This document shows, one piece after another, positions 1-64,000 of a DNA stretch of 64,000 nt; the stretch's first letter is position 1; every line of letters begins with the position of its first letter. Source of the stretch: Buttiauxella selenatireducens (GTDB lineage Bacteria > Pseudomonadota > Gammaproteobacteria > Enterobacterales > Enterobacteriaceae); NCBI RefSeq assembly GCF_031432975.1, contig NZ_CP133838.1, forward strand, positions 310,001 to 374,000, given 5' to 3'. Under the pieces are notes generated by a model. That model worked only from the letters and a program-made list of their open reading frames with translations. It had not been told where the DNA came from and made no database searches. The translations under genes and the position numbers were made by a program.

Positions 1-165
1 TTAATCGCAGTGATGTATTACTTGGATGTTACAGCTATAGGCTGTAGTGAAAATGAAAGTATCGTAGGTTCGGTCAAAGATTATTATGAACAAAGCGAAG
101 AAGATGAATATAAAAATATTCAGAAAAGGTTGTCTTTAGATAAAGATCTTGTAGAAGAACTTTAA
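1..165 (+). CDS. C-terminal end of an unidentified AT-rich gene (partial)
   Basis: Frame 1 is open from the first base to a TAA at 163-165, giving at least 54 residues; the start lies outside the window. The peptide is acidic, rich in Glu, Asp and Lys, and ends in DLVEEL. I do not recognise a family. The stretch is about 31% GC (51 of 165 bases), clearly lower than the neighbouring genes, and uses A/T-ending codons freely, which suggests horizontally acquired DNA. It ends 14 bp from the 3' end of selC, a common island insertion site. No integrase residues are visible in this fragment. That it is a real gene is likely; its function is unknown. Confidence 0.5.
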
Positions 166-179
166 CTTTTCATAAAAAA

Positions 180-274
180 TGGCGGAAGATCACAGGAGTC
201 GAACCTGCCCGGCACCGCTGGCGGCACCAACTGGAGTTGAAGTCCAGCCGCCTCACCGGAGACGACGATCTTCC
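180..274 (-). tRNA. selC: tRNA-Sec (UCA anticodon), selenocysteine tRNA
   Basis: Read on the minus strand this is a 95-nt tRNA with the extended acceptor stem GGAAGATC pairing with GATCTTCC, an encoded GCCA end, the anticodon TCA at complement 238-240, the TTCGA T-loop and the very long variable arm typical of tRNA-Sec. It decodes in-frame UGA with SelB, after serylation and conversion by SelA. Relative to the E. coli sequence as I recall it, the variable arm differs at two positions, but the eight-pair stem still forms using G-U pairs. Its 3' end faces the AT-rich fragment at 1-165. Confidence 0.97.
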
Positions 275-628
275 TAGCCTCGATTGCTACATGGAGGCGG
301 TGCGCAGTATACCGAGTTTTTCCCCCTTACCAAACAATGCTTTCCTCTTTCCCCTATGATTTCTCTGAAACTATTAGCCAGATCAATCAAACCGCACGAA
401 AAACAGACTCTCCTTGACTCTTAGCCTGCGAAGAGAGCGACTCCGCTCACACTTATCAAGAAACGTAATCTGATAACCAGAAATTAGAATTCCGACCCTC
501 TGCCAGATGCTTTACAACCGTTGATATTGAATTTCACGCTCATTTTTGCCTGGCGTACCGCTCTGGTGGGTTATCAACACTGCGTCCACGCCGTTTCCAA
601 AAAATTCCAGCATTGTAAGGACTGCATA
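275..628. other. intergenic region between selC and yicI (354 bp)
   Basis: This stretch holds the candidate selC promoter on the minus strand and the leader of yicI on the plus strand. No gene is supported. In E. coli K-12 yicJ lies between selC and yicI and is upstream of yicI; no yicJ remnant is visible here. A TTG-initiated extension of the yicI frame begins at 521 but has no ribosome-binding site and no counterpart in the family. I could not identify a convincing yicI promoter or XylR-type operator by eye. Confidence 0.6.
306..333 (-). promoter_or_regulatory. candidate selC promoter
   Basis: On the minus strand, TTGGTA (complement 328-333) and TATACT (complement 306-311) are 16 bp apart, followed by a GC-rich stretch (GCGCACCGCC) before the tRNA 5' end at 274. 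A good -10 box with a GC-rich discriminator is the usual arrangement of stable-RNA promoters. The start point is inferred, not seen. Confidence 0.6.
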
Positions 629-2953
629 ATGAAAATTAGTGACGGTAACTGGCTGATCCAGCCTGGACTTACGTTGATTCACCCGATTCAGGTGTTTGAC
701 GTGGAGCAGAACGGCAACGAAATGGTGGTGTATGCGGGGACGAAAGATGTCAGCGAACGTGGCAATCAGCTCGATACGCCTCTGTTTACGCTGCGTTTCT
801 TCTCGCCGCAGGAAGGTATTGTCGGGGTGCGGATTGAGCACTTCCAGGGCGCGGTGAATAACGGCCCGCATTATCCGCTGAATGTGCTTAATGACGTGAA
901 CGTGACGATGCAAAACACCGCTGAGTTCGCTGAGTTAAAAAGCGGCAATCTGAGTGCGCGAGTTACAAAAGGCAACGACTGGGCGCTGGATTTCCTGCGC
1001 GACGGCGTCCGTATCACCGGTAGCGCGTTCAAAAATAACGGCTACGTGCAGGACGCAAACCACGGCAATACGCACATGTTTGAACGTCTGGATTTAGGCG
1101 TGGGCGAAACGGTGTATGGCCTCGGCGAACGTTTCACCGCGCTGGTGAAAAACGGCCAGACGGTGGAAACCTGGAACCGCGATGGCGGCACCAGTACCGA
1201 GCAATCCTACAAAAACATCCCGTTCTATCTCACTAACCGCGGCTACGGCGTGTTGGTGAATCATCCGGAATGTGTCTCCTTTGAAGTCGGTTCCGAAAAA
1301 GTCTCCGAAGTGCAGTTCAGCGTAGAAGGCGAATACCTCGAATACTTCGTGATTGACGGCCCAACGCCAAAAGCGGTGCTCGACCGTTATACCCGCTTCA
1401 CAGGCCGCCCAGCGTTGCCGCCAGCGTGGTCGTTTGGTTTGTGGCTCACCACGTCATTTACGACTAATTACGATGAAGCGACGGTTAACAGCTTTATCGA
1501 CGGTATGGCCGAGCGCAATCTGCCGCTGCACGTTTTCCACTTCGACTGCTTCTGGATGAAGGCCTTCCAGTGGTGCGACTTTGAGTGGGACCCGGTGACT
1601 TTCCCCGACCCGGAAGGGATGTTGAAGCGCCTGAAAGCGCGTGGCCTGAAAATCTGTGTGTGGATTAACCCGTATATCGGCCAGAAATCCCCGCTGTTCC
1701 GTGAGGGAATGGAAAAAGGCTATCTGCTCAAACGCCCGAATGGCGCGGTGTGGCAGTGGGATAAATGGCAGCCTGGCCAGGGGATTGTTGATTTCACCAA
1801 TCCGGCGGCCTGCGAATGGTATGCAGGGCATCTGAAACGCCTGGTGCGCATGGGCGTGGATTGTTTCAAAACCGATTTCGGTGAGCGCATCCCAACGGAT
1901 GTGGTGTGGCATGACGGCTCTGACCCGCAGAAAATGCACAACCATTATGCGTTCATCTATAACGAGCTGGTGTGGAATGTGCTGAAGCAGGAACTCGGCG
2001 ACGAAGAAGCGGTGCTGTTCGCCCGTTCAGCGTCTGTCGGTGCACAACAATTCCCGGTTCATTGGGGCGGCGATTGCTACGCCAACTATGAATCTATGGC
2101 GGAAAGCCTGCGCGGCGGGTTGTCGCTGGGGATGTCCGGTTTTGGTTTCTGGAGCCACGATATCGGCGGCTTCGAAAACACCGCGCCTGCGCATGTCTAC
2201 AAACGCTGGTGCGCGTTCGGGCTGCTCTCCAGCCACAGCCGCCTGCATGGCAGCAAATCCTACCGTGTGCCATGGGCATATGATGACGAAGCTTGCGACG
2301 TGGTGCGCCACTTCACGCAGCTGAAATCGCGCATGATGCCGTATCTGTACCGCCAGGCGGCGCAGGCGGCAGAATTCGGTACGCCGATGATGCGTTCCAT
2401 GATGCTGGAGTTCCCGGACGATCCGGGCTGCGATTATCTTGACCGCCAGTATATGCTGGGTGATTCGGTGATGGTTGCGCCTGTGTTCAGTGAAGCGGGT
2501 GATGTGCAGTTCTATTTGCCAGAAGGCCGCTGGACGCATCTGCTCACTAATCATGAAGCGCAGGGCAGTCGCTGGCACAAACAGCAGCATGATTTCCTGA
2601 GCTTGCCGGTGTATGTGCGTGACAACACGCTGCTGGCGTTGGGCAACAACGATCAAAAACCGGATTACGCATGGCATGAAGGGACCGCTTTCCAGCTGTT
2701 TAATCTGGATGATGGCCGCGAAGCTATCTGCGAAGTCCCGGCAGCAGACGGTTCGGTTATTTATACGCTGAAGGTTAAGCGCGAAGGGAATACGCTGATG
2801 GTGCAGGGCGACGGGCAGGCGAAAGACTGGACGCTGTGTCTGCGCAATATCGGCAACGTGAAAGGTGTGAAGCAAGGTAAAAGTGCGGCGGGTGAGTTTG
2901 GCGTGGTTGTGACGCCGGATTCGCGTGAGGCGGGGTTGGTTATCGAGCTTTAA
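629..2953 (+). CDS. yicI: alpha-xylosidase YicI, glycoside hydrolase family 31
   Basis: This 774-residue cytoplasmic enzyme releases alpha-linked xylose from isoprimeverose-type xylosides. The catalytic nucleophile Asp416 lies in KTDFGER and the acid/base Asp482 in GGDCYANY, the same numbers as in E. coli YicI (772 residues), and similarity runs the full length. The start was set at the ATG at 629, preceded by TAAGG at 616-620, because the protein then begins MKISDGNW as in E. coli. The usual partner gene yicJ (xyloside/proton symporter) is missing, so substrate import would need another transporter. The next gene, yhgN, is not its K-12 neighbour. Confidence 0.96.
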
Positions 2954-2977
2954 TGGGGGTTTTTCTTTCTGGGGGGA

Positions 2978-3036
2978 GGTTGGGATGAGGGGGATATTTC
3001 GCCCTCACCCTAACCCTCTCCCTGAGGGAGAGGGGA
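2978..3036. repeat. palindromic repeat element, single core
   Basis: Two nested inverted repeats are seen: GGTTGGGATGAGGG at 2978-2991 against CCCTCACCCTAACC at 3002-3015, then CTCTCCCTGAGGGAGAG at 3016-3032. The motif CCCTCACCCTAACCCTCTCC followed by a complementary GGAGAGGG recurs at 14631, 26242 and 57742. It sits between the convergent ends of yicI and yhgN, where it could act as a transcription end or RNA-stabilising hairpin, and it marks a synteny break against K-12. Confidence 0.85.
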
Positions 3037-3043
3037 CTTAATC

Positions 3044-3637
3044 TTAACCCTTCATCCAAACCCGAAGGCCATCAAGGAACATTTGGGTTGCCAGCATCAC
3101 CAACACCAGGCCCATCAAGCGTTCCAGCGCGTTCACGCCTTTTTCGCCCAGCAAACGCAAGAACAACGACGATTGCAGCAAAATCGCCACGGTTCCACCC
3201 CATGCCAGCAACAGCGCGATGACTAAATGCCCCATCTGATTCGGATACTGGTGCGATAACAGCATTAATGTTGCCAGTAACGTTGGCCCGGCAACCAGCG
3301 GGATCGCCAGCGGCACGATAAACGGTTCTTCGCCCGCTGGCAGGCCAGAGGCGTTCCCTTCATGGCTTGGGAATATCATTTTAATCGCAATCAGGAACAG
3401 AATGATCCCGCCGGAAATCGAGACGCTTTCCGTGCGCAGGTTGAGAAACGCGAGGATTTTTTCCCCAGCGAATAAGAAAATCAGCATGATTATCAGAGCA
3501 ATAAGCAGCTCGCGGATCATGATCGCCCGGCGACGCTTCGGTTCAGTATGCTTGAGCACTGACATAAAGATCGGCAGGTTACCTAACGGGTCCATAATCA
3601 GGATTAACAATACTGCCGCAGAAATAATTTCGGTCAT
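3044..3637 (-). CDS. yhgN: MarC-family inner-membrane protein YhgN
   Basis: This 197-residue, very hydrophobic protein has about six predicted membrane segments and the length of E. coli YhgN (UPF0056/MarC family). Family members were once linked to multiple antibiotic resistance, but their function is not established. It is divergent from asd, as in E. coli, with about 140 bp between the two starts. The K-12 neighbour on its other side (gntU) is replaced by yicI. The assignment rests on overall similarity and synteny. Confidence 0.93.
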   Translation of the reverse strand: MTEIISAAVLLILIMDPLGNLPIFMSVLKHTEPKRRRAIMIRELLIALIIMLIFLFAGEKILAFLNLRTESVSISGGIILFLIAIKMIFPSHEGNASGLPAGEEPFIVPLAIPLVAGPTLLATLMLLSHQYPNQMGHLVIALLLAWGGTVAILLQSSLFLRLLGEKGVNALERLMGLVLVMLATQMFLDGLRVWMKG

Positions 3638-3779
3638 GAATAGTTGTCTCTAATAAGCTGTATTTCTAATAGGTTGCGTATCATTGATTAATTTCACTTG
3701 CGACTTTGACAGCATTTTGTAATGTGGACGGTAATTCCAATTAACGCACACAATGCAAACCCCCGCAGGATTAGTCGCT

Positions 3780-4886
3780 ATGAAAAATGTTGGTTTTATC
3801 GGTTGGCGCGGTATGGTCGGTTCCGTTCTCATGCAACGCATGGTTGAGGAGCGTGATTTTGACGCCATTCGTCCGGTTTTCTTCTCTACTTCCCAGTTAG
3901 GCCTCGCGGCCCCGTCGTTTGCAGGCCAGAACAATGGCACGCTGCAAGATGCATATGACCTGGAAGCGTTGAAGGCGCTGGACATTATCATTACCTGCCA
4001 GGGCGGCGATTATACCAACGAAATCTATCCAAAGCTTCGTGAAAGCGGTTGGCAAGGTTACTGGATTGACGCGGCTTCTTCTCTGCGTATGAAAGATGAC
4101 GCGATTATTATCCTCGACCCGATTAACCAACACGTTATTCAGGAAGGTCTGAACAACGGCGTGAAAACCTTTGTCGGTGGCAACTGTACGGTCAGCCTGA
4201 TGCTGATGTCGCTCGGCGGCCTGTTCGCAAACGACCTGGTTGACTGGGTGTCTGTTGCGACTTATCAGGCAGCATCCGGCGGCGGTGCGCGCCATATGCG
4301 TGAACTGTTAAGCCAGATGGGACAACTGCATAATCACGTTGCGGCTGAACTGGCAGACCCTGCTTCCGCCATTCTGGATATCGAACGCAAAGTGACTGAT
4401 TTGACCCGTAGCGGCAGCCTGCTAACGGATAACTTTGGCGTGCCATTGGCGGGAAGCCTGATCCCATGGATCGACAAGCAGCTCGATAATGGCCAAACCC
4501 GCGAAGAGTGGAAAGGCCAGGCTGAAACCAACAAGATCCTGAATACTGGCAGCATCATCCCGGTTGATGGCCTGTGTGTCCGTGTTGGCGCATTACGCTG
4601 CCACAGCCAGGCGTTTACCATCAAACTGAAAAAAGATGTCTCGCTGCCAACCATTGAAGCGATGCTGGCCGGGCATAACGAGTGGGCAAAAGTGGTGCCA
4701 AACGATCGTGACATCACCCTGCGTGAACTCACTCCTGCGGCTGTTACCGGTACATTGACCACGCCAGTTGGCCGTCTGCGTAAACTCAACATGGGCCCAG
4801 AATTCCTTTCAGCGTTCACCGTGGGTGATCAGCTTCTGTGGGGTGCTGCGGAACCGTTACGCAGAATGTTGCGCCTGCTCGCATAA
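3780..4886 (+). CDS. asd: aspartate-semialdehyde dehydrogenase
   Basis: This 368-residue enzyme reduces beta-aspartyl phosphate to aspartate semialdehyde with NADPH, at the branch leading to lysine/diaminopimelate, methionine and threonine. The N-terminal nucleotide-binding loop GWRGMVGS, the catalytic Cys136 in GGNCTVS and His275 in RCHSQ are all present. The start at 3780 (MKNVGFIG) is preceded by GCAGGA; an in-frame extension to 3753 adds nine residues absent from the family. It is divergent from yhgN and followed by a good terminator. Diaminopimelate dependence makes the gene normally essential. Confidence 0.98.
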
Positions 4887-4902
4887 GTACACTTATTTAC
4901 AA

Positions 4903-4928
4903 GAGGGGCATTGCAGCCCCTTTTTTTT
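4903..4928 (+). terminator. rho-independent terminator of asd
   Basis: GGGGC (4905-4909) and GCCCC (4916-4920) form a GC stem around a six-base loop, followed by eight T residues at 4921-4928. It lies 16 bp after the asd stop codon and separates asd from the glycogen operon. Confidence 0.93.
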
Positions 4929-5145
4929 CGCGTCATACATGGAATGTAAGACATTCTTTTATTTTATCGGGAGTAAAACAGCGCGTTGGCTATGCTTTAT
5001 TCAGGGCAGTCAAAACTGTCGTGATGGGTTGTTGGGCGGAGCAGCTTACAGGAGTTCATTTACGCTGCCTGTTGGGTCAATGATAACGTTCTCCGGGCGC
5101 GTAAGCGTAGCGCTGGGATGAGACAAAAAAAACAGGACGAAATCC
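4929..5145 (+). promoter_or_regulatory. glgB upstream region with CsrA-like site over the ribosome-binding site
   Basis: This 217-bp stretch must hold the promoter of the glycogen operon; I could not choose one promoter by eye. Close to the start, ACAGGACG at 5132-5139 supplies the ribosome-binding site (AGGACG, seven bases before the ATG at 5146). It resembles the ACA-GGA core bound by CsrA, which represses glycogen genes in E. coli, chiefly through the glgC leader. CsrA control of this site is an inference. Confidence 0.4.
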
Positions 5146-7332
5146 ATGTCTGTTCATCCAGAAAAAGACGTGATAAATGCGCTAATTGCGGGTCATTTTG
5201 CTGATCCTTTTTCCTTGCTGGGAATGCATAAAACAGAAGCTGGGCTGGAAGTTCGTGCCCTGTTACCTGACGCCACTGAAGTGTGGGTTATCGAACCAAA
5301 AACGGGAGGTAAAGTCGGTAAGTTAGAGTGCATTGATTCACGTGGTTTCTTTTGCGGGGTTATCCCCAGACGTAAAAATCCTTTCCGTTATCAGCTGGCT
5401 GTCATGTGGCATGGCCATGAAAATCTTATTGATGATCCCTACCGCTTTGGGCCGTTAATCCAGGAAGTGGATAGCTGGTTATTGTCCGAAGGCACGCATT
5501 TGCGTCCTTACGAAACACTCGGTGCTCACGCCGATACAATGGATGGCGTTACCGGCACGCGTTTCTCCGTTTGGGCACCCAATGCCCGCCGTGTCTCCGT
5601 TGTGGGCCAGTTTAACTATTGGGATGGCCGTCGCCACCCGATGCGTTTGCGCCGCGAAAGCGGGATCTGGGAGCTTTTCATTCCCGGCGCTCACCCTGGG
5701 CAGTTATACAAATTCGAACTGATTGATACCGAAGGGCAATTGCGTCTGAAGGCTGACCCATACGCGTTTGAGTCTCAAATGCGCCCGGAAACAGCGTCGC
5801 TTATTTGTGGCCTGCCTGAGAAAACTACGCTGAGTCCTGCGCGTCAACGCGCCAATGGCTTTGATCAACCGATTTCAATTTACGAAGTGCATCTCGGTTC
5901 CTGGCGTCGTCATACCGACAATAATTTCTGGCTCAGCTATCGCGAACTGGCAGACCAACTGGTGCCGTACGTGAAAGAGATGGGCTTTACGCACCTCGAA
6001 CTGTTGCCGATTAACGAGCACCCGTTCGATGGCAGTTGGGGCTACCAGCCACAAGGGATGTATGCGCCGACGCGCCGCTTCGGCACGCGCGACGACTTCC
6101 GCTATTTCATTAATGCCGCACATGCAGCGGGCCTGAATGTGCTGCTGGACTGGGTGCCTGGGCATTTCCCGACGGACGACGCGGGTCTTGCGAAATTCGA
6201 CGGCACCTCTTTGTACGAACACGGCGACCCTCGTGAAGGCTATCACCAGGACTGGAACACGCTGATTTATAACTACGGGCGGCGTGAAGTCAGTAACTAT
6301 CTGGTCGGCAACGGGCTGTACTGGATTGAGCGTTTCGGCATTGATGGTTTGCGCGTAGATGCCGTGGCGTCGATGATTTACCGCGATTACAGCCGCCAGC
6401 CAGGCGAGTGGATCCCGAACGATAAAGGCGGGCGCGAAAACCTCGAGGCTATCGAATTCCTGCGTAACACCAACCGTATCATTGGCGAACAGACGCCGGG
6501 TGCGGTGACGATGGCGGAAGAGTCGACTGACTTTGCAGGCGTGTCGCGCCCAGCTTCAATGGGCGGATTGGGGTTCTGGTTTAAATGGAATCTGGGCTGG
6601 ATGCACGACACGCTCGATTACATGAAACTCGATCCGGTGCATCGCCAGTATCACCACGACAAAATGACCTTCGGCATGCTGTACAACAGCACTGAAAACT
6701 TTGTTTTGCCGTTGTCGCACGATGAAGTGGTGCACGGTAAAAAATCTATTCTCGACCGCATGCCGGGCGACGCATGGCAAAAATTTGCCAACCTGCGTGC
6801 TTACTACGGTTGGATGTGGGCGTTCCCTGGCAAGAAATTACTGTTTATGGGCAACGAGTTTGCTCAAGGGCGGGAGTGGAACCACGACAGCAGCCTCGAC
6901 TGGCACTTGCTGGAAGGCGGCGACAACTGGCACCACGGCGTGAAACGCCTGGTGCGCGATTTAAACCACACCTATCGCCATCACGCTGCCATGCATGAAC
7001 TGGATTTTGACAGCTATGGTTTCGAGTGGCTGGTGGTTGAAGACAACATTAACTCGGTGTTTATCTTCGTGCGCCGCGATTCGAAGGGCAATGAAATCAT
7101 TGTCGCCAGCAACTTTACACCCGTGCCGCGTTACCACTATCGGTTCGGCATTAACCAACCAGGCCGCTGGCGCGAAGAGCTCAATACTGACTCGATGCAC
7201 TATCACGGCAGTAACGCCGGGAACAGTGGCGCCGTGCACAGCGATGCGATTCCAAGCCACGGTCGTGAGAATTCCCTGAGTCTGACCCTGCCGCCACTTT
7301 CAACGATTTGGTTGGTAAGGGAGGCTGAATGA
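5146..7332 (+). CDS. glgB: 1,4-alpha-glucan branching enzyme
   Basis: This 728-residue enzyme, the same length as in E. coli, cuts alpha-1,4-glucan chains and re-attaches them through alpha-1,6 bonds during glycogen synthesis. It has N-terminal carbohydrate-binding (CBM48-type) modules, then a GH13 barrel with nucleophile Asp405 (LRVDAVAS), acid/base Glu458 (MAEES) and Asp526 (SHDEVVH), then the C-terminal beta domain. Its stop overlaps the glgX start by four bases (ATGA at 7329-7332), indicating translational coupling in glgBXCAP. Confidence 0.98.
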
Positions 7333-9311
7333 CGCTACTCAGCGCGGGGAATTCCACGCCCTACGGTTCGTTCTACGACGGGAAAGGGGTGAATTTCACC
7401 CTGTTTTCGGCCAACGCCCATAAAGTTGAACTGTGTGTGTTCGACGAACACGGCCACGAGCAACGTTACGATTTACCGATGCGAACCGGCGACATCTGGC
7501 ACGGGTATTTGCCCAACGCCAAGCCGGGTCTGAAATACGGTTACCGTGTACACGGCCCGTGGGAGCCGCAAAATGGGCATCGTTTCAACCCGGCAAAACT
7601 GCTGTTAGATCCTTGCGCTCGCGTGGTGGTGGGTGGGGTTGAACATCATCCCCATCTGCACGGCGGTTACGACGAACCGAACCTCGAAGACAGCGCCCCG
7701 CATATGGCGAAGTGCGTGGTGGTTCAGGATAAATTTGACTGGGAAGACGACGAACTGCTGCACACCCCGTGGGGCGATACGGTTATTTATGAAGCAAACG
7801 TTCGCGGCCTGACGCTGCTTCACCCGGAGATCCCTGAAGAACTTCGCGGAACCTACGCCGCGCTTGGTCATCCGGTGATGATCAACTACTTCAAACGCCT
7901 GGGCATTACGGCGCTGGAGCTGATGCCGGTGGCGCATTTTGTCACTGAGCCGCGTATCGCCCATTTAGGGTTAAGCAACTATTGGGGCTATAACCCCCGT
8001 TCGTTGTACGCCGCTGAAGGCTACTACGCGGTGAATAAAGATCCCCTGGCCGCCGCCAATGAACTCCGTGGCGCTGTAAAAGCGCTACACGAGGCGGGTA
8101 TTGAGGTGATCCTCGATATCGTACTCAACCACAGTGCTGAACTGGATCGCGACGGTCCAACCCTCTCGCTGAGCGGAATCGACAACCGTAGCTATTATTG
8201 GTTAATGGAAAACGGTGATTACCAGAACTGGACGGGTTGCGGTAACACCTTAAATTTGAGCACGCCTGGTGTGGTCGCTCAGATGATGGATTGCCTGCGT
8301 TATTGGGTCGATAGCTGCCATATCGACGGTTTTCGCTTCGATTTAGCCTCAGTGATGGGACGCACACCGGAATTCCGTCAGGATGCCCCGTTTTTTGAAG
8401 CGATCAAAAACGATCCGGTTTTGTCACAGATAAAGTTGATTGCGGAACCGTGGGACATCGGAGCGGGTGGATATCAGGTCGGTAATTTCCCGCCGTTATT
8501 TGCCGAGTGGAACGATCATTTTCGCGATGGCATACGGCGATTCTGGTTACGACAGGATCTGTCGTTAGGGGGATTTGCTTGCCGTTTTGCTGGCTCCAGC
8601 GATGTCTATCGTCGTGGAGATCGCAAGCCATCCACCAGCATCAATTTAATTACTGCCCACGACGGCTTTACGCTACGCGATTGTGTCAGCTTCAACCAAA
8701 AACATAATGAAGCTAACGGTGAAGACAACCGTGATGGCACCAACAATAACTACAGTAATAACTACGGCTTCGAAGGGCTGGAAGCTTCGCTTTTTATCAA
8801 AGAACGGCGGCGCGACAGCGTCCATGCGTTGCTGACATTGTTACTGCTTTCTCAGGGTACGCCGATGCTTTTGGCGGGTGACGAACACGGTCATAGCCAG
8901 CACGGCAACAACAATGCCTATTGTCAGGATAACCAACTGACCTGGCTTGACTGGGAACACTGTAACGATGGCTTAACCACATTTACCGCGGCATTGATTC
9001 ATCTACGCAAGACGATTCCGGCTTTAACGCAAAACGTCTGGTGGGAGGAAGGTGATGGCAATGTCCGTTGGTGGAATAAAGAGGCTCAGCCTCTGAGTAC
9101 TGACGAGTGGGAAAACGGGATTCATCGCCTTCAAATCCAGCTTTCTGAACGTTGGCTCATCACGATTAATGCTACCGAAGAAGTGGCTGACATCGTACTA
9201 CCTGAAGGAGAGTGGCGTGCCATTCCTCCGTTTGCCGGCGAGGATAACCCGGTGGTGTTAGCTGTATGGCATGGTCCAGCGCACGGAGTCTGCGTATTCC
9301 AGAAATCATAA
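7329..9311 (+). CDS. glgX: glycogen debranching enzyme GlgX
   Basis: This 660-residue GH13 isoamylase-type enzyme (657 in E. coli) hydrolyses the alpha-1,6 bonds of short side chains left by glycogen phosphorylase, releasing maltodextrins for MalP and MalQ. The catalytic set is Asp338 (FRFDLASV), Glu373 (AEPWD) and Asp445 (AHDGFTL). Translation is coupled to glgB by an ATGA overlap. The stop at 9309-9311 is 14 bp from the glgC start. Confidence 0.97.
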
Positions 9312-9325
9312 AAAAGGAGTCAGTC

Positions 9326-10609
9326 ATGGTTAGGCTTGATAAGAACGATCCTCTGATGCTGGCAAGACAATTGCCAAATAAAGCTGTCGCCCTGATTCTG
9401 GCTGGTGGGCGAGGTACCCGATTGAAAGATTTAACTTCAACGCGCGCCAAACCTGCCGTCCACTTTGGTGGCAAGTTTCGTATTATCGATTTTGCACTGT
9501 CGAACTGCATTAACTCGGGTATCCGCCGTATCGGCGTCATAACCCAATATCAGTCACATACGCTGGTGCAACATATTCAGCGTGGCTGGTCTTTCTTCAG
9601 TGAAGAGATGAACGAGTTTGTTGATTTGCTCCCGGCACAGCAGCGCGTCCACGGTGAAAACTGGTATCGCGGAACGGCTGATGCCGTCACGCAAAACCTC
9701 GATATTATCCGTCGCTACAAAGCGGAGTATGTGGTGATCCTCGCGGGTGACCATATCTACAAGCAAGACTACTCGCGCATGTTGATTGACCATGTGGAAA
9801 AAGGCGCGCGCTGTACGGTGGCATGTATGCCTGTGCCGCTGCATGAAGCCTCAGCATTTGGTGTGATGGCGGTTGATAGCGAAGAGAAAATCATTGAATT
9901 CGTTGAAAAACCGGCTAATCCGCCTTCGATGCCAGGTGACGATAGCAAAGCGCTCGCCAGCATGGGGATCTACGTTTTCGATGCAGATTATCTCTACGAA
10001 CTGCTGGAAGCCGACGACAAAGACGAAAACTCAAGCCATGACTTCGGGAAAGATATCATTCCGTTCGTCATGAAATCCGGTTCGGCCTTCGCCCATCCAT
10101 TCCCACTTTCTTGCGTACAGTCTGACCCAAATGCAGAGCCGTACTGGCGTGATGTGGGGACACTGGAAGCCTACTGGAAAGCTAACCTGGATCTGGCTTC
10201 GGTGACGCCAGAGTTGGATATGTACGACCAGGAATGGCCAATCCGAACCCACATGGAGCCCCTGCCTCCGGCTAAATTTGTGCAGGACCGCTCGGGTAGC
10301 CACGGCATGACGCTGAACTCTTTGGTGTCTGGCGGCTGCATTATTTCGGGTTCGGTTGTGGTTCAGTCGGTGCTTTTCCCGCGTGTGCGCATCAACTCGT
10401 TTTGCAACATTGACTCGTCAGTATTGCTCCCTGATGTTCAGGTCGGCCGCTCTTGCCGCTTGCGTCGTTGCATTATCGACCGCGCTTGCGTCATTCCTGA
10501 GGGCATGGTCGTGGGGGAAAACGCCGAAGAAGATGCACGCCGTTTCTACCGTTCAGAAGAAGGCATTGTTTTGGTGACGCGAGAGATGCTAGCCAGGTTG
10601 CCAGGTTAA
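9326..10609 (+). CDS. glgC: glucose-1-phosphate adenylyltransferase (ADP-glucose pyrophosphorylase)
   Basis: This 427-residue enzyme makes ADP-glucose from ATP and glucose 1-phosphate, the committed and allosterically controlled step of bacterial glycogen synthesis. The N-terminal nucleotidyltransferase signature [11 protein letters not shown] is followed by the [14 protein letters not shown] segment, and the C-terminal third is a left-handed beta-helix with hexapeptide-like repeats. The start at 9326 (MVRLDKNDP) follows AAGGAG at 9314-9319. An in-frame extension to 9266 overlaps glgX and is not conserved. Lengths and residues match E. coli (431) apart from a slightly shorter C-terminus. Confidence 0.98.
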
Positions 10610-10716
10610 ACAGGATTGACCCACGCGTGGCGTGTGCTGCGCGTAGTATTTTTATCGTTTGGCGTGCCTGAATTTTAATTAAATAGAGCGCCACGACTTT
10701 CCATACGGGAGCGATA

Positions 10717-12150
10717 ATGCAGGTCTTACATGTATGTTCTGAAATTTTTCCACTGCTGAAAACGGGTGGCCTGGCGGATGTGATTGGTGCGCTACCAGCA
10801 GCACAAATCGCAGGTGGCGTTGAGACGCGAGTCTTGCTGCCCGCTTTCCCTGACATCCGTCGTGGCATCGTTGATGCGCAGGTTGTTGCACACCGTGACA
10901 CCTTCGCGGGTCATATGACTTTGTTATATGGCCACTTCAACGGCGTGGGGATTTACCTCATTGACGCTCCGCATTTATATGACCGCCCAGGCAGCCCGTA
11001 TCACGATACCAATCAGTTCGCTTACGTCGACAACGTGCTCCGATTTGCCCTTTTAGGATGGGTCGGTGCCGAGATGGCATGTGGCCTGGATCCCTTCTGG
11101 CATCCGGATATTGTGCATGCACATGACTGGCATGCGGGCCTGGTGCCAGCCTATCTGGAAGCGCGTGGGCGTCCGGCAAAGTCGGTATTTACCGTGCATA
11201 ACCTGGCCTATCAGGGGATGTTTTACGCCCATCATATGAGTGAAATTGAACTGCCGTGGTCGTTCTACGATATGAACGGCCTGGAGTTTAATGGTCAAAT
11301 TTCGTACTTGAAAGCGGGTCTTTATTATGCTGATCATATTACGGCGGTCAGCCCGACCTACGCTCGAGAGATAACCGAACCGCAATTTGCGTACGGCATG
11401 GAAGGGCTTTTACGTCAGCGCCATCGTGAGGGGCGGTTGTCCGGCATCCTCAACGGGGTGGACGAAAAAATTTGGGACCCAGCGCACGACGTACTTCTGG
11501 CGTCTCGCTACACCCGCGACACTCTGGAAGAAAAGGCGGAGAACAAACGCCAGTTGCAGGTGGCAATGGGGCTAAAAGTGAACGACAAAGCACCGCTGTT
11601 TGCGGTGGTGAGCCGTTTAACCAGCCAGAAAGGTTTGGATTTAGTGCTGGAGGCGTTGCCGGGTTTACTCGAGCAAGGCGGGCAATTGGCGTTACTGGGG
11701 GCGGGTGACCCGGTGATGCAAGAAGGTTTCCTTGCGGCTGCTGCAGAGCATCCAGGGCAAGTGGGCGTTCAAATCGGTTATCACGAAGCGTTCTCGCATC
11801 GGATTATGGGCGGGGCTGATGTGATACTGGTGCCAAGCCGTTTTGAACCGTGTGGTCTAACGCAATTGTATGGCCTGAAGTATGGCACTTTGCCGCTGGT
11901 GCGGCGTACGGGCGGGCTTGCAGATACGGTTTCTGATAGTTCGCTGGAAAACCTGGCTGACGGTATCGCCAGTGGATTTGTGTTCGAGGACAGTAATGCC
12001 TGGTCGCTGCTAAGAGCGATTAGGCGTGCCTTCGTGTTGTGGTCCCGCCCGTCGTTGTGGAGATTTGTGCAACGTCAGGCGATGGGCATGGATTTTAGCT
12101 GGCAGGTGGCGGCGCATTCCTACCGCGATCTGTACCAACGTTTGCTGTAG
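10717..12150 (+). CDS. glgA: glycogen synthase (ADP-glucose)
   Basis: This 477-residue GT5 glycosyltransferase, the same length as in E. coli, extends alpha-1,4-glucan chains from ADP-glucose. The ADP-glucose-binding KTGGL motif is at Lys15 and the C-terminal domain carries [14 protein letters not shown], with the conserved E-x7-E region. The 107-bp gap after glgC is the longest inside the operon and has no visible terminator; ACGGGAG is a plausible ribosome-binding site 8-14 bp before the ATG. Confidence 0.98.
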
Positions 12151-12172
12151 CCATCCACCAGGAATCACTGAT

Positions 12173-14620
12173 ATGAACGCACCCTTTTCTTATGCATCAC
12201 CCACGCTGAGTATTGAGGCTTTAAAGCACTCAATAGCCTATAAGCTGATGTTCACGGTTGGGAAGGACCCCGCGATAGCAAACAAGCATGAATGGCTGAA
12301 CGCCACATTATTTGCGGTTCGTGACAGGTTGGTTGAGCGCTGGTTGCGCTCCAACCGAGCTCAGCTTTCCCAGGAAGTTCGTCAGGTTTATTACCTGTCG
12401 ATGGAGTTTTTGATTGGTCGCACACTATCTAACGCGCTGCTTTCCTTAGGTATTTATGAAGATGTCAAAAACGCGCTGGAAGAGATGGGGCTGGATCTTG
12501 AAGAGTTGATTGACGAAGAGAACGACCCCGGCCTCGGCAATGGCGGGCTAGGTCGTCTCGCCGCCTGTTTCCTCGATTCATTAGCGACACTCGGTTTGCC
12601 GGGTCGTGGTTACGGCATTCGTTACGACTACGGCATGTTTAAACAAAACATTGTTGATGGCCGTCAGAAAGAGTCCCCGGATTACTGGCTCGAGTACGGT
12701 AACCCGTGGGAGTTCAAGCGCCACAATACGCGCTATAAAGTTCGCTTTGGCGGGCGCGTGCAAATGGAAGCTAAAAAATTCCGTTGGGTAGAAACCGAAG
12801 AGATTTTGGCCGTAGCGTATGACCAGATAATCCCAGGTTACGATACCGATGCCACTAACACACTGCGCTTGTGGAATGCCCAGGCGAGTAGCGAAATTAA
12901 CCTGGGTAAATTTAACCAGGGCGACTATTTCGCGGCGGTAGAAGATAAGAACCATTCAGAAAACGTATCACGGGTACTGTATCCGGATGACTCGACCTAT
13001 TCAGGCCGAGAGCTGCGTTTGCGTCAGGAGTATTTCCTGGTGTCCTCAACCGTACAGGACATTCTTAGCCGCCATTATCAGCTGCATAAAACCTATGACA
13101 ATCTGGCGGATAAAATCGCCATCCATCTCAATGATACGCACCCTGTGTTAGCGATTCCTGAGCTGATGCACCTGTTAATCGACGAGCATAAATTTAGTTG
13201 GGAAGATGCCTTCGAAGTGACCTGCCAGGTCTTTTCGTATACCAACCACACGCTGATGAGCGAAGCGCTGGAAACCTGGCCTGTGGATATGCTGGGTAAA
13301 ATACTGCCGCGTCATTTGCAGATAATCTTTGAGATTAACGACTATTTCCTCAAGACCTTGCAGGAGCAGTATCCGAACGATACCGCTTTGCTGGGGCGCA
13401 CTTCGATTATTGATGAATCCAACGGTCGAAAAGTCCGTATGGCGTGGCTTGCGGTTGTGGCCAGCCATAAAGTAAACGGCGTTTCGGAGTTGCACTCCAA
13501 CCTGATGGTGCAGTCGTTATTTGCCGATTTTGCCGCTATCTTCCCGATGCGCTTTTGCAATAAAACCAATGGTGTGACTCCACGTCGCTGGCTGGCGCTG
13601 GCGAATCCACCTCTTTCTGATGTGCTGGATGAGAATATTGGTCGCACCTGGCGTACCGATCTCAGCCAGTTAAACGAACTGAAGCAGCACATCGATTACC
13701 CTACGGTGAATCAGGATGTGCGTAAGGCGAAGCTGGCTAACAAGAAGCGCCTGGCCAGCTACATCGGTCAGCATCTGAATGTGGTGGTGAACCCGAATGC
13801 GTTGTTTGATGTACAGATCAAACGTATTCACGAGTACAAACGCCAACTGATGAATGTGCTGCATGTGATTACGCGCTATAACCGCATTAAGGCCGACCCG
13901 ACAGCCGATTGGGTGCCGCGTGTGAACATCTTCGCGGGTAAAGCGGCGTCGGCGTACTACATGGCGAAACACATCATTCATCTCATCAATGATGTGGCGG
14001 CGGTGATCAACAACGATCCGGTAATGAAAGATCGTTTGAAAGTGGTCTTCATCCCGAACTACAGCGTCAGTCTTGCGCAGATCATTATCCCGGCAGCGGA
14101 TCTTTCTGAGCAAATTTCGTTAGCGGGAACCGAAGCGTCCGGTACCAGTAACATGAAGTTTGGCCTTAACGGCGCACTAACCATCGGTACGCTGGACGGG
14201 GCAAACGTTGAAATGCTGGAGCACGTTGGGGCTGAGAATATCTTCATCTTTGGTAATACGGCGGACGAGGTCGAAGCGTTGCGGCGCAAAGGCTATAAGC
14301 CACGGGAATATTATGAAAGTGATGAGGAATTGCATCAGGTGCTGACACAAATTGGCACCGGAACGTTCAGCCCTGGGGAGCCAACACGTTATCGTGACCT
14401 GCTTGATTCATTGATTAACTTTGGTGACCACTATCAGGTGCTGGCGGATTATCGCAGTTATGTGGATTGCCAGGATAAGGTCGACGAACTGTATCGCCAG
14501 CCAGAAGAGTGGACGATTCGCGCCATGCATAATATCGCCAATATGGGTTACTTCTCGTCTGACAGGACGATTCAGGAATACGCCGATGAGATTTGGCATA
14601 TTAAGCCGGTGAGGTTGTAA
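12173..14620 (+). CDS. glgP: glycogen phosphorylase
   Basis: This 815-residue GT35 enzyme, identical in length to E. coli GlgP, releases glucose 1-phosphate from glycogen non-reducing ends. The pyridoxal phosphate lysine is Lys662 in GTSNMKFG. The start at 12173 follows CCAGGAATC; the reading frame is open back to 12026 but that part overlaps glgA and is not conserved. This is the last glg gene; a hairpin repeat array begins 10 bp after the stop. It is paralogous to malP at 21743. Confidence 0.98.
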
Positions 14621-14630
14621 GTTCTGAAAC

Positions 14631-14898
14631 CATCCTCACCCTAACCCTCTCCTTGAAGGAGAGGGAACTGTATGGTTTTCTCCATCACCGTCAGGAGAAG
14701 GAACTGTATGGTTTTCTCCATCACCGTCAGGAGAGGGAACTGTATGGTTTTCTCCATCACCGTCAGGAGAAGGAACTGGACAGGTTTTCCCCCTCTCCGT
14801 CAGGAGAAGGAACTGGACAGGTTTTCCCCCTCTCCGTCAGGAGAAGGAACTGGACAGGTTTTCCCCCTCTCCATCAGGGAGAGGGCCGGGGTGAGGGT
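14631..14898. repeat. palindromic repeat element with expanded core array
   Basis: The ends are complementary: CATCCTCACCCTAACCCTCT at the left and GAGGGCCGGGGTGAGGG at the right (about 14881-14897). Between them, hairpin cores of the type CTCTCC-GTCA-GGAGA are repeated. The same end and core sequences make the shorter elements at 2978, 26242 and 57742, so this is an enlarged member of one family. It fills the gap between the convergent ends of glgP and glpR. Open frames across it are low-complexity repeats, not genes. Confidence 0.9.
14664..14882. repeat. tandem array, three 36-bp then three 37-bp units
   Basis: Each unit starts with GGAACTG, at 14664, 14700, 14736, 14772, 14809 and 14846. 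The first three are 36 bp (GGAACTGTATGGTTTTCTCC...) and nearly identical. The last three follow a second version (GGAACTGGACAGGTTTTCC...) at 37 bp. There are no unique spacers. Two homogeneous blocks suggest local slippage or unequal exchange after an initial divergence. Confidence 0.93.
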
Positions 14899-14913
14899 TG
14901 TTTCACGCAAAAA

Positions 14914-15672
14914 TCAGCACAACTCTAGCTGCACATTATTCTCTGCAATCACCTGCATCACACCTGCTGGCGGAATGATATCGGTATAGACCGCATCCAC
15001 CAGAGCAATGCTGCCCAGATTCACCATCGCATTGCGGCCAAATTTAGAGTGATCGACAACCAGCATCACACAGCGTGAGTTTTCAATAATCGCGCGTTTG
15101 GTGCGTACTTCGTGGTAATCAAACTCCAGTAATGAGCCGTCACCGTCGATGCCGCTGATCCCCAGGATGCCGAAATCCAGTCTGAACTGCGAGATAAAAT
15201 CGAGTGTCGCCTCGCCGATAATTCCACCGTCGCGGCTGCGTAATTCGCCACCCGCCAGAATAATGCGGAAATCCTCTTTCACCTTGAGCGTGTTCGCCAC
15301 GTTCAGGTTGTTGGTCACGACACGCAAATTACTGTGATTGAGCAGAGCATGCGCCACCGCTTCCGGCGTGGTGCCGATATCAATAAACAGCGTGGCACCG
15401 TTCGGGATCTGGCTGGCAACTTTCTGCGCGATGCGCTCTTTTTCCGCAGTCTGCGTGGCTTTACGATCGTGCCACGGTGTATTCACGGAACTTGACGGTA
15501 ATGCAGCACCACCGTGATGGCGCATGATCAGGTTCTGGTCGGCCAGATCGTTCAGATCGCGGCGAATCGTTTGTGGGCTAACCGCAAACTCTTCGACTAA
15601 CTCTTCGGTGCTGACATAACCCTGTTTTTTAACCAGTTCGACAATCGCATCATGACGTTGTGTTTGCTTCAC
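14914..15672 (-). CDS. glpR: glycerol-3-phosphate regulon repressor GlpR (DeoR family)
   Basis: This 252-residue repressor of the glp regulon is released by glycerol 3-phosphate. An N-terminal DeoR helix-turn-helix (about residues 5-55, with VSPQTIRRDLNDL as recognition region) is followed by a sugar-phosphate-binding domain with DIGTTPEAVAHAL. Full length and nearly identical to the E. coli protein. It is the last gene of glpEGR, 22 bp after glpG. The glpEGR-glpD block lies in the opposite orientation to K-12 relative to glg and malT. Confidence 0.97.
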   Translation of the reverse strand: MKQTQRHDAIVELVKKQGYVSTEELVEEFAVSPQTIRRDLNDLADQNLIMRHHGGAALPSSSVNTPWHDRKATQTAEKERIAQKVASQIPNGATLFIDIGTTPEAVAHALLNHSNLRVVTNNLNVANTLKVKEDFRIILAGGELRSRDGGIIGEATLDFISQFRLDFGILGISGIDGDGSLLEFDYHEVRTKRAIIENSRCVMLVVDHSKFGRNAMVNLGSIALVDAVYTDIIPPAGVMQVIAENNVQLELC

Positions 15673-15694
15673 GCTGTTTTATTCTCCTGAAATG

Positions 15695-16525
15695 CTATGT
15701 TCGTTTTCGCGCATGCAAAGTATCAACCAGCGCCATTGCAAGACCAACAACCAGGCCGGTAATGTGAGCGGCGTTGGCGATCGACATTCCTAAGACATCG
15801 AAAAATCCTATCACAATCCAGAGAACCGCAAAGGCTAAAAGGCCGCGCTGCATATAGATGCCACTGTCCGGGTCACGTTCGCCACGCAACCAGACATAAC
15901 CCATTAATGCGTAAACCACGCCCGATAAACCACCGAAAAGTGGGCCACCGAATTTTGCCTGCACGAAGCCGCTTAGAAGGGCAGAAACCAACGTCAGGGT
16001 GATCAGTTTTCCGCTGCCGAGACGCTTTTCTAACGGACCGCCGAGATACCACCACCACAACAAGTTGAAAGCGATATGCATAATCGAGAAGTGCATTAAC
16101 GCGTGGCTGAAATAGCGCCATAACTCGTAGTGCAAGCTGTCTTTATACGGCCAGGCTAACCACACCATAACGGCCCGGTCGCCGATAACTTGCATCATTA
16201 AATACACCAGCACACAGGCCGCCATGATAACCATCGTGAACGGGCCCGCTTTTTGCCGAATCGTTGCGAGGAAAGGATAGCGCTGGTAGTGCAGGCCGCT
16301 GTCGGTGTGGCCGGTATTCCAGCTTGCCGCCAGATAACGTGGGTCGCCAGGGTTCGCAAGGAATTGTTCGAGCTCGGCACGTACACGGGATTCCTGGCTG
16401 TCATTTGCCAGCCAGATATCACTCTGTTCATGTTGTTGAATCGCGAGGATAACGCCCTGCGTCGCCATATAGTCGACAAATGCCTGCGCGACTCGCGGGT
16501 TGGCAAACGAGGTAATCATGATCAT
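15695..16525 (-). CDS. glpG: rhomboid intramembrane serine protease GlpG
   Basis: This 276-residue inner-membrane protease, the same length as in E. coli, cuts transmembrane substrates within the bilayer. A cytosolic N-terminal domain of about 90 residues precedes six membrane segments. The catalytic dyad is Ser201 ([10 protein letters not shown]) and His254 (NAAHITG), and WR in the L1 loop is present. It is transcribed between glpE and glpR; its role in glycerol metabolism is unclear despite the operon. Confidence 0.97.
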
Positions 16526-16588
16526 AAGGTTTAACCCGCTCTAAGCAAAAAGAGCATTATACCTGCAACACCGTGATTTCCTGACCCA

Positions 16589-16918
16589 TTAAAAGGTGCC
16601 GTGTGCCACTTCAGCAGGGAAATGGCGATGCCATGCGTCAAAACCGCCATCGACGCTATAAACATGGTCGTAGCCTTGTTGCAGCAGATACTGCGCAGCC
16701 CCTTTGCTGCTGTTGCCGTGATAGCACATCACCATCACCGGCGTGTCAAAATCGGTTTGCTGCATAAATGCCACCAGACGATCGTTTGTCAGATGGAAAG
16801 CGCCAGGCGTATGGCCCATCGCAAAGCTCTGCGGGTCGCGGATATCAACCAATACTGCCATTTTTTGCTGCAACTTCTGGTGCGCTTCTTCCACACCAAT
16901 ACACTCAAAAGTTTCCAT
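16589..16918 (-). CDS. glpE: thiosulfate sulfurtransferase GlpE (single-domain rhodanese)
   Basis: This 109-residue cytoplasmic rhodanese transfers sulfane sulfur from thiosulfate to cyanide or dithiols. The active-site Cys65 is in [10 protein letters not shown], the same position as in E. coli. The start at 16918 (METFECIG) matches the family; an upstream TTG at 16942 would add eight residues and is less likely. It is the first gene of glpEGR and divergent from glpD. Confidence 0.95.
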
Positions 16919-16999
16919 GGATTTGCTCGTCACTTTATTCAATTGGCCTGTGCCATATTAAGGGAATCAGCCCTCTGCCCGCTGATATTAACGTCATTA

Positions 17000-17015
17000 T
17001 GTTATCCATATCACG
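17000..17015 (+). promoter_or_regulatory. candidate CRP site of glpD
   Basis: TGTTA-TCCATA-TCACG matches the CRP consensus TGTGA-N6-TCACA at eight of ten positions. Its centre (17007.5) is about 62 bp before the predicted start point near 17069-17070, the class I distance. Catabolite control of glpD is known in E. coli. Confidence 0.65.
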
Positions 17016-17034
17016 CAGAAATGTTTTTTTTTCG

Positions 17035-17080
17035 TTACAAAGCGCGCGTAGACTTGCTAGTATGAGCGATAACGAACATA
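17035..17080 (+). promoter_or_regulatory. glpD promoter with overlapping GlpR operator
   Basis: TTACAA (17035-17040) and TAGTAT (17058-17063) are 17 bp apart. Overlapping the -10 box and start point, TATGAGCGATAACGAACATA (17061-17080) closely matches the GlpR operator consensus, with a perfect right half. A weaker copy, TTTAACGAAAG, follows at about 17087-17097, consistent with the tandem operators known for E. coli glpD. Confidence 0.8.
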
Positions 17081-17112
17081 TTTGAACTTTAACGAAAGCG
17101 TGTGAGGGTGAC

Positions 17113-18621
17113 ATGGAAACTAAAGATCTGATTGTGATTGGCGGAGGAATAAATGGGGCAGGTATCGCCGCTGACGCCGCAGGCCGTGGTTTATCCGTGT
17201 TGATGCTTGAAGCTCAGGATCTGGCGAGTACCACGTCTTCTAACAGCTCGAAATTGATCCACGGTGGCTTGCGCTACCTTGAACATTACGAGTTTCGCCT
17301 GGTGAGTGAAGCATTAGCCGAGCGCGAAGTATTACTGAACATGGCTCCCCACATTGCTTTCCCGATGCGTTTTCGTCTGCCACATCGCCCCCATTTGCGT
17401 CCGGCGTGGATGATTCGCATCGGTTTGTTTATGTACGACCACCTCGGTAAACGTACCAGTTTGCCTGCGTCCACCGGTTTGCGTTTTGGCGCAGACTCCG
17501 TTCTAAAATCGTCTATTGTGCGCGGTTTCGAATATTCCGACTGCTGGGTTGACGATGCGCGCCTGGTCTTAGCGAACGCGCAAATGGTGACGCGTGAAGG
17601 TGGCGAGGTGAAAACCCGCACTCGCGCAACGCGCGCCTGGCGTGAAAACGGTTTATGGACTGTCGAAGCGCAAGACAGTGTAACCGGCGAAACATTCAGC
17701 TGGCGTGCGCGTGGTCTTGTGAATGCTACTGGACCATGGGTGAAAAACTTCTTTGACGATGGCCTGCAATTGCCTTCGCCATATGGCATCCGACTGATCA
17801 AAGGCAGCCACATTGTGGTGCCACGCGTACACAATCAGAAGCAGGCTTATATTCTGCAAAACGAAGATAAGCGCATCGTGTTTGTTATTCCGTGGATGGA
17901 TGAGTTCTCAATTATTGGTACTACCGATGTGGAATATCAGGGTGATCCGAAAGATGTCCACATTGATGAGAATGAAATTAAATACCTGCTGGAAGCCTAC
18001 AACGCGCACTTTAAAAAGACGCTGAGCCGTGACGATATCGTCTGGACCTACTCGGGTGTCCGTCCGCTCTGTGATGATGAGTCCGATTCACCGCAGGCTA
18101 TCACCCGTGATTACACGCTCGATATTCATGATGACCAGGGCAATGCTCCTCTGCTGTCCGTGTTTGGTGGCAAGCTCACGACTTACCGCAAGCTGGCAGA
18201 ACATGCGTTGGATAAACTGAAAGGCTACTACCCGAAAATGGGGCCAGCCTGGACTAAAGGCTGCACCTTGCCAGGTGGCGATATTCAGGGCGATCGCGAT
18301 GATTATGCCGCGCAATTGCGCCGCCGCTACACCTTCCTGAGCGAAAGCCTGGCGCGTCGTTTCTCACGGACTTACGGCAGCAACAGCGATTTGATTCTGG
18401 CGGGGGCGACCAGCGTCAGTGATTTGGGCGAAGACTTTGGTCATGAGTTTTACGAAGCAGAGCTACGCTACCTGGTTGAGCATGAGTGGGTACGTGGTGT
18501 GGATGATGCACTCTGGCGTCGTACCAAATTAGGAATGTGGTTGACGAAAGAACAGCAAGTGCGTGTCGCCCAATGGCTGGGAAAGCGTGTCGGTAAAGCG
18601 AAGTTATCGTTAGCATCTTGA
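17113..18621 (+). CDS. glpD: aerobic glycerol-3-phosphate dehydrogenase
   Basis: This 502-residue FAD enzyme (501 in E. coli), peripheral on the inner membrane, oxidises glycerol 3-phosphate to dihydroxyacetone phosphate and passes electrons to quinone. The FAD-binding loop GGGINGAGIAADAAGRG starts at residue 9, followed by STTSSNSSKLIHGGLRYLE, a glpD signature. The ribosome-binding site GTGAGGGTG precedes the ATG at 17113. It is divergent from glpEGR and convergent with malT, 37 bp away. Confidence 0.98.
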   Translation: METKDLIVIGGGINGAGIAADAAGRGLSVLMLEAQDLASTTSSNSSKLIHGGLRYLEHYEFRLVSEALAEREVLLNMAPHIAFPMRFRLPHRPHLRPAWMIRIGLFMYDHLGKRTSLPASTGLRFGADSVLKSSIVRGFEYSDCWVDDARLVLANAQMVTREGGEVKTRTRATRAWRENGLWTVEAQDSVTGETFSWRARGLVNATGPWVKNFFDDGLQLPSPYGIRLIKGSHIVVPRVHNQKQAYILQNEDKRIVFVIPWMDEFSIIGTTDVEYQGDPKDVHIDENEIKYLLEAYNAHFKKTLSRDDIVWTYSGVRPLCDDESDSPQAITRDYTLDIHDDQGNAPLLSVFGGKLTTYRKLAEHALDKLKGYYPKMGPAWTKGCTLPGGDIQGDRDDYAAQLRRRYTFLSESLARRFSRTYGSNSDLILAGATSVSDLGEDFGHEFYEAELRYLVEHEWVRGVDDALWRRTKLGMWLTKEQQVRVAQWLGKRVGKAKLSLAS

Positions 18622-18627
18622 ATATAT

Positions 18628-18653
18628 TGCCCTTTCCCGAACGGGAGAGGGCA
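18628..18653. terminator. hairpin between convergent glpD and malT
   Basis: TGCCCTTTCCCG pairs with GGGAGAGGGCA, leaving a short loop, seven bases after glpD and a few bases before the malT stop. There is no clear T tract on either strand, so it may be a bidirectional terminator or a degenerate one-core member of the palindromic repeat family. Confidence 0.6.
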
Positions 18654-18658
18654 AAGTC

Positions 18659-21367
18659 TTAAACGCCGTACCCCATCATCTTCAGCAATTTCTGTGCGTG
18701 TAGCACCGCATCCTGGCGGTGCGTCACACCCAACTTCTGATACAAATTTCGAATGTGCGTTTTAATCGTGGTGGCCGCAACATCCAGCTCACCCGCGATT
18801 TGCTCATTGCTGTAGCCCGAATAGATAAGCCCCAACACTTGCCATTCACGTTGCGTCAATGGACTGGTGCGAATCAGCTCCGGCACTTCAGGATGCGTCA
18901 ATAAACGGTTAACAAAGTTCTCATCGAAGTGGGCGAACTTATGGCGATGATGCTGGTTAATCTCACGCAAAATGCGTTGCGCACGATGCTGATCCAGTTC
19001 CGGCAGCGTGTTGAGTTGAATCAGCTGGCGTAGTTGTTGCGCCATAGCTTCTCCCTCAATCACAAAGTGGCTGATAAACCCGGTGCGGTTGGCCAGTGCC
19101 AGCGCTTCCAACAATACGCGTTGCGCATCACTCTTGCGGCCAGCCTGCCAGTAAAGTTGGTTGAGCAGTAACAGATTGCGGTTGAGATCGCTCATCAAGC
19201 GCAGGCTGCGGGCATTCTCATTTAACTCCTCCAACACCATTTCGGCTGGCTCAAAGTCGCTTAGCAAAATCTGCGCTCGCGCGATATTACGCCATTGGCC
19301 TTGCAGGAAGTGATTATTGGCAAACTCGGGTTTCGGTGTCAGACGTAACCAGTTGGCGGCGGATTGTTTATCACCGGTCATTTGCCAGTAAATCACGCGC
19401 ACTTTGTCGGCGTTGGACACCCAATCGCTGTGGAACGCACCATTTCCTAGCAAGTTTTCCAAACGGTTCAGATGATTACGGGCGTTATCCAGATCGCCGC
19501 GCGCCAGAGAACATTGCACTAACAACGCAAGGCACTGTAATTGCTGCTGTGGCTGGTACCCGGAAAGCACTTCCAGGCCCATGCGCGTTGTCGCTTCGGC
19601 TTCGTCGAGCCGCGACCACGCCCACAGCAACTGCGCACGAATACGCAGTAAAAATTCGTGCAGCGGGAGTTGCTCAAGGTGTTGCTCTTCAATCAGCGTG
19701 AAGGCCTTCTGTTGCGCTTCCCATGCTGACTGGAGGAAACCCTGTGCCAGTAAAATTTCGCTCTGTTGGCATAAGCCCCATAGTGCGTAATGCCACATGT
19801 CATGGCGGCGCGCCATTTGTTCAGTTTGCTGCATCACAGAAAGCGATTTGGTGAGATCGCCTTTGCAATGCAGCACTTCGCCATGCACTGATGTCGCGAC
19901 AATACGGCTGTAGAAACTGGCCAGCGGCAGCACATCGAGCGCGATCATTGCCAGCCGTTCGGCCTCATCCGGGTTGCCATCATTAATCGCAACCTGAGCG
20001 CGTAACGCATTGAATTCGCCGTGCATGGTATCGTCCATCACGACATTCATTTCCTGCTCAGCACGGGCCAGCAGTGTGTTGACTTCACTGTAGCGATGTT
20101 GGCTTTGCATCAGCCAGGCTTGCAGTAATACAAGCTTCGGATTCTCCAGCAAACTGGTCCACGGCAATGCTTTTAATGACTCTTCCAGCAGGGCTAATTC
20201 GCTGTGGTTAAAGAGTGCCCAGGCGTGATTGAGCAGGATATCGCGCAGCAGGGCTGCGTCGCCTGCGGCCAGCGCGTGGTGAATAGCTTCGCTTGGGAAA
20301 CCCTGCGCCATCCAGCTTTCCGCTGCCGCACGATGGATTTCCGGGAGTTCGGTCGCCAGTTCCCACTGGCAACGTTGGCGTAAGAAATTGCCAAACAACG
20401 GGTGAAAACGGAACCATTCGCCGCTGTCATCCATGCGCTGAATAAATAGCCCCTGGCGTTCGGTCTCTTCAAGGCGCATCTGGCCGTTTTCTTCGCCGGT
20501 GACACGGACAATTAGCGCGTCATTCATCGAGCGCAGAATCGAGCTGCGCAGCAGGAAATTACGCGTTTGTGCGTCAACATTATCCAGCACTTCATCGGCC
20601 AGATAGTCAGATAAATGGCTGGCGTTGATGCCTGAAAGCCGCCGTGCTGAGTGTTGTGCTGAGGAGTTACTGTTCTGGCGTGCGGAAAGCGCGATGAGTT
20701 GCAGCGCAGTCGCCCAACCGGCGACATCATCACACAGGCTGTTGCTCTCGGTATTCTCGAGAGGTGAATTGAGCCGATGGTCGAAAAATTGTTTCGCTTC
20801 AAGGTGTGTAAAAGCGAGTTGTTGGCTGCCGATTTCCAGCAGTTGGTCGCGCACGCGTAAATTGGCGATACCCAGTTGTGGCAAATTACGCGACATCACG
20901 AGCAGCGTCAGATTTTCTGGCTGATGGCGAATGAAAAAGCGCATCGCTTCATGAATCACTGGGTTGGTAATGAGATGGTAATCATCAATGACCAAATACA
21001 GGGGACGATGCCACTCCACCATTTCGATAAACAGTTGGGCAAACAGCGCGGTTAAGCTCGAGTATTGGCGTTTTTGCACCATGACTTCGCTGGTCACGCA
21101 ATGGCCAGAAGTCGCCTGCTGGATGGCTGCTATCAAATAGCTGGCAAAACGTTCTTGTTGGTTATCACCCTCATCAAGGGAATACCAACCTAACTCATTT
21201 TTCCCCGCCGCCCACTGAGAAACCAGGGTCGTTTTTCCATAACCCGCCGGGCTGGTTACCAGTGCAACTCGATAGTTATTGGCCGTTGATAACTTCTTCA
21301 ACAGACGGTCGCGGACCACTGTATTTTCCAGACGTACTGGACGACTTAATTTGGAGGGGATCAGCAT
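18659..21367 (-). CDS. malT: maltose regulon transcriptional activator MalT
   Basis: This 902-residue STAND-class activator (901 in E. coli) needs ATP and maltotriose to form the active oligomer. The Walker A loop is GYGKTT at residues 42-47, with the NACHT-like ATPase domain after it, a TPR-like sensor region (about 440-800) and a C-terminal LuxR-type helix-turn-helix (about 830-895, with [18 protein letters not shown]). Divergent from its targets malPQ. Candidate MalT boxes lie at 21631-21678. Confidence 0.98.
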
Positions 21368-21742
21368 GGTCTACCACTTCACTGTGTAAGAAATATGTAC
21401 GATTGTGAATTTTTTTACGCTTCGTAATTAATACTTACTACAAAGTCGACCAGTTTGCGGGTTATTGCAAGATTGTTGAGGGTTTGAGGCGTGGTAAGTT
21501 GCTCCTGGTCACAAATCTATAGATTAGATGAATTCATTCATGAAATGTCAGCTGCCGATGTGAAAACTCAGTGCTGGTGGGCGTTTGTGATAGCCGCGCC
21601 TCATTTTAAGTGGTGGCGATCACATTTTTACCTACTCCCCACTACTCCTCCCTCCCTAATCCGACTCAGGAGGAGGAATTAGCCCAGGTCACCCTGCACA
21701 CTAGCGGGTAATGAAATTAGAACATCACAGGACCGAGCCCTT
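21368..21742. other. malT-malPQ divergent control region (375 bp)
   Basis: No gene is supported. The part nearest malP holds candidate MalT boxes and a possible CRP site (AGTGG-TGGCGA-TCACA, 21609-21624). The part nearest malT is AT-rich; its promoter could not be placed with confidence. Confidence 0.6.
21631..21678 (+). promoter_or_regulatory. candidate MalT box cluster of malPQ
   Basis: The MalT box core is GGA(G/T)GA. In this stretch the top strand has overlapping GGAGGA copies at about 21669-21677, and the bottom strand has GGAGGAGTAG and GGGGAGTAGG at about 21631-21652. Several boxes in both orientations upstream of malP fit MalT-dependent promoters of E. coli. Exact box boundaries are uncertain. 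Confidence 0.55.
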
Positions 21743-24145
21743 ATGTCACAGACGACCTTCAATAAAGCACAATTTCAGGCTGCACTGACACGTCAGTGGC
21801 AGCGTTATGGGTTGCATTCAGCTTCCGAAATGAACCCGCACCAATGGTGGCATGCTGTCAGTGGCGCGCTTGCCGAATTGCTGGCAGCTCAACCTGCGGC
21901 TAAACCTGAAAAAAATCAGCGCCACGTAAACTACATCTCAATGGAGTTTTTGATTGGTCGTCTGACGGGTAACAATTTGCTGAACCTTGGCTGGTATCAG
22001 GACGTCGCTGATGAACTGAAAACGTTCGATATCAACCTGACCGATTTGCTGGAAGCGGAGACCGATCCCGCATTGGGTAATGGCGGGTTGGGGCGTCTTG
22101 CTGCGTGCTTCCTGGATTCCATGGCAACCGTCGGCCAGTCAGCGATTGGATACGGCCTGAATTACCAGTACGGTTTGTTCCGCCAGTCCTTTAAAGATGG
22201 GCAGCAGATGGAAGCCCCTGATGACTGGCATCGCGGCAGCTATCCGTGGTTCCAGCACAATTCAGCACTCGACGTGCAAGTGGGTGTCGGTGGCAAAGTC
22301 GTGAAAGATGGCAAGACTCTTCGCTGGGAGCCTGCATTTGTGTTCCACGGCGAAGCCTGGGATTTGCCGGTTGTTGGCTACCGTAACGGCATCGCTCAAC
22401 CGCTCCGTTTGTGGCAGGCAAAACACGCTCATCCATTTGATTTAACTAAATTCAATGACGGCGACTTCCTGAAAGCAGAGCAGCAGGGCATCGACGCTGA
22501 AAAACTGACTAAAGTGCTTTACCCGAACGACAACCACCTGAACGGCAAGAAACTGCGCCTGATGCAGCAGTATTTCCAGTGCGCGTGTTCGGTGGGCGAT
22601 ATCTTACGTCGTCACCATTTGGCGGGCCGTAAGCTTAAAGAGCTGGCGGATTACGAAGTCATTCAACTGAACGATACCCATCCGACTATCGCCATTCCTG
22701 AGCTGTTACGTGTGCTTATCGACGAGCACCAGATGAGTTGGGATGACGCCTGGGCCATTACCAGCAAAACCTTCGCCTACACCAACCACACACTGATGCC
22801 TGAAGCGCTGGAGTGCTGGGACGAGAAACTGGTAAAAGCGTTGCTGCCGCGCCATATGCAGATCATCAATGAAATTAATGCCCGCTTTAAGAAGCTGGTG
22901 GATAAAACCTGGCCTGGCGACGAAGCCGTGTGGGCAAAACTGGCTGTGGTTCACAACAAGCAAGTTCGCATGGCGAACATGTGTGTGGTCAGTGGTTTTG
23001 CGGTAAACGGTGTGGCAGCGCTGCACTCCGATCTGGTGGTCAAAGATCTGTTCCCGGAATATCACCAACTGTGGCCGAACAAATTCCATAACGTCACCAA
23101 CGGTATTACGCCACGTCGCTGGATCAAACAGTGCAACCCGGCACTTGCGGCACTGCTCGATAAAAAGCTCAAGAAAGAGTGGGCAAACAATCTGGACGTG
23201 CTCGAAGGTCTGGAAAAGTATGCTGATGATGCGAAATTCCGTAAGGAATACCGCGACATCAAATATCAAAACAAAGTGAAGCTGGCTGCCTTTGTCAAAC
23301 ACCGTACGGGTATTGTTATCAGCCCGGATGCGTTGTTTGACGTACAGATCAAGCGCCTGCACGAGTACAAACGCCAGCACCTGAACCTGCTGCACATTTT
23401 GGCGCAGTACAAAGAAATCCGTGAAAACCCGACCGCTTCCCGCGTGCCGCGTGTGTATCTGTTCGGCGCGAAAGCGGCACCGGGCTACTACCTGGCAAAA
23501 AATATCATCTTTGCGATTAACAAAGTCGCGCATGCCATCAACAACGATCCGGTCGTTGGCGACCAGCTGAAAGTGGTATTCCTGCCGGATTACTGTGTCT
23601 CTGCGGCAGAGGTGATGATTCCGGCGGCTGATATTTCCGAGCAAATCTCCACCGCAGGTAAAGAGGCCTCCGGCACCGGTAACATGAAACTGGCGCTCAA
23701 CGGAGCCCTGACGGTCGGTACGCTGGATGGGGCGAACGTCGAAATCGCCGAGAAAGTTGGTGAGCAAAACATCTTTATCTTCGGCCATACCGTGGAAGAA
23801 GTGAAAGCGCTCAAAGCCAAAGGCTATGACCCAGTGAAATGGCGTAAGAAAGACAAAGTGCTGGATGCCGTACTTAAAGAGCTGGAAAAAGGGGTTTATA
23901 GCGATGGCGATAAACATGCCTTCGACCAGATGCTGCACAGCATCGGCAAACAAGGCGGCGATCCGTATTTAGTGATGGCCGATTTCACGGCGTATGCCCA
24001 AGCGCAAAAACTTGCAGATGCACTGTATCTCGACCAGGAAGCCTGGACGCGCGCCGCCATTCTGAATACGGCTCGTTGCGGTATGTTCAGCTCCGATCGT
24101 TCTATTCGTGATTATCAACAACGTATCTGGCAGGCAAAACGCTAA
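21743..24145 (+). CDS. malP: maltodextrin phosphorylase
   Basis: This 800-residue GT35 enzyme (797 in E. coli) phosphorolyses linear maltodextrins to glucose 1-phosphate. The pyridoxal phosphate lysine is Lys649 in GTGNMKLA. It is paralogous to GlgP but is followed nine bases later by malQ in a MalT-controlled operon. A small insertion (KTLRWEP region) accounts for the extra residues. A 415-residue antisense open frame covers it but is a codon-bias shadow. Confidence 0.98.
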
Positions 24146-24153
24146 GGGAACGC

Positions 24154-26235
24154 ATGGACAGCAAACGTCTTGATAACGCCGCCCTGGAGGCGGGAATTAG
24201 CCCAAACTACATTAACGCCCATGGCAAACCGCAGGCGATTCCTGCGGATACCAAGCAGCGTTTGCTGGAAGCCATGAACCGTACTGTCACCTTGAAAAAG
24301 GTGGCATTAACACCCGTGGCGAATGTGCTGGTGTTTACTTCTGGCACTCGCATGGCGACGGTACTGGAAGGAAACGGTGAATACACCTGGCATCTGACCA
24401 CCGAAGAGGGCAAGCAGCATAAAGGGCATGCACAGGCAGGCAAAAAGATGCTGCTGCCTGCAACACTGCCGGAAGGCTATCACGATCTCACAGTCAGCCA
24501 GAATGAGCACCACTGGCAATGCCGCGTGATTGTCGCGCCAAAGCGTTGTTATGAACCAGACGCGTTGATGCGGGATGAAAAACTGTGGGGAGCGTGTGTT
24601 CAGCTTTACACCTTACGGTCGACGCATAACTGGGGCATTGGGGATTTCGGTGATTTACAACGCATGCTGGTGGATGTGGCAAAACGGGGTGGCTCGTTTA
24701 TCGGCCTGAATCCTATTCATGCGCTGTATCCTGCGAATCCAGAAAGTGCCAGCCCGTATAGCCCGTCATCACGTCGTTGGTTGAACGTGATTTATATCGA
24801 CGTCAACGCGGTTGACGATTTCTTGCTTAGCGATGAAGCGCAGACGTGGTGGAAAATGCCGACCACCCAGGCAACGTTGCAAGCGGCGCGAGATGCGCAG
24901 TGGGTCGATTATTCCACCGTTACCGTGCTGAAAATGGCTGCGTTGCGCATGGCGTGGAAGCAATTTTCTTTACGTGGCGCGCGGGACGAGCACGTCGTTG
25001 CCTTCCAGAAATTTGTGCAAGAAGGCGGCGATAGTCTCTACTACCAGGCGGCGTTCGACGCACTGCACGCTTATCAGGTGAAAGAAGATCAAATGCGCTG
25101 GGGCTGGCCGGTGTGGCCGGAAGGTTTCCGCGACGCCCATAACCCGGAAGTCAAAGCGTTCTGCACCGAACACAGTGATGAAGTGAATTTCTATCTGTGG
25201 TTGCAATACCTGGCTTACGCCCAGTTCGAGATGTGCTGGCAAACGAGCCAAAGCTTTAAAATGCCGATTGGCTTGTATCGCGATTTAGCGGTTGGCGTGG
25301 CGGAAGGGGGATCGGAAACCTGGTGTGACCGCGAACTTTACTGCCTGAAAGCTTCCGTGGGTGCGCCGCCGGATATTCTTGGCCCGCTCGGCCAGAATTG
25401 GGGTTTGCCACCGATGGACCCGCATGTGATTACCGCGCGTGCGTATCAGCCGTTTATTGAACTGTTGCGTTCCAATATGACCAGCTGTGGTGCGCTGCGT
25501 ATTGACCACGTTATGTCGATGCTGCGTTTGTGGTGGATACCTTATGGTGAAACCGCAGACAAAGGCGCATACGTGCATTATCCGGTGGACGATCTGCTGT
25601 CGATACTGGCGCTGGAAAGTAAACGCCATCACTGCATGGTTATCGGTGAGGATCTCGGCACGGTGCCAGTTGAGATCGTCGGCAAGCTGCGTGACAGCGG
25701 GGTTTACTCGTACAAAGTGCTCTATTTCGAGCACGATCAGGAAAAACAGTTCCGCGCGCCGAAATCGTGGCCGAAACAATCCATGGCGGTTGCCACCACT
25801 CACGATTTGCCGACGTTGCGCGGTTACTGGGAAAGCGGCGATCTGACGTTGGGTAAAACCCTTGGTCTGTATCCTGATGAAGAGATGCTGACTGAGTTGT
25901 ATCAGGATCGCGAGCGTGCCAAACAAGGTTTGCTGGATAGTCTGCATGAATATGGCTGTCTGCCAAAACGCGCAGGCCATAAAGCCTCGTTGATGGCGAT
26001 GACGGCCACGCTAAATCGCGGGATGCAACGCTACATTGCTGATAGCAATAGCGCCCTGTTGGGTTTGCAACCGGAGGATTGGTTAGGTATCGCGGAACCT
26101 GTGAATATTCCGGGGACTAGCTATCAGTATAAAAACTGGCGGCGCAAGTTATCGACCTCGCTTGAGGAGATGTTCGCAGACGACGAAGTGAATAAGTTGC
26201 TGAAGGATTTGGATAAGCGGCGCAAGAAGAAGTAG
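24154..26235 (+). CDS. malQ: 4-alpha-glucanotransferase (amylomaltase)
   Basis: This 693-residue GH77 enzyme disproportionates maltose and maltodextrins, releasing glucose and supplying longer chains to MalP. The catalytic residues are Asp451 (LRIDHVMSM), Glu499 (GEDLGTV) and Asp551 (THDLPTLRGY), with an N-terminal extension typical of enterobacterial MalQ. It begins eight bases after the malP stop. It ends near a palindromic repeat where K-12 has gntT. Confidence 0.98.
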   Translation: MDSKRLDNAALEAGISPNYINAHGKPQAIPADTKQRLLEAMNRTVTLKKVALTPVANVLVFTSGTRMATVLEGNGEYTWHLTTEEGKQHKGHAQAGKKMLLPATLPEGYHDLTVSQNEHHWQCRVIVAPKRCYEPDALMRDEKLWGACVQLYTLRSTHNWGIGDFGDLQRMLVDVAKRGGSFIGLNPIHALYPANPESASPYSPSSRRWLNVIYIDVNAVDDFLLSDEAQTWWKMPTTQATLQAARDAQWVDYSTVTVLKMAALRMAWKQFSLRGARDEHVVAFQKFVQEGGDSLYYQAAFDALHAYQVKEDQMRWGWPVWPEGFRDAHNPEVKAFCTEHSDEVNFYLWLQYLAYAQFEMCWQTSQSFKMPIGLYRDLAVGVAEGGSETWCDRELYCLKASVGAPPDILGPLGQNWGLPPMDPHVITARAYQPFIELLRSNMTSCGALRIDHVMSMLRLWWIPYGETADKGAYVHYPVDDLLSILALESKRHHCMVIGEDLGTVPVEIVGKLRDSGVYSYKVLYFEHDQEKQFRAPKSWPKQSMAVATTHDLPTLRGYWESGDLTLGKTLGLYPDEEMLTELYQDRERAKQGLLDSLHEYGCLPKRAGHKASLMAMTATLNRGMQRYIADSNSALLGLQPEDWLGIAEPVNIPGTSYQYKNWRRKLSTSLEEMFADDEVNKLLKDLDKRRKKK

Positions 26236-26241
26236 TTCTGG

Positions 26242-26353
26242 TTCCCCTCACCCCGACCCTCTCCCAAAGGAGAGGGGGAAAACCAATCCCAATGGAGAGG
26301 GGAAAACACTCGATCAGTCCCCTCTCCTGGGGGAGAGGGTTAGGGTGAGGGCA
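26242..26353. repeat. palindromic repeat element, two to three cores
   Basis: The left end CCCCTCACCCCGACCCTCTC and right end GAGAGGGTTAGGGTGAGGG are complementary, with internal cores CTCTCCCAAAGGAGAGG, an isolated GGAGAGGGG, and CCCTCTCCTGGGGGAGAGGG. It belongs to the same family as 2978 and 14631. It lies between convergent malQ and nfuA, at the place where E. coli K-12 carries gntT. Confidence 0.9.
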
Positions 26354-26375
26354 ACATAAATCAGGGCACAATAAA

Positions 26376-26951
26376 TCAGTAGTACGAGTGCTCGCCACGC
26401 TGGTGCTCGGTCAAATCACGAACACCTTTCAGTTCAGGGAACTCTGCCAGCAGTTGTTTTTCGATGCCTTCTTTCAGGGTCACGTCTACCATTGAACAGC
26501 CGTTACAGCCGCCGCCGAATTGCAGAATCGCAAAACCTTCATCGGTAATTTCCATCAGCGTGACACGACCGCCGTGGCCTGCCAGCTGTGGGTTTACCGT
26601 GGCTTGCAGCATGTACTCAACGCGTTCCATTAACGGCGCATCATCAGAAACCTTACGCATTTTGGCGTTTGGCGCTTTCAGCGTCAGTTGTGAACCGAGT
26701 TGGTCGGTAACGAAATCAATTTCGGCATCTTCAAGATAAGGTGCGCTTAACTCATCCACATACGCGGTTAACTGCTCGAATTTAAGGGCAGTATCTGATG
26801 CTTCTACCGCATCCGGCGGACAGTAAGAAACCCCGCACTCCGCATTTGGAGTACCAGGATTAATGACGAATACGCGAATTTGCGTCCCTTCTTCCTGACC
26901 CGCCAACAGTTTGGCAAAGTGGGATTGTGCTGTATCGGAAATACGGATCAT
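26376..26951 (-). CDS. nfuA: Fe/S biogenesis protein NfuA
   Basis: This 191-residue protein, the same length as in E. coli, carries a [4Fe-4S] cluster between two subunits and delivers it to apoproteins under oxidative stress or iron starvation. A degenerate A-type domain (about residues 1-95, lacking the usual cysteines) is followed by a Nfu domain with the cluster-binding CNGC motif (Cys149 and Cys152 by alignment). It is transcribed downstream of gntX with a 58-bp gap. Confidence 0.97.
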
Positions 26952-27009
26952 AACGATTGCTCAATAGTTGACTATTTTAGTCGGTTATAATACGCCCATC
27001 ATCGAGGGT

Positions 27010-27693
27010 CTACAAGGTTCGACAAAGGCACCACACCTGGATAGTCGCCGCGCCCTGCTTTTTCAGCAACCGCGCAATTTCCGCCACCGTACTGCCCGTC
27101 GTGACGACATCATCCACAATAATTATATGGCGGCCTGCCACGGGAAAATCAACCCTGAAAGCGCCTTTTAGATTGTTGCGCCGCTGCCGGGCAGTGAGTT
27201 GATGTTGTGTTTGCGCGGCCCGAATGCGAATAATCCCCTTTGGGAAATAGTCACACTGTAGCCAGCGTGACAGCAAGTGTGCCAGTAGGTCACTTTGGTT
27301 AAAACCACGACGCCAGGCACGGCGTGAATGCAGTGGAACACTGACCATACAATCAGGTTTGCACCCGCTTTGAGTCCGTTTTGCCTCAAGCCCACGCAAC
27401 ATCATTAAACGCGCCAGAGCAGGTGCCAGTGCGACGGTGCCATTGAATTTGAATCGCTGGACGAGCCGATTGAGCGGGGGGCTGTAATCCGTGACGAACA
27501 CAAGAGAATCCCACTCTGGAGGCTTTTGCACACAACGCCCGCAAGGCGAATGCGTATTGGCGCAGGGCAGCCCGCAGCATGGACAGCAGGGCGGTGGCGT
27601 GGGTAATGCCTGAGTACAACGCGAGCAAACTCCCCAATGCGCACAAGCAAGTGGCATCTGGCATAGCCAACATAGCCCTGGGATTGTTAGCAT
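27010..27693 (-). CDS. gntX: ComF-like phosphoribosyltransferase-fold protein GntX
   Basis: This 227-residue protein has an N-terminal zinc-ribbon-like cluster (CWLC, CSRC, CCPCCGLPC, CGRC) and a C-terminal phosphoribosyltransferase motif VDDVVTTGST. It is homologous to ComF, linked to DNA uptake in competent bacteria; its E. coli role in gluconate use is doubtful. The start at 27693 (MLTIPGLCW) matches the family. The frame is open back to 28050 but that part is antisense to bioH. It is divergent from bioH, 38 bp apart. Confidence 0.94.
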   Translation of the reverse strand: MLTIPGLCWLCQMPLACAHWGVCSRCTQALPTPPPCCPCCGLPCANTHSPCGRCVQKPPEWDSLVFVTDYSPPLNRLVQRFKFNGTVALAPALARLMMLRGLEAKRTQSGCKPDCMVSVPLHSRRAWRRGFNQSDLLAHLLSRWLQCDYFPKGIIRIRAAQTQHQLTARQRRNNLKGAFRVDFPVAGRHIIIVDDVVTTGSTVAEIARLLKKQGAATIQVWCLCRTL

Positions 27694-27731
27694 ATTCGCC
27701 TCCTTGCTGAACAAAATGAGAACAGTAACTG

Positions 27732-28508
27732 ATGAGTAAGCTTTGGTGGCAGACAAAAGGTGAAGGAAAAGACGATCTTGTGCTGCTGCACGGATGGGGA
27801 TTGAACGCGGAAGTGTGGCATTGCATTTGCGAGGAATTAAGCTCGCATTTTCGCCTTCATCTTGTCGACTTACCCGGTTACGGTCGCAGCCAGGATTTTG
27901 GTGCGCTGACACTTGAGGAAATGGCCGAGACGGTATTGGCACACGCGCCGGAACGGGCAATTTTGCTTGGCTGGAGTTTGGGCGGGCTGGTGGCAAGCCA
28001 GATTGCGTTAACTCATCCGCAACGCGTGAGAGGACTGGTGACCATTGCATCCTCGCCTTGCTTCACTGCTCAGGGTGATTGGCCGGGCATCAAACCTGAA
28101 ATTCTGGCGGGTTTCCAACAGCAATTGAGTGATGATTTTCAGCGTACCGTGGAGCGTTTTTTGGCGTTACAAACGCTGGGTACAGAAACCGCACGGCAGG
28201 ATGCTCGCCGCCTGAAAGCTGTGGTTCTCGAGCAGCCAATGCCAAGTGTTGAGGTGCTAAACGGTGGCCTGGAGATCCTGAAAACGGCGGATTTACGCCA
28301 GCCGCTCAGCCAGCTAACACTGCCGTTTTTACGCTTGTATGGGCATCTTGATGGGTTGGTGCCCCGAAAAGTCGCGGGCTTGTTGGATGAGCTTTGGCCA
28401 CAAAGTGAAGCGGTGGTTTTCCCTAAAGCCGCCCATGCGCCGTTTATTTCGCATCCGCAGGATGTTTGCCAGGTGCTGGAAGATTTTCAAAAGCGTCTTG
28501 AAGATTAA
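27732..28508 (+). CDS. bioH: pimeloyl-ACP methyl ester carboxylesterase
   Basis: This 258-residue alpha/beta-hydrolase (256 in E. coli) removes the methyl group from pimeloyl-ACP methyl ester, ending the BioC-BioH route to the biotin side chain. The nucleophile Ser82 is in GWSLGG; an Asp in the [11 protein letters not shown] segment and a His in KAAHAPF complete the triad. The oxyanion region [10 protein letters not shown] is present. It is divergent from gntX and ends in a strong bidirectional hairpin. Confidence 0.97.
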
Positions 28509-28510
28509 AT

Positions 28511-28541
28511 AAAAAGGGCAGGATTCACATCCTGCCCTTTC
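28511..28541. terminator. bidirectional terminator between bioH and feoC
   Basis: AAGGGCAGGA and TCCTGCCCTT form a ten-pair stem with a short loop, with A residues before and T residues after, so it can end transcription from either side. It starts two bases after bioH and ends ten bases before the feoC stop. Confidence 0.92.
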
Positions 28542-28550
28542 TCATTCATT

Positions 28551-28790
28551 TCAGGCTCGTAGCGCCCAGACTTCGCGAATACATTTTTTACTTTCCGGGC
28601 AGCTTTTACAGCTTCCCGTCAGGCAGTCGTTTGGGTCTTCGGTGATGCGCATGGCTTTGCCCATCGCTTCAAGACGACTCAGCATCGCGTTAACCAGCGG
28701 CAACGGTGTGGAGAGCTGTTGGCTAATTTGCGTCGCATCCAGACGGCCTTGCAGCGCAAGTGCATCACGAATCTCAATTAAACTCGCCAT
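28551..28790 (-). CDS. feoC: ferrous iron transport protein FeoC
   Basis: This 79-residue winged-helix protein (78 in E. coli) protects FeoB from proteolysis in related species and can bind an Fe-S cluster. Four cysteines in the C-terminal wing ([15 protein letters not shown]) match the cluster-binding set. It is the last gene of feoABC, nine bases after feoB. Confidence 0.95.
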
Positions 28791-28799
28791 GATATCCCC

Positions 28800-31121
28800 T
28801 TAGTGACAATCGCCCGTGGTGCTTTTACAGCACGCGGCTTCGACAGTTTTACGCGTCGTCATCAGGCTAACATCCACACGGCTACGCGCCCGGCGCAAAC
28901 CACCTATCAACAGCACATTGAACAATACCACCGCGAGAATACAGACCAGACTGTATTGCGGATGCGCACTAAACGTCACGCTCTGGTAGTAAAGCGTAGA
29001 AAGCGAGTAAGCAATATTCAGCCCCCAAAGTACGGAGAACATCATCCAACCACGGCTCGATTCACGTGCCACTGCGCCCATTACGGAAATACATGGGATG
29101 TAGAGCAGAACGAAAATCAGGTAGCTGTAAGCCGCTGCTGCGCTGCCAAATTTGCTGCTCATGACGCCCATTGCTCCGCTTGCCATTTCGCCGTCGCCTT
29201 TACTGGCTTCGATTGGGTTGGCCAGCACGCTCAGGCTAAAGGTGTCTTTCAGACTCTGCCAGGTTTCTCCGGCGGCGGCACCTAACTCATCTGTCAGGCT
29301 GAAACTGGCGGCATCAAACGGTTCTTCATGCATATCTTCTGCGGTGTAGAGGGTGTTGAGTGTGCCAACCACCACTTCTTTCGCCATTGCTCCAGTGAAC
29401 AGGCCAACGGTCGCCTGCCAGTTGTCTTCATGCACACCAATCGGCTTCAACAGCGGGGTGAGTACGCGGCTAACCGACGCCAGCGCAGAGTCGTTAATGT
29501 TGTCCACTTCTTTGCCGCTAAACGAGAAGCTATTCAGCGCACCGATGAAAATACTGACGATGACGATCACTTTACCGGCACGCAGCACGAAGCCTTTCAG
29601 GCGTTGCCAGGTTTGCAGCAACAAGCTTTTCAGGTGTGGGACGTGATACACCGGGAGTTCCATGACAAACGGCGTGGCTTCACCGCGCATGATGGTGTGT
29701 TTGAGCATCAGACCGGTAAGAATCGCCATCACAATGCCAAGAATGTAGAGCGAGAAGACGACCAACGCCCCCTGCTGACCGAAGAAGGCCGCAGCAAACA
29801 CCGCAAAAATAGCCAGACGTGCACCGCATGACATAAACGGCGCCATCATGATGGTCATCAGGCGTTCACGTGGTGCGTCCAGCGTACGCGCACCCATTAC
29901 CGAAGGGACGTTACAGCCGAAGCCGACAATCAACGGAACGAAGGATTTGCCCGGTAAGCCGAGCGACTGCATCAGGCGGTCCATAACAAATGCCGCGCGC
30001 GCCATGTAACCGGAGTCCTCAAGGAAGGAGAGGAACAGATACATCATGCCGATTTGCGGCACCAACGGCAGCACGGTGTTGATACCGCCACCGATACCCT
30101 GCGCGAGGAAAATTGTCAGCCAACCTGGGAAGTGCAATGTTGCACCTATCCACTGAATGCCGTGGATAAAGATAGCCGCAGAACCGCCGTCGAAAATCGG
30201 CTGCAACGCGCCGCCGATGTTAATCGCCAGCAAGAACATCAGATACATCACCAGCAGGAAGACAGGCAAGCCGAGGAAGCGGTTCAGGATAATTTTATCC
30301 ATCATTGCGGTGAGGCGATGCGGTTCGGCGGTCAGACTGTTGCTGATGGAATCGCAGATGGCGGCGATGGTTTGATAACGCGCATCGGCAATCAGGAGTG
30401 CCGGATCTTCATTTTCTTCAGTCAGTTGGGTGCGAATGGCATCCAGCTTTTCAGCGGCTTGACCGGCATATTCACGGCTATAGATATCGCCTTCAAGCAT
30501 TTGCAGGGCCAGCCATTGGCGTTGCTGCGCAGGCATATCCTCTGGCATTTCTGCTGCCAGTGTCCGGGCGTTTTCAAGTAATTTCGGTGGGTAAAGGACT
30601 AAGTCGGTATGTGCATTAGGCTGACGGCGGTCAATTGCCAGCTTCAGGCCTTCCATGCCACGGCCACGAGTCGATACTAATGGAACCACCGGGCAACCAA
30701 GGCGTGCTGCAAGCGCATCGATATCAATACGAATGTTTTGTTTCTCGGCAATGTCGAGCATGTTGAGCGCGACCACGCATGGAATACCCAGCTCGAGAAG
30801 TTGCAGCGTTAAATACAGATTGCGCTCGAGGTTCGATGCATCGACCACGTTTATCAGCAAGTCTGCTTCACCGCTCAGAATGTAGTGGCAGGCGATTTGT
30901 TCATCGAGCGATGTCTGCGATGAGATGGTGGTCAGCGAGTAGGTGCCCGGCAAGTCGACCAGCGTGACTTGATGTGCAAGCGTTGAAAACTGACCTTCTT
31001 TACGTTCAACAGTAACGCCCGCCCAGTTACCCACTCGTTGGCGTGAGCCTGTGAGCTGGTTGAATAACGTGGTTTTCCCGGAGTTAGGGTTACCGATTAA
31101 GCCGATAGTTAATTTTTTCAT
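28800..31121 (-). CDS. feoB: ferrous iron transporter FeoB
   Basis: This 773-residue inner-membrane Fe(II) permease is the same length as in E. coli. The N-terminal G domain has G1 GNPNSGKT (residues 10-17), DLPG (G3) and NMLD (G4). After the linker domain come the membrane segments with the two Gate motifs, including GFGCNVPSV. The C-terminus has CC and ends GDCH. Feo is the main anaerobic ferrous iron importer; a Fur box lies upstream of feoA. Confidence 0.98.
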   Translation of the reverse strand: MKKLTIGLIGNPNSGKTTLFNQLTGSRQRVGNWAGVTVERKEGQFSTLAHQVTLVDLPGTYSLTTISSQTSLDEQIACHYILSGEADLLINVVDASNLERNLYLTLQLLELGIPCVVALNMLDIAEKQNIRIDIDALAARLGCPVVPLVSTRGRGMEGLKLAIDRRQPNAHTDLVLYPPKLLENARTLAAEMPEDMPAQQRQWLALQMLEGDIYSREYAGQAAEKLDAIRTQLTEENEDPALLIADARYQTIAAICDSISNSLTAEPHRLTAMMDKIILNRFLGLPVFLLVMYLMFLLAINIGGALQPIFDGGSAAIFIHGIQWIGATLHFPGWLTIFLAQGIGGGINTVLPLVPQIGMMYLFLSFLEDSGYMARAAFVMDRLMQSLGLPGKSFVPLIVGFGCNVPSVMGARTLDAPRERLMTIMMAPFMSCGARLAIFAVFAAAFFGQQGALVVFSLYILGIVMAILTGLMLKHTIMRGEATPFVMELPVYHVPHLKSLLLQTWQRLKGFVLRAGKVIVIVSIFIGALNSFSFSGKEVDNINDSALASVSRVLTPLLKPIGVHEDNWQATVGLFTGAMAKEVVVGTLNTLYTAEDMHEEPFDAASFSLTDELGAAAGETWQSLKDTFSLSVLANPIEASKGDGEMASGAMGVMSSKFGSAAAAYSYLIFVLLYIPCISVMGAVARESSRGWMMFSVLWGLNIAYSLSTLYYQSVTFSAHPQYSLVCILAVVLFNVLLIGGLRRARSRVDVSLMTTRKTVEAACCKSTTGDCH

Positions 31122-31175
31122 TTTATTCGTGAACTTAAAGAAAATAGCAACGAGCGCGAGCGCTCACCCCGCCAG

Positions 31176-31400
31176 TCAGGCAATGGCTTCAACTTGCAGC
31201 AGTTCGAGATCTTTTTTGCGCAATACCAAACTGACGCGACGCGTTTCGATATGAATGGGATCGCCTAAAGGCGCGACACGTACAACGTTAAAGGACGAGC
31301 CTGGCAACATACCGAGTGATAATAATTTCTGGCGATATGAAGGGCTGATTTCGTTGGCAAAGCCGATAATTTTCCACGAGCTACTTGGCAAGAATCGCAT
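31176..31400 (-). CDS. feoA: ferrous iron transport protein FeoA
   Basis: This 74-residue SH3-like cytoplasmic protein (75 in E. coli) is needed for FeoB activity. The central [23 protein letters not shown] segment is nearly invariant in enterobacteria. It is the first gene of feoABC, with a 54-bp gap to feoB. Confidence 0.96.
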
Positions 31401-31491
31401 AGGACCTACTTAGAGCTGGGCTCTTTAATTGCGCTAACGAGAAACGCTAACAAGAATTTTCTTTGGATGGAGGAGAATTAACGAACAAATC

Positions 31492-31510
31492 AATGATAAT
31501 GAGAATGGTT
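31492..31510 (-). promoter_or_regulatory. candidate Fur box of feoABC
   Basis: AATGATAATGAGAATGGTT contains a perfect TGATAAT half and a degraded second half of the Fur consensus. It is about 92 bp before the feoA start, where iron repression of feo is expected. FNR half-sites (TTGAT) occur further upstream, but none forms a convincing full dyad. Confidence 0.6.
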
Positions 31511-31782
31511 TCTGTCTTCAATAAATATTTTTGTGATGAATAAGAGGGTGTGGCTTATTTCACTGGAAACAGAAGTTTATTTTATGGGAGGGTTTTGAAA
31601 GAGGGTTTTTATATAAAAATTAATAATAACAATGAGTTGTGTTTATTTTAAATTGATAAAGTTATTATTTTTTCTCTGTTAATGTTGTCTGGATATTTCA
31701 AGTGTTACGCATTTGATAAATATTAGTGCTGTTTTATATCGCGGTGAAAATTGATCTGCCGCAAATTATTAAATCAGACTTT

Positions 31783-31817
31783 TTCCGCTCTCTCCGGGTT
31801 AAGAGGAGAGAGCGGAA
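31783..31817 (-). terminator. hairpin downstream of tex
   Basis: TTCCGCTCTCTCC and GGAGAGAGCGGAA form a perfect 13-pair stem around a nine-base loop, 14 bases after the tex stop. On the tex strand it is followed by A residues rather than T residues, so it is not a textbook terminator; it may instead stabilise the mRNA end. Confidence 0.5.
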
Positions 31818-31830
31818 TTAACAACGTGTA

Positions 31831-34161
31831 TTAGCGTTTCTTGCCTAATGCCGCGGCCAGAGCGTCACTCATCGCAGAGTTACCGCTACTACTTGCGGCG
31901 TTATCACGCCCACGAGGTTTCTGCTGTTGTGCCGGACGGCGTTCGTTTTGCTCACGCGGTGCACTACCACGGCGGTTGGACTCGCCTGGCTGCTCATCAA
32001 GACGCATCGTGAGCGCAATACGCTTACGCGCCAGGTCCACTTCCATCACTTTCACTTTGACGATATCGCCGGCTTTCACCACTTTGTGTGGGTCATCGAT
32101 GAATTTGTCTGAGAGCGAGGAGATATGAACTAAACCATCCTGATGAACGCCAATATCTACAAACGCGCCAAAATTGGTCACGTTAGTGACTGCGCCTTCC
32201 AGCACCATGCCAGGCGTCAGGTCGTTCATGGTTTCTACGCCATCAGCAAACTTCGCGGTTTTGAACTCAGGACGAGGATCTCGGCCTGGTTTTTCCAGCT
32301 CTTTGATGATGTCGGTAACTGTTGGTACGCCGAAACGTTCGTCGGTAAATTCACGGGCGCTCAGGCCGCGCAACGCTTCACCGTTACCCATCAAGTCCTG
32401 CAATGCTTGTTCGGTCGCGGCCAGGATACGCTCGACAACCGGATACGCTTCCGGGTGAACCGTTGAGGCATCCAGCGGGTTATCACCATGGTTTATGCGC
32501 AGGAAGCCCGCACACTGCTCGAAGGCTTTCGGCCCTAAACGGCTGACTTTAAGCAACTGTTGGCGGTTCTGGAAACGGCCATTTTCATCACGCCAGTTGA
32601 CGATGTTCTGCGCCATCATGCGCGTTAAACCCGCGACGCGAGTTAACAATGGTACCGACGCGGTATTCAGATCCACGCCCACGGCGTTTACGCAGTCTTC
32701 GACGACCGCATCCAGCTTCTTCGCCAACTGCGACTGGCTAACATCGTGCTGATACTGGCCCACACCGATAGATTTCGGGTCGATTTTCACTAACTCTGCC
32801 AGCGGATCTTGCAGGCGACGGGCAATAGAAACCGCGCCACGAATCGATACATCTAAGTCAGGGAACTCCAGCGCCGCCAGTTCCGATGCGGAATACACCG
32901 AGGCACCCGCTTCACTGACAATCACTTTTTGCGCGGTGACTTTCGGGAATTGTTCTTGCACATCGAGGAAGAAACGTTCGGTTTCACGCGATGCCGTGCC
33001 GTTGCCGATGGCAACCAACTCGACGTTGTATTTCTCACACAGTGCTGCAACGACGACGGCGGCTTTCGCTGCCTGCCCGGTGTGCGGGTAGATGGTGTCG
33101 AAGGCGACCAGTTTGCCGGTTGAATCCACCACCGCCACTTTCACGCCGGTACGCAGACCTGGATCGAGGCCCATAGTCGCACGCAGGCCAGCCGGTGCCG
33201 CCATCAATAAGTCGTGCAGGTTGCGGGCGAAAACGTTGATTGCTTCGTCTTCGGCGCGTTCGCGCACGGTACCCATCAGCTCAGTTTCAAGGTGCATCAG
33301 CACTTTGATACGCCAGGTCCAGCTCACTACGGCACGACGCCAGGCATCTGCCGGAGCATTGCTCAGACGTAAACCAAGATGGTCGATAATCAGCTGTTCG
33401 CAATAGCTTTCACGCGGTGGCTCGTCGTGCTGAGGATCGGCATTCAGCGCGAGCTGCAAAATACCTTCGTTGCGGCCACGGAACATGGCGAGCGCGCGGT
33501 GAGAGGGAACGGTGGCAATCGGTTCGTGATGGTCGAAGTAGTCGCGGAATTTCGCGCCTTCCTCTTCTTTACCGCTCACCACATTGGCAACCAGATGCGC
33601 GTTCTTCCACAGATAATTACGCACTTTTGCCAGCAGCGCCGCATCTTCGGCAAAGCGCTCCATCAGAATATAGCGTGCGCCATCGAGGGCGGCTTTGGTA
33701 TCAGCAACACCTTTGTCGGCATCAACGAAACGGGTGGCTTCTTCTTCTGGTGTGTGTGACGGCTCGTTCCAGAGCAATTCAGCCAGTGGCTCAAGACCGG
33801 CTTCAATCGCAATTTGTCCGCGCGTACGACGTTTTTGCTTATACGGTAAATAGAGGTCTTCGAGCTCGGTTTTGCTCAGCGTGCCATTGATGGCCGCGGC
33901 GAGTTCGTCACTCAATTTACCTTGTTCGGTAATGGATTTGAGGATGGTCTGGCGGCGATCTTCGAGTTCGCGCAGATAGCCCAGACGAGTCTCCAACTGA
34001 CGCAGTTGAGTGTCGTCCAGCCCGCCGGTGACTTCCTTACGATAACGTGCAATAAACGGCACGGTATTCCCTTCATCCAGCAGGCGAACGGCGGCATCAA
34101 CCTGTTCATTTTTGGCTTTTAGCTCGCTGGCGATAATGCGGCAGAGTGAATCATTCATCAT
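31831..34161 (-). CDS. yhgF: Tex-family S1 RNA-binding protein YhgF
   Basis: This 776-residue protein (773 in E. coli) is a homologue of Bordetella Tex, related to eukaryotic Spt6. It has an N-terminal helical region, a YqgF/RNase H-like domain (about 330-455, with [16 protein letters not shown]), helix-hairpin-helix segments and a C-terminal S1 domain (about 650-720, with [21 protein letters not shown]). The tail is rich in Arg, Gln and Pro, typical of nucleic-acid binding. A role in transcription or RNA handling is inferred from the family. Confidence 0.95.
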
Positions 34162-34281
34162 GGGTTTGTCATCTGTCCAGGTAGAAATTTCAAGGCATAG
34201 TTATACGGATTGGAGGGGGGAAATGCCAGTCGCAGCGCCCGAGAGATAACGAATCAGACGCTTCTGGTACTGGCCTGTGGG

Positions 34282-34755
34282 CTATTTCACATACTCGATA
34301 TTATTGACGTACCACTGCGCTTCACCTGCGGGTGTTTGCACAATGGCGAGGTCGCCCACTTCTTTTTTCAGTAGGGCGCGAGCCATCGGGGAGTCGATAG
34401 AGATGTAATCTTTGCGCCCAAAGATTTCGTCATACCCCACGATACGAAAACGCAGCTGATTTCCGTCGTCGTTTTCAATTTCCACCCACGCGCCAAAGAA
34501 CACTTTTCCTTCTTGCTGCGGGGAATAGTCGACAATTTTCAATTGTTCGAGGCATTTCGTGAGATATCGCACTCTGCGATCTATTTCTCGCAGTCTTTTT
34601 TTGTTGTACTGGTAGTCGGCATTTTCACTGCGATCGCCAAGACTTGCCGCCCAGGTGACCTTTTTTGTCACCTCCGGACGCTCTTCTCGCCACAAAGCGT
34701 CCTTTTCTTGTTTTAGCTTTTCATAGCCTTCGCGGGTAATTAATGGCGTTTTCAT
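34282..34755 (-). CDS. greB: transcript cleavage factor GreB
   Basis: This 157-residue factor enters the RNA polymerase secondary channel and stimulates cleavage of backtracked RNA. The N-terminal coiled coil carries the acidic tip GDRSENADYQYNKKR, and the C-terminal globular domain follows. The start at 34755 (MKTPLITREGY) matches E. coli GreB (158); an adjacent ATG at 34758 would add one Met. It is separated from ompR by a divergent promoter region. Confidence 0.96.
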   Translation of the reverse strand: MKTPLITREGYEKLKQEKDALWREERPEVTKKVTWAASLGDRSENADYQYNKKRLREIDRRVRYLTKCLEQLKIVDYSPQQEGKVFFGAWVEIENDDGNQLRFRIVGYDEIFGRKDYISIDSPMARALLKKEVGDLAIVQTPAGEAQWYVNNIEYVK

Positions 34756-34991
34756 CATCAAGCCTTGAATGAGTAGCACAATAAAGGTGATTTAAACCGA
34801 AATATCAGGGTGATGGCAATCCCAGAAATTTGCGAACCAAGTCATCATTTTTGGTTAAAAAGAGTCTATAACCATCTGTTTAATATGCTTTGTAACAATT
34901 TCGACTAGAATATATACCAGATTTGACTGGTCGTAACGCCGCAGTTTTTTAAGAATACGCACTCACTGTTCGAGCCTTTGGGAGTATAAGA

Positions 34992-37063
<2,072 letters not shown>

Positions 37064-37066
<3 letters not shown>

Positions 37067-37103
37067 AAAAAGCCTTCCCAGCAGGGAAGGCTTTTTAGTT
37101 TTT
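37064..37103. terminator. bidirectional terminator between envZ and pckA
   Basis: AAGCCTTCCC (37070-37079) pairs with GGGAAGGCTT (37084-37093), preceded by an A tract and followed by T residues. It serves both convergent genes, envZ and pckA. Confidence 0.94.
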
Positions 37104-37116
37104 AGGTCAGGTCGAA

Positions 37117-38736
37117 TTAAATCTTCGGCCCAGCACTAACAAGCGCTGCCCCCGCAGGGGTGTCGGTGTATTTCTCGAAGTTTTCGATAAACAACGTAGC
37201 CAGTTGCTCGGATTTTTCCTGCCACATTTCTGGTGATGCGTAAGTGTTCCGTGGGTCCAGGATATGGCTATCAACGCCTTCCAGTTCTGTTGGAACAGCA
37301 AGGCCAAAGATTGGCAGCGTGAAGGTTTCGGTGTCGTCCAGAGAACCATCCAGAATGGCATCAATAATCGCGCGCGTATCTTTGATAGAAATACGTTTGC
37401 CGGTGCCGTTCCAGCCGGTGTTAACCAGATAAGCCTGAGCACCCGCCGCTTGCATGCGTTTCACCAGCACTTCTGCATATTGTGTCGGATGCAGAGACAA
37501 GAATGCAGCGCCGAAACAGGCTGAGAAAGTCGGGGTGGGTTCAGTCACGCCGCGTTCAGTACCCGCCAGTTTAGCGGTAAAGCCCGACAGGAAGTGGTAC
37601 TGCGTTTGATTTGCCGTCAGACGGGAAACCGGAGGCAGAACACCAAAGGCATCAGCGGTCAGGAAGATAACTTTGTTGGCGTGACCCGCTTTAGAGACCG
37701 GTTTAACGATGTTATCGATATGGTAAATCGGGTAGGAAACACGGGTGTTTTCGGTTTTGGAACCGTCATCAAAATCGATAGAACCGTCATCGCGAACGGT
37801 TACGTTTTCCAGCAGTGCATCACGGCGAATCGCGTTAAAGATTTCCGGTTCTGCTTCTTTGGATAAACGAATGGTTTTCGCGTAGCAACCGCCTTCAAAA
37901 TTGAACACGCCGTCATCGTCCCAGCCATGTTCGTCATCGCCAATCAGGCGGCGTTTTGGGTCGGTAGATAGCGTAGTTTTGCCGGTGCCGGACAGACCAA
38001 AGAACACCGCCACATCACCTTTCTCACCGACGTTTGCCGAGCAGTGCATAGAAGCAATGCCTTTCAACGGCAGCAGGTAGTTCATGATAGAGAACATGCC
38101 TTTCTTCATTTCGCCGCCGTACCAGGTCCCGCCAATCAATTGCACGCGCTCGGTCAGATTAAAAGCGATGAAGTTTTCAGAGTTCAATCCCTGCTCTTTC
38201 CATTGTGGGTTAGTGCATTTCGCACCATTCATCACCACAAAGTCAGCTTTGAAGGTTTCTAACTCTTCGTCAGTTGGACGGATGAACATGTTCTTAACGA
38301 AATGAGCCTGCCAGGCCACTTCGGTAATAAAACGTACGGAGAGGCGGGTATCCGCGTTAGCACCGCAGAAAGCATCAATAATAAAGAGGCGTTTGCCAGA
38401 GAGTTGTTGGGTGACGAGTCCTTTCAGATGCTGCCAGGTTTCTTCGCTAAGCGGTTTATTATCGTTTTTACCCTCGCCAGTGTCTGCCCACCAGAGGGTA
38501 TCGCGCGTCGTGTCGTCACGGACAATGTACTTATCTTTCGGGGAACGGCCGGTAAAAATACCGGTATCAACAGCAATCGCACCGAGGTTTGTTTCTATGC
38601 CGCGCTCAAAACCTTGCAGGTTGGGATTGAGTTCCTCGCGGTACAACGTGTCGTAATCAGGGTTATAAATCACTTCACTTGCGTCATGAATTCCATAAGC
38701 CTTGAGATCTTGCGGGGTTATGCCTTTAACTCGCAT
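37117..38736 (-). CDS. pckA: phosphoenolpyruvate carboxykinase (ATP)
   Basis: This 539-residue cytoplasmic enzyme (540 in E. coli) converts oxaloacetate and ATP to phosphoenolpyruvate, the main entry to gluconeogenesis from C4 acids. The P-loop [11 protein letters not shown] and the following DDEHGWDD metal-binding region are intact, as is the [13 protein letters not shown] segment. The start ([11 protein letters not shown]) follows AAGGAG. Convergent with envZ; the region beyond its start lacks yhgE, which lies there in K-12. Confidence 0.98.
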
Positions 38737-39080
38737 TTCACTGCTCCTTAGCCAATTTGTACTGCTTAATATTGTAGGGTTGTTTATGGGTTGTTAACCG
38801 CGACACTTATCATAGATTTGAGCATCCACTCGAATCCATATAGCGGAAAACGCTGTGAAGCGAGTCGCAACGGGGTGAGAGTATGGCAGGAAATGCTGGC
38901 TCGGCAGGGAAAATATTCTGAATATGTTAAAAAATAGTGCGATTAACGGACGAGGTGTGAGCGAGAGCGCATTCGTGTGCAAATGATGAAACACTTTGAG
39001 TCTGAATGCCTCACTCCGGCTGTCTCTTAGTCACATCTTTGAGACAAGCATGGGTTGTTTATGTCGGAAGCGGTGAAGTT
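38737..39080. other. pckA upstream region (344 bp)
   Basis: This stretch must hold the pckA promoter on the minus strand. No gene is supported. The open frames here lack ribosome-binding sites and known relatives. I could not place a CRP site with confidence, although pckA is catabolite-controlled in E. coli. It runs into the long inverted-repeat element from 39081. Confidence 0.5.
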
Positions 39081-39640
39081 TCCGTTCACCCGAAGCCTTT
39101 CGATATATGCAGTCACCGAACCGGTGAACGTCATAGGGGAACCGTCGCTCCCCTATGGACCCCGACTCCCGGCAAATAAATCGCCGCTACGCGGTAAACA
39201 CCGTTTTTCACCCAACATTCAGGGTCGTTCGCGATTCGTTCCCGACGATCGCTCTCTTTCGCCGCTCCCGGCGGCTCAACCCCGACTGAAGGGCAAAAAA
39301 CGGCGCGATTTAAGCCGGACCCAAAGTCAACGTCAAAACCTAAGTTCAAAAGCCGAAACGGTTTTGACCTTGTCCCCGGTATAAATTGCCCCAGTGTTCC
39401 CCATAAGTCAGGGTGGCGTGGTCGGGAACCACGCCAGTGAGCGTGGTCGGGAACCACGCCAGTGAGCGATCGTAGGGAACGAGTCGCGAACGACCCTGAA
39501 CGTTGGGGATAAGCTGGGGTTTACCGCGAAGCGGCAATTTAAAACCGGGCGCCGAGGTCGCCAGGAGGATGGCGTAATCCTCCTGGCACGTTCACCGTTA
39601 ACGACGGTTACAGAGATAATCAGTCGCACGGGTGAACGGA
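39081..39640. repeat. long mirror-image multi-hairpin element
   Basis: About 560 bp form one imperfect inverted repeat centred near 39350-39360. Matching blocks include TCCGTTCACCCG with its complement at 39629-39640; GGGTCGTTCGCGA (39222-39234) with TCGCGAACGACCC (39484-39496); GCGGTAAAC with GTTTACCGC; and, at the centre, GTCAAAACC (39332-39340) with GGTTTTGAC (39360-39368). Each arm also folds on itself: GTTCACC...GGTGAAC, then a second hairpin whose stem differs between arms (CATAGGGGA/TCCCCTATG at left, GCCAGGAGGAT/ATCCTCCTGGC at right), then a third (CGCCG/CGGCG at left, GGCGTGG/CCACGCC at right). No protein gene is supported, and the open frames across it are by-products. It occupies the yhgE position. 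Confidence 0.85.
39416..39465. repeat. 25-bp tandem duplication inside the mirror-image element
   Basis: The unit GCGTGGTCGGGAACCACGCC plus AGTGA occurs at 39416-39440 and again at 39441-39465 without change. Each copy is itself a hairpin. The left arm has a single, different hairpin at the matching place, so the duplication is probably recent and shifts the symmetry axis of the outer arms relative to the centre. Confidence 0.93.
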
Positions 39641-39661
39641 AAACCGGTGAAGCAAACAGAT

Positions 39662-39710
39662 CTCACCGTGACAGACCTCCCCCAGGAGAGGGAGAAGGCT
39701 AAAGTGAGGT
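39662..39710. repeat. degenerate palindromic repeat element
   Basis: CTCACCGTGACAGACCTCCC and GGGAGAAGGCTAAAGTGAGG are roughly complementary around CCCCCAGGAGAGG. It resembles a decayed copy of the repeats at 2978 and 57742, and lies just after the hslO stop. Confidence 0.6.
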
Positions 39711-39717
39711 CAGGAAA

Positions 39718-40596
39718 TCAATGAACCTGAGGATCTGCCGGGGAGGCGTTGTTGCGGATCTCAGCGATGTCCATGGAATTGAACACGTAATGGTTGCCGC
39801 AATAATCACAGTTCATGTCGATTTCACCTTCGTCTGCAATAATGCTGTTTACTTCTTCATCAGGCAGAGTTTTTAGTGCATCGGCACAGCGTTCACGTGA
39901 ACACGTACATTTAAATTCGACCGTCTGCGGATCGTAAAGCGTCACTTCTTCTTCGTGGTACAAGCGCCACAGCACATCGTTGGCCGGTAACGTCAACAAC
40001 TCTTCAGCCTTGATGGTTTCGGTCAGTGCTGCCAGGTGATTGAAATCATCTGCCTGAGCATCTTGTGCTGGCAGAACTTGCAACAGCATGCCGCCTGCAG
40101 CAGGTTTGCCTTCAACATCGCCGGTGCGGATGAACAGGCGCGTCGGTAACTGCTCGGAACGTAAGAAGTAATCTTCCAGACACGCTGCCAGAGTATCGCC
40201 TTCAAGCCCTACGACGCCTTGATAGCGCTCGCCTTCAGCTGGCGTAATCGTGATCACCAGATAGCCGTTGCCCACCAGAGTTTTCAAGTCCGCATCAGCA
40301 GGGATTTCACCTTTAAAACGCGCAACACCGCGCATTTGCTGGTTATTATTGCCGTTAATCACTGCCAGGCTCATTGGGCCGTCACCCTGCAATTGCACGG
40401 TAATATCGCCGTCAAATTTTAGGGTTGCAGTCAGCAGGCTGGTGGCGACCAGCAATTCACCGAGAATCGTTTTAACGGGAGCAGGATAATCATGGTTTTC
40501 CATGATGTGCTGCCAGGTGTCGGAAACCGTTACCAGTTCACCGCGCACGGCGAAGTTTTCAAACAGGTAACGATGTAATTGGTCTTGTTGAGCCAT
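39718..40596 (-). CDS. hslO: redox-regulated chaperone Hsp33
   Basis: This 292-residue holdase, the same length as in E. coli, is activated when oxidation expels zinc from four C-terminal cysteines. The motifs CTCSRERC and CDYCGNHY provide Cys232, Cys234, Cys265 and Cys268. It is the last gene of the igaA-yrfG-hslR-hslO run, 24 bp after hslR. Confidence 0.97.
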
Positions 40597-40620
40597 AGTT
40601 TTCTCTCATTCAGATAGCAA

Positions 40621-41022
40621 CTATTCGTTGCCACCGTGTTTAAATTTCATCAAATCGCGACGCTCTTTTTTATCGGGGCGACGGTCGGGGTGGGGCATAG
40701 TCAGCGCATTCATCTTGCGTGCCAGCGCCACTTTTTCCCGCTTAGTAATACTTTCTGCTGTCTCTTCATATAGCTGCGAGGCATCCGTGGCCGGGCGACG
40801 CTGCTCAGTGACAGCCAGTACTTTGACAGTTTTCTCGTCATTTCCCTGGCGTAGCGTCAGCATGGCATTCAGCTCAACGATTTTACTCGGCTTGCTGCGC
40901 TGGCCGTTGTAATGCACCTTGCCGCCCTCTACCATTTCCCGGGCAATCGCGCGGGTTTTATAAAACCGCGCCGCCCACAGCCATTTGTCGAGACGCACAC
41001 CTTCAGACGATTTTTCTTTCAT
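40621..41022 (-). CDS. hslR: ribosome-associated heat shock protein Hsp15
   Basis: This 133-residue S4-domain protein (133 in E. coli) binds free 50S subunits carrying stalled nascent chains and helps recycle them. The S4 domain with VRLDKWLWAARFYKTRA is near the N-terminus; the tail is basic (RRPDKKERRDLMKFKHG). The ATG at 41022 is chosen because AAGGAG lies five bases before it; the GTG directly upstream is too close. The start overlaps the yrfG stop by one base (TGATG). Confidence 0.96.
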   Translation of the reverse strand: MKEKSSEGVRLDKWLWAARFYKTRAIAREMVEGGKVHYNGQRSKPSKIVELNAMLTLRQGNDEKTVKVLAVTEQRRPATDASQLYEETAESITKREKVALARKMNALTMPHPDRRPDKKERRDLMKFKHGGNE

Positions 41023-41702
41023 CACGACTCCTTAAACATCAACTTCGGGAGTAGCCGGCGATAGTCGTTCAATGCAGGATGGCGTTGATAGGTTTTGTCG
41101 GACTGGCCTGAATCGGGATTGGTCACACCCAGACAATAGCGAATGCCGAACTTCGCGGCGGAATCCAGAATCGGTTCGCTATCATCGATAAACAGCGTTC
41201 TCTCAGGTTCCAGCCCGGTATGTTCAGCAACAGCCTGCCACAACCGCTGATCTTCTTTCGGATAACCAAATGTGTGGGTGGAAAGTAATAAATCAAGGTG
41301 CTGAGCTAAACCTGTATGTTCGAGTTTGACCGCCAGATTATGTGGATGCGCGTTCGTCAATAAAATGCGGCGCTTCCCGCAGGATTTCAGGGCGTCAAGG
41401 AACGGAACGGTATCTTCACGTAACACTGCGTTTGGCCCTTGCGCGGTTGTCATCGCACAAATATCCAAACCCAGACGCTCACTCCAGTAATCCAGACAGT
41501 ACCAGTTTAGTGTATGTTGCACGGCGTGATATTCCTGACGAATCAGCTGATGTGCTTCATCAAGTGGAATCGCTCTTTGCTGACTGACACATTCTGGTAC
41601 CAGTTTTTGCCAGAAGTGATTATCGAACGCGAGATCCAACAACGTGCCGTCCATATCCAGCAAGACGGTATCGACATCTTGCCAGGCAATATCAATATGC
41701 AT
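41022..41702 (-). CDS. yrfG: HAD-family hydrolase YrfG (GMP/IMP nucleotidase)
   Basis: This 226-residue HAD phosphatase (222 in E. coli) prefers purine nucleotides in vitro. Motif I DMDGTLLD, motif II LLTNAH and motif IV FIDDSEPILDSA are intact. The start at 41702 (MHIDIAWQDVD) follows the family; an upstream extension to 41747 is not conserved. It overlaps hslR by one base and follows igaA in the same direction. Confidence 0.94.
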   Translation of the reverse strand: MHIDIAWQDVDTVLLDMDGTLLDLAFDNHFWQKLVPECVSQQRAIPLDEAHQLIRQEYHAVQHTLNWYCLDYWSERLGLDICAMTTAQGPNAVLREDTVPFLDALKSCGKRRILLTNAHPHNLAVKLEHTGLAQHLDLLLSTHTFGYPKEDQRLWQAVAEHTGLEPERTLFIDDSEPILDSAAKFGIRYCLGVTNPDSGQSDKTYQRHPALNDYRRLLPKLMFKES

Positions 41703-41764
41703 AGGGGTCTTGGCCTGATTAAAAGAGACTGCGTGACAGGTTAGCACAACCTGTCACGCGAAGT

Positions 41765-43906
41765 TTAGAACAGCGGGCGTACAGCGGAGATCGCGGTCAG
41801 CGATGGATTCATGCAGTTGTCATAGTACTGCTGGATTTGCGCCAGACGGTTGCGGCTGCGGCGATATCGACAAATTGCCAGCGCACCGTTAACGAGTAGA
41901 CAAACAATCATACCGATAAGCAGTAGCGTGGTACTGATGTAACTCCACAGGCCGCTGCTGTCCGGGACCCGGTGCAGTGAAATATGCTTCGTCCCGTTCG
42001 CATCTTGTCGAATGCCCGTAATAATTCCTTCGGCTTTAAACGGTGTTTTGAGAAGCATATCGGCTAGCCGTTGGAACTCCGTCCATTGTTCCTGCGCCGG
42101 AATGTCATACAACGGAACCGGTGGTAAAGGTTGGTCTACCAGGTCGCTGCCTTCGTCACTCATGATCACATATCCGCCAGGCGCTGGGCTATTGAGAGCC
42201 TGTGCCGCGCGAGACGTTTCTCGGATAAAGAACGGTGCTGTAGACGTGGTAACCAGATTATCCAGCGACTCGGCACTGACCGGACGCAGCAGAACATTCA
42301 CGCCGGTGAGTTTTCCTGAATCCGCTTTTTTGGTCAGGGTATCCCAATCTTTCGTGTTGCCCAGGTTCACCAGGGCATTTTTCAGCCGGATACATTCGTC
42401 ATCAGTGGTGCAAAGCGCCTGGGTTTTCAGAACAATGCCAGCGAAATCATCCAGTAACACCATGCCTGATTTCTGAATGGCACTGCGTAACTGTGGGTTA
42501 ACTTTAGAGTCATTGCTGGGCTGCGGATGAATTTGCCCGCTGACGGCCTGCGTCAATGCCGTGGCTTTGTCCATGATATCTGATTCTGGCACCGGCAGAG
42601 CCGGAGCGGTATTCCAGATGATTTGTGAACAATCAAATGGGGTAAACGGATACGTTTGACGTGCGGTGTAGTTATCTGGCGTGTGGATATTACACATACC
42701 CGTACCGTTTACTTTCAACGTGTCGCCAACCCGGAGCGTTTTTTTATCGAGATCAGCCACCGTTTTGGCTTCGATAGTTTGCGCGCCTTCCAACCAGGAC
42801 ATACTCAGTTTAAGCGGCATTTCTAACGGAACCCAGACAGTCAACATTGTCAGCACCAACAGGCTGCCCATGGCAATCACCAGGTTGCGCACCCAATGTT
42901 GAATCGGGAAGTTGCGGACTTCATCATGCAAAGACAGAAAACGCCCCTGGCGAAGCACATGACGGTCGAGATAAATATCAATATCTGTTTTTTGCCCAAG
43001 ATCCTGAGCAATGTAGGGTTGCCAGTGTGCAGGGTAAATCAGGTCGATTATCCCTAACGAGATATTGTTAATCTGTTCCTGATTCGACTCACCGAAAAGT
43101 CCCCAACGCTTAGGCGTACCACGTAAGCAGTGGACTTCACGCAGTGCATTTTTTGTCGGAGGAGCGAACAAACCCCACAGACTTGCCGCCAGCAGCATAA
43201 AGGCACCACCCACTAACCACGGTAAAACAACCGATGGGGTCACGAGGCACAAAAACAGCATTATGAAAGCTACACAAATGAGAATGGCTTCGCGCAGCCC
43301 ATCAGGACGGCTTAGCGCGTATTCTTCAGGTGTTTCCTGACGGATATTCAGCAGCTCTATTTGTTCGCTTTCTTCGCCGCGAATGGATGCCTGACTGTGA
43401 GGGTTTTTCTCAAGAGCGAAACCAAAGTTTTCGCTGCTGTAGTCGATAAGGGTATGCCCGTTAAGGGAAATCACTAACGGCATGGTTTCAGTACGAATCA
43501 ACTCAACGTAGTTATCGTTGGTAATGTATTGTTCCCAGAATGGCGGAAGATGCACTTCTACAGAATCGAGGTAATAACGCCACTTATTAGGATCGTCTGT
43601 GGATAAGCCATATCGGGTGATGGAGCGTGTGAGCGACAGCGCAGTGTTACTCAACGCATTGAGAACCAGTTTGGTCGGCGCGGCACTGGCGCCAGAGGGC
43701 CCCACGATATCCTGCGTGCGGGATAAAGATTCAATGTAGTTTTCAACCGCGGCGCGTTCTTCAGCGGTCAGCTTGCGTGAGGTCGCGCCACTAAATGATT
43801 GTGCTTGTGATACTCGAGCGCGTAAGCGCAGGCTGCGCCAAATTAGCCACCCCGCAATTAAGATGCAGGCCAGCATAGCAGCTAAAAGAAGTAATAAGGT
43901 GCTCAT
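41765..43906 (-). CDS. igaA: Rcs phosphorelay attenuator IgaA (YrfF)
   Basis: This 713-residue inner-membrane protein (711 in E. coli) restrains the Rcs envelope-stress relay by contacting RcsD, and is essential where Rcs is active. Membrane segments are seen near residues 3-20, 205-245, 340-360 and 650-670; a large periplasmic domain lies between the last two. The periplasmic cysteines, including those in GMCNI and FDCSQ, are present. The start at 43906 (MSTLLLLLAAM) has GGGGA upstream; an extension to 43984 is not conserved. First of four co-directional genes. Confidence 0.95.
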   Translation of the reverse strand: MSTLLLLLAAMLACILIAGWLIWRSLRLRARVSQAQSFSGATSRKLTAEERAAVENYIESLSRTQDIVGPSGASAAPTKLVLNALSNTALSLTRSITRYGLSTDDPNKWRYYLDSVEVHLPPFWEQYITNDNYVELIRTETMPLVISLNGHTLIDYSSENFGFALEKNPHSQASIRGEESEQIELLNIRQETPEEYALSRPDGLREAILICVAFIMLFLCLVTPSVVLPWLVGGAFMLLAASLWGLFAPPTKNALREVHCLRGTPKRWGLFGESNQEQINNISLGIIDLIYPAHWQPYIAQDLGQKTDIDIYLDRHVLRQGRFLSLHDEVRNFPIQHWVRNLVIAMGSLLVLTMLTVWVPLEMPLKLSMSWLEGAQTIEAKTVADLDKKTLRVGDTLKVNGTGMCNIHTPDNYTARQTYPFTPFDCSQIIWNTAPALPVPESDIMDKATALTQAVSGQIHPQPSNDSKVNPQLRSAIQKSGMVLLDDFAGIVLKTQALCTTDDECIRLKNALVNLGNTKDWDTLTKKADSGKLTGVNVLLRPVSAESLDNLVTTSTAPFFIRETSRAAQALNSPAPGGYVIMSDEGSDLVDQPLPPVPLYDIPAQEQWTEFQRLADMLLKTPFKAEGIITGIRQDANGTKHISLHRVPDSSGLWSYISTTLLLIGMIVCLLVNGALAICRYRRSRNRLAQIQQYYDNCMNPSLTAISAVRPLF

Positions 43907-44360
43907 GCTTTCCCCATCAAACACTCGTTTTCTTATTAAAACGCAGCAAGTTGCACCCCTGACAGCATTCGGGTGCTTATCCAACGGACGTCAAACGAGA
44001 TAGCTGTTGGCAACATTCACTCGTCCGAGTCACATACTCACGTTAGTTTATCGAAACTCGTTCTCTTCCTGCCGCGATTAAACTCAAATTATGTAGGGCA
44101 TAGAAGTATTTATCGGCAGCCATGACACCATTCTTGAGACATTTTTTTGTACATAGCGTGCTGTAACATAATGTTAGCAAAGCGACTTTACGAGAAATAT
44201 CAGCAAATTCCTATTTCAATTACAGCCTATTGACATGTAGCAGAGACTTTGAAAAATCACTTAAAGTTACAGAAATGTAAATAATAACGAATGTTCATTG
44301 CGTGAGATATGTGGCATACCGCACAATGACGTACCTGCATTTACTGTTAGCCCAGCCACG
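43907..44360. other. igaA-nudE divergent intergenic region (454 bp)
   Basis: No gene is supported. It must hold both divergent promoters. A TTGACA hexamer at 44230-44235 faces nudE, but the hexamer 17 bp downstream (AAAATC) is poor. The region is AT-richer than the genes. I see no repeat of the families found elsewhere in the window. Confidence 0.55.
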
Positions 44361-44921
44361 ATGAGTAAACCATTACAAAAACCGACCATTTTACATGTTG
44401 AAACCGTGGCCCGTTCACGCCTGTTTAATGTCGAAACGGTGGACCTGGAATTTAGCAACGGTGTGCGCCGCGTTTATGAGCGGATGCGTCCGTCTGCGCG
44501 TGAAGCTGTCATGATAGTACCTATCATCGATAACCATGTGATTTTGATTCGTGAATACGCTGTTGGAACCGAATCTTATGAGCTTGGGTTCTCTAAAGGA
44601 TTAATCGATCCAGGAGAAACCGTCTTTGAAGCAGCGAACCGTGAGTTGAAAGAAGAGGTTGGATTTGGCGCTAATCAGCTGACATTCTTGAAAAAACTGA
44701 CGATGGCACCGTCCTATTTCTCGAGCAAAATGAACATTGTTATTGCTGAAGACCTCTATCCCGAATCGCTGGAAGGTGACGAGCCAGAAGAGTTGCCGCA
44801 AGTTCGTTGGCCGCTGGAATCGCTGCTTGATTTGCTCGATGAGGAAGATTTTAGCGAAGCGCGAAATGTAAGTGCGCTTTTCTTAGTGCGGGAATGGCTG
44901 AAAGAGCAGGGGCGTTTGTAA
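44361..44921 (+). CDS. nudE: ADP compounds hydrolase NudE (Nudix)
   Basis: This 186-residue Nudix enzyme, the same length as in E. coli, hydrolyses ADP-ribose, Ap3A and NADH-type compounds. The Nudix box runs GLIDPGETVFEAANRELKEE and ends VGF. The start at 44361 (MSKPLQKPT) matches the family; upstream open frame to 44298 is ignored. Convergent with mrcA. Confidence 0.96.
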   Translation: MSKPLQKPTILHVETVARSRLFNVETVDLEFSNGVRRVYERMRPSAREAVMIVPIIDNHVILIREYAVGTESYELGFSKGLIDPGETVFEAANRELKEEVGFGANQLTFLKKLTMAPSYFSSKMNIVIAEDLYPESLEGDEPEELPQVRWPLESLLDLLDEEDFSEARNVSALFLVREWLKEQGRL

Positions 44922-44936
44922 CCCCGTTTTAACTCA

Positions 44937-44956
44937 CCCGCCTCAAGTGAGGCGGG
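44937..44956. terminator. hairpin between convergent nudE and mrcA
   Basis: CCCGCCTCA and TGAGGCGGG form a perfect nine-pair inverted repeat between the nudE and mrcA stop codons. There is no T tract, so it may be a weak or rho-aided terminator for both genes. Confidence 0.6.
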
Positions 44957-44968
44957 CGACGTCAGGAT

Positions 44969-47521
44969 CTAGAACAACTCGTGGCTCTCGCCGTTATCAA
45001 TTATCGTGGTACCCACTTCATGCACTGCCTGCTGCGTAGGTTGAGTGCCTTCAATAAAGTACTCCGCACGACTACTCCCGCCATTCGCCAATTGCCCTGT
45101 ATAACGGTCAATATTGACGGTGACGATACCCGGCGGCGGCGTTAACGGTTCTTCTGGTACACCTTCCAGAACGACTTTCATAAAGTCATCCCATGCCGGT
45201 TGAGCACTCTTCGCCCCACCTTCGTAACCCGAGATTTGATCTTTGATAGCACCTGATGCGGATGTCCGTCCCAGATCACGACGGTGATCGTCAAAACCAA
45301 TCCATACGGATGTCACCACACCTGGCCCGTAACCTGAGAACCATGCGTCTTTCGAGCTGTTCGTGGTACCGGTTTTACCGCCAATATCGTTACGCTTCAG
45401 GTCACGACCTGCACGCCAGCCGGTGCCTTGCCAGCCGGGTTCGCCATAAATATTGGAGTTAAGCGCACTTTTTATCAGGAACGCCAACGGCGTGTTAATG
45501 ACATGCGGTGCGTACTCTGGCGGGCTGCTTTGGGCGACCAGTTCGCTATTGGCTTGTTCAAGCTTCGGCATTGGAACGCTGGCGTTCTGCTGTTCCTGAG
45601 ACTGCGCGACGTCTTCAACATTCTGATTTTCCAGCACGTTAGACTTCTGTGTTTCGCCGTAAATCACAGGAATATCGCAATCAGGGCAGGCGATTTTCGG
45701 CTTCGCTTCAAAGATCGTGCCGCCAATTTCATTCTCAATTTTTGAGATGTAGTACGGGTCAACCAGGAAACCACCGTTAGCCATAACGGAATAACCGCGA
45801 GCGACCTGCATCGGCGTGAAGGAGGCCGAGCCAAGTGCCAGAGATTCGGTATGCACAATGTTCTGCGCAGGGAAGCCGAAGCGCTGCAGATACTCTGCTG
45901 CGTAGTCAACACCCATAGCTCGCATCGCACGCACCATCACCACGTTCTTCGACTGGCCAAGGCCCTGACGCAATCTGATTGGGCCTGCATACTCTGGTGG
46001 AGAGTTTTTCGGACGCCAGTCGGAACCGGCACCGGCATCCCAGCGAGAAATCGGCACATCGTTCAGCACGCTCGCCAGAGTCAGGCCTTTATCCATTGCC
46101 GCGGTGTAAAGGAACGGTTTGATGTTGGAACCCACCTGACGCAATGCCTGAGTGGCACGGTTGAATTTGCTCTGATTGAAGTCAAAGCCACCAACCAACG
46201 CCACAACAGCACCGTTCTGTGGATTGATAGAAACCAGTGCTGAGTTCACGTCCGGGACTTGCCCAAGCCACCAATTCTCATCAACTTTACGAACCCAGAT
46301 TTGTTGCCCCGCCTGCACCACATCCGTCACTTTACGTGGCGTTGGGCCTTGTGCGGTGTCAGAACGATAAGGGCGCGCCCAGCGCATTCCATCCATATTG
46401 ATAGAAACGGCGCTGCCATCAGCCATCAATGCTGTCGCTTCCGCCGGGGTTGCCTGAGTAATCACGGCAGGGAACAGCGGGCCGTAGACGGGGAGATTCT
46501 TTAACGAATCAACAATCTTAGTTTTATCCCACGGGGTTTCGCCTACTTTCCACAGCACATTCGATGGGCCACGGTAACCGTGACGCATATCGTAAGCCAT
46601 GACGTTATTGCGTACGGCTTGTTGAGCGGCTTGCTGAGTTTTACGCGTGATGGTGGTGTAAACCTTATAACCATCTTCGTAGGCTTTCTCGCCATAACGC
46701 GCCACCATATCCTGGCGCACCAGCTCAGAAAGGTACGGTGCAGAGAATGCGATTTCTGGCGCGTGATAGTTAGCGTCGATTGGCTGGTTACGCGCCTCGT
46801 CGTATTGCGCCTGAGAAATGTAGTTTTCGCTCAACATACGCGATAACACGACATTACGACGGGAAGTGGCGCGGTCCATTGAGTAAAGCGGGTTAAAAGT
46901 TGACGGTGCTTTTGGCAACCCGGCAATCACCGCCATTTCGCTTAGTGTCAGCTGATCAATCGACTTACCAAAATAGACCTGGGCTGCGGCCCCGACACCA
47001 TAGGCGCGGTACCCGAGATAAATCTTGTTGAGGTATAACTCGAGGATTTCATCTTTGGTCAGCAACTGCTCAATACGAATCGCCAGGAACACTTCTTTTA
47101 TCTTACGCATCAGAGTGCGTTCAGGGCTCAAGAAGAAGTTACGTGCCAGCTGTTGCGTGATGGTACTTGCACCTTGAGATGCATGACCAGAAAACAGCGC
47201 CACGCTGGCGGCACGGAAGATCCCGACAGGATCCACACCATGGTGTTCGTAGAAGCGACTGTCTTCTGTCGCAATAAAAGCTTTCACCATCACTGGCGGG
47301 ATTTGATTGAGCGTCACCGGAATACGGCGCTTCTCACCGTATTGAGCAATAAGCTCACCATCAGCGCTATAAACCTGCATTGGGATCTGGAGCCGCACGT
47401 CTTTAAGCGTGGCGACATCAGGCAACTGCGGCTCAATAAATTTGTAGAGCCCGAAGATCGAGCCTGCTCCCAGCAGAATGCAACACACTGCAAGGATTAA
47501 TAAATACTTTACGAACTTCAC
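44969..47521 (-). CDS. mrcA: penicillin-binding protein 1A (bifunctional class A PBP)
   Basis: This 850-residue peptidoglycan synthase, the same length as in E. coli, is anchored by an N-terminal membrane segment (about 5-27). The glycosyltransferase domain has Glu86 in ATEDSRFYEHHG and the GASTITQQLARN signature. The transpeptidase has nucleophile Ser465 in SNIK and the KTGTTNSSKD box. An OB-type insertion lies between the domains. Divergent from hofM, as in E. coli. Confidence 0.98.
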   Translation of the reverse strand: MKFVKYLLILAVCCILLGAGSIFGLYKFIEPQLPDVATLKDVRLQIPMQVYSADGELIAQYGEKRRIPVTLNQIPPVMVKAFIATEDSRFYEHHGVDPVGIFRAASVALFSGHASQGASTITQQLARNFFLSPERTLMRKIKEVFLAIRIEQLLTKDEILELYLNKIYLGYRAYGVGAAAQVYFGKSIDQLTLSEMAVIAGLPKAPSTFNPLYSMDRATSRRNVVLSRMLSENYISQAQYDEARNQPIDANYHAPEIAFSAPYLSELVRQDMVARYGEKAYEDGYKVYTTITRKTQQAAQQAVRNNVMAYDMRHGYRGPSNVLWKVGETPWDKTKIVDSLKNLPVYGPLFPAVITQATPAEATALMADGSAVSINMDGMRWARPYRSDTAQGPTPRKVTDVVQAGQQIWVRKVDENWWLGQVPDVNSALVSINPQNGAVVALVGGFDFNQSKFNRATQALRQVGSNIKPFLYTAAMDKGLTLASVLNDVPISRWDAGAGSDWRPKNSPPEYAGPIRLRQGLGQSKNVVMVRAMRAMGVDYAAEYLQRFGFPAQNIVHTESLALGSASFTPMQVARGYSVMANGGFLVDPYYISKIENEIGGTIFEAKPKIACPDCDIPVIYGETQKSNVLENQNVEDVAQSQEQQNASVPMPKLEQANSELVAQSSPPEYAPHVINTPLAFLIKSALNSNIYGEPGWQGTGWRAGRDLKRNDIGGKTGTTNSSKDAWFSGYGPGVVTSVWIGFDDHRRDLGRTSASGAIKDQISGYEGGAKSAQPAWDDFMKVVLEGVPEEPLTPPPGIVTVNIDRYTGQLANGGSSRAEYFIEGTQPTQQAVHEVGTTIIDNGESHELF

Positions 47522-47640
47522 CTTAGATTTCCCATTACGTTTCCATTGGGCAGTTTATAAACAACCGCGCGGTAGTATAAAGGCAAGCCAGTGGCATTGG
47601 TATGGCATTTTCCTCGCACGGCGATAAGGAGATCGTAATC

Positions 47641-48465
47641 ATGATGTTCGCAACCTGGCAAATAGGCCTGGATATTCAACATACAAGCATGCGTGCGGTG
47701 GCGGTTCAACGCCAACGGCAAGGGTGGCAGCTTCGGCATTGGTGGCAACTTCCTTTGCCCGAAGGAACCTTTCGCGATGGTTTGTTAATGAATACGGAAG
47801 CATTCGCTAACGCTTTGCTGGACTGGCGAAAAGAATTGCCGGTGCGCCATCAATTGCGTGTCTCTTTTCCAACCCAGCGAACATTGCAACGCCCCATTCC
47901 CGCGCCTGACAAACGTCTGGCTGAGCCTGCAAGTGACGCGTATATCGCATCAACAACCGCCCGGCAGCTGCAAATGACACCCGCTCAATTGTGCTGGGAT
48001 TATTTAGCGTCACAAGATGTTGCTGACCCGTATTTGATAGTAGCTGCGCGTCAGACAGATGTCGCTGCGTTGATAAAAAGTCTGGCAGTGGTAAAGCTTT
48101 TTCCGGCAACTCTGACCCCTGGCGCGAGTGCATTGCCAGCGCTTACTGCGCCCTGTCATTTAGAGAAATGCGAGTATTTGGTGCATCGCGAAGAGCATCA
48201 CTGGTTATGGGCTTCAACCGAAACCACGCCACGTTGGGGATGGGCTGATACCCATGTCGTACCCACGATTAGCGATTTGTGCCAGCAACTTAAAACCGAG
48301 CCGGAGAAGGTGGCGCTGAGTTTCGCGCAGCCCGAGTCACAGCCGGTGGGGGTTTTACCATTGGATGCGTGGTCCGCACTTTCACGCTTGCAACCGCCGT
48401 TGCCACGTCATGGTGGAGTATTTACGGTTGCGATAGGGCTGGCCATTGGCAGGGTGTCCCGATGA
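47641..48465 (+). CDS. hofM: HofM, PilM-like DNA-utilisation protein
   Basis: This 274-residue protein is the first of five hof genes, homologues of type IV pilus assembly genes pilMNOPQ that are needed in E. coli to use DNA as nutrient. It is weakly similar to E. coli HofM (259) and lacks a clear signal peptide, fitting a cytoplasmic PilM-like actin-fold partner of HofN. The start at 47641 has AAGGAG nine bases before it; a second ATG follows directly. Its stop overlaps hofN by ATGA. Confidence 0.88.
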   Translation: MMFATWQIGLDIQHTSMRAVAVQRQRQGWQLRHWWQLPLPEGTFRDGLLMNTEAFANALLDWRKELPVRHQLRVSFPTQRTLQRPIPAPDKRLAEPASDAYIASTTARQLQMTPAQLCWDYLASQDVADPYLIVAARQTDVAALIKSLAVVKLFPATLTPGASALPALTAPCHLEKCEYLVHREEHHWLWASTETTPRWGWADTHVVPTISDLCQQLKTEPEKVALSFAQPESQPVGVLPLDAWSALSRLQPPLPRHGGVFTVAIGLAIGRVSR

Positions 48466-49016
48466 GCGCGTTGATTAATTTGTTGCCATGGCGCCAGACG
48501 CTGCGCCAGCAGAAGGTGCGCCGTTGGAGTGTTTTACTTGCTCTGGTTTTAATACTCGTGCCCCTCATAGCTTTTGCCGGGCAGCAGTTAACGGCATGGA
48601 AAGTCAGTCAGCACCAGACTCAAAGTGAATACCTCGCAAATACACTCCCCGCATTAGAGACCCTTTATCAGCAACGGCTGGGGTTCGAAGAGCAGCAAAG
48701 AAAACTCCTGCAGTTGCAGCAAATTCGTGATGTGCAGCAACGGGCTGTGCAAATTTGGGAGCAGCGATTGGTTCGGCTGGCAGAGGGGTTGCCTGCCGGT
48801 TCCTGGCTGTCCTCACTGACCCTGCAAAATGGGCGATTTGAGCTCAAGGGGCATGCAACGGATCTGGATGATATGCACAGGCTGGAAAAGGTACTCGCGC
48901 AGCTTGACGGTGTTGCTGCCGTTCAGGCAGGCGCGGTTCAGCATGAAGCACAAGGTGGATACGGCTTCGGTGTCACACTCATGCTTTCAGAGGTGGAAAA
49001 TGCACGGGTTCATTGA
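48462..49016 (+). CDS. hofN: HofN, PilN-like inner-membrane protein
   Basis: This 184-residue protein has a short cytoplasmic start (INLLPWR, the PilN motif that binds PilM), one membrane segment (about 21-40), a coiled-coil-like Gln-rich stretch and a periplasmic ferredoxin-like domain. The start at 48462 overlaps the hofM stop (ATGA). Length agrees with E. coli HofN (179). Confidence 0.9.
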   Translation: MSALINLLPWRQTLRQQKVRRWSVLLALVLILVPLIAFAGQQLTAWKVSQHQTQSEYLANTLPALETLYQQRLGFEEQQRKLLQLQQIRDVQQRAVQIWEQRLVRLAEGLPAGSWLSSLTLQNGRFELKGHATDLDDMHRLEKVLAQLDGVAAVQAGAVQHEAQGGYGFGVTLMLSEVENARVH

Positions 49017-49467
49017 GCGCTGGCTAAGTGGGGCGCGTTGGATACGCATTGCAACGTTTACCTGCATAACAAGCATGGCGGCGCTTGCCTCTGGGCTGTT
49101 TCTGATACTGCCGCAGAACTCTCAGATTCAACAGCTGCAAGCGCACTGCGAGCAAATGAGTCAACAGCTGGCGCGGTTAAGACACAAAATCCAGCAGTTG
49201 GCTGAACTTAAACAACCTGTTTCGCCATTGAAGGCACCGCTGTTTTCCGTGACGGACTTTGTCAGTCAAGCGGGAGGACAGCTAGTGAAGTGGCAGCCTG
49301 ACGATAAAGGCGCAGTGCTGAACATGCTGGTTCCATGGGAGAAACTACCGGGATTATTCATACGGCTTGCCGAATATCGTGTTGTGGCAAACCACTCGTT
49401 CACCATCACGGCGCAAGGGGAGTTGCTCAGTCTGGTGATGGCTATGGAGTTCGCTGATGAACCGTAG
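49000..49467 (+). CDS. hofO: HofO, PilO-like inner-membrane protein
   Basis: This 155-residue protein has one N-terminal membrane segment (about 17-37) and a periplasmic coiled coil with Gln-rich heptads, matching the PilO-like HofO (146 in E. coli) that pairs with HofN. The start at 49000 overlaps hofN by 17 bases, with AGAGGTGG upstream as ribosome-binding site. The longer open frame from 48829 lies within hofN and is rejected. Confidence 0.87.
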   Translation: MHGFIERWLSGARWIRIATFTCITSMAALASGLFLILPQNSQIQQLQAHCEQMSQQLARLRHKIQQLAELKQPVSPLKAPLFSVTDFVSQAGGQLVKWQPDDKGAVLNMLVPWEKLPGLFIRLAEYRVVANHSFTITAQGELLSLVMAMEFADEP

Positions 49468-49768
49468 CATTGGTGGGTTGGTCTTTCTGGTTATTTCCTC
49501 AGCGTGGGCGATACCACCAAACCCGTTTCTGCCACATATTTCGCCTTGTGAAAGCCTGTCTGCCCAACTTGGGCGTTGGACGTTAAAGGGCGTTATCAAT
49601 TCAACTGAGACCAGTACGGCTTTGATGCTCGACCCTCAAGGTGTATGGCGGCGTATTAAGCCAGATAGCGTGCTCTTTAAAGGCGCGCAGATTGAAAGTG
49701 TGGGCGAAGGAGCTGTGGTCGCAAAACTTGCCCCGGCTGCCCACTCTTTTCTTACCGCTGGGAAATAA
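49457..49768 (+). CDS. hofP: HofP, PilP-like periplasmic protein
   Basis: This 103-residue protein has an N-terminal signal-like segment (about 5-18, ending SAWA) and the NPFLPH motif similar to the DPF motif of E. coli HofP (134). It is shorter at the C-terminus, where E. coli has a poorly conserved tail. It overlaps hofO by 11 bases. Identity is by position and weak similarity. Confidence 0.83.
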   Translation: MNRSIGGLVFLVISSAWAIPPNPFLPHISPCESLSAQLGRWTLKGVINSTETSTALMLDPQGVWRRIKPDSVLFKGAQIESVGEGAVVAKLAPAAHSFLTAGK

Positions 49769-49780
49769 AAGGAAAAACAC

Positions 49781-51028
49781 ATGCAATGGATGAGGGGATT
49801 ACTTTTGATACTGGTGCTGCCGTTCGCAAGCCAGGCCGATAAAGGTATTTCGCTGGTGCTTGATGACGTGCCGATAACCCAGGTGTTGCAGGCGCTGGCT
49901 GAAGCTCAACGAGTTAACCTGCTGATTGCACCTGGAGTTGAAGGTGTGCTGTCGCTCAACTTAGTAAACGTACCGTGGAAGCAGGCATTTCAACTGGTAC
50001 TCAACAGCGCTGAACTCAGCCAGCAGCAGGACGGGAATGTGATACAGATTCTGCCTAAGGCCCGCCTTCGGGAGCAGCAAGCGTTAGCGATGGAACAGCG
50101 CAAACAACACACACTCAACCAACCGATGTTGCAGCAAGTATTTGCTCCTCATCATGCTGACGTAGAAGAGTTAGCCGCAGCGCTGAAATCGGCGGGAACT
50201 AAACTGACAAGCGCCCAGGGCTATGCCACGGTAGATAAACGAACTAACCGGCTGATTGTGCATGACAATAAAGATGTCTTGAAACAGATTGCTGCCTGGG
50301 TTGCCGAAATGGATTTACCGATTGGGCAGGTAGAGATTGAAGCCCATATTGTGACGATCAACCAGGATAAGCTGCGTGAGCTGGGCGTGAAATGGTCAGC
50401 AGCGGAGCAAACTGGGGAAAGCAAAATCTACCACCCTACGGGAATCTCTGCCGATCTCTCCGTCGCAAGCGCAACCACAAAAGTCGGTTTCAATATTGCC
50501 CGCATTGATGGTCGGCTGTTAGAGCTAGAGCTATCCGCTCTGGAACAGCAGCAACAACTGGAGATTATTGCGAGTCCTCGCCTGATGGCGGCGCACCAGC
50601 AGCCTGCCAGTATTAAACAAGGTACTGAAATTCCTTATCAGGTATCTAGCGGTGAGAGCGGGGCGACCTCAATCGAATTTAAAGAGGCGGTTTTGGGGAT
50701 GGAAGTCACGCCAACTATTCAGCCGCATGGCAACATTCGTTTAAAACTGCGTATTAGCCAAAACATGCCGGGTCGAAGTATTCAGCAGACTGATGGTGAA
50801 GTATTGGCAATAGACAAACAGGAGATAGAAACCGTAGTGGCGGTGAAAAACGGTGAAACCCTGGCTCTTGGCGGGATTTTCCAGCAGCACAATAAAGACA
50901 GCAGTGATAGCGTCCCTCTGCTGGGTGCCATCCCACTAGTGGGGAGTCTGTTTCGCCATGATGCTAAAGACCACCAACGCCGAGAGTTAGTGGTCTTTAT
51001 TACACCGCGACTTATCCCTGTTCCGTAG
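49781..51028 (+). CDS. hofQ: HofQ secretin (outer-membrane DNA-uptake pore)
   Basis: This 415-residue secretin (412 in E. coli) has a signal peptide (about 1-19), N-terminal domains beginning ISLVLDDVPITQVLQALAE, and the C-terminal secretin core with VPLLGAIPLVGSLFRH and the end LVVFITPRLIP. Secretins form the outer-membrane channel of type IV pili and DNA uptake systems. All five hof genes are intact and closely spaced. Confidence 0.94.
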   Translation: MQWMRGLLLILVLPFASQADKGISLVLDDVPITQVLQALAEAQRVNLLIAPGVEGVLSLNLVNVPWKQAFQLVLNSAELSQQQDGNVIQILPKARLREQQALAMEQRKQHTLNQPMLQQVFAPHHADVEELAAALKSAGTKLTSAQGYATVDKRTNRLIVHDNKDVLKQIAAWVAEMDLPIGQVEIEAHIVTINQDKLRELGVKWSAAEQTGESKIYHPTGISADLSVASATTKVGFNIARIDGRLLELELSALEQQQQLEIIASPRLMAAHQQPASIKQGTEIPYQVSSGESGATSIEFKEAVLGMEVTPTIQPHGNIRLKLRISQNMPGRSIQQTDGEVLAIDKQEIETVVAVKNGETLALGGIFQQHNKDSSDSVPLLGAIPLVGSLFRHDAKDHQRRELVVFITPRLIPVP

Positions 51029-51346
51029 TGTTTTCTTGCACCATCGTGGAGTTTTTCTTTGAAACGACGCCCAGGTGTTTGACGGCAGAGAGGAATTAGC
51101 TTACAAGGTGTACCGTTTCGAGAGGCTGGCTGCTCAAGACTGTGACAGATAACCCTGATTTATGTATTTTCTTCTTCATGAGAACGCTGGGGAATATAAT
51201 CGGTTGCCAAACTACCTTGAGTATTGAGATAATTTTCAGTCTGACTCTCGCACTATCGCTTATGAGGTTTCAGTTCATGTCCCGCTGCACCTGGTTGTAA
51301 CAGGGCGGGTTTATCATCAACGAATTGTCTTAGTAGTACCGAAAAA
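51029..51346 (+). promoter_or_regulatory. aroK upstream region with candidate promoter (318 bp)
   Basis: No gene is supported. A perfect -10 hexamer TATAAT at 51195-51200 has the weak -35 hexamer TTCTTC at 51172-51177, 17 bp upstream. It would give a leader of about 140 nt before aroK. This is the expected location of the main promoter of the aroK-to-trpS cluster. Confidence 0.5.
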
Positions 51347-51868
51347 ATGGCAGAGAAACGCAATATCTTTCTGGTTGGGCCTATGGGTGCCGGCAAAAGC
51401 ACTATTGGGCGTCAGTTAGCTCAGCAACTCAATATGGAATTTTTCGATTCTGATCAAGAGATTGAGAAACGTACCGGAGCTGATGTGGGCTGGGTATTCG
51501 ACGTTGAAGGCGAAGACGGCTTCCGCGATCGCGAAGAAAAAATCATCAACGAACTCACTGAAAAACAGGGCATCGTGCTGGCAACTGGCGGCGGTTCTGT
51601 GAAGTCTCGTGAGACCCGTAACCGTCTCTCCGCCCGTGGAGTTGTGGTGTATCTTGAAACCACAATCGAAAAACAGCTTGCTCGTACACAGCGTGATAAA
51701 AAGCGCCCACTGCTGCAAGTTGAGACTCCACCGCGTGAAGTTCTTGAAGCATTAGCTCAAGAACGCAATCCTCTTTATGAAGAGATTGCTGATGTGACGA
51801 TTCGCACCGACGACCAAAGTGCCAAAGTGGTTGCTAACCAGATTATTCATATGTTGGAAAGCAACTGA
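51347..51868 (+). CDS. aroK: shikimate kinase I
   Basis: This 173-residue kinase, the same length as in E. coli, phosphorylates shikimate at the 3-hydroxyl in the chorismate pathway. The Walker A loop [11 protein letters not shown] starts at residue 11; the shikimate-binding [11 protein letters not shown] and the lid region RDKKRPLL are intact, with GGGSV binding the substrate. It opens a cluster running through trpS. Confidence 0.98.
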
Positions 51869-51928
51869 TTCTGGCTTAATCGAAAAAAACGCCTGCGGGC
51901 TAAGCAACATCAAGGTGGACTTCGCGTT

Positions 51929-53017
51929 ATGGAGAGGTTAACAGTCACTCTCGGGGAACGTAGTTACCCTATCACCATTGCTGCTGGGTTATTTAGTGAC
52001 TCGGCATCTTTTGGGCCGTTGAAAGCTGGCGACCAAACGATGCTGGTGACCAATGAAACCCTGGCGCCGCTCTACCTGGATAAGGTGCGTGGCGTGCTTG
52101 AGCAAGCGGGCGTTAAAGTCGATTCCGTCATCCTTCCGGATGGCGAACAATTTAAAAGCCTCGCAGTATTAGACACTGTCTTTACCGCGTTGCTTGAAAA
52201 GCCACACGGTCGTGACACGACACTCATCGCCCTTGGTGGCGGTGTCGTTGGTGACCTGACTGGCTTTGCTGCTGCGAGCTATCAACGTGGCGTGCGTTTT
52301 ATTCAAGTTCCGACCACATTGCTTTCGCAAGTGGACTCTTCTGTTGGCGGAAAAACAGCCGTTAACCATCCTCTCGGTAAAAATATGATTGGTGCGTTCT
52401 ACCAGCCGGCTTCGGTTGTGGTGGATCTCGACTGTCTGAATACTTTACCGGCGCGGGAGTTAGCATCTGGCCTGGCAGAAGTGATTAAGTACGGAATTAT
52501 TCTCGACGGTGAATTCTTTGATTGGCTTGAAGAAAACCTGGACGCATTGCTTGCGCTTGATGGCAAAGCTTTGGCCTGGTGTATTCGTCGTTGTTGTGAG
52601 CTGAAAGCAGAAGTTGTTGCCGCTGACGAGCGCGAAAGCGGCTTACGTGCTTTACTGAATTTGGGTCACACCTTTGGTCACGCTATAGAAGCTGAAATGG
52701 GCTATGGCAACTGGCTGCATGGTGAAGCTGTTGCTGCTGGTATGGTAATGGCGGCGCGTACGGCACAGCGTCTTGGTAACTTCAGTGAAGCCGATGTTCA
52801 GCGAATCATCAAGCTGCTGCAACGTGCTGGGCTGCCAGTTACTGGGCCGAAAGAAATGTCAGCAGACGCGTATATGCCCCACATGATGCGTGACAAGAAA
52901 GTGTTGGCTGGTGATTTGCGTTTAGTGCTGCCACTGGCTATCGGGAAGAGTGAAGTGCGTGGCGGAGTGCCACACGATGTCGTTTTGTCCGCCATTGCTG
53001 ACTGTCAGCAGGCTTAA
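51929..53017 (+). CDS. aroB: 3-dehydroquinate synthase
   Basis: This 362-residue NAD- and metal-dependent enzyme (362 in E. coli) converts DAHP to 3-dehydroquinate. The [14 protein letters not shown]-binding motif and metal ligands in the GHTFGHAIE and LHGE segments are present. The ATG at 51929 follows AAGGTGG. Together with aroK it makes early aromatic precursors. Confidence 0.98.
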
Positions 53018-53114
53018 TTATTAGAAATTTCGGTCGCTGCAGTCAGGCGATTTTTAACTTCGGGTGATGTGCTGAGTACGAATCGCTGGCATAAGCCTTT
53101 TAGTGGGGTGTTAA

Positions 53115-54425
53115 ATGGATGAGTTTAAACCGGAAGATGAGCTGAAACCCGATCCCAGCGATCGTCGTTCAGGTCGTACCCGTAGAGCTGATGAGCGCGA
53201 GAGTGAGCCACAAATCAATGTCGATGATGTTGAATTAGATGCCGACGAGCCTCGTCCAGCGCGTTCCCGCCGTACTCGTGATGAAGAAGAGTATGAAAGT
53301 GAAGATGATCTTCAAGTTGATGCTGAAGAACGTCGTCCGGCGCGTGCTCGTAAAAAATCCGCTAAACAGAAAGTTCCGGTATCTCGCCAGCATCTGATGA
53401 TGGGCATTGGTGTTCTAGTGCTGCTGCTATTAATCATTGGAATTGGCTCGGCGCTGAAAGCCCCTTCGACGACTGAAACTGCAGATCAGACACCTGGTGC
53501 TGAGAAAAACATCGATTTGTCTGGCGCTGCGGGCAACACCGCCGAACAGACTAATGGTTCGACAACTGCGGCCAATCAGACAGAAAATGCCACGAACCCA
53601 CAAGAAGTGACTCTTCCTGCCATTTCTTCAACCCCTACCGACGCGCAAACTCAGCCTGTACCTCAGGGCCAGCAGCGTGTTGAAGTACCGGGTGATCTGA
53701 ATAATGCACTGACTCAACAATCGGGCCAGATTGATAATGTCGTGAGCAATTCAACGTTGCCAACCGCGCCAGCTACAGTTGCGGCGGTTGCGGGTAGCAA
53801 TAGCTCAACTACCGCTCCACGCCCGGTCGCGAAATCTGAACCAACGAAGCAAGCGGCACCACGTCAAGAACGTAAAACTGCTGTGATTGAGCCGCAACAC
53901 AAAGCTCAACCGGCTAAGCAACAGCCGGTCGCGAAAAGCACGGTAGTCGCTGAACCAAAACCTGTGGTGGTTGCGAAACGTAGCGAAGCAGTGACGGCTC
54001 CAGCACCAACGGCGACCGCACCAGCTAAAGCACCGGTTACCGCAACTGCTCCAAAAGCCACGGCCACTGAGACAGCAACGTCTTCAGCACCGAAAGCCAC
54101 GACAGCAGCCCCTGTGACTGCGGCCACTGGCGCGGTAGCGGGTGATGCTGGTGCAATCAAAGGCGCTCCTGGTAGCCATTACACTTTACAGCTCAGCTCA
54201 TCTTCTAACTCAGCAAACTTGAATGCCTGGGCGAAGAAAGAGAATCTGCAACATTATATGGTCTACCAGACAGTACGAAATGGTCAGCCATGGTACGTGT
54301 TGGTTAGCGGTATCTACGCCAGCAAAGATGAGGCGAAACGTGCTGTTGCAACATTGCCAGCTGATGTGCAGGCCAAGAACCCATGGGCAAAACCTATCCA
54401 TCAGGTTCAGTCTGATCTGAAGTGA
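53115..54425 (+). CDS. damX: cell division protein DamX (SPOR domain)
   Basis: This 436-residue inner-membrane protein (428 in E. coli) binds denuded septal peptidoglycan. The first 93 residues are highly charged and cytoplasmic; a membrane segment spans about 94-113; a long Ala/Thr/Pro-rich periplasmic linker leads to a C-terminal SPOR domain (about 353-430, [11 protein letters not shown]...). The low-complexity linker explains the length difference. Confidence 0.96.
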
Positions 54426-54489
54426 TGAACAAGCGCAGCCGCTGTTGGAACCTTTCCACAGCTGGAAAAGGTGTAAATAGTTAGGCAGC

Positions 54490-55308
54490 ATGAAAAAAAA
54501 TCGCGCTTTTCTGAAATGGGCAGGGGGGAAATACCCCCTGCTCGAAGACATTAAAAAGTATCTGCCGAAAGGTGATTGTTTGATTGAGCCGTTTGTCGGT
54601 GCCGGCTCAGTTTTTCTGAATACTGATTACTCCCGTTATATCCTCGCAGATATTAATAGCGATCTGATTAACCTATACAACATCGTTAAAACCCGCACGG
54701 ATGAGTACGTTGAGGAGTCCCGAAAACTCTTTACCGCTGCACAAAACGACGAACAAGCGTTCTATCTCAATCGAACTGAATTTAATCTGTGCAAAGATGA
54801 GTTCCGTCGTGCTTTGCTGTTTTTATATCTGAACCGCCATTGTTACAACGGCCTTTGTCGTTATAACCTACGGGGTGAATTCAATGTCCCGTTCGGCCGC
54901 TACATCAAACCCTACTTCCCGGAAGAAGAGTTGTATCATTTTGCCGAACGAGCACAAAACGCGACATTCCTGTGTCAGTCGTATGACGTCAGCATGGCGA
55001 ATGTAACCGCGGGTTCTGTTGTCTATTGCGACCCGCCGTACGCGCCATTGTCTGCTACTGCTAACTTTACGGCGTATCACACTGATAGCTTTAATATGGT
55101 GCAGCAGCAACATCTGGCGCAGTTAGCGGAAAATTTGCAAGGAAATCACATCCCGGTTCTGATTTCTAACCATGATACAGAGCTCACCCGGTTGTGGTAT
55201 CAGCAAGCCAAACTGCACGTGGTACAAGTGCGACGCAGTATTAGCCGGAATGGCGGAAAACGTAACAAGGTGGACGAACTGCTGGCGCTGTATAAAGTCG
55301 GTGCCTAA
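54490..55308 (+). CDS. dam: DNA adenine methyltransferase Dam
   Basis: This 272-residue enzyme (278 in E. coli) methylates adenine in GATC, guiding mismatch repair and replication timing. The AdoMet-binding FLKWAGGKYPLL and FVGAGSVFLN motifs and the catalytic DPPY at residues 181-184 are intact, as is NGLCRYN for target recognition. The C-terminus is a little shorter than in E. coli. The ATG at 54490 follows TTAGGCAGC. Confidence 0.98.
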   Translation: MKKNRAFLKWAGGKYPLLEDIKKYLPKGDCLIEPFVGAGSVFLNTDYSRYILADINSDLINLYNIVKTRTDEYVEESRKLFTAAQNDEQAFYLNRTEFNLCKDEFRRALLFLYLNRHCYNGLCRYNLRGEFNVPFGRYIKPYFPEEELYHFAERAQNATFLCQSYDVSMANVTAGSVVYCDPPYAPLSATANFTAYHTDSFNMVQQQHLAQLAENLQGNHIPVLISNHDTELTRLWYQQAKLHVVQVRRSISRNGGKRNKVDELLALYKVGA

Positions 55309-55353
55309 GCTGTTTCGCCCGCAGACGTTAATGATTTGCTACTGGAGAAGCGG

Positions 55354-56031
55354 ATGAAACAGTTTTTGATTGCCCCATCAATCCTCTCAGCCGATTTTGC
55401 CCGCCTGGGTGAAGATACGGCTGCTGTGCTGGCTGCTGGTGCGGATGTCGTCCATTTTGATGTTATGGATAACCATTACGTTCCGAATCTCACCATCGGC
55501 CCGATGGTACTAAAAGCCCTGCGAGATTATGGGATTACCGCCCCTATTGATGTGCATCTGATGGTGAAACCCGTTGACCGTATTATTCCGGACTTCGCCG
55601 CTGCGGGTGCCAACATCATCACCTTCCATCCTGAAGCGTCCGAACATGTTGACCGTTCCCTGCAACTGATTAAAGAACACGGCTGCAAAGCAGGGCTGGT
55701 GCTAAATCCTGCAACGCCGCTGAGTTGTCTTGATCATGTGATGGATAAGCTGGATGTGATTTTGCTGATGTCCGTAAACCCAGGTTTCGGCGGGCAATCT
55801 TTCATTCCTCATACGCTGGAAAAATTGCGTCAGGTGCGTGAGCGCATTGAGGCTTCCGGTTATGACATCCGTCTGGAAGTTGACGGCGGCGTGAAAGCTG
55901 ACAACATCGCTGAAATTGCCGCAGCAGGCGCTGATATGTTTGTTGCCGGTTCTGCGATTTTCAGTCAGCCAGATTACAAAGCTGTAATTGACCGTATGCG
56001 AAGTGAGTTGGCAAAGGTAAGTCATGGATAA
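55354..56031 (+). CDS. rpe: ribulose-phosphate 3-epimerase
   Basis: This 225-residue TIM-barrel enzyme, the same length as in E. coli, interconverts ribulose 5-phosphate and xylulose 5-phosphate. [12 protein letters not shown] and LEVDGGV carry the catalytic aspartates, with HLMV between. The start at 55354 (MKQFLIAPS) follows GGAGAAG; an extension to 55336 is not conserved. It overlaps gph by eight bases. Confidence 0.98.
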
Positions 56032-56737
56032 GTTAAATAAAATTCGCGGTATCGCCTTTGATTTAGACGGTACGCTGGTTGACACCGCGCTGGGTTTAAC
56101 CCAGGCAATGGACCAGACGCTGTATGCCCTGGAGTTGCCAACGGCAGGTGAAGACAAAGTTGAAAAGTGGATCGGCAATGGTGCAGACGTGCTGGTTAAG
56201 CGTGCGCTGACCTGGGCGTTAAAAGGCGAAGAGCCAGAAGCCGACAGATGCCTCATCGCGCGTAAACTATTTGATACCTTCTATGCCGAAACGGCGGAAG
56301 AAGGCAGCTTCCTGTTCCCGGAAGTGGCTAACACACTGGCGGTATTCGCTGAAAAAGGCCTGCCGATGGGCCTGGTCACCAACAAACCGACGCCATTTGT
56401 GTTACCGATGCTGGAAAGGTTGGGTATCGCACATTACTTCAAAATCATTATTGGTGGCGACGATGTGGAGAATAAAAAACCGCATCCCGAAGCGCTGCAC
56501 AAAGTGATGGAACAGTTGAATCTGAGCGCCGAAGAGTTGCTGTTTGTTGGCGATTCCCGCAATGACATTCTCGCAGCACAGGCAGCCGGATGTTGTTCCG
56601 TTGGCCTGACCTACGGCTACAACTACGGTGAATCCATCGAGTTGAGCAAACCAGACTACATATTTGACCATTTCAACGATTTATTGCCCGCATTAGGGCT
56701 CTCTAACAAAGAACATCAGGAATCAGAACATGAGTAA
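56024..56737 (+). CDS. gph: phosphoglycolate phosphatase
   Basis: This 237-residue HAD phosphatase clears 2-phosphoglycolate, a product of DNA repair of oxidised ends. Motif I DLDGTLVD (Asp13), motif II VTNKPT and motif [12 protein letters not shown] are intact. It is about 15 residues shorter than E. coli Gph (252), all missing from one segment of the cap domain after the [10 protein letters not shown] region. It overlaps both rpe and trpS by eight bases. Confidence 0.96.
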
Positions 56738-57734
56738 GCCCATTGTCTTTAGTGGCGCACAGCCATCAGGTGAATTGACCATTGGTAACTACATGGGTGC
56801 GCTGCGTCAGTGGGTCCATATGCAAGATGATTACGATTGCATCTACTGTATCGTCGATCAGCATGCAATTACTGCGCGTCAGGATGCAGCACAACTGCGT
56901 AAACGGACGCTCGACACGCTGGCGCTGTATCTGGCTTGTGGTATTGACCCGGCTAAAAGCACCATCTTCGTACAATCCCACGTGCCAGAACATGCGCAGT
57001 TGGGTTGGGTGCTGAACTGCTATACCTATTTCGGCGAACTGAGCCGTATGACTCAGTTTAAAGACAAGTCTTCCCGTTATTCGGAAAACATTAACGCGGG
57101 TCTGTTTGATTATCCGGTGCTGATGGCCGCGGATATTCTGCTGTACCAAACCAATCTGGTCCCGGTCGGCGAAGATCAGAAACAACACCTGGAACTGAGC
57201 CGCGACATCGCTGCACGTTTCAATGCGTTGTATGGCGATGTGTTCAAAGTGCCTGAACCGTTTATTCCGAAATCTGGCGCGCGCGTGATGTCTCTGCTTG
57301 AGCCGACCAAGAAAATGTCTAAATCAGATGATAACCGCAACAACGTTATCGGCCTGCTGGAAGACCCGAAAGCGGTAGTGAAGAAAATCAAACGTGCGGT
57401 TACTGACTCTGATGAGCCGCCTGTTGTTCGTTACGACACCGCTAACAAAGCCGGTGTATCCAATATGTTGGATATTCTGGCGGGCGTGACAGGGAAATCT
57501 ATCCCAGAACTTGAGCAGCAGTTTGAAGGCAAAATGTATGGTCATCTGAAAGGTGAAGTTGCTGATGCAGTTTCCGGCATGCTGACTGAGTTGCAGGAAC
57601 GTTTCCACCGTTTCCGTAATGATGAAGCCTACTTGCAGCAAGTGATGAAAGACGGTTCCGAGAAAGCGCGTGCACATGCGAGCGCCACCTTGAAAAAAGT
57701 CTATGAGGTGATTGGGTTTGTAGCCCACCCGTAG
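56730..57734 (+). CDS. trpS: tryptophanyl-tRNA synthetase
   Basis: This 334-residue class Ic synthetase is the same length as in E. coli. The HIGH-type motif TIGN is at residues 17-20, and KMSKS at 195-199. It starts inside the end of gph (eight-base overlap), ending the aroK-aroB-damX-dam-rpe-gph-trpS run. A palindromic repeat follows eight bases after the stop. Confidence 0.98.
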
Positions 57735-57741
57735 TTTAAAA

Positions 57742-57827
57742 CCATCCTCACCCTAACCCTCTCCTTGAAGGAGAGGGGATTGCTCGGTTTTCTCCCTCTC
57801 CTGGGGGAGAGGGCTGGGGTGAGGGCA
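57742..57827. repeat. palindromic repeat element, two cores
   Basis: The ends CATCCTCACCCTAACCC and GGGCTGGGGTGAGGG are complementary. Two hairpin cores, CTCTCCTTGAAGGAGAG and CCCTCTCCTGGGGGAGAGGG, are separated by a spacer with GGTTTTCTCC, the same spacer found in the array at 14664. It lies between trpS and yhfZ. Confidence 0.9.
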
Positions 57828-57880
57828 ATGAATCTCAAATCCACCACCATTCCCTTTTCTTTTGTGATCCCATTCTCTTT

Positions 57881-57909
57881 TTGCATCTACCCCATTTGCC
57901 ATTTATATT
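57881..57909 (+). promoter_or_regulatory. candidate promoter of the yhf cluster
   Basis: TTGCAT (57881-57886) and TATATT (57904-57909) are 17 bp apart, giving a predicted start point near 57916, about 38 bases before the yhfZ ATG. It follows the palindromic repeat, so the yhf cluster is likely an independent transcription unit from trpS. Confidence 0.65.
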
Positions 57910-57954
57910 CAATTTAATGAAGATATAACCATTCAATAAAATGAAGATTAAATA
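57907..57954 (+). promoter_or_regulatory. tandem dyad motif, candidate YhfZ operator
   Basis: Two 24-bp units start at 57907 (ATTCAATTTAATGAAGATAT) and 57931 (ATTCAATAAAATGAAGATTA); they match at 18 of 24 positions. Each contains the dyad TTCA-N6-TGAA. The first overlaps the -10 box and start point; the second runs up to the ATG and includes the weak ribosome-binding region. The placement suggests repression by YhfZ, which has a helix-turn-helix; binding is inferred. Confidence 0.55.
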
Positions 57955-58856
57955 TGAGCCGTAGCTTTATCAAAAAAGAGGGCGTTGCACAGGCCAGCCT
58001 GGCGCGTTATTTACTGGGCGAAAAAAGGGGCAGTCGCCTGAAAACCATCGATGAACTGGCGACTGAATGCCGTTTCTCCGTGGGCCTGATTCAGGCAGCC
58101 TTAAAAACTCTTGAGAAAGCAGGTGCGGTAAAAGTTGAGCGACGCGGGCGCAACGGAAGTTATCTGGTGAGTATGGATAACAAAATCCTGTTGGCTTTTG
58201 CGGATATTGGCAACGTCGTGTGTGCCATGCCGCTGCCCTACACCCGTCTATATGAAGGTTTAGCCAGTGGGTTAAAAGCTCAGTTTGATGGGATTCCATT
58301 TTACTACGCGCATATGCGTGGCTCGGATGTTCGCGTGGAATGCCTGTTGAACGGTGTTTACGATCTGGCGGTAGTTTCGCGGCTCGCAGCGCAGAGTTAT
58401 CTGGATAATACAGATGTGTGTATTGCGCTGGAGCTGGGTCCGCATACTTACGTGGGTGAACATAAACTCATATGCCGTGTGGATACACAACAAATTAAGC
58501 GCGTAGGGCTAGACCCGCGCTCGGCCGACCAGCGAATTATGACGGAGATTTATTTTTCTGGTCAGCCGGTTGAGATCCTCGATGTGCCGTATCACGAGTG
58601 TATTAACCGCGTCGCAAAAGGTGAAATTGACGCCGTTATCTGGAACGTGGGTGGCGAGGACTCGCTTGAATTGCTCGGTCTGGAAGCGCTGCCTTTGCAG
58701 GGTGATGCCCGTTTTGTGCAAGCCTCAGAAGCGGTAGTGCTGACGCGTGCCGATGATGTGCCAATCCAGCAACTTCTGCGCACGGTCGTGAACAAAAATG
58801 AGCTGCTTGCTCATCAGCAAAGAGTTCTGCTGGGTGAACAAGAGCCAAGTTATTGA
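57954..58856 (+). CDS. yhfZ: YhfZ, helix-turn-helix regulator-like protein
   Basis: This 300-residue protein matches E. coli YhfZ (301) over its full length. An N-terminal winged-helix region (about residues 12-68, with TIDELATECRFSVGLIQAALKTLEKAG) precedes a C-terminal domain of periplasmic-binding-protein-like appearance (LYEGLASGLKAQFDG...), suggesting ligand sensing. It is the first gene of the yhf cluster and has a repeated dyad at its promoter. Its ligand and targets are unknown; local control of the cluster is inferred. Confidence 0.9.
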   Translation: MSRSFIKKEGVAQASLARYLLGEKRGSRLKTIDELATECRFSVGLIQAALKTLEKAGAVKVERRGRNGSYLVSMDNKILLAFADIGNVVCAMPLPYTRLYEGLASGLKAQFDGIPFYYAHMRGSDVRVECLLNGVYDLAVVSRLAAQSYLDNTDVCIALELGPHTYVGEHKLICRVDTQQIKRVGLDPRSADQRIMTEIYFSGQPVEILDVPYHECINRVAKGEIDAVIWNVGGEDSLELLGLEALPLQGDARFVQASEAVVLTRADDVPIQQLLRTVVNKNELLAHQQRVLLGEQEPSY

Positions 58857-58881
58857 GTATTTCACCAGGGGGTAATGCGGG

Positions 58882-59238
58882 ATGGAAGAGCGGTTAAATC
58901 TGTTATGCGATGCAGGCCTCATCGACAGGGATATCTGCGACGGCATGTTAGGCGTTGTTATCCAATTGGAAACGGAGTGGGCCATTGTGCTGCGAAACGA
59001 ACAAGGGGAAATGGCGATCACTCATATGGCGAATGCATTGATGCGCAGCCGCCGGGGTGAAGAAATCGGCCCGCTTGATGACGAGTTGCTGGAGGAAATC
59101 GTCAACTCGCAGGTTTATACACAGCTGCTGCAGATTCATCGCGCCATGCTGGCTCCATTTGATGTCACGCTTCATCCCAATGAAGAAGGTTATCTGCTCG
59201 CCAATCTTTTTAGCCTGTGGATGGCGAGCAAAGAATAA
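58882..59238 (+). CDS. yhfY: YhfY, PRD-domain protein
   Basis: This 118-residue protein matches YhfY, a stand-alone PRD-like domain. PRD modules usually regulate transcription when phosphorylated on histidine by the sugar phosphotransferase system. The segment ITHMANALMR carries the conserved PRD histidine. It lies 25 bp after yhfZ, and a modulating role on YhfZ is possible but inferred. The ATG at 58882 is preceded by GGGG(TAATGC)GGG. Confidence 0.85.
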   Translation: MEERLNLLCDAGLIDRDICDGMLGVVIQLETEWAIVLRNEQGEMAITHMANALMRSRRGEEIGPLDDELLEEIVNSQVYTQLLQIHRAMLAPFDVTLHPNEEGYLLANLFSLWMASKE

Positions 59239-59268
59239 TTATTGTCAGCAAACTGCTTTATCTTAAAT

Positions 59269-59290
59269 ATTCAAAAAAATGATTATTTAG
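59269..59290 (+). promoter_or_regulatory. third copy of the yhf dyad motif, upstream of yhfX
   Basis: ATTCAAAAAAATGATTATTT matches the yhfZ motif at most of its first 18 positions. It overlaps a possible -10 (TAAATA, 59264-59269) that lies 16 bp after TTGTCA (59242-59247), the same layout as at yhfZ. It sits in the 85-bp gap between yhfY and yhfX, so a second promoter may serve the enzyme genes. Confidence 0.45.
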
Positions 59291-59323
59291 ATTTTTTGCA
59301 GCATGGAGTCGAGAGGCAAAGGC

Positions 59324-60499
59324 ATGTTTATTGAAGCACTCAAGGCACAAAATCCGGCACTGATTGAGGCCGCAATTAAGTTATGGCAACAGGGTGACAT
59401 TCTGCCAGATACCTGCGTGATTGATGTTGATCAGGTGATGGAGAACGGTCGTCGCCTGCTGGAAACAGCGGAAAATCTGGGCATCACGCTCTATCTGATG
59501 ACGAAACAGTTGGGGCGTAACCCGTGGATTGCAACACGCCTGATTGAATTGGGCTTTCATGGCACTGTCGCGGTGGATTTTAAAGAAGCCCGCACATTGC
59601 GTAACGCGGGTGTTCAGGTTTCCCACGTTGGGCATCTGGTTCAGGTACCCAAAAGTTTGATAGTGGAAAACGTTAACGCTTCACCAGAAATGATCACCAT
59701 TTTCTCACTGGAAAAAGCGCAGGAAATTTCTGATGCGGCGCTGCACTGCGGGCAGATTCAGCCGATCATGCTCAAAGTTTTTGGCGATAAAGACACATTG
59801 TATCCCGGTCAGGAAGCGGGATTCCCGTTTTCAACGTTGCATGAAGTGGTTGCTGCCATCCAGAAAATGCCTGGGGTAAAAATCACCGGGCTGACTCACT
59901 TCCCTTGTTTGTTGTGGGATGAGGACATGCAACAAACGCAACCAACGCCGAATTTGACCACGTTACTACATGCTCGCGATCTGCTTCGTACGCAGGGAAT
60001 TGAACTGGCACAAATTAACGCGCCATCTGCGTCCAGCTGTAGCTCGTTACCCCTGTTGGCGCAGTACGGCGTGACACATGCAGAACCGGGCCATGCACTC
60101 ACGGGTACTATTCCTGCAAATCAACACGGCGACCAACCAGAGCGCATCGCCATGTTGTATTTCACTGAAATATCGCATCAATTCCAGGGGCGGAGTTACT
60201 GTTTTGGCGGGGGCTACTATCGCCGGGGCCATGCGCAAAATGCCCAGGTTTTCCCGGCAGCAGACAGTGACGCGGTGCCTGCAAAAATACTGCCAATGGA
60301 TGACAGCAGCATCGACTACCACATCGGCCTTGCGGGCGAGTTTCCCGTGGGCGCGCCGGTCGTCATGTGCTTCCGGACACAGGTTTTTGTTACGCGCAGC
60401 GATGTGGCGTTGGTCTCCGGGATAAGCCACGGAAAGCCGGTACTAGAAGCGCTGTACGACAGTCTCGGTAACCCTATCGCTGGAGGTTTGCGTGAGTAA
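59324..60499 (+). CDS. yhfX: YhfX, alanine racemase-like PLP enzyme
   Basis: This 391-residue protein (387 in E. coli) resembles fold-type III PLP enzymes (alanine racemase N-domain). The start [14 protein letters not shown] is followed by [12 protein letters not shown], in which Lys61 is the likely PLP Schiff-base lysine, and later by [12 protein letters not shown] and [11 protein letters not shown]. Substrate unknown; an amino-acid or sugar-amine racemase/lyase type reaction is inferred. The ATG at 59324 matches the family; another ATG at 59303 is possible. It overlaps yhfW by eight bases. Confidence 0.88.
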
Positions 60500-61727
60500 A
60501 TTTGTGGTTGTGGTGATAGACAGTTTTGGTGTGGGCGCCATGGATGATGTGCCGCAAGTCAGGCCAGAGGATATCGGTGCCAACACTTGCGGGCATATTT
60601 TGCAATGCTTCCCGCAGTTACGTTTACCGGTGCTGGAAAAACTCGGTTTGATTAATGCATTGGGTTTTACAGAAGGGGCGATGCAATCCTCTGCGAGCGC
60701 TGTTTACGGGACGGCCATGTTGCAACATGAAGGCGGCGACACTTTTATGGGCCACCAGGAAATTCTGGGCACTCGGCCACAACCGCCGCTGCGCATGCCT
60801 TTTTCAGCGGTCATTGATGATGTTGAACGCGCGTTAATTGCCGATTGCTGGCAGGTCGAGCGTAAGGGCAACGACCTGCAATATTTGTGGGTAAATCAGG
60901 CCGTCGCCATTGGCGATAACCTCGAAGCCGATCTCGGGCAAGTGTTTAATATTAGCGCAAATTTAAACGCTATTTCTTTTGAAGAAGTTCGCGTCATAGG
61001 TGAAATTGTTCGCCATTGTGTCCAGGTTGGACGGGTGATCGCATTCGGTGGTTTTCTGGAAAGCAGCCAGCAGCTACTGGACGCCGCTGAGGAAAAACTG
61101 GGCCAGTATATCGGCATAAACGCACCACGATCCGGAGTCTATCAACACGGTTTCCAGGTCGTTCACATGGGCTTTGGGGTCAATGCCAGCGTGCAGGTTC
61201 CACAAAAACTGCATGAGGTGAATATCAAAACCGTATTGGTGGGCAAAGTGGCTGATATTGCGATTAACCCGCATGGCGTCAGTTACCAGAATCTCGTTGA
61301 TACCCAGCAGATCATGGACATTACGCTCAATGAACTCCAAAAACCGGGGGATATTTTTATCTGTACCAACATTCAGGAAACCGATCTCGCCGGGCACGCC
61401 CAGGACGTGGATCGTTATGCCGAAAGGTTACAGGTTGTAGATGAGAACCTCGGTCGGCTAATGAGCGCAATGCAGCCTGGTGATTGTCTGGTCGTCATGG
61501 CCGACCACGGCAACGATCCCACGATTGGTCACAGCAAACACACACGTGAAAACGTGCCGTTACTGGTTTGGCAACCGGGAATCACCGGCGCACATCTTGG
61601 CGTCAGAACAACACTGTCCGATGTTGGCGCAACAGTTTGCGATTTCTTCAGCGCAAGCGCACCACAAAACGGCACCTCGTTCCTGCCATTGCTGCATAAC
61701 ACAAACACCGGAGGCAATCATGGTTGA
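60492..61727 (+). CDS. yhfW: YhfW, phosphopentomutase-like enzyme
   Basis: This 411-residue protein (408 in E. coli) belongs to the alkaline phosphatase superfamily next to DeoB. Metal-ligand regions are [12 protein letters not shown] at the N-terminus and [19 protein letters not shown] near the C-terminus. The DeoB phospho-threonine region DTxTGHWE appears as DTFMGHQE (Thr84), so the second Thr is Met86. A mutase or hydrolase acting on a sugar phosphate is inferred. It starts with GTG, overlapping yhfX by eight bases. Confidence 0.87.
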
Positions 61728-62610
61728 ACAATCGCGAATTGATGCGACGGGCTACACCTACGCTCACGAACATCTGCATATCGATCTGTCGTCATTTAAA
61801 AACAACATTGATTGCCGCCTGGATCAATACGACCTGATTTGTGCAGAAATGAAATCGCTCTATGCCCAGGGCGTACGCAACATTATTGAAATGACCAATC
61901 GATACATGGGGCGTAATCCACAGTTTTTGCTCGATATTATGCAAGACACCGGAATGAACGTGATGGCTTGTACGGGTTACTACCAGCATGATTTTTTCCC
62001 GCAGCATGTTGCCACAACCCCAGTGGAAACGCTGGCGCAGGAGATGATCGACGAAATAGAAATCGGCATTGATGGCACCCGCTTAAAAGCCGGGATCATT
62101 GCTGAAATTGGGTCGAGTGTGGATGTGATTACGTCGGACGAAGCAAAAGTGTTCGCCGCCGCAGCCATAGCCCATCGGGAAACGGGTCGCCCGATTTCTA
62201 CCCATACCTCGTTTAGCACCATGGGACTTGAGCAACTGGCGCTACTGAAAAAGCACGGCGTGGATCTCTCGCGCGTTGTCGTCGGGCATTGCGACCTGAA
62301 AGACAACCTCGACAACATTCTGCGCATGATTGAACAGGGCGCGTACGTTCAGTTCGATACCATCGGTAAAAACAACTATTACCCGGATGAGAAACGCGTG
62401 GCGATGCTACAAGAAATTGCCCGCCGCGGCCTGCTGGACCACGTGATGCTCTCGATGGATATTACCCGCCGCTCACATTTAAAGGCGAATGGCGGCCTTG
62501 GTTTTGATTACTTGCTGACAACGTTTGTCCCTTTATTGCGGGAGGCTGGCTTCACCCAGGCCGACGTTGATTTGATGTTGCGTGACAATCCCTCTGTATT
62601 CTTTAAATAA
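61720..62610 (+). CDS. php: phosphotriesterase homology protein (Php)
   Basis: This 296-residue amidohydrolase-fold protein (292 in E. coli) keeps the binuclear metal site: His16 and His18 (HEHLH), bridging Glu129 (AEIG), His162 (STHTS), the His of VGHCD (position 190 by alignment) and Asp247 (SMDITRR). The Glu in place of a carboxylated Lys is the known PHP feature. Related enzymes are lactonases; its natural substrate is not known. It overlaps yhfW by eight bases; GGAGG precedes the ATG at 61720. Confidence 0.92.
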
Positions 62611-62619
62611 GGAATTCCC

Positions 62620-62973
62620 ATGAAAAAGATTGGCGTTGCTGGCTTACAGCGTGAGCTCATTAAAAAAACCATCGAGACTTCTGCACCTAATCACTTTGAA
62701 GTGTTTATTTACAACGATATGGAAGCGGCCACGAAGGTTAAATCCGGCCAGCTTGATTACTACATTGGGGCCTGCAACACCGGGGCGGGGGCCGCATTGT
62801 CTATCGCTATTGCGATAATTGGCTACAACAAAAGTTGCACCATAGCGAAGCCGGGAATTAGGGCGAAGGAAGAGCAGGTCGCCAAAATGGTCGCGGAAGG
62901 AAAAGTCGCTTTTGGCCTGTCGGTTGAGCATATCGAACATGCCATTCCGATGCTTATCGCCCACTTAAAATAA
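62620..62973 (+). CDS. yhfU: YhfU, DUF2620 protein
   Basis: This 117-residue protein, the same length as E. coli YhfU, contains a Gly-rich segment YYIGACNTGAGAALSIAIAIIGYNKSCTI and no clear signal peptide. The fold and role are unknown; its fixed place between php and yhfT suggests a partner of the transporter or of the pathway enzymes. It starts nine bases after php. Confidence 0.9.
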   Translation: MKKIGVAGLQRELIKKTIETSAPNHFEVFIYNDMEAATKVKSGQLDYYIGACNTGAGAALSIAIAIIGYNKSCTIAKPGIRAKEEQVAKMVAEGKVAFGLSVEHIEHAIPMLIAHLK

Positions 62974-62983
62974 AGGCGGCGCT

Positions 62984-64000
62984 ATGGATTTCTACATTCA
63001 GATTCTCGTGGTTGCTTGTCTGACCGGCATGACGGCACTGCTGGCGCATAAGTCGGCGGCGGTATTCCACGATGGTATTCGCCCCATTTTGCCTCAGCTT
63101 ATTGAAGGCAATATGAATCGCCGCGAGGCGGGAAGTATTGCATTCGGACTGAGTATTGGCTTTGTGGCATCGGTCGGTATTTCGTTTACGCTCAAAACAG
63201 GTTTGCTCAATAGCTGGTTGCTGTTTTTGCCGACGGATATTATCGGTGTGTTGGCTTTTAATAGTGCATTGGCATTTGGTCTGGGCGCGGTCTGGGGGAT
63301 TCTGATCCTCACCTGCCTGCTGCCGGTAAACCATTTACTGACTGCACTGCCGGTAGACGTGCTGGGTTCACTTGGTGAGCTGAGTTCACCGGTCGTTTCG
63401 GCTTTCGCGCTGTTCCCATTGGTGGCGATTTTCTATCAGTTTGGCTGGAAGAACAGCCTGTTCGCGGCAGTAGTGGTATTGATGACGCGCGTGCTCATCG
63501 TGCGCTTCTTCCCGCATCTCAACCCTGAATCTATTGAGATTTTCGTCGGCATGGTCATGCTGTTGGGCATTGCGATTTCGCAGGATCATCGCACTCGCGA
63601 TGAACGAGAAGGCGACGATGGCGGTTCGTCGGTCTTTGAAGAACGAACATCGCGAATCATCAAGAACCTGCCGTACATCGCGATTGTCGGTGGCCTGATT
63701 GCAGCCGTAGCCAGCATGAAGATTTTTGCGGGGTCAGAAGTGTCTATCTTCACGCTTGAGAAGGCTTATACGGCGGGACTTGATCCGGCGCAGTCGCAGA
63801 CTCTGATAAACCAGGCAGCGCTGGCTGAATTCATGCGCGGTTTGGGATTTGTACCCATGATAGCAACCACCGCGCTGGCGACGGGTGTTTATGCTGTAGC
63901 AGGCTTCACCTTTGTCTTCGCTGTGGGCTATTTAATCTCTAACCCGTTGATTGCCTTCGTTGTGGGTGCGTTGGTCATTTCTGCAGAAGTGCTGCTGTTA
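62984..64000 (+). CDS. yhfT: YhfT, multi-spanning membrane transporter-like protein (partial)
   Basis: The frame is open from the ATG at 62984 through the last base, giving 339 residues of about 434 expected from E. coli YhfT. It is very hydrophobic, with about nine membrane segments in the visible part and a cytoplasmic loop (DHRTRDEREGDDGGSSVFEE). It is thought to be a transporter from its topology and gene context; the substrate is unknown. It starts ten bases after yhfU. In K-12 yhfS (PLP-dependent) would follow. Confidence 0.9.
   Translation, partial: MDFYIQILVVACLTGMTALLAHKSAAVFHDGIRPILPQLIEGNMNRREAGSIAFGLSIGFVASVGISFTLKTGLLNSWLLFLPTDIIGVLAFNSALAFGLGAVWGILILTCLLPVNHLLTALPVDVLGSLGELSSPVVSAFALFPLVAIFYQFGWKNSLFAAVVVLMTRVLIVRFFPHLNPESIEIFVGMVMLLGIAISQDHRTRDEREGDDGGSSVFEERTSRIIKNLPYIAIVGGLIAAVASMKIFAGSEVSIFTLEKAYTAGLDPAQSQTLINQAALAEFMRGLGFVPMIATTALATGVYAVAGFTFVFAVGYLISNPLIAFVVGALVISAEVLLL

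Follow-up and report, generated by a model that had tools for sequence, protein, structure and literature searches.

The gap between two minus-strand open reading frames of Buttiauxella selenatireducens (37117-38736 and 39718-40596), named pckA and hslO by a first-pass annotation from the sequence alone, is occupied by a long imperfect palindrome. The question raised by this locus is what kind of element might keep the same hairpins at matching places of its two arms with different letters in the stems. Positions are those of the window, that is, the whole 64,000-nucleotide stretch of DNA that was analysed.

Architecture of the palindrome

The palindrome (39079-39642) is built of two units of about 240 nt that stand head to head, each read outward from the centre; the left one measures 239 nt and the right one 266 nt, the latter including a 25-nt tandem duplication. 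Its features, including an outer end beyond the palindrome, are the following:

39020-39035, plus strand: left outer end CTGTCTCTTAGTCACA, of a kind kept on both sides in copies such as L054 and L055
39079-39092, plus strand: left terminal inverted repeat TTTCCGTTCACCCG, 100% complementary to 39629-39642
39080-39318, minus strand: RNA unit of the left arm, read from the centre outward; 239 nt, with an RNA-model match on the minus strand at 39080-39193
39084-39129, minus strand: left unit terminal helix GTTCACC/GGTGAAC (helix 10), overlapping the terminal repeat
39132-39157, minus strand: left unit covarying 3' hairpin CATAGGGGA/TCCCCTATG (alignment A2, helix 9)
39231-39252, minus strand: left unit GGA hairpin 2, loop CGGGA (from fold and loop alignment)
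39261-39275, minus strand: left unit GGA hairpin 1, GCCGC[CGGGA]GCGGC (from fold and loop alignment)
39319-39375, no strand: central spacer separating the two units at their 5' ends, with no sigma-70-like site by consensus scan
39376-39641, plus strand: right RNA unit, 266 nt including the 25-nt duplication (RNA-model match at 39525-39641, plus)
39416-39465, plus strand: right unit GGA hairpin 1, GCGTGGT[CGGGA]ACCACGC, in two tandem 25-nt copies
39466-39487, plus strand: right unit GGA hairpin 2, loop AGGGA (from fold and loop alignment)
39560-39587, plus strand: right unit covarying 3' hairpin GCCAGGAGGAT/ATCCTCCTGGC (alignment A2, helix 9)
39590-39637, plus strand: right unit terminal helix GTTCACC/GGTGAAC (helix 10)
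39629-39642, plus strand: right terminal inverted repeat CGGGTGAACGGAAA

The first-pass annotation had described one long imperfect inverted repeat, in which a structured unit of roughly 200 nt stands twice, head to head, and this description holds: the arms (39177-39270 versus 39448-39541) are 81% complementary over 94 nt and their outermost 14 nt are 100% complementary. The three sets of stems that it had placed at matching positions were recovered as well, i.e., GTTCACC/GGTGAAC in both arms (39084-39090 with 39123-39129, and 39590-39596 with 39631-39637), the differing stems of the 3' hairpins, and GCCGC/GCGGC (39261-39275) versus GCGTGG/CCACGC (39416-39434). It had missed the tandem doubling of the 25-nt GCGTGG hairpin in the right arm, which repeats the latter stem at 39441-39459 and occurs only in the window copy, the 10 other aligned copies of the same genome having a single hairpin. 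The Tn5-like end at 39020 lies outside the bounds that it had given, and the right-hand partner of this end was not found in the window copy.

The predicted RNA fold of 39079-39642 (-315 kcal/mol, z -17.6) was not equalled in stability by any of 100 dinucleotide shuffles, and the arms folded singly also lie below their shuffles (z -5.8 for the left one and -4.5 for the right one). A coding element was set aside: inside the palindrome, open reading frames of at least 100 aa number only two (108 and 109 aa), both of them mechanical. A promoter of its own was rejected too: one consensus site (9/12, with a mean of 0.3 expected) was not accepted as real, and the consensus promoter scan of the window element yielded no convincing promoter and no terminator at all. 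As for known Rfam families, the window copy has none at gathering score and gave chance-level matches only (E up to 10); at gathering level the whole window yields a single match, to a selenocysteine tRNA gene at 184-274 (minus strand).

Dispersal and mobility

The search for further copies that the first-pass annotation had proposed revealed relatives in many genomes. In the same genome, the DNA search gave 11 loci, of which six are full-length and the other five partial or rearranged, and an RNA model of the 3' module of the unit (117 positions, built from 41 sequences) gave 19 matches, corresponding to three single units and eight head-to-head pairs, in one of which the second member scores a weak 36 bits. 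Run with stricter filters and capped counts per genome on 99 genomes, the model matched 23 of them, that is, all 11 Buttiauxella, 12 of the 49 other Enterobacteriaceae and none of the 39 outside the family; the 3' module is present in 13 of the 81 genera sampled, every one belonging to the Enterobacteriaceae.

A set of 123 distinct units was collected, 62 assigned to group A (most other genera) and 61 to group B (Buttiauxella, Cedecea and Enterobacteriaceae RIT693). Group A units were fetched mainly by the pattern GCGGCGATTTN{2,5}GCCGGGAG, lying outside the GGA hairpins, in a scan that also gives chance matches in other phyla; at least 87 pattern places were examined, and at least two of them (L188, L197) are due to chance. 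Among the matches listed, units occur in Enterobacter, Leclercia, Phytobacter, Silvania, Citrobacter, Lelliottia, Pluralibacter, Pseudescherichia, Entomohabitans, Superficieibacter, Cedecea, E. coli and E. albertii. By direct blastn about 110 nt of the window element find a match, at 75%, in 17 of 5426 E. coli genomes, and the unit of an E. coli strain (L143) has matches in 5375 of the 5426, at a median of three places. In eight units (L101, L177, L205, L052, L073, L075, L079 and L202) there is an additional module of some 77 nt, mostly ACAAAAWTG..GGA..CAWTTTTGAACARCGCTTGCG..., which often adds GGA hairpins (e.g., an ATGGAT loop in L177) and looks like a second exchangeable part.

An origin from plasmids or phages was rejected for the window element, which has no match in the plasmid and phage collections. 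A group A unit gave no match in the annotated phage collection and matched 28 records of the plasmid collection, several of them chromosome-sized; in IMG/VR, three of the five stretches with the pattern (L211, L212 and L213) carry a full group A unit.

The hslO-pckA gap itself is polymorphic, the insert being present in three and absent from nine of 12 Buttiauxella genomes. The filled gaps are those of the genome under study, of a second genome of the species and of G009, whose insert may be the same insertion as the window copy or another one. In the second genome (G099, locus L215) the same insert lacks its central 382 nt, a loss that is expected of long palindromes. Among the nine empty gaps, those of G002, G005 and G006 hold a CCCTCTCCC...GGAGAGGGAG palindrome at the place of the insert, the right flank of the window copy retains CCCAGGAGAGGGAG, and the remaining six empty gaps have other sequences at that place. 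In G007, G008 and G004 (L220, L222 and L223, respectively) another insert lies nearer to pckA; it measures about 125 nt, has a CTTACTTGAGTAAG core, is a candidate ERIC-like element, and was not seen in the other nine Buttiauxella gaps.

Several copies end in CTGTCTCTTATACACA or near variants, and many others have no recognisable ends; we take ends of this type, as well as the left end CTGTCTCTTAGTCACA, to resemble those of Tn5/IS50. Both Tn5-like ends are found at seven distinct sites (eight rows) passing the end filter. The target-site duplications that the first-pass annotation had suggested looking for differ from site to site: the 9-bp duplication is complete (9/9) at L054 and nearly so (8/9) at one site found in two species, and at the other five sites the ungapped duplication reaches only 2-5/9, none being clear. 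The PF14706 transposase was found in none of the 12 Buttiauxella genomes, with a positive E. coli control, and a Tn5-type autonomous partner in the genus was rejected on this search. The polymorphic gap and the duplications support the mobility of the element, the missing transposase and the five sites with no clear duplication count against the Tn5-like route, and we infer the machinery: the spread was likely brought about by a Tn5-like transposase acting from outside. The non-autonomous mobile element that the first-pass annotation had named as one of its options is in agreement with the dispersed copies and with the filled and empty gaps of close relatives.

Covariation and paired GGA loops

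Two alignments of sequences picked for diversity were used, A1 with 36 of the 58 group A sequences in the length range (62 in all) and A2 with 39 of the 54 group B sequences in the length range (61 in all). In A1, 62 pairs are paired in 96.5% of the cells and both sides have changed in 33 pairs and 192 cells, against a mean of 51.7 cells (sd 6.4) in shuffles, none of 500 reaching the observed value, and at most 36 cells in slid structures; in A2, 62 pairs are paired in 98.2% of the cells and both sides have changed in 29 pairs and 300 cells, against 82 cells (sd 9.9) in shuffles, again with none of 500 reaching it, and at most 34 in slid structures, the shuffle tests being inflated by relatedness, which the slid controls retain, and the structure being derived from the same alignments. 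On a lesser measure, the number of further pair types, one of 500 shuffles equals A2. The 3' hairpin exhibits the most both-side changes (10 of 11 pairs in A2 helix 9 and nine of 11 in A1 helix 12), and long-range helices, with some 100-180 columns between their two sides, covary too. The first-pass annotation had read changed stems with preserved pairing as the mark of selection on structure, and the strong covariation of both alignments bears it out. It had also conceded that the idea should be dropped if neither other copies nor significant covariation were found; since copies occur in many genomes and covariation is strong, this ground for doubt falls away.

When apical loops are limited to 9 nt or less and their stems to three pairs or more, the 123 units have 546 of them, of which 223 contain GGA, versus 129 of 1375 in dinucleotide shuffles and one of 544 on the opposite strand; two or more GGA loops occur in 93 of the 123 units versus 17 of 369 shuffles. 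In A1, that is, in most relatives from other genera, the loop reads ANGGAN in hairpin 1 of all 36 sequences and in hairpin 2 of 33 of 36, the first position and GGA being fixed or nearly so and the two N varying; these statistics come from alignment columns, a count by hexaloop pattern being circular at A and GGA because the pattern itself fixes them. In group B, U[CGGGA]A and C[CGGGA]G loops predominate: in A2, GGA is retained in 37 of 39 (hairpin 1) and 39 of 39 (hairpin 2), with C where group A has A (39/39 and 38/39, respectively). The window has four CGGGA loops, counting the tandem pair, and one AGGGA, and no two AYGGAY hexaloops. The two GGA are spaced nearly constantly: in group A their distance is 27-29 nt for 57 of the 62 units, and in group B it is 26 nt for 40 of the 61; 18 of the 61 have no two scored GGA pentaloop hairpins and three are spaced otherwise, one of these being the right arm of the window (25 and 26 nt).

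These features recall the sites of CsrA. According to the accessible text of PMC7652899, the SELEX consensus of CsrA is RUACARGGAUGU, the RsmE structure contains an ANGGAN hexaloop, dual-site binding occurs with sites 10 to 63 nt apart (optimum above 18), and SELEX prefers stems of four or fewer pairs. The paired loops of the window units are spaced within this range; many unit stems exceed four pairs, against the SELEX preference. The genome under study encodes csrA and CsrB, the canonical CsrB being a separate locus. In its accessible main text, PMC5694010 does not name aqpZ, putP or yohI. On fold and loop evidence we suggest that the module probably binds CsrA, with less certainty for the branch of the window, as U[CGGGA]A and C[CGGGA]G loops prevail there and C thus stands at the position for which CsrA favours A.

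A different idea, which we regard as possible although rather unlikely, is that of a transposon-type DNA repeat whose hairpins serve the DNA only (as a cruciform, for the binding of a transposase or a nucleoid protein, or as a terminator-like insertion niche), the RNA being irrelevant. This would fit the terminal inverted repeats, the dispersed and polymorphic copies and the GC-rich cruciform potential that Li et al. noted for TRIP1 (PMC10888264, accessible text). It would also fit the frequent convergent settings: in a count that is based on mechanical open reading frames (both flanks for 96 of the 123 units, with 24 units overlapping a kept frame) and has no genome-wide baseline, 34 of 56 group A units lie between convergent genes, three between divergent and 19 between co-directional ones (eight sense and 11 antisense, i.e., no strand preference), and in group B 16 of 40 are convergent and six divergent. 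However, GGA loops all but confined to one strand of the unit, free loop positions that follow the CsrA rule in group A, and covarying distant helices count against a role in DNA only, since each of the three would be unexpected for a simple cruciform or an end-recognition site. The orientation data fit a 3'-end niche without choice of strand; in such settings RNA would likely arise by read-through from a neighbour.

The same convergent settings might point to a processing or stability structure at mRNA 3' ends, or the GGA hairpins might be the site of another RNA-binding partner, as the deviation of the window branch from ANGGAN could suggest; such roles without CsrA appear unlikely to us, given that the loop rule and the spacing of the relatives both match CsrA. 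Lastly, template switching in quasi-palindromes, which would copy one arm of a hairpin onto the other and so keep the pairing with no selection on structure, appears very improbable to us. It would suit the 3' hairpin, where both-side changes are most frequent and the arms lie close together, and one copy carries a tandem-duplicated hairpin; yet the enclosing long-range helices change on both sides (A2 5-185, 12-169, 16-149 and 18-147; A1 21-129 and 22-128), which switching within hairpins does not easily explain, and the stems change while the loops remain GGA.

We conclude that the element is a dispersed, structured RNA module, probably borne by a transposon. The fuller reading that we prefer, at about even chances, is that the insert, in which a conserved RNA fold stands twice, head to head, works at the RNA level as a CsrA site or decoy and has been spread in a Tn5-like manner. 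In such a scenario, the outside transposase would spread the insert, transcription would come from neighbour read-through or from an unseen promoter, and each transcribed unit would present two GGA hairpins whose spacing suits one CsrA dimer. The unit, holding that dimer, might act as a decoy or as a 3'-UTR site of the neighbouring gene, and each copy of the insert would add one more CsrA site or decoy. In the minimum-energy fold of a two-arm transcript, arm pairs with arm and the second GGA hairpin is buried, so that part of the sites may be hidden, which counts against a simple sponge in Buttiauxella.

Relation to described elements

The closest described relatives are the TRIP1 repeats of E. 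coli, reportedly described by Rudd in 1999, and the Rfam family TwoAYGGAY. The first-pass annotation knew of no described family that fits, and held that a match to one would refute its reading; the absence of a fitting family stands for the window copy, which matches neither of them directly, and does not stand for its relatives, which include TRIP1 itself and two Pluralibacter units recognised as TwoAYGGAY.

According to the accessible text of Li et al. 2024 (PMC10888264), TRIP1 repeats are intergenic, measure 146-273 bp, have a stable double-Y RNA fold and occur in 96% of 6725 E. coli genomes, with an unclear role; CsrA is absent from that text. The window units are likewise intergenic, with a predicted stable branched (double-Y) RNA structure. 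The E. coli B copy L232 lies between lysO (ybjE) and aqpZ, that is, at the published place of TRIP1a (PMC10888264, accessible text). It has the group A architecture with two ANGGAN loops, and its terminal helix is made of other letters (GCGCTCCTT/AAGGAGCGC versus CGTTCAC/GTGAACG) with the pairing kept; we identify it as TRIP1 by place and fold. By blastn it has no match to either window arm at E 0.01 (84 rows to other units), and the window and TRIP1 are linked in sequence only through intermediates such as L088. The described TRIP1 copies are single units, whereas the window holds a head-to-head pair.

TwoAYGGAY (RF01731) was reported in 2010 from human gut samples, gamma-Proteobacteria and Clostridiales by Weinberg et al. 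(PMC2864571, accessible text) and predicted in 2014 to be a CsrA-binding RNA by Gardner and Eldai (PMC4333381, accessible text). Its core has two AYGGAY-type hairpins, and the two Pluralibacter units pass its gathering score; they are two of 16 other-genera loci, the other 14 scoring below it. In G036, matches to the TwoAYGGAY core, some of them sub-gathering, lie head to head and directly adjoin matches to the 3' module. The Rfam model matches 16 of the 99 genomes, 10 over the cut-off and some outside the Enterobacteriaceae; it matches none of the 11 Buttiauxella genomes and, even at E 10 and 5, neither an E. coli unit nor a Silvania one. Unlike the element studied here, TwoAYGGAY is presented neither as mobile nor as palindromic in the accessible text of PMC2864571 and PMC4333381, and the window loops are mostly CGGGA. 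Four Enterobacterales genomes (G029, G036, G057 and G070, one of them outside the family) have seven to 21 TwoAYGGAY matches, which suggests that this Rfam family is itself a dispersed repeat.

The TRIP1 repeats, TwoAYGGAY and its predicted CsrA binding were already known; new are the link between the two, a mobile form that is built head to head and bears Tn5-like ends, and the Buttiauxella branch, which the Rfam model misses. In the PMC full-text literature, searched mostly at title level, we found no paper joining TRIP1, TwoAYGGAY and the Buttiauxella units, nor one treating such repeats as mobile elements with CsrA sites. We can tentatively speculate, well short of even odds, that all three represent one superfamily of mobile CsrA sponges, a transposon lineage carrying paired hairpins as cargo, in which the decoy load on a global regulator might grow or shift by transposition and the tandem hairpin of the window might be a step toward a CsrB-like array. 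If the reading preferred here were correct, TRIP1 would gain a candidate role in E. coli, TwoAYGGAY would be tied to enterobacterial repeats, and mobile DNA would be able to spread the sites of a global post-transcriptional regulator.

In comparison with Tn5/IS50-type MITEs, the element lacks a PF14706 transposase in the 12 genomes and many of its copies have no recognisable ends; it resembles them in the CTGTCTCTTATACACA-type ends of several copies and in the 9-bp duplication of its clearest copy. CsrB/CsrC and RsmX/Y/Z are dedicated sRNA genes. Like the window units, they carry repeated GGA hairpins, which in their case sequester CsrA (PMC7652899, accessible text). The element of the window differs from them in having no convincing promoter and in consisting of dispersed copies, each unit with two to three GGA hairpins.
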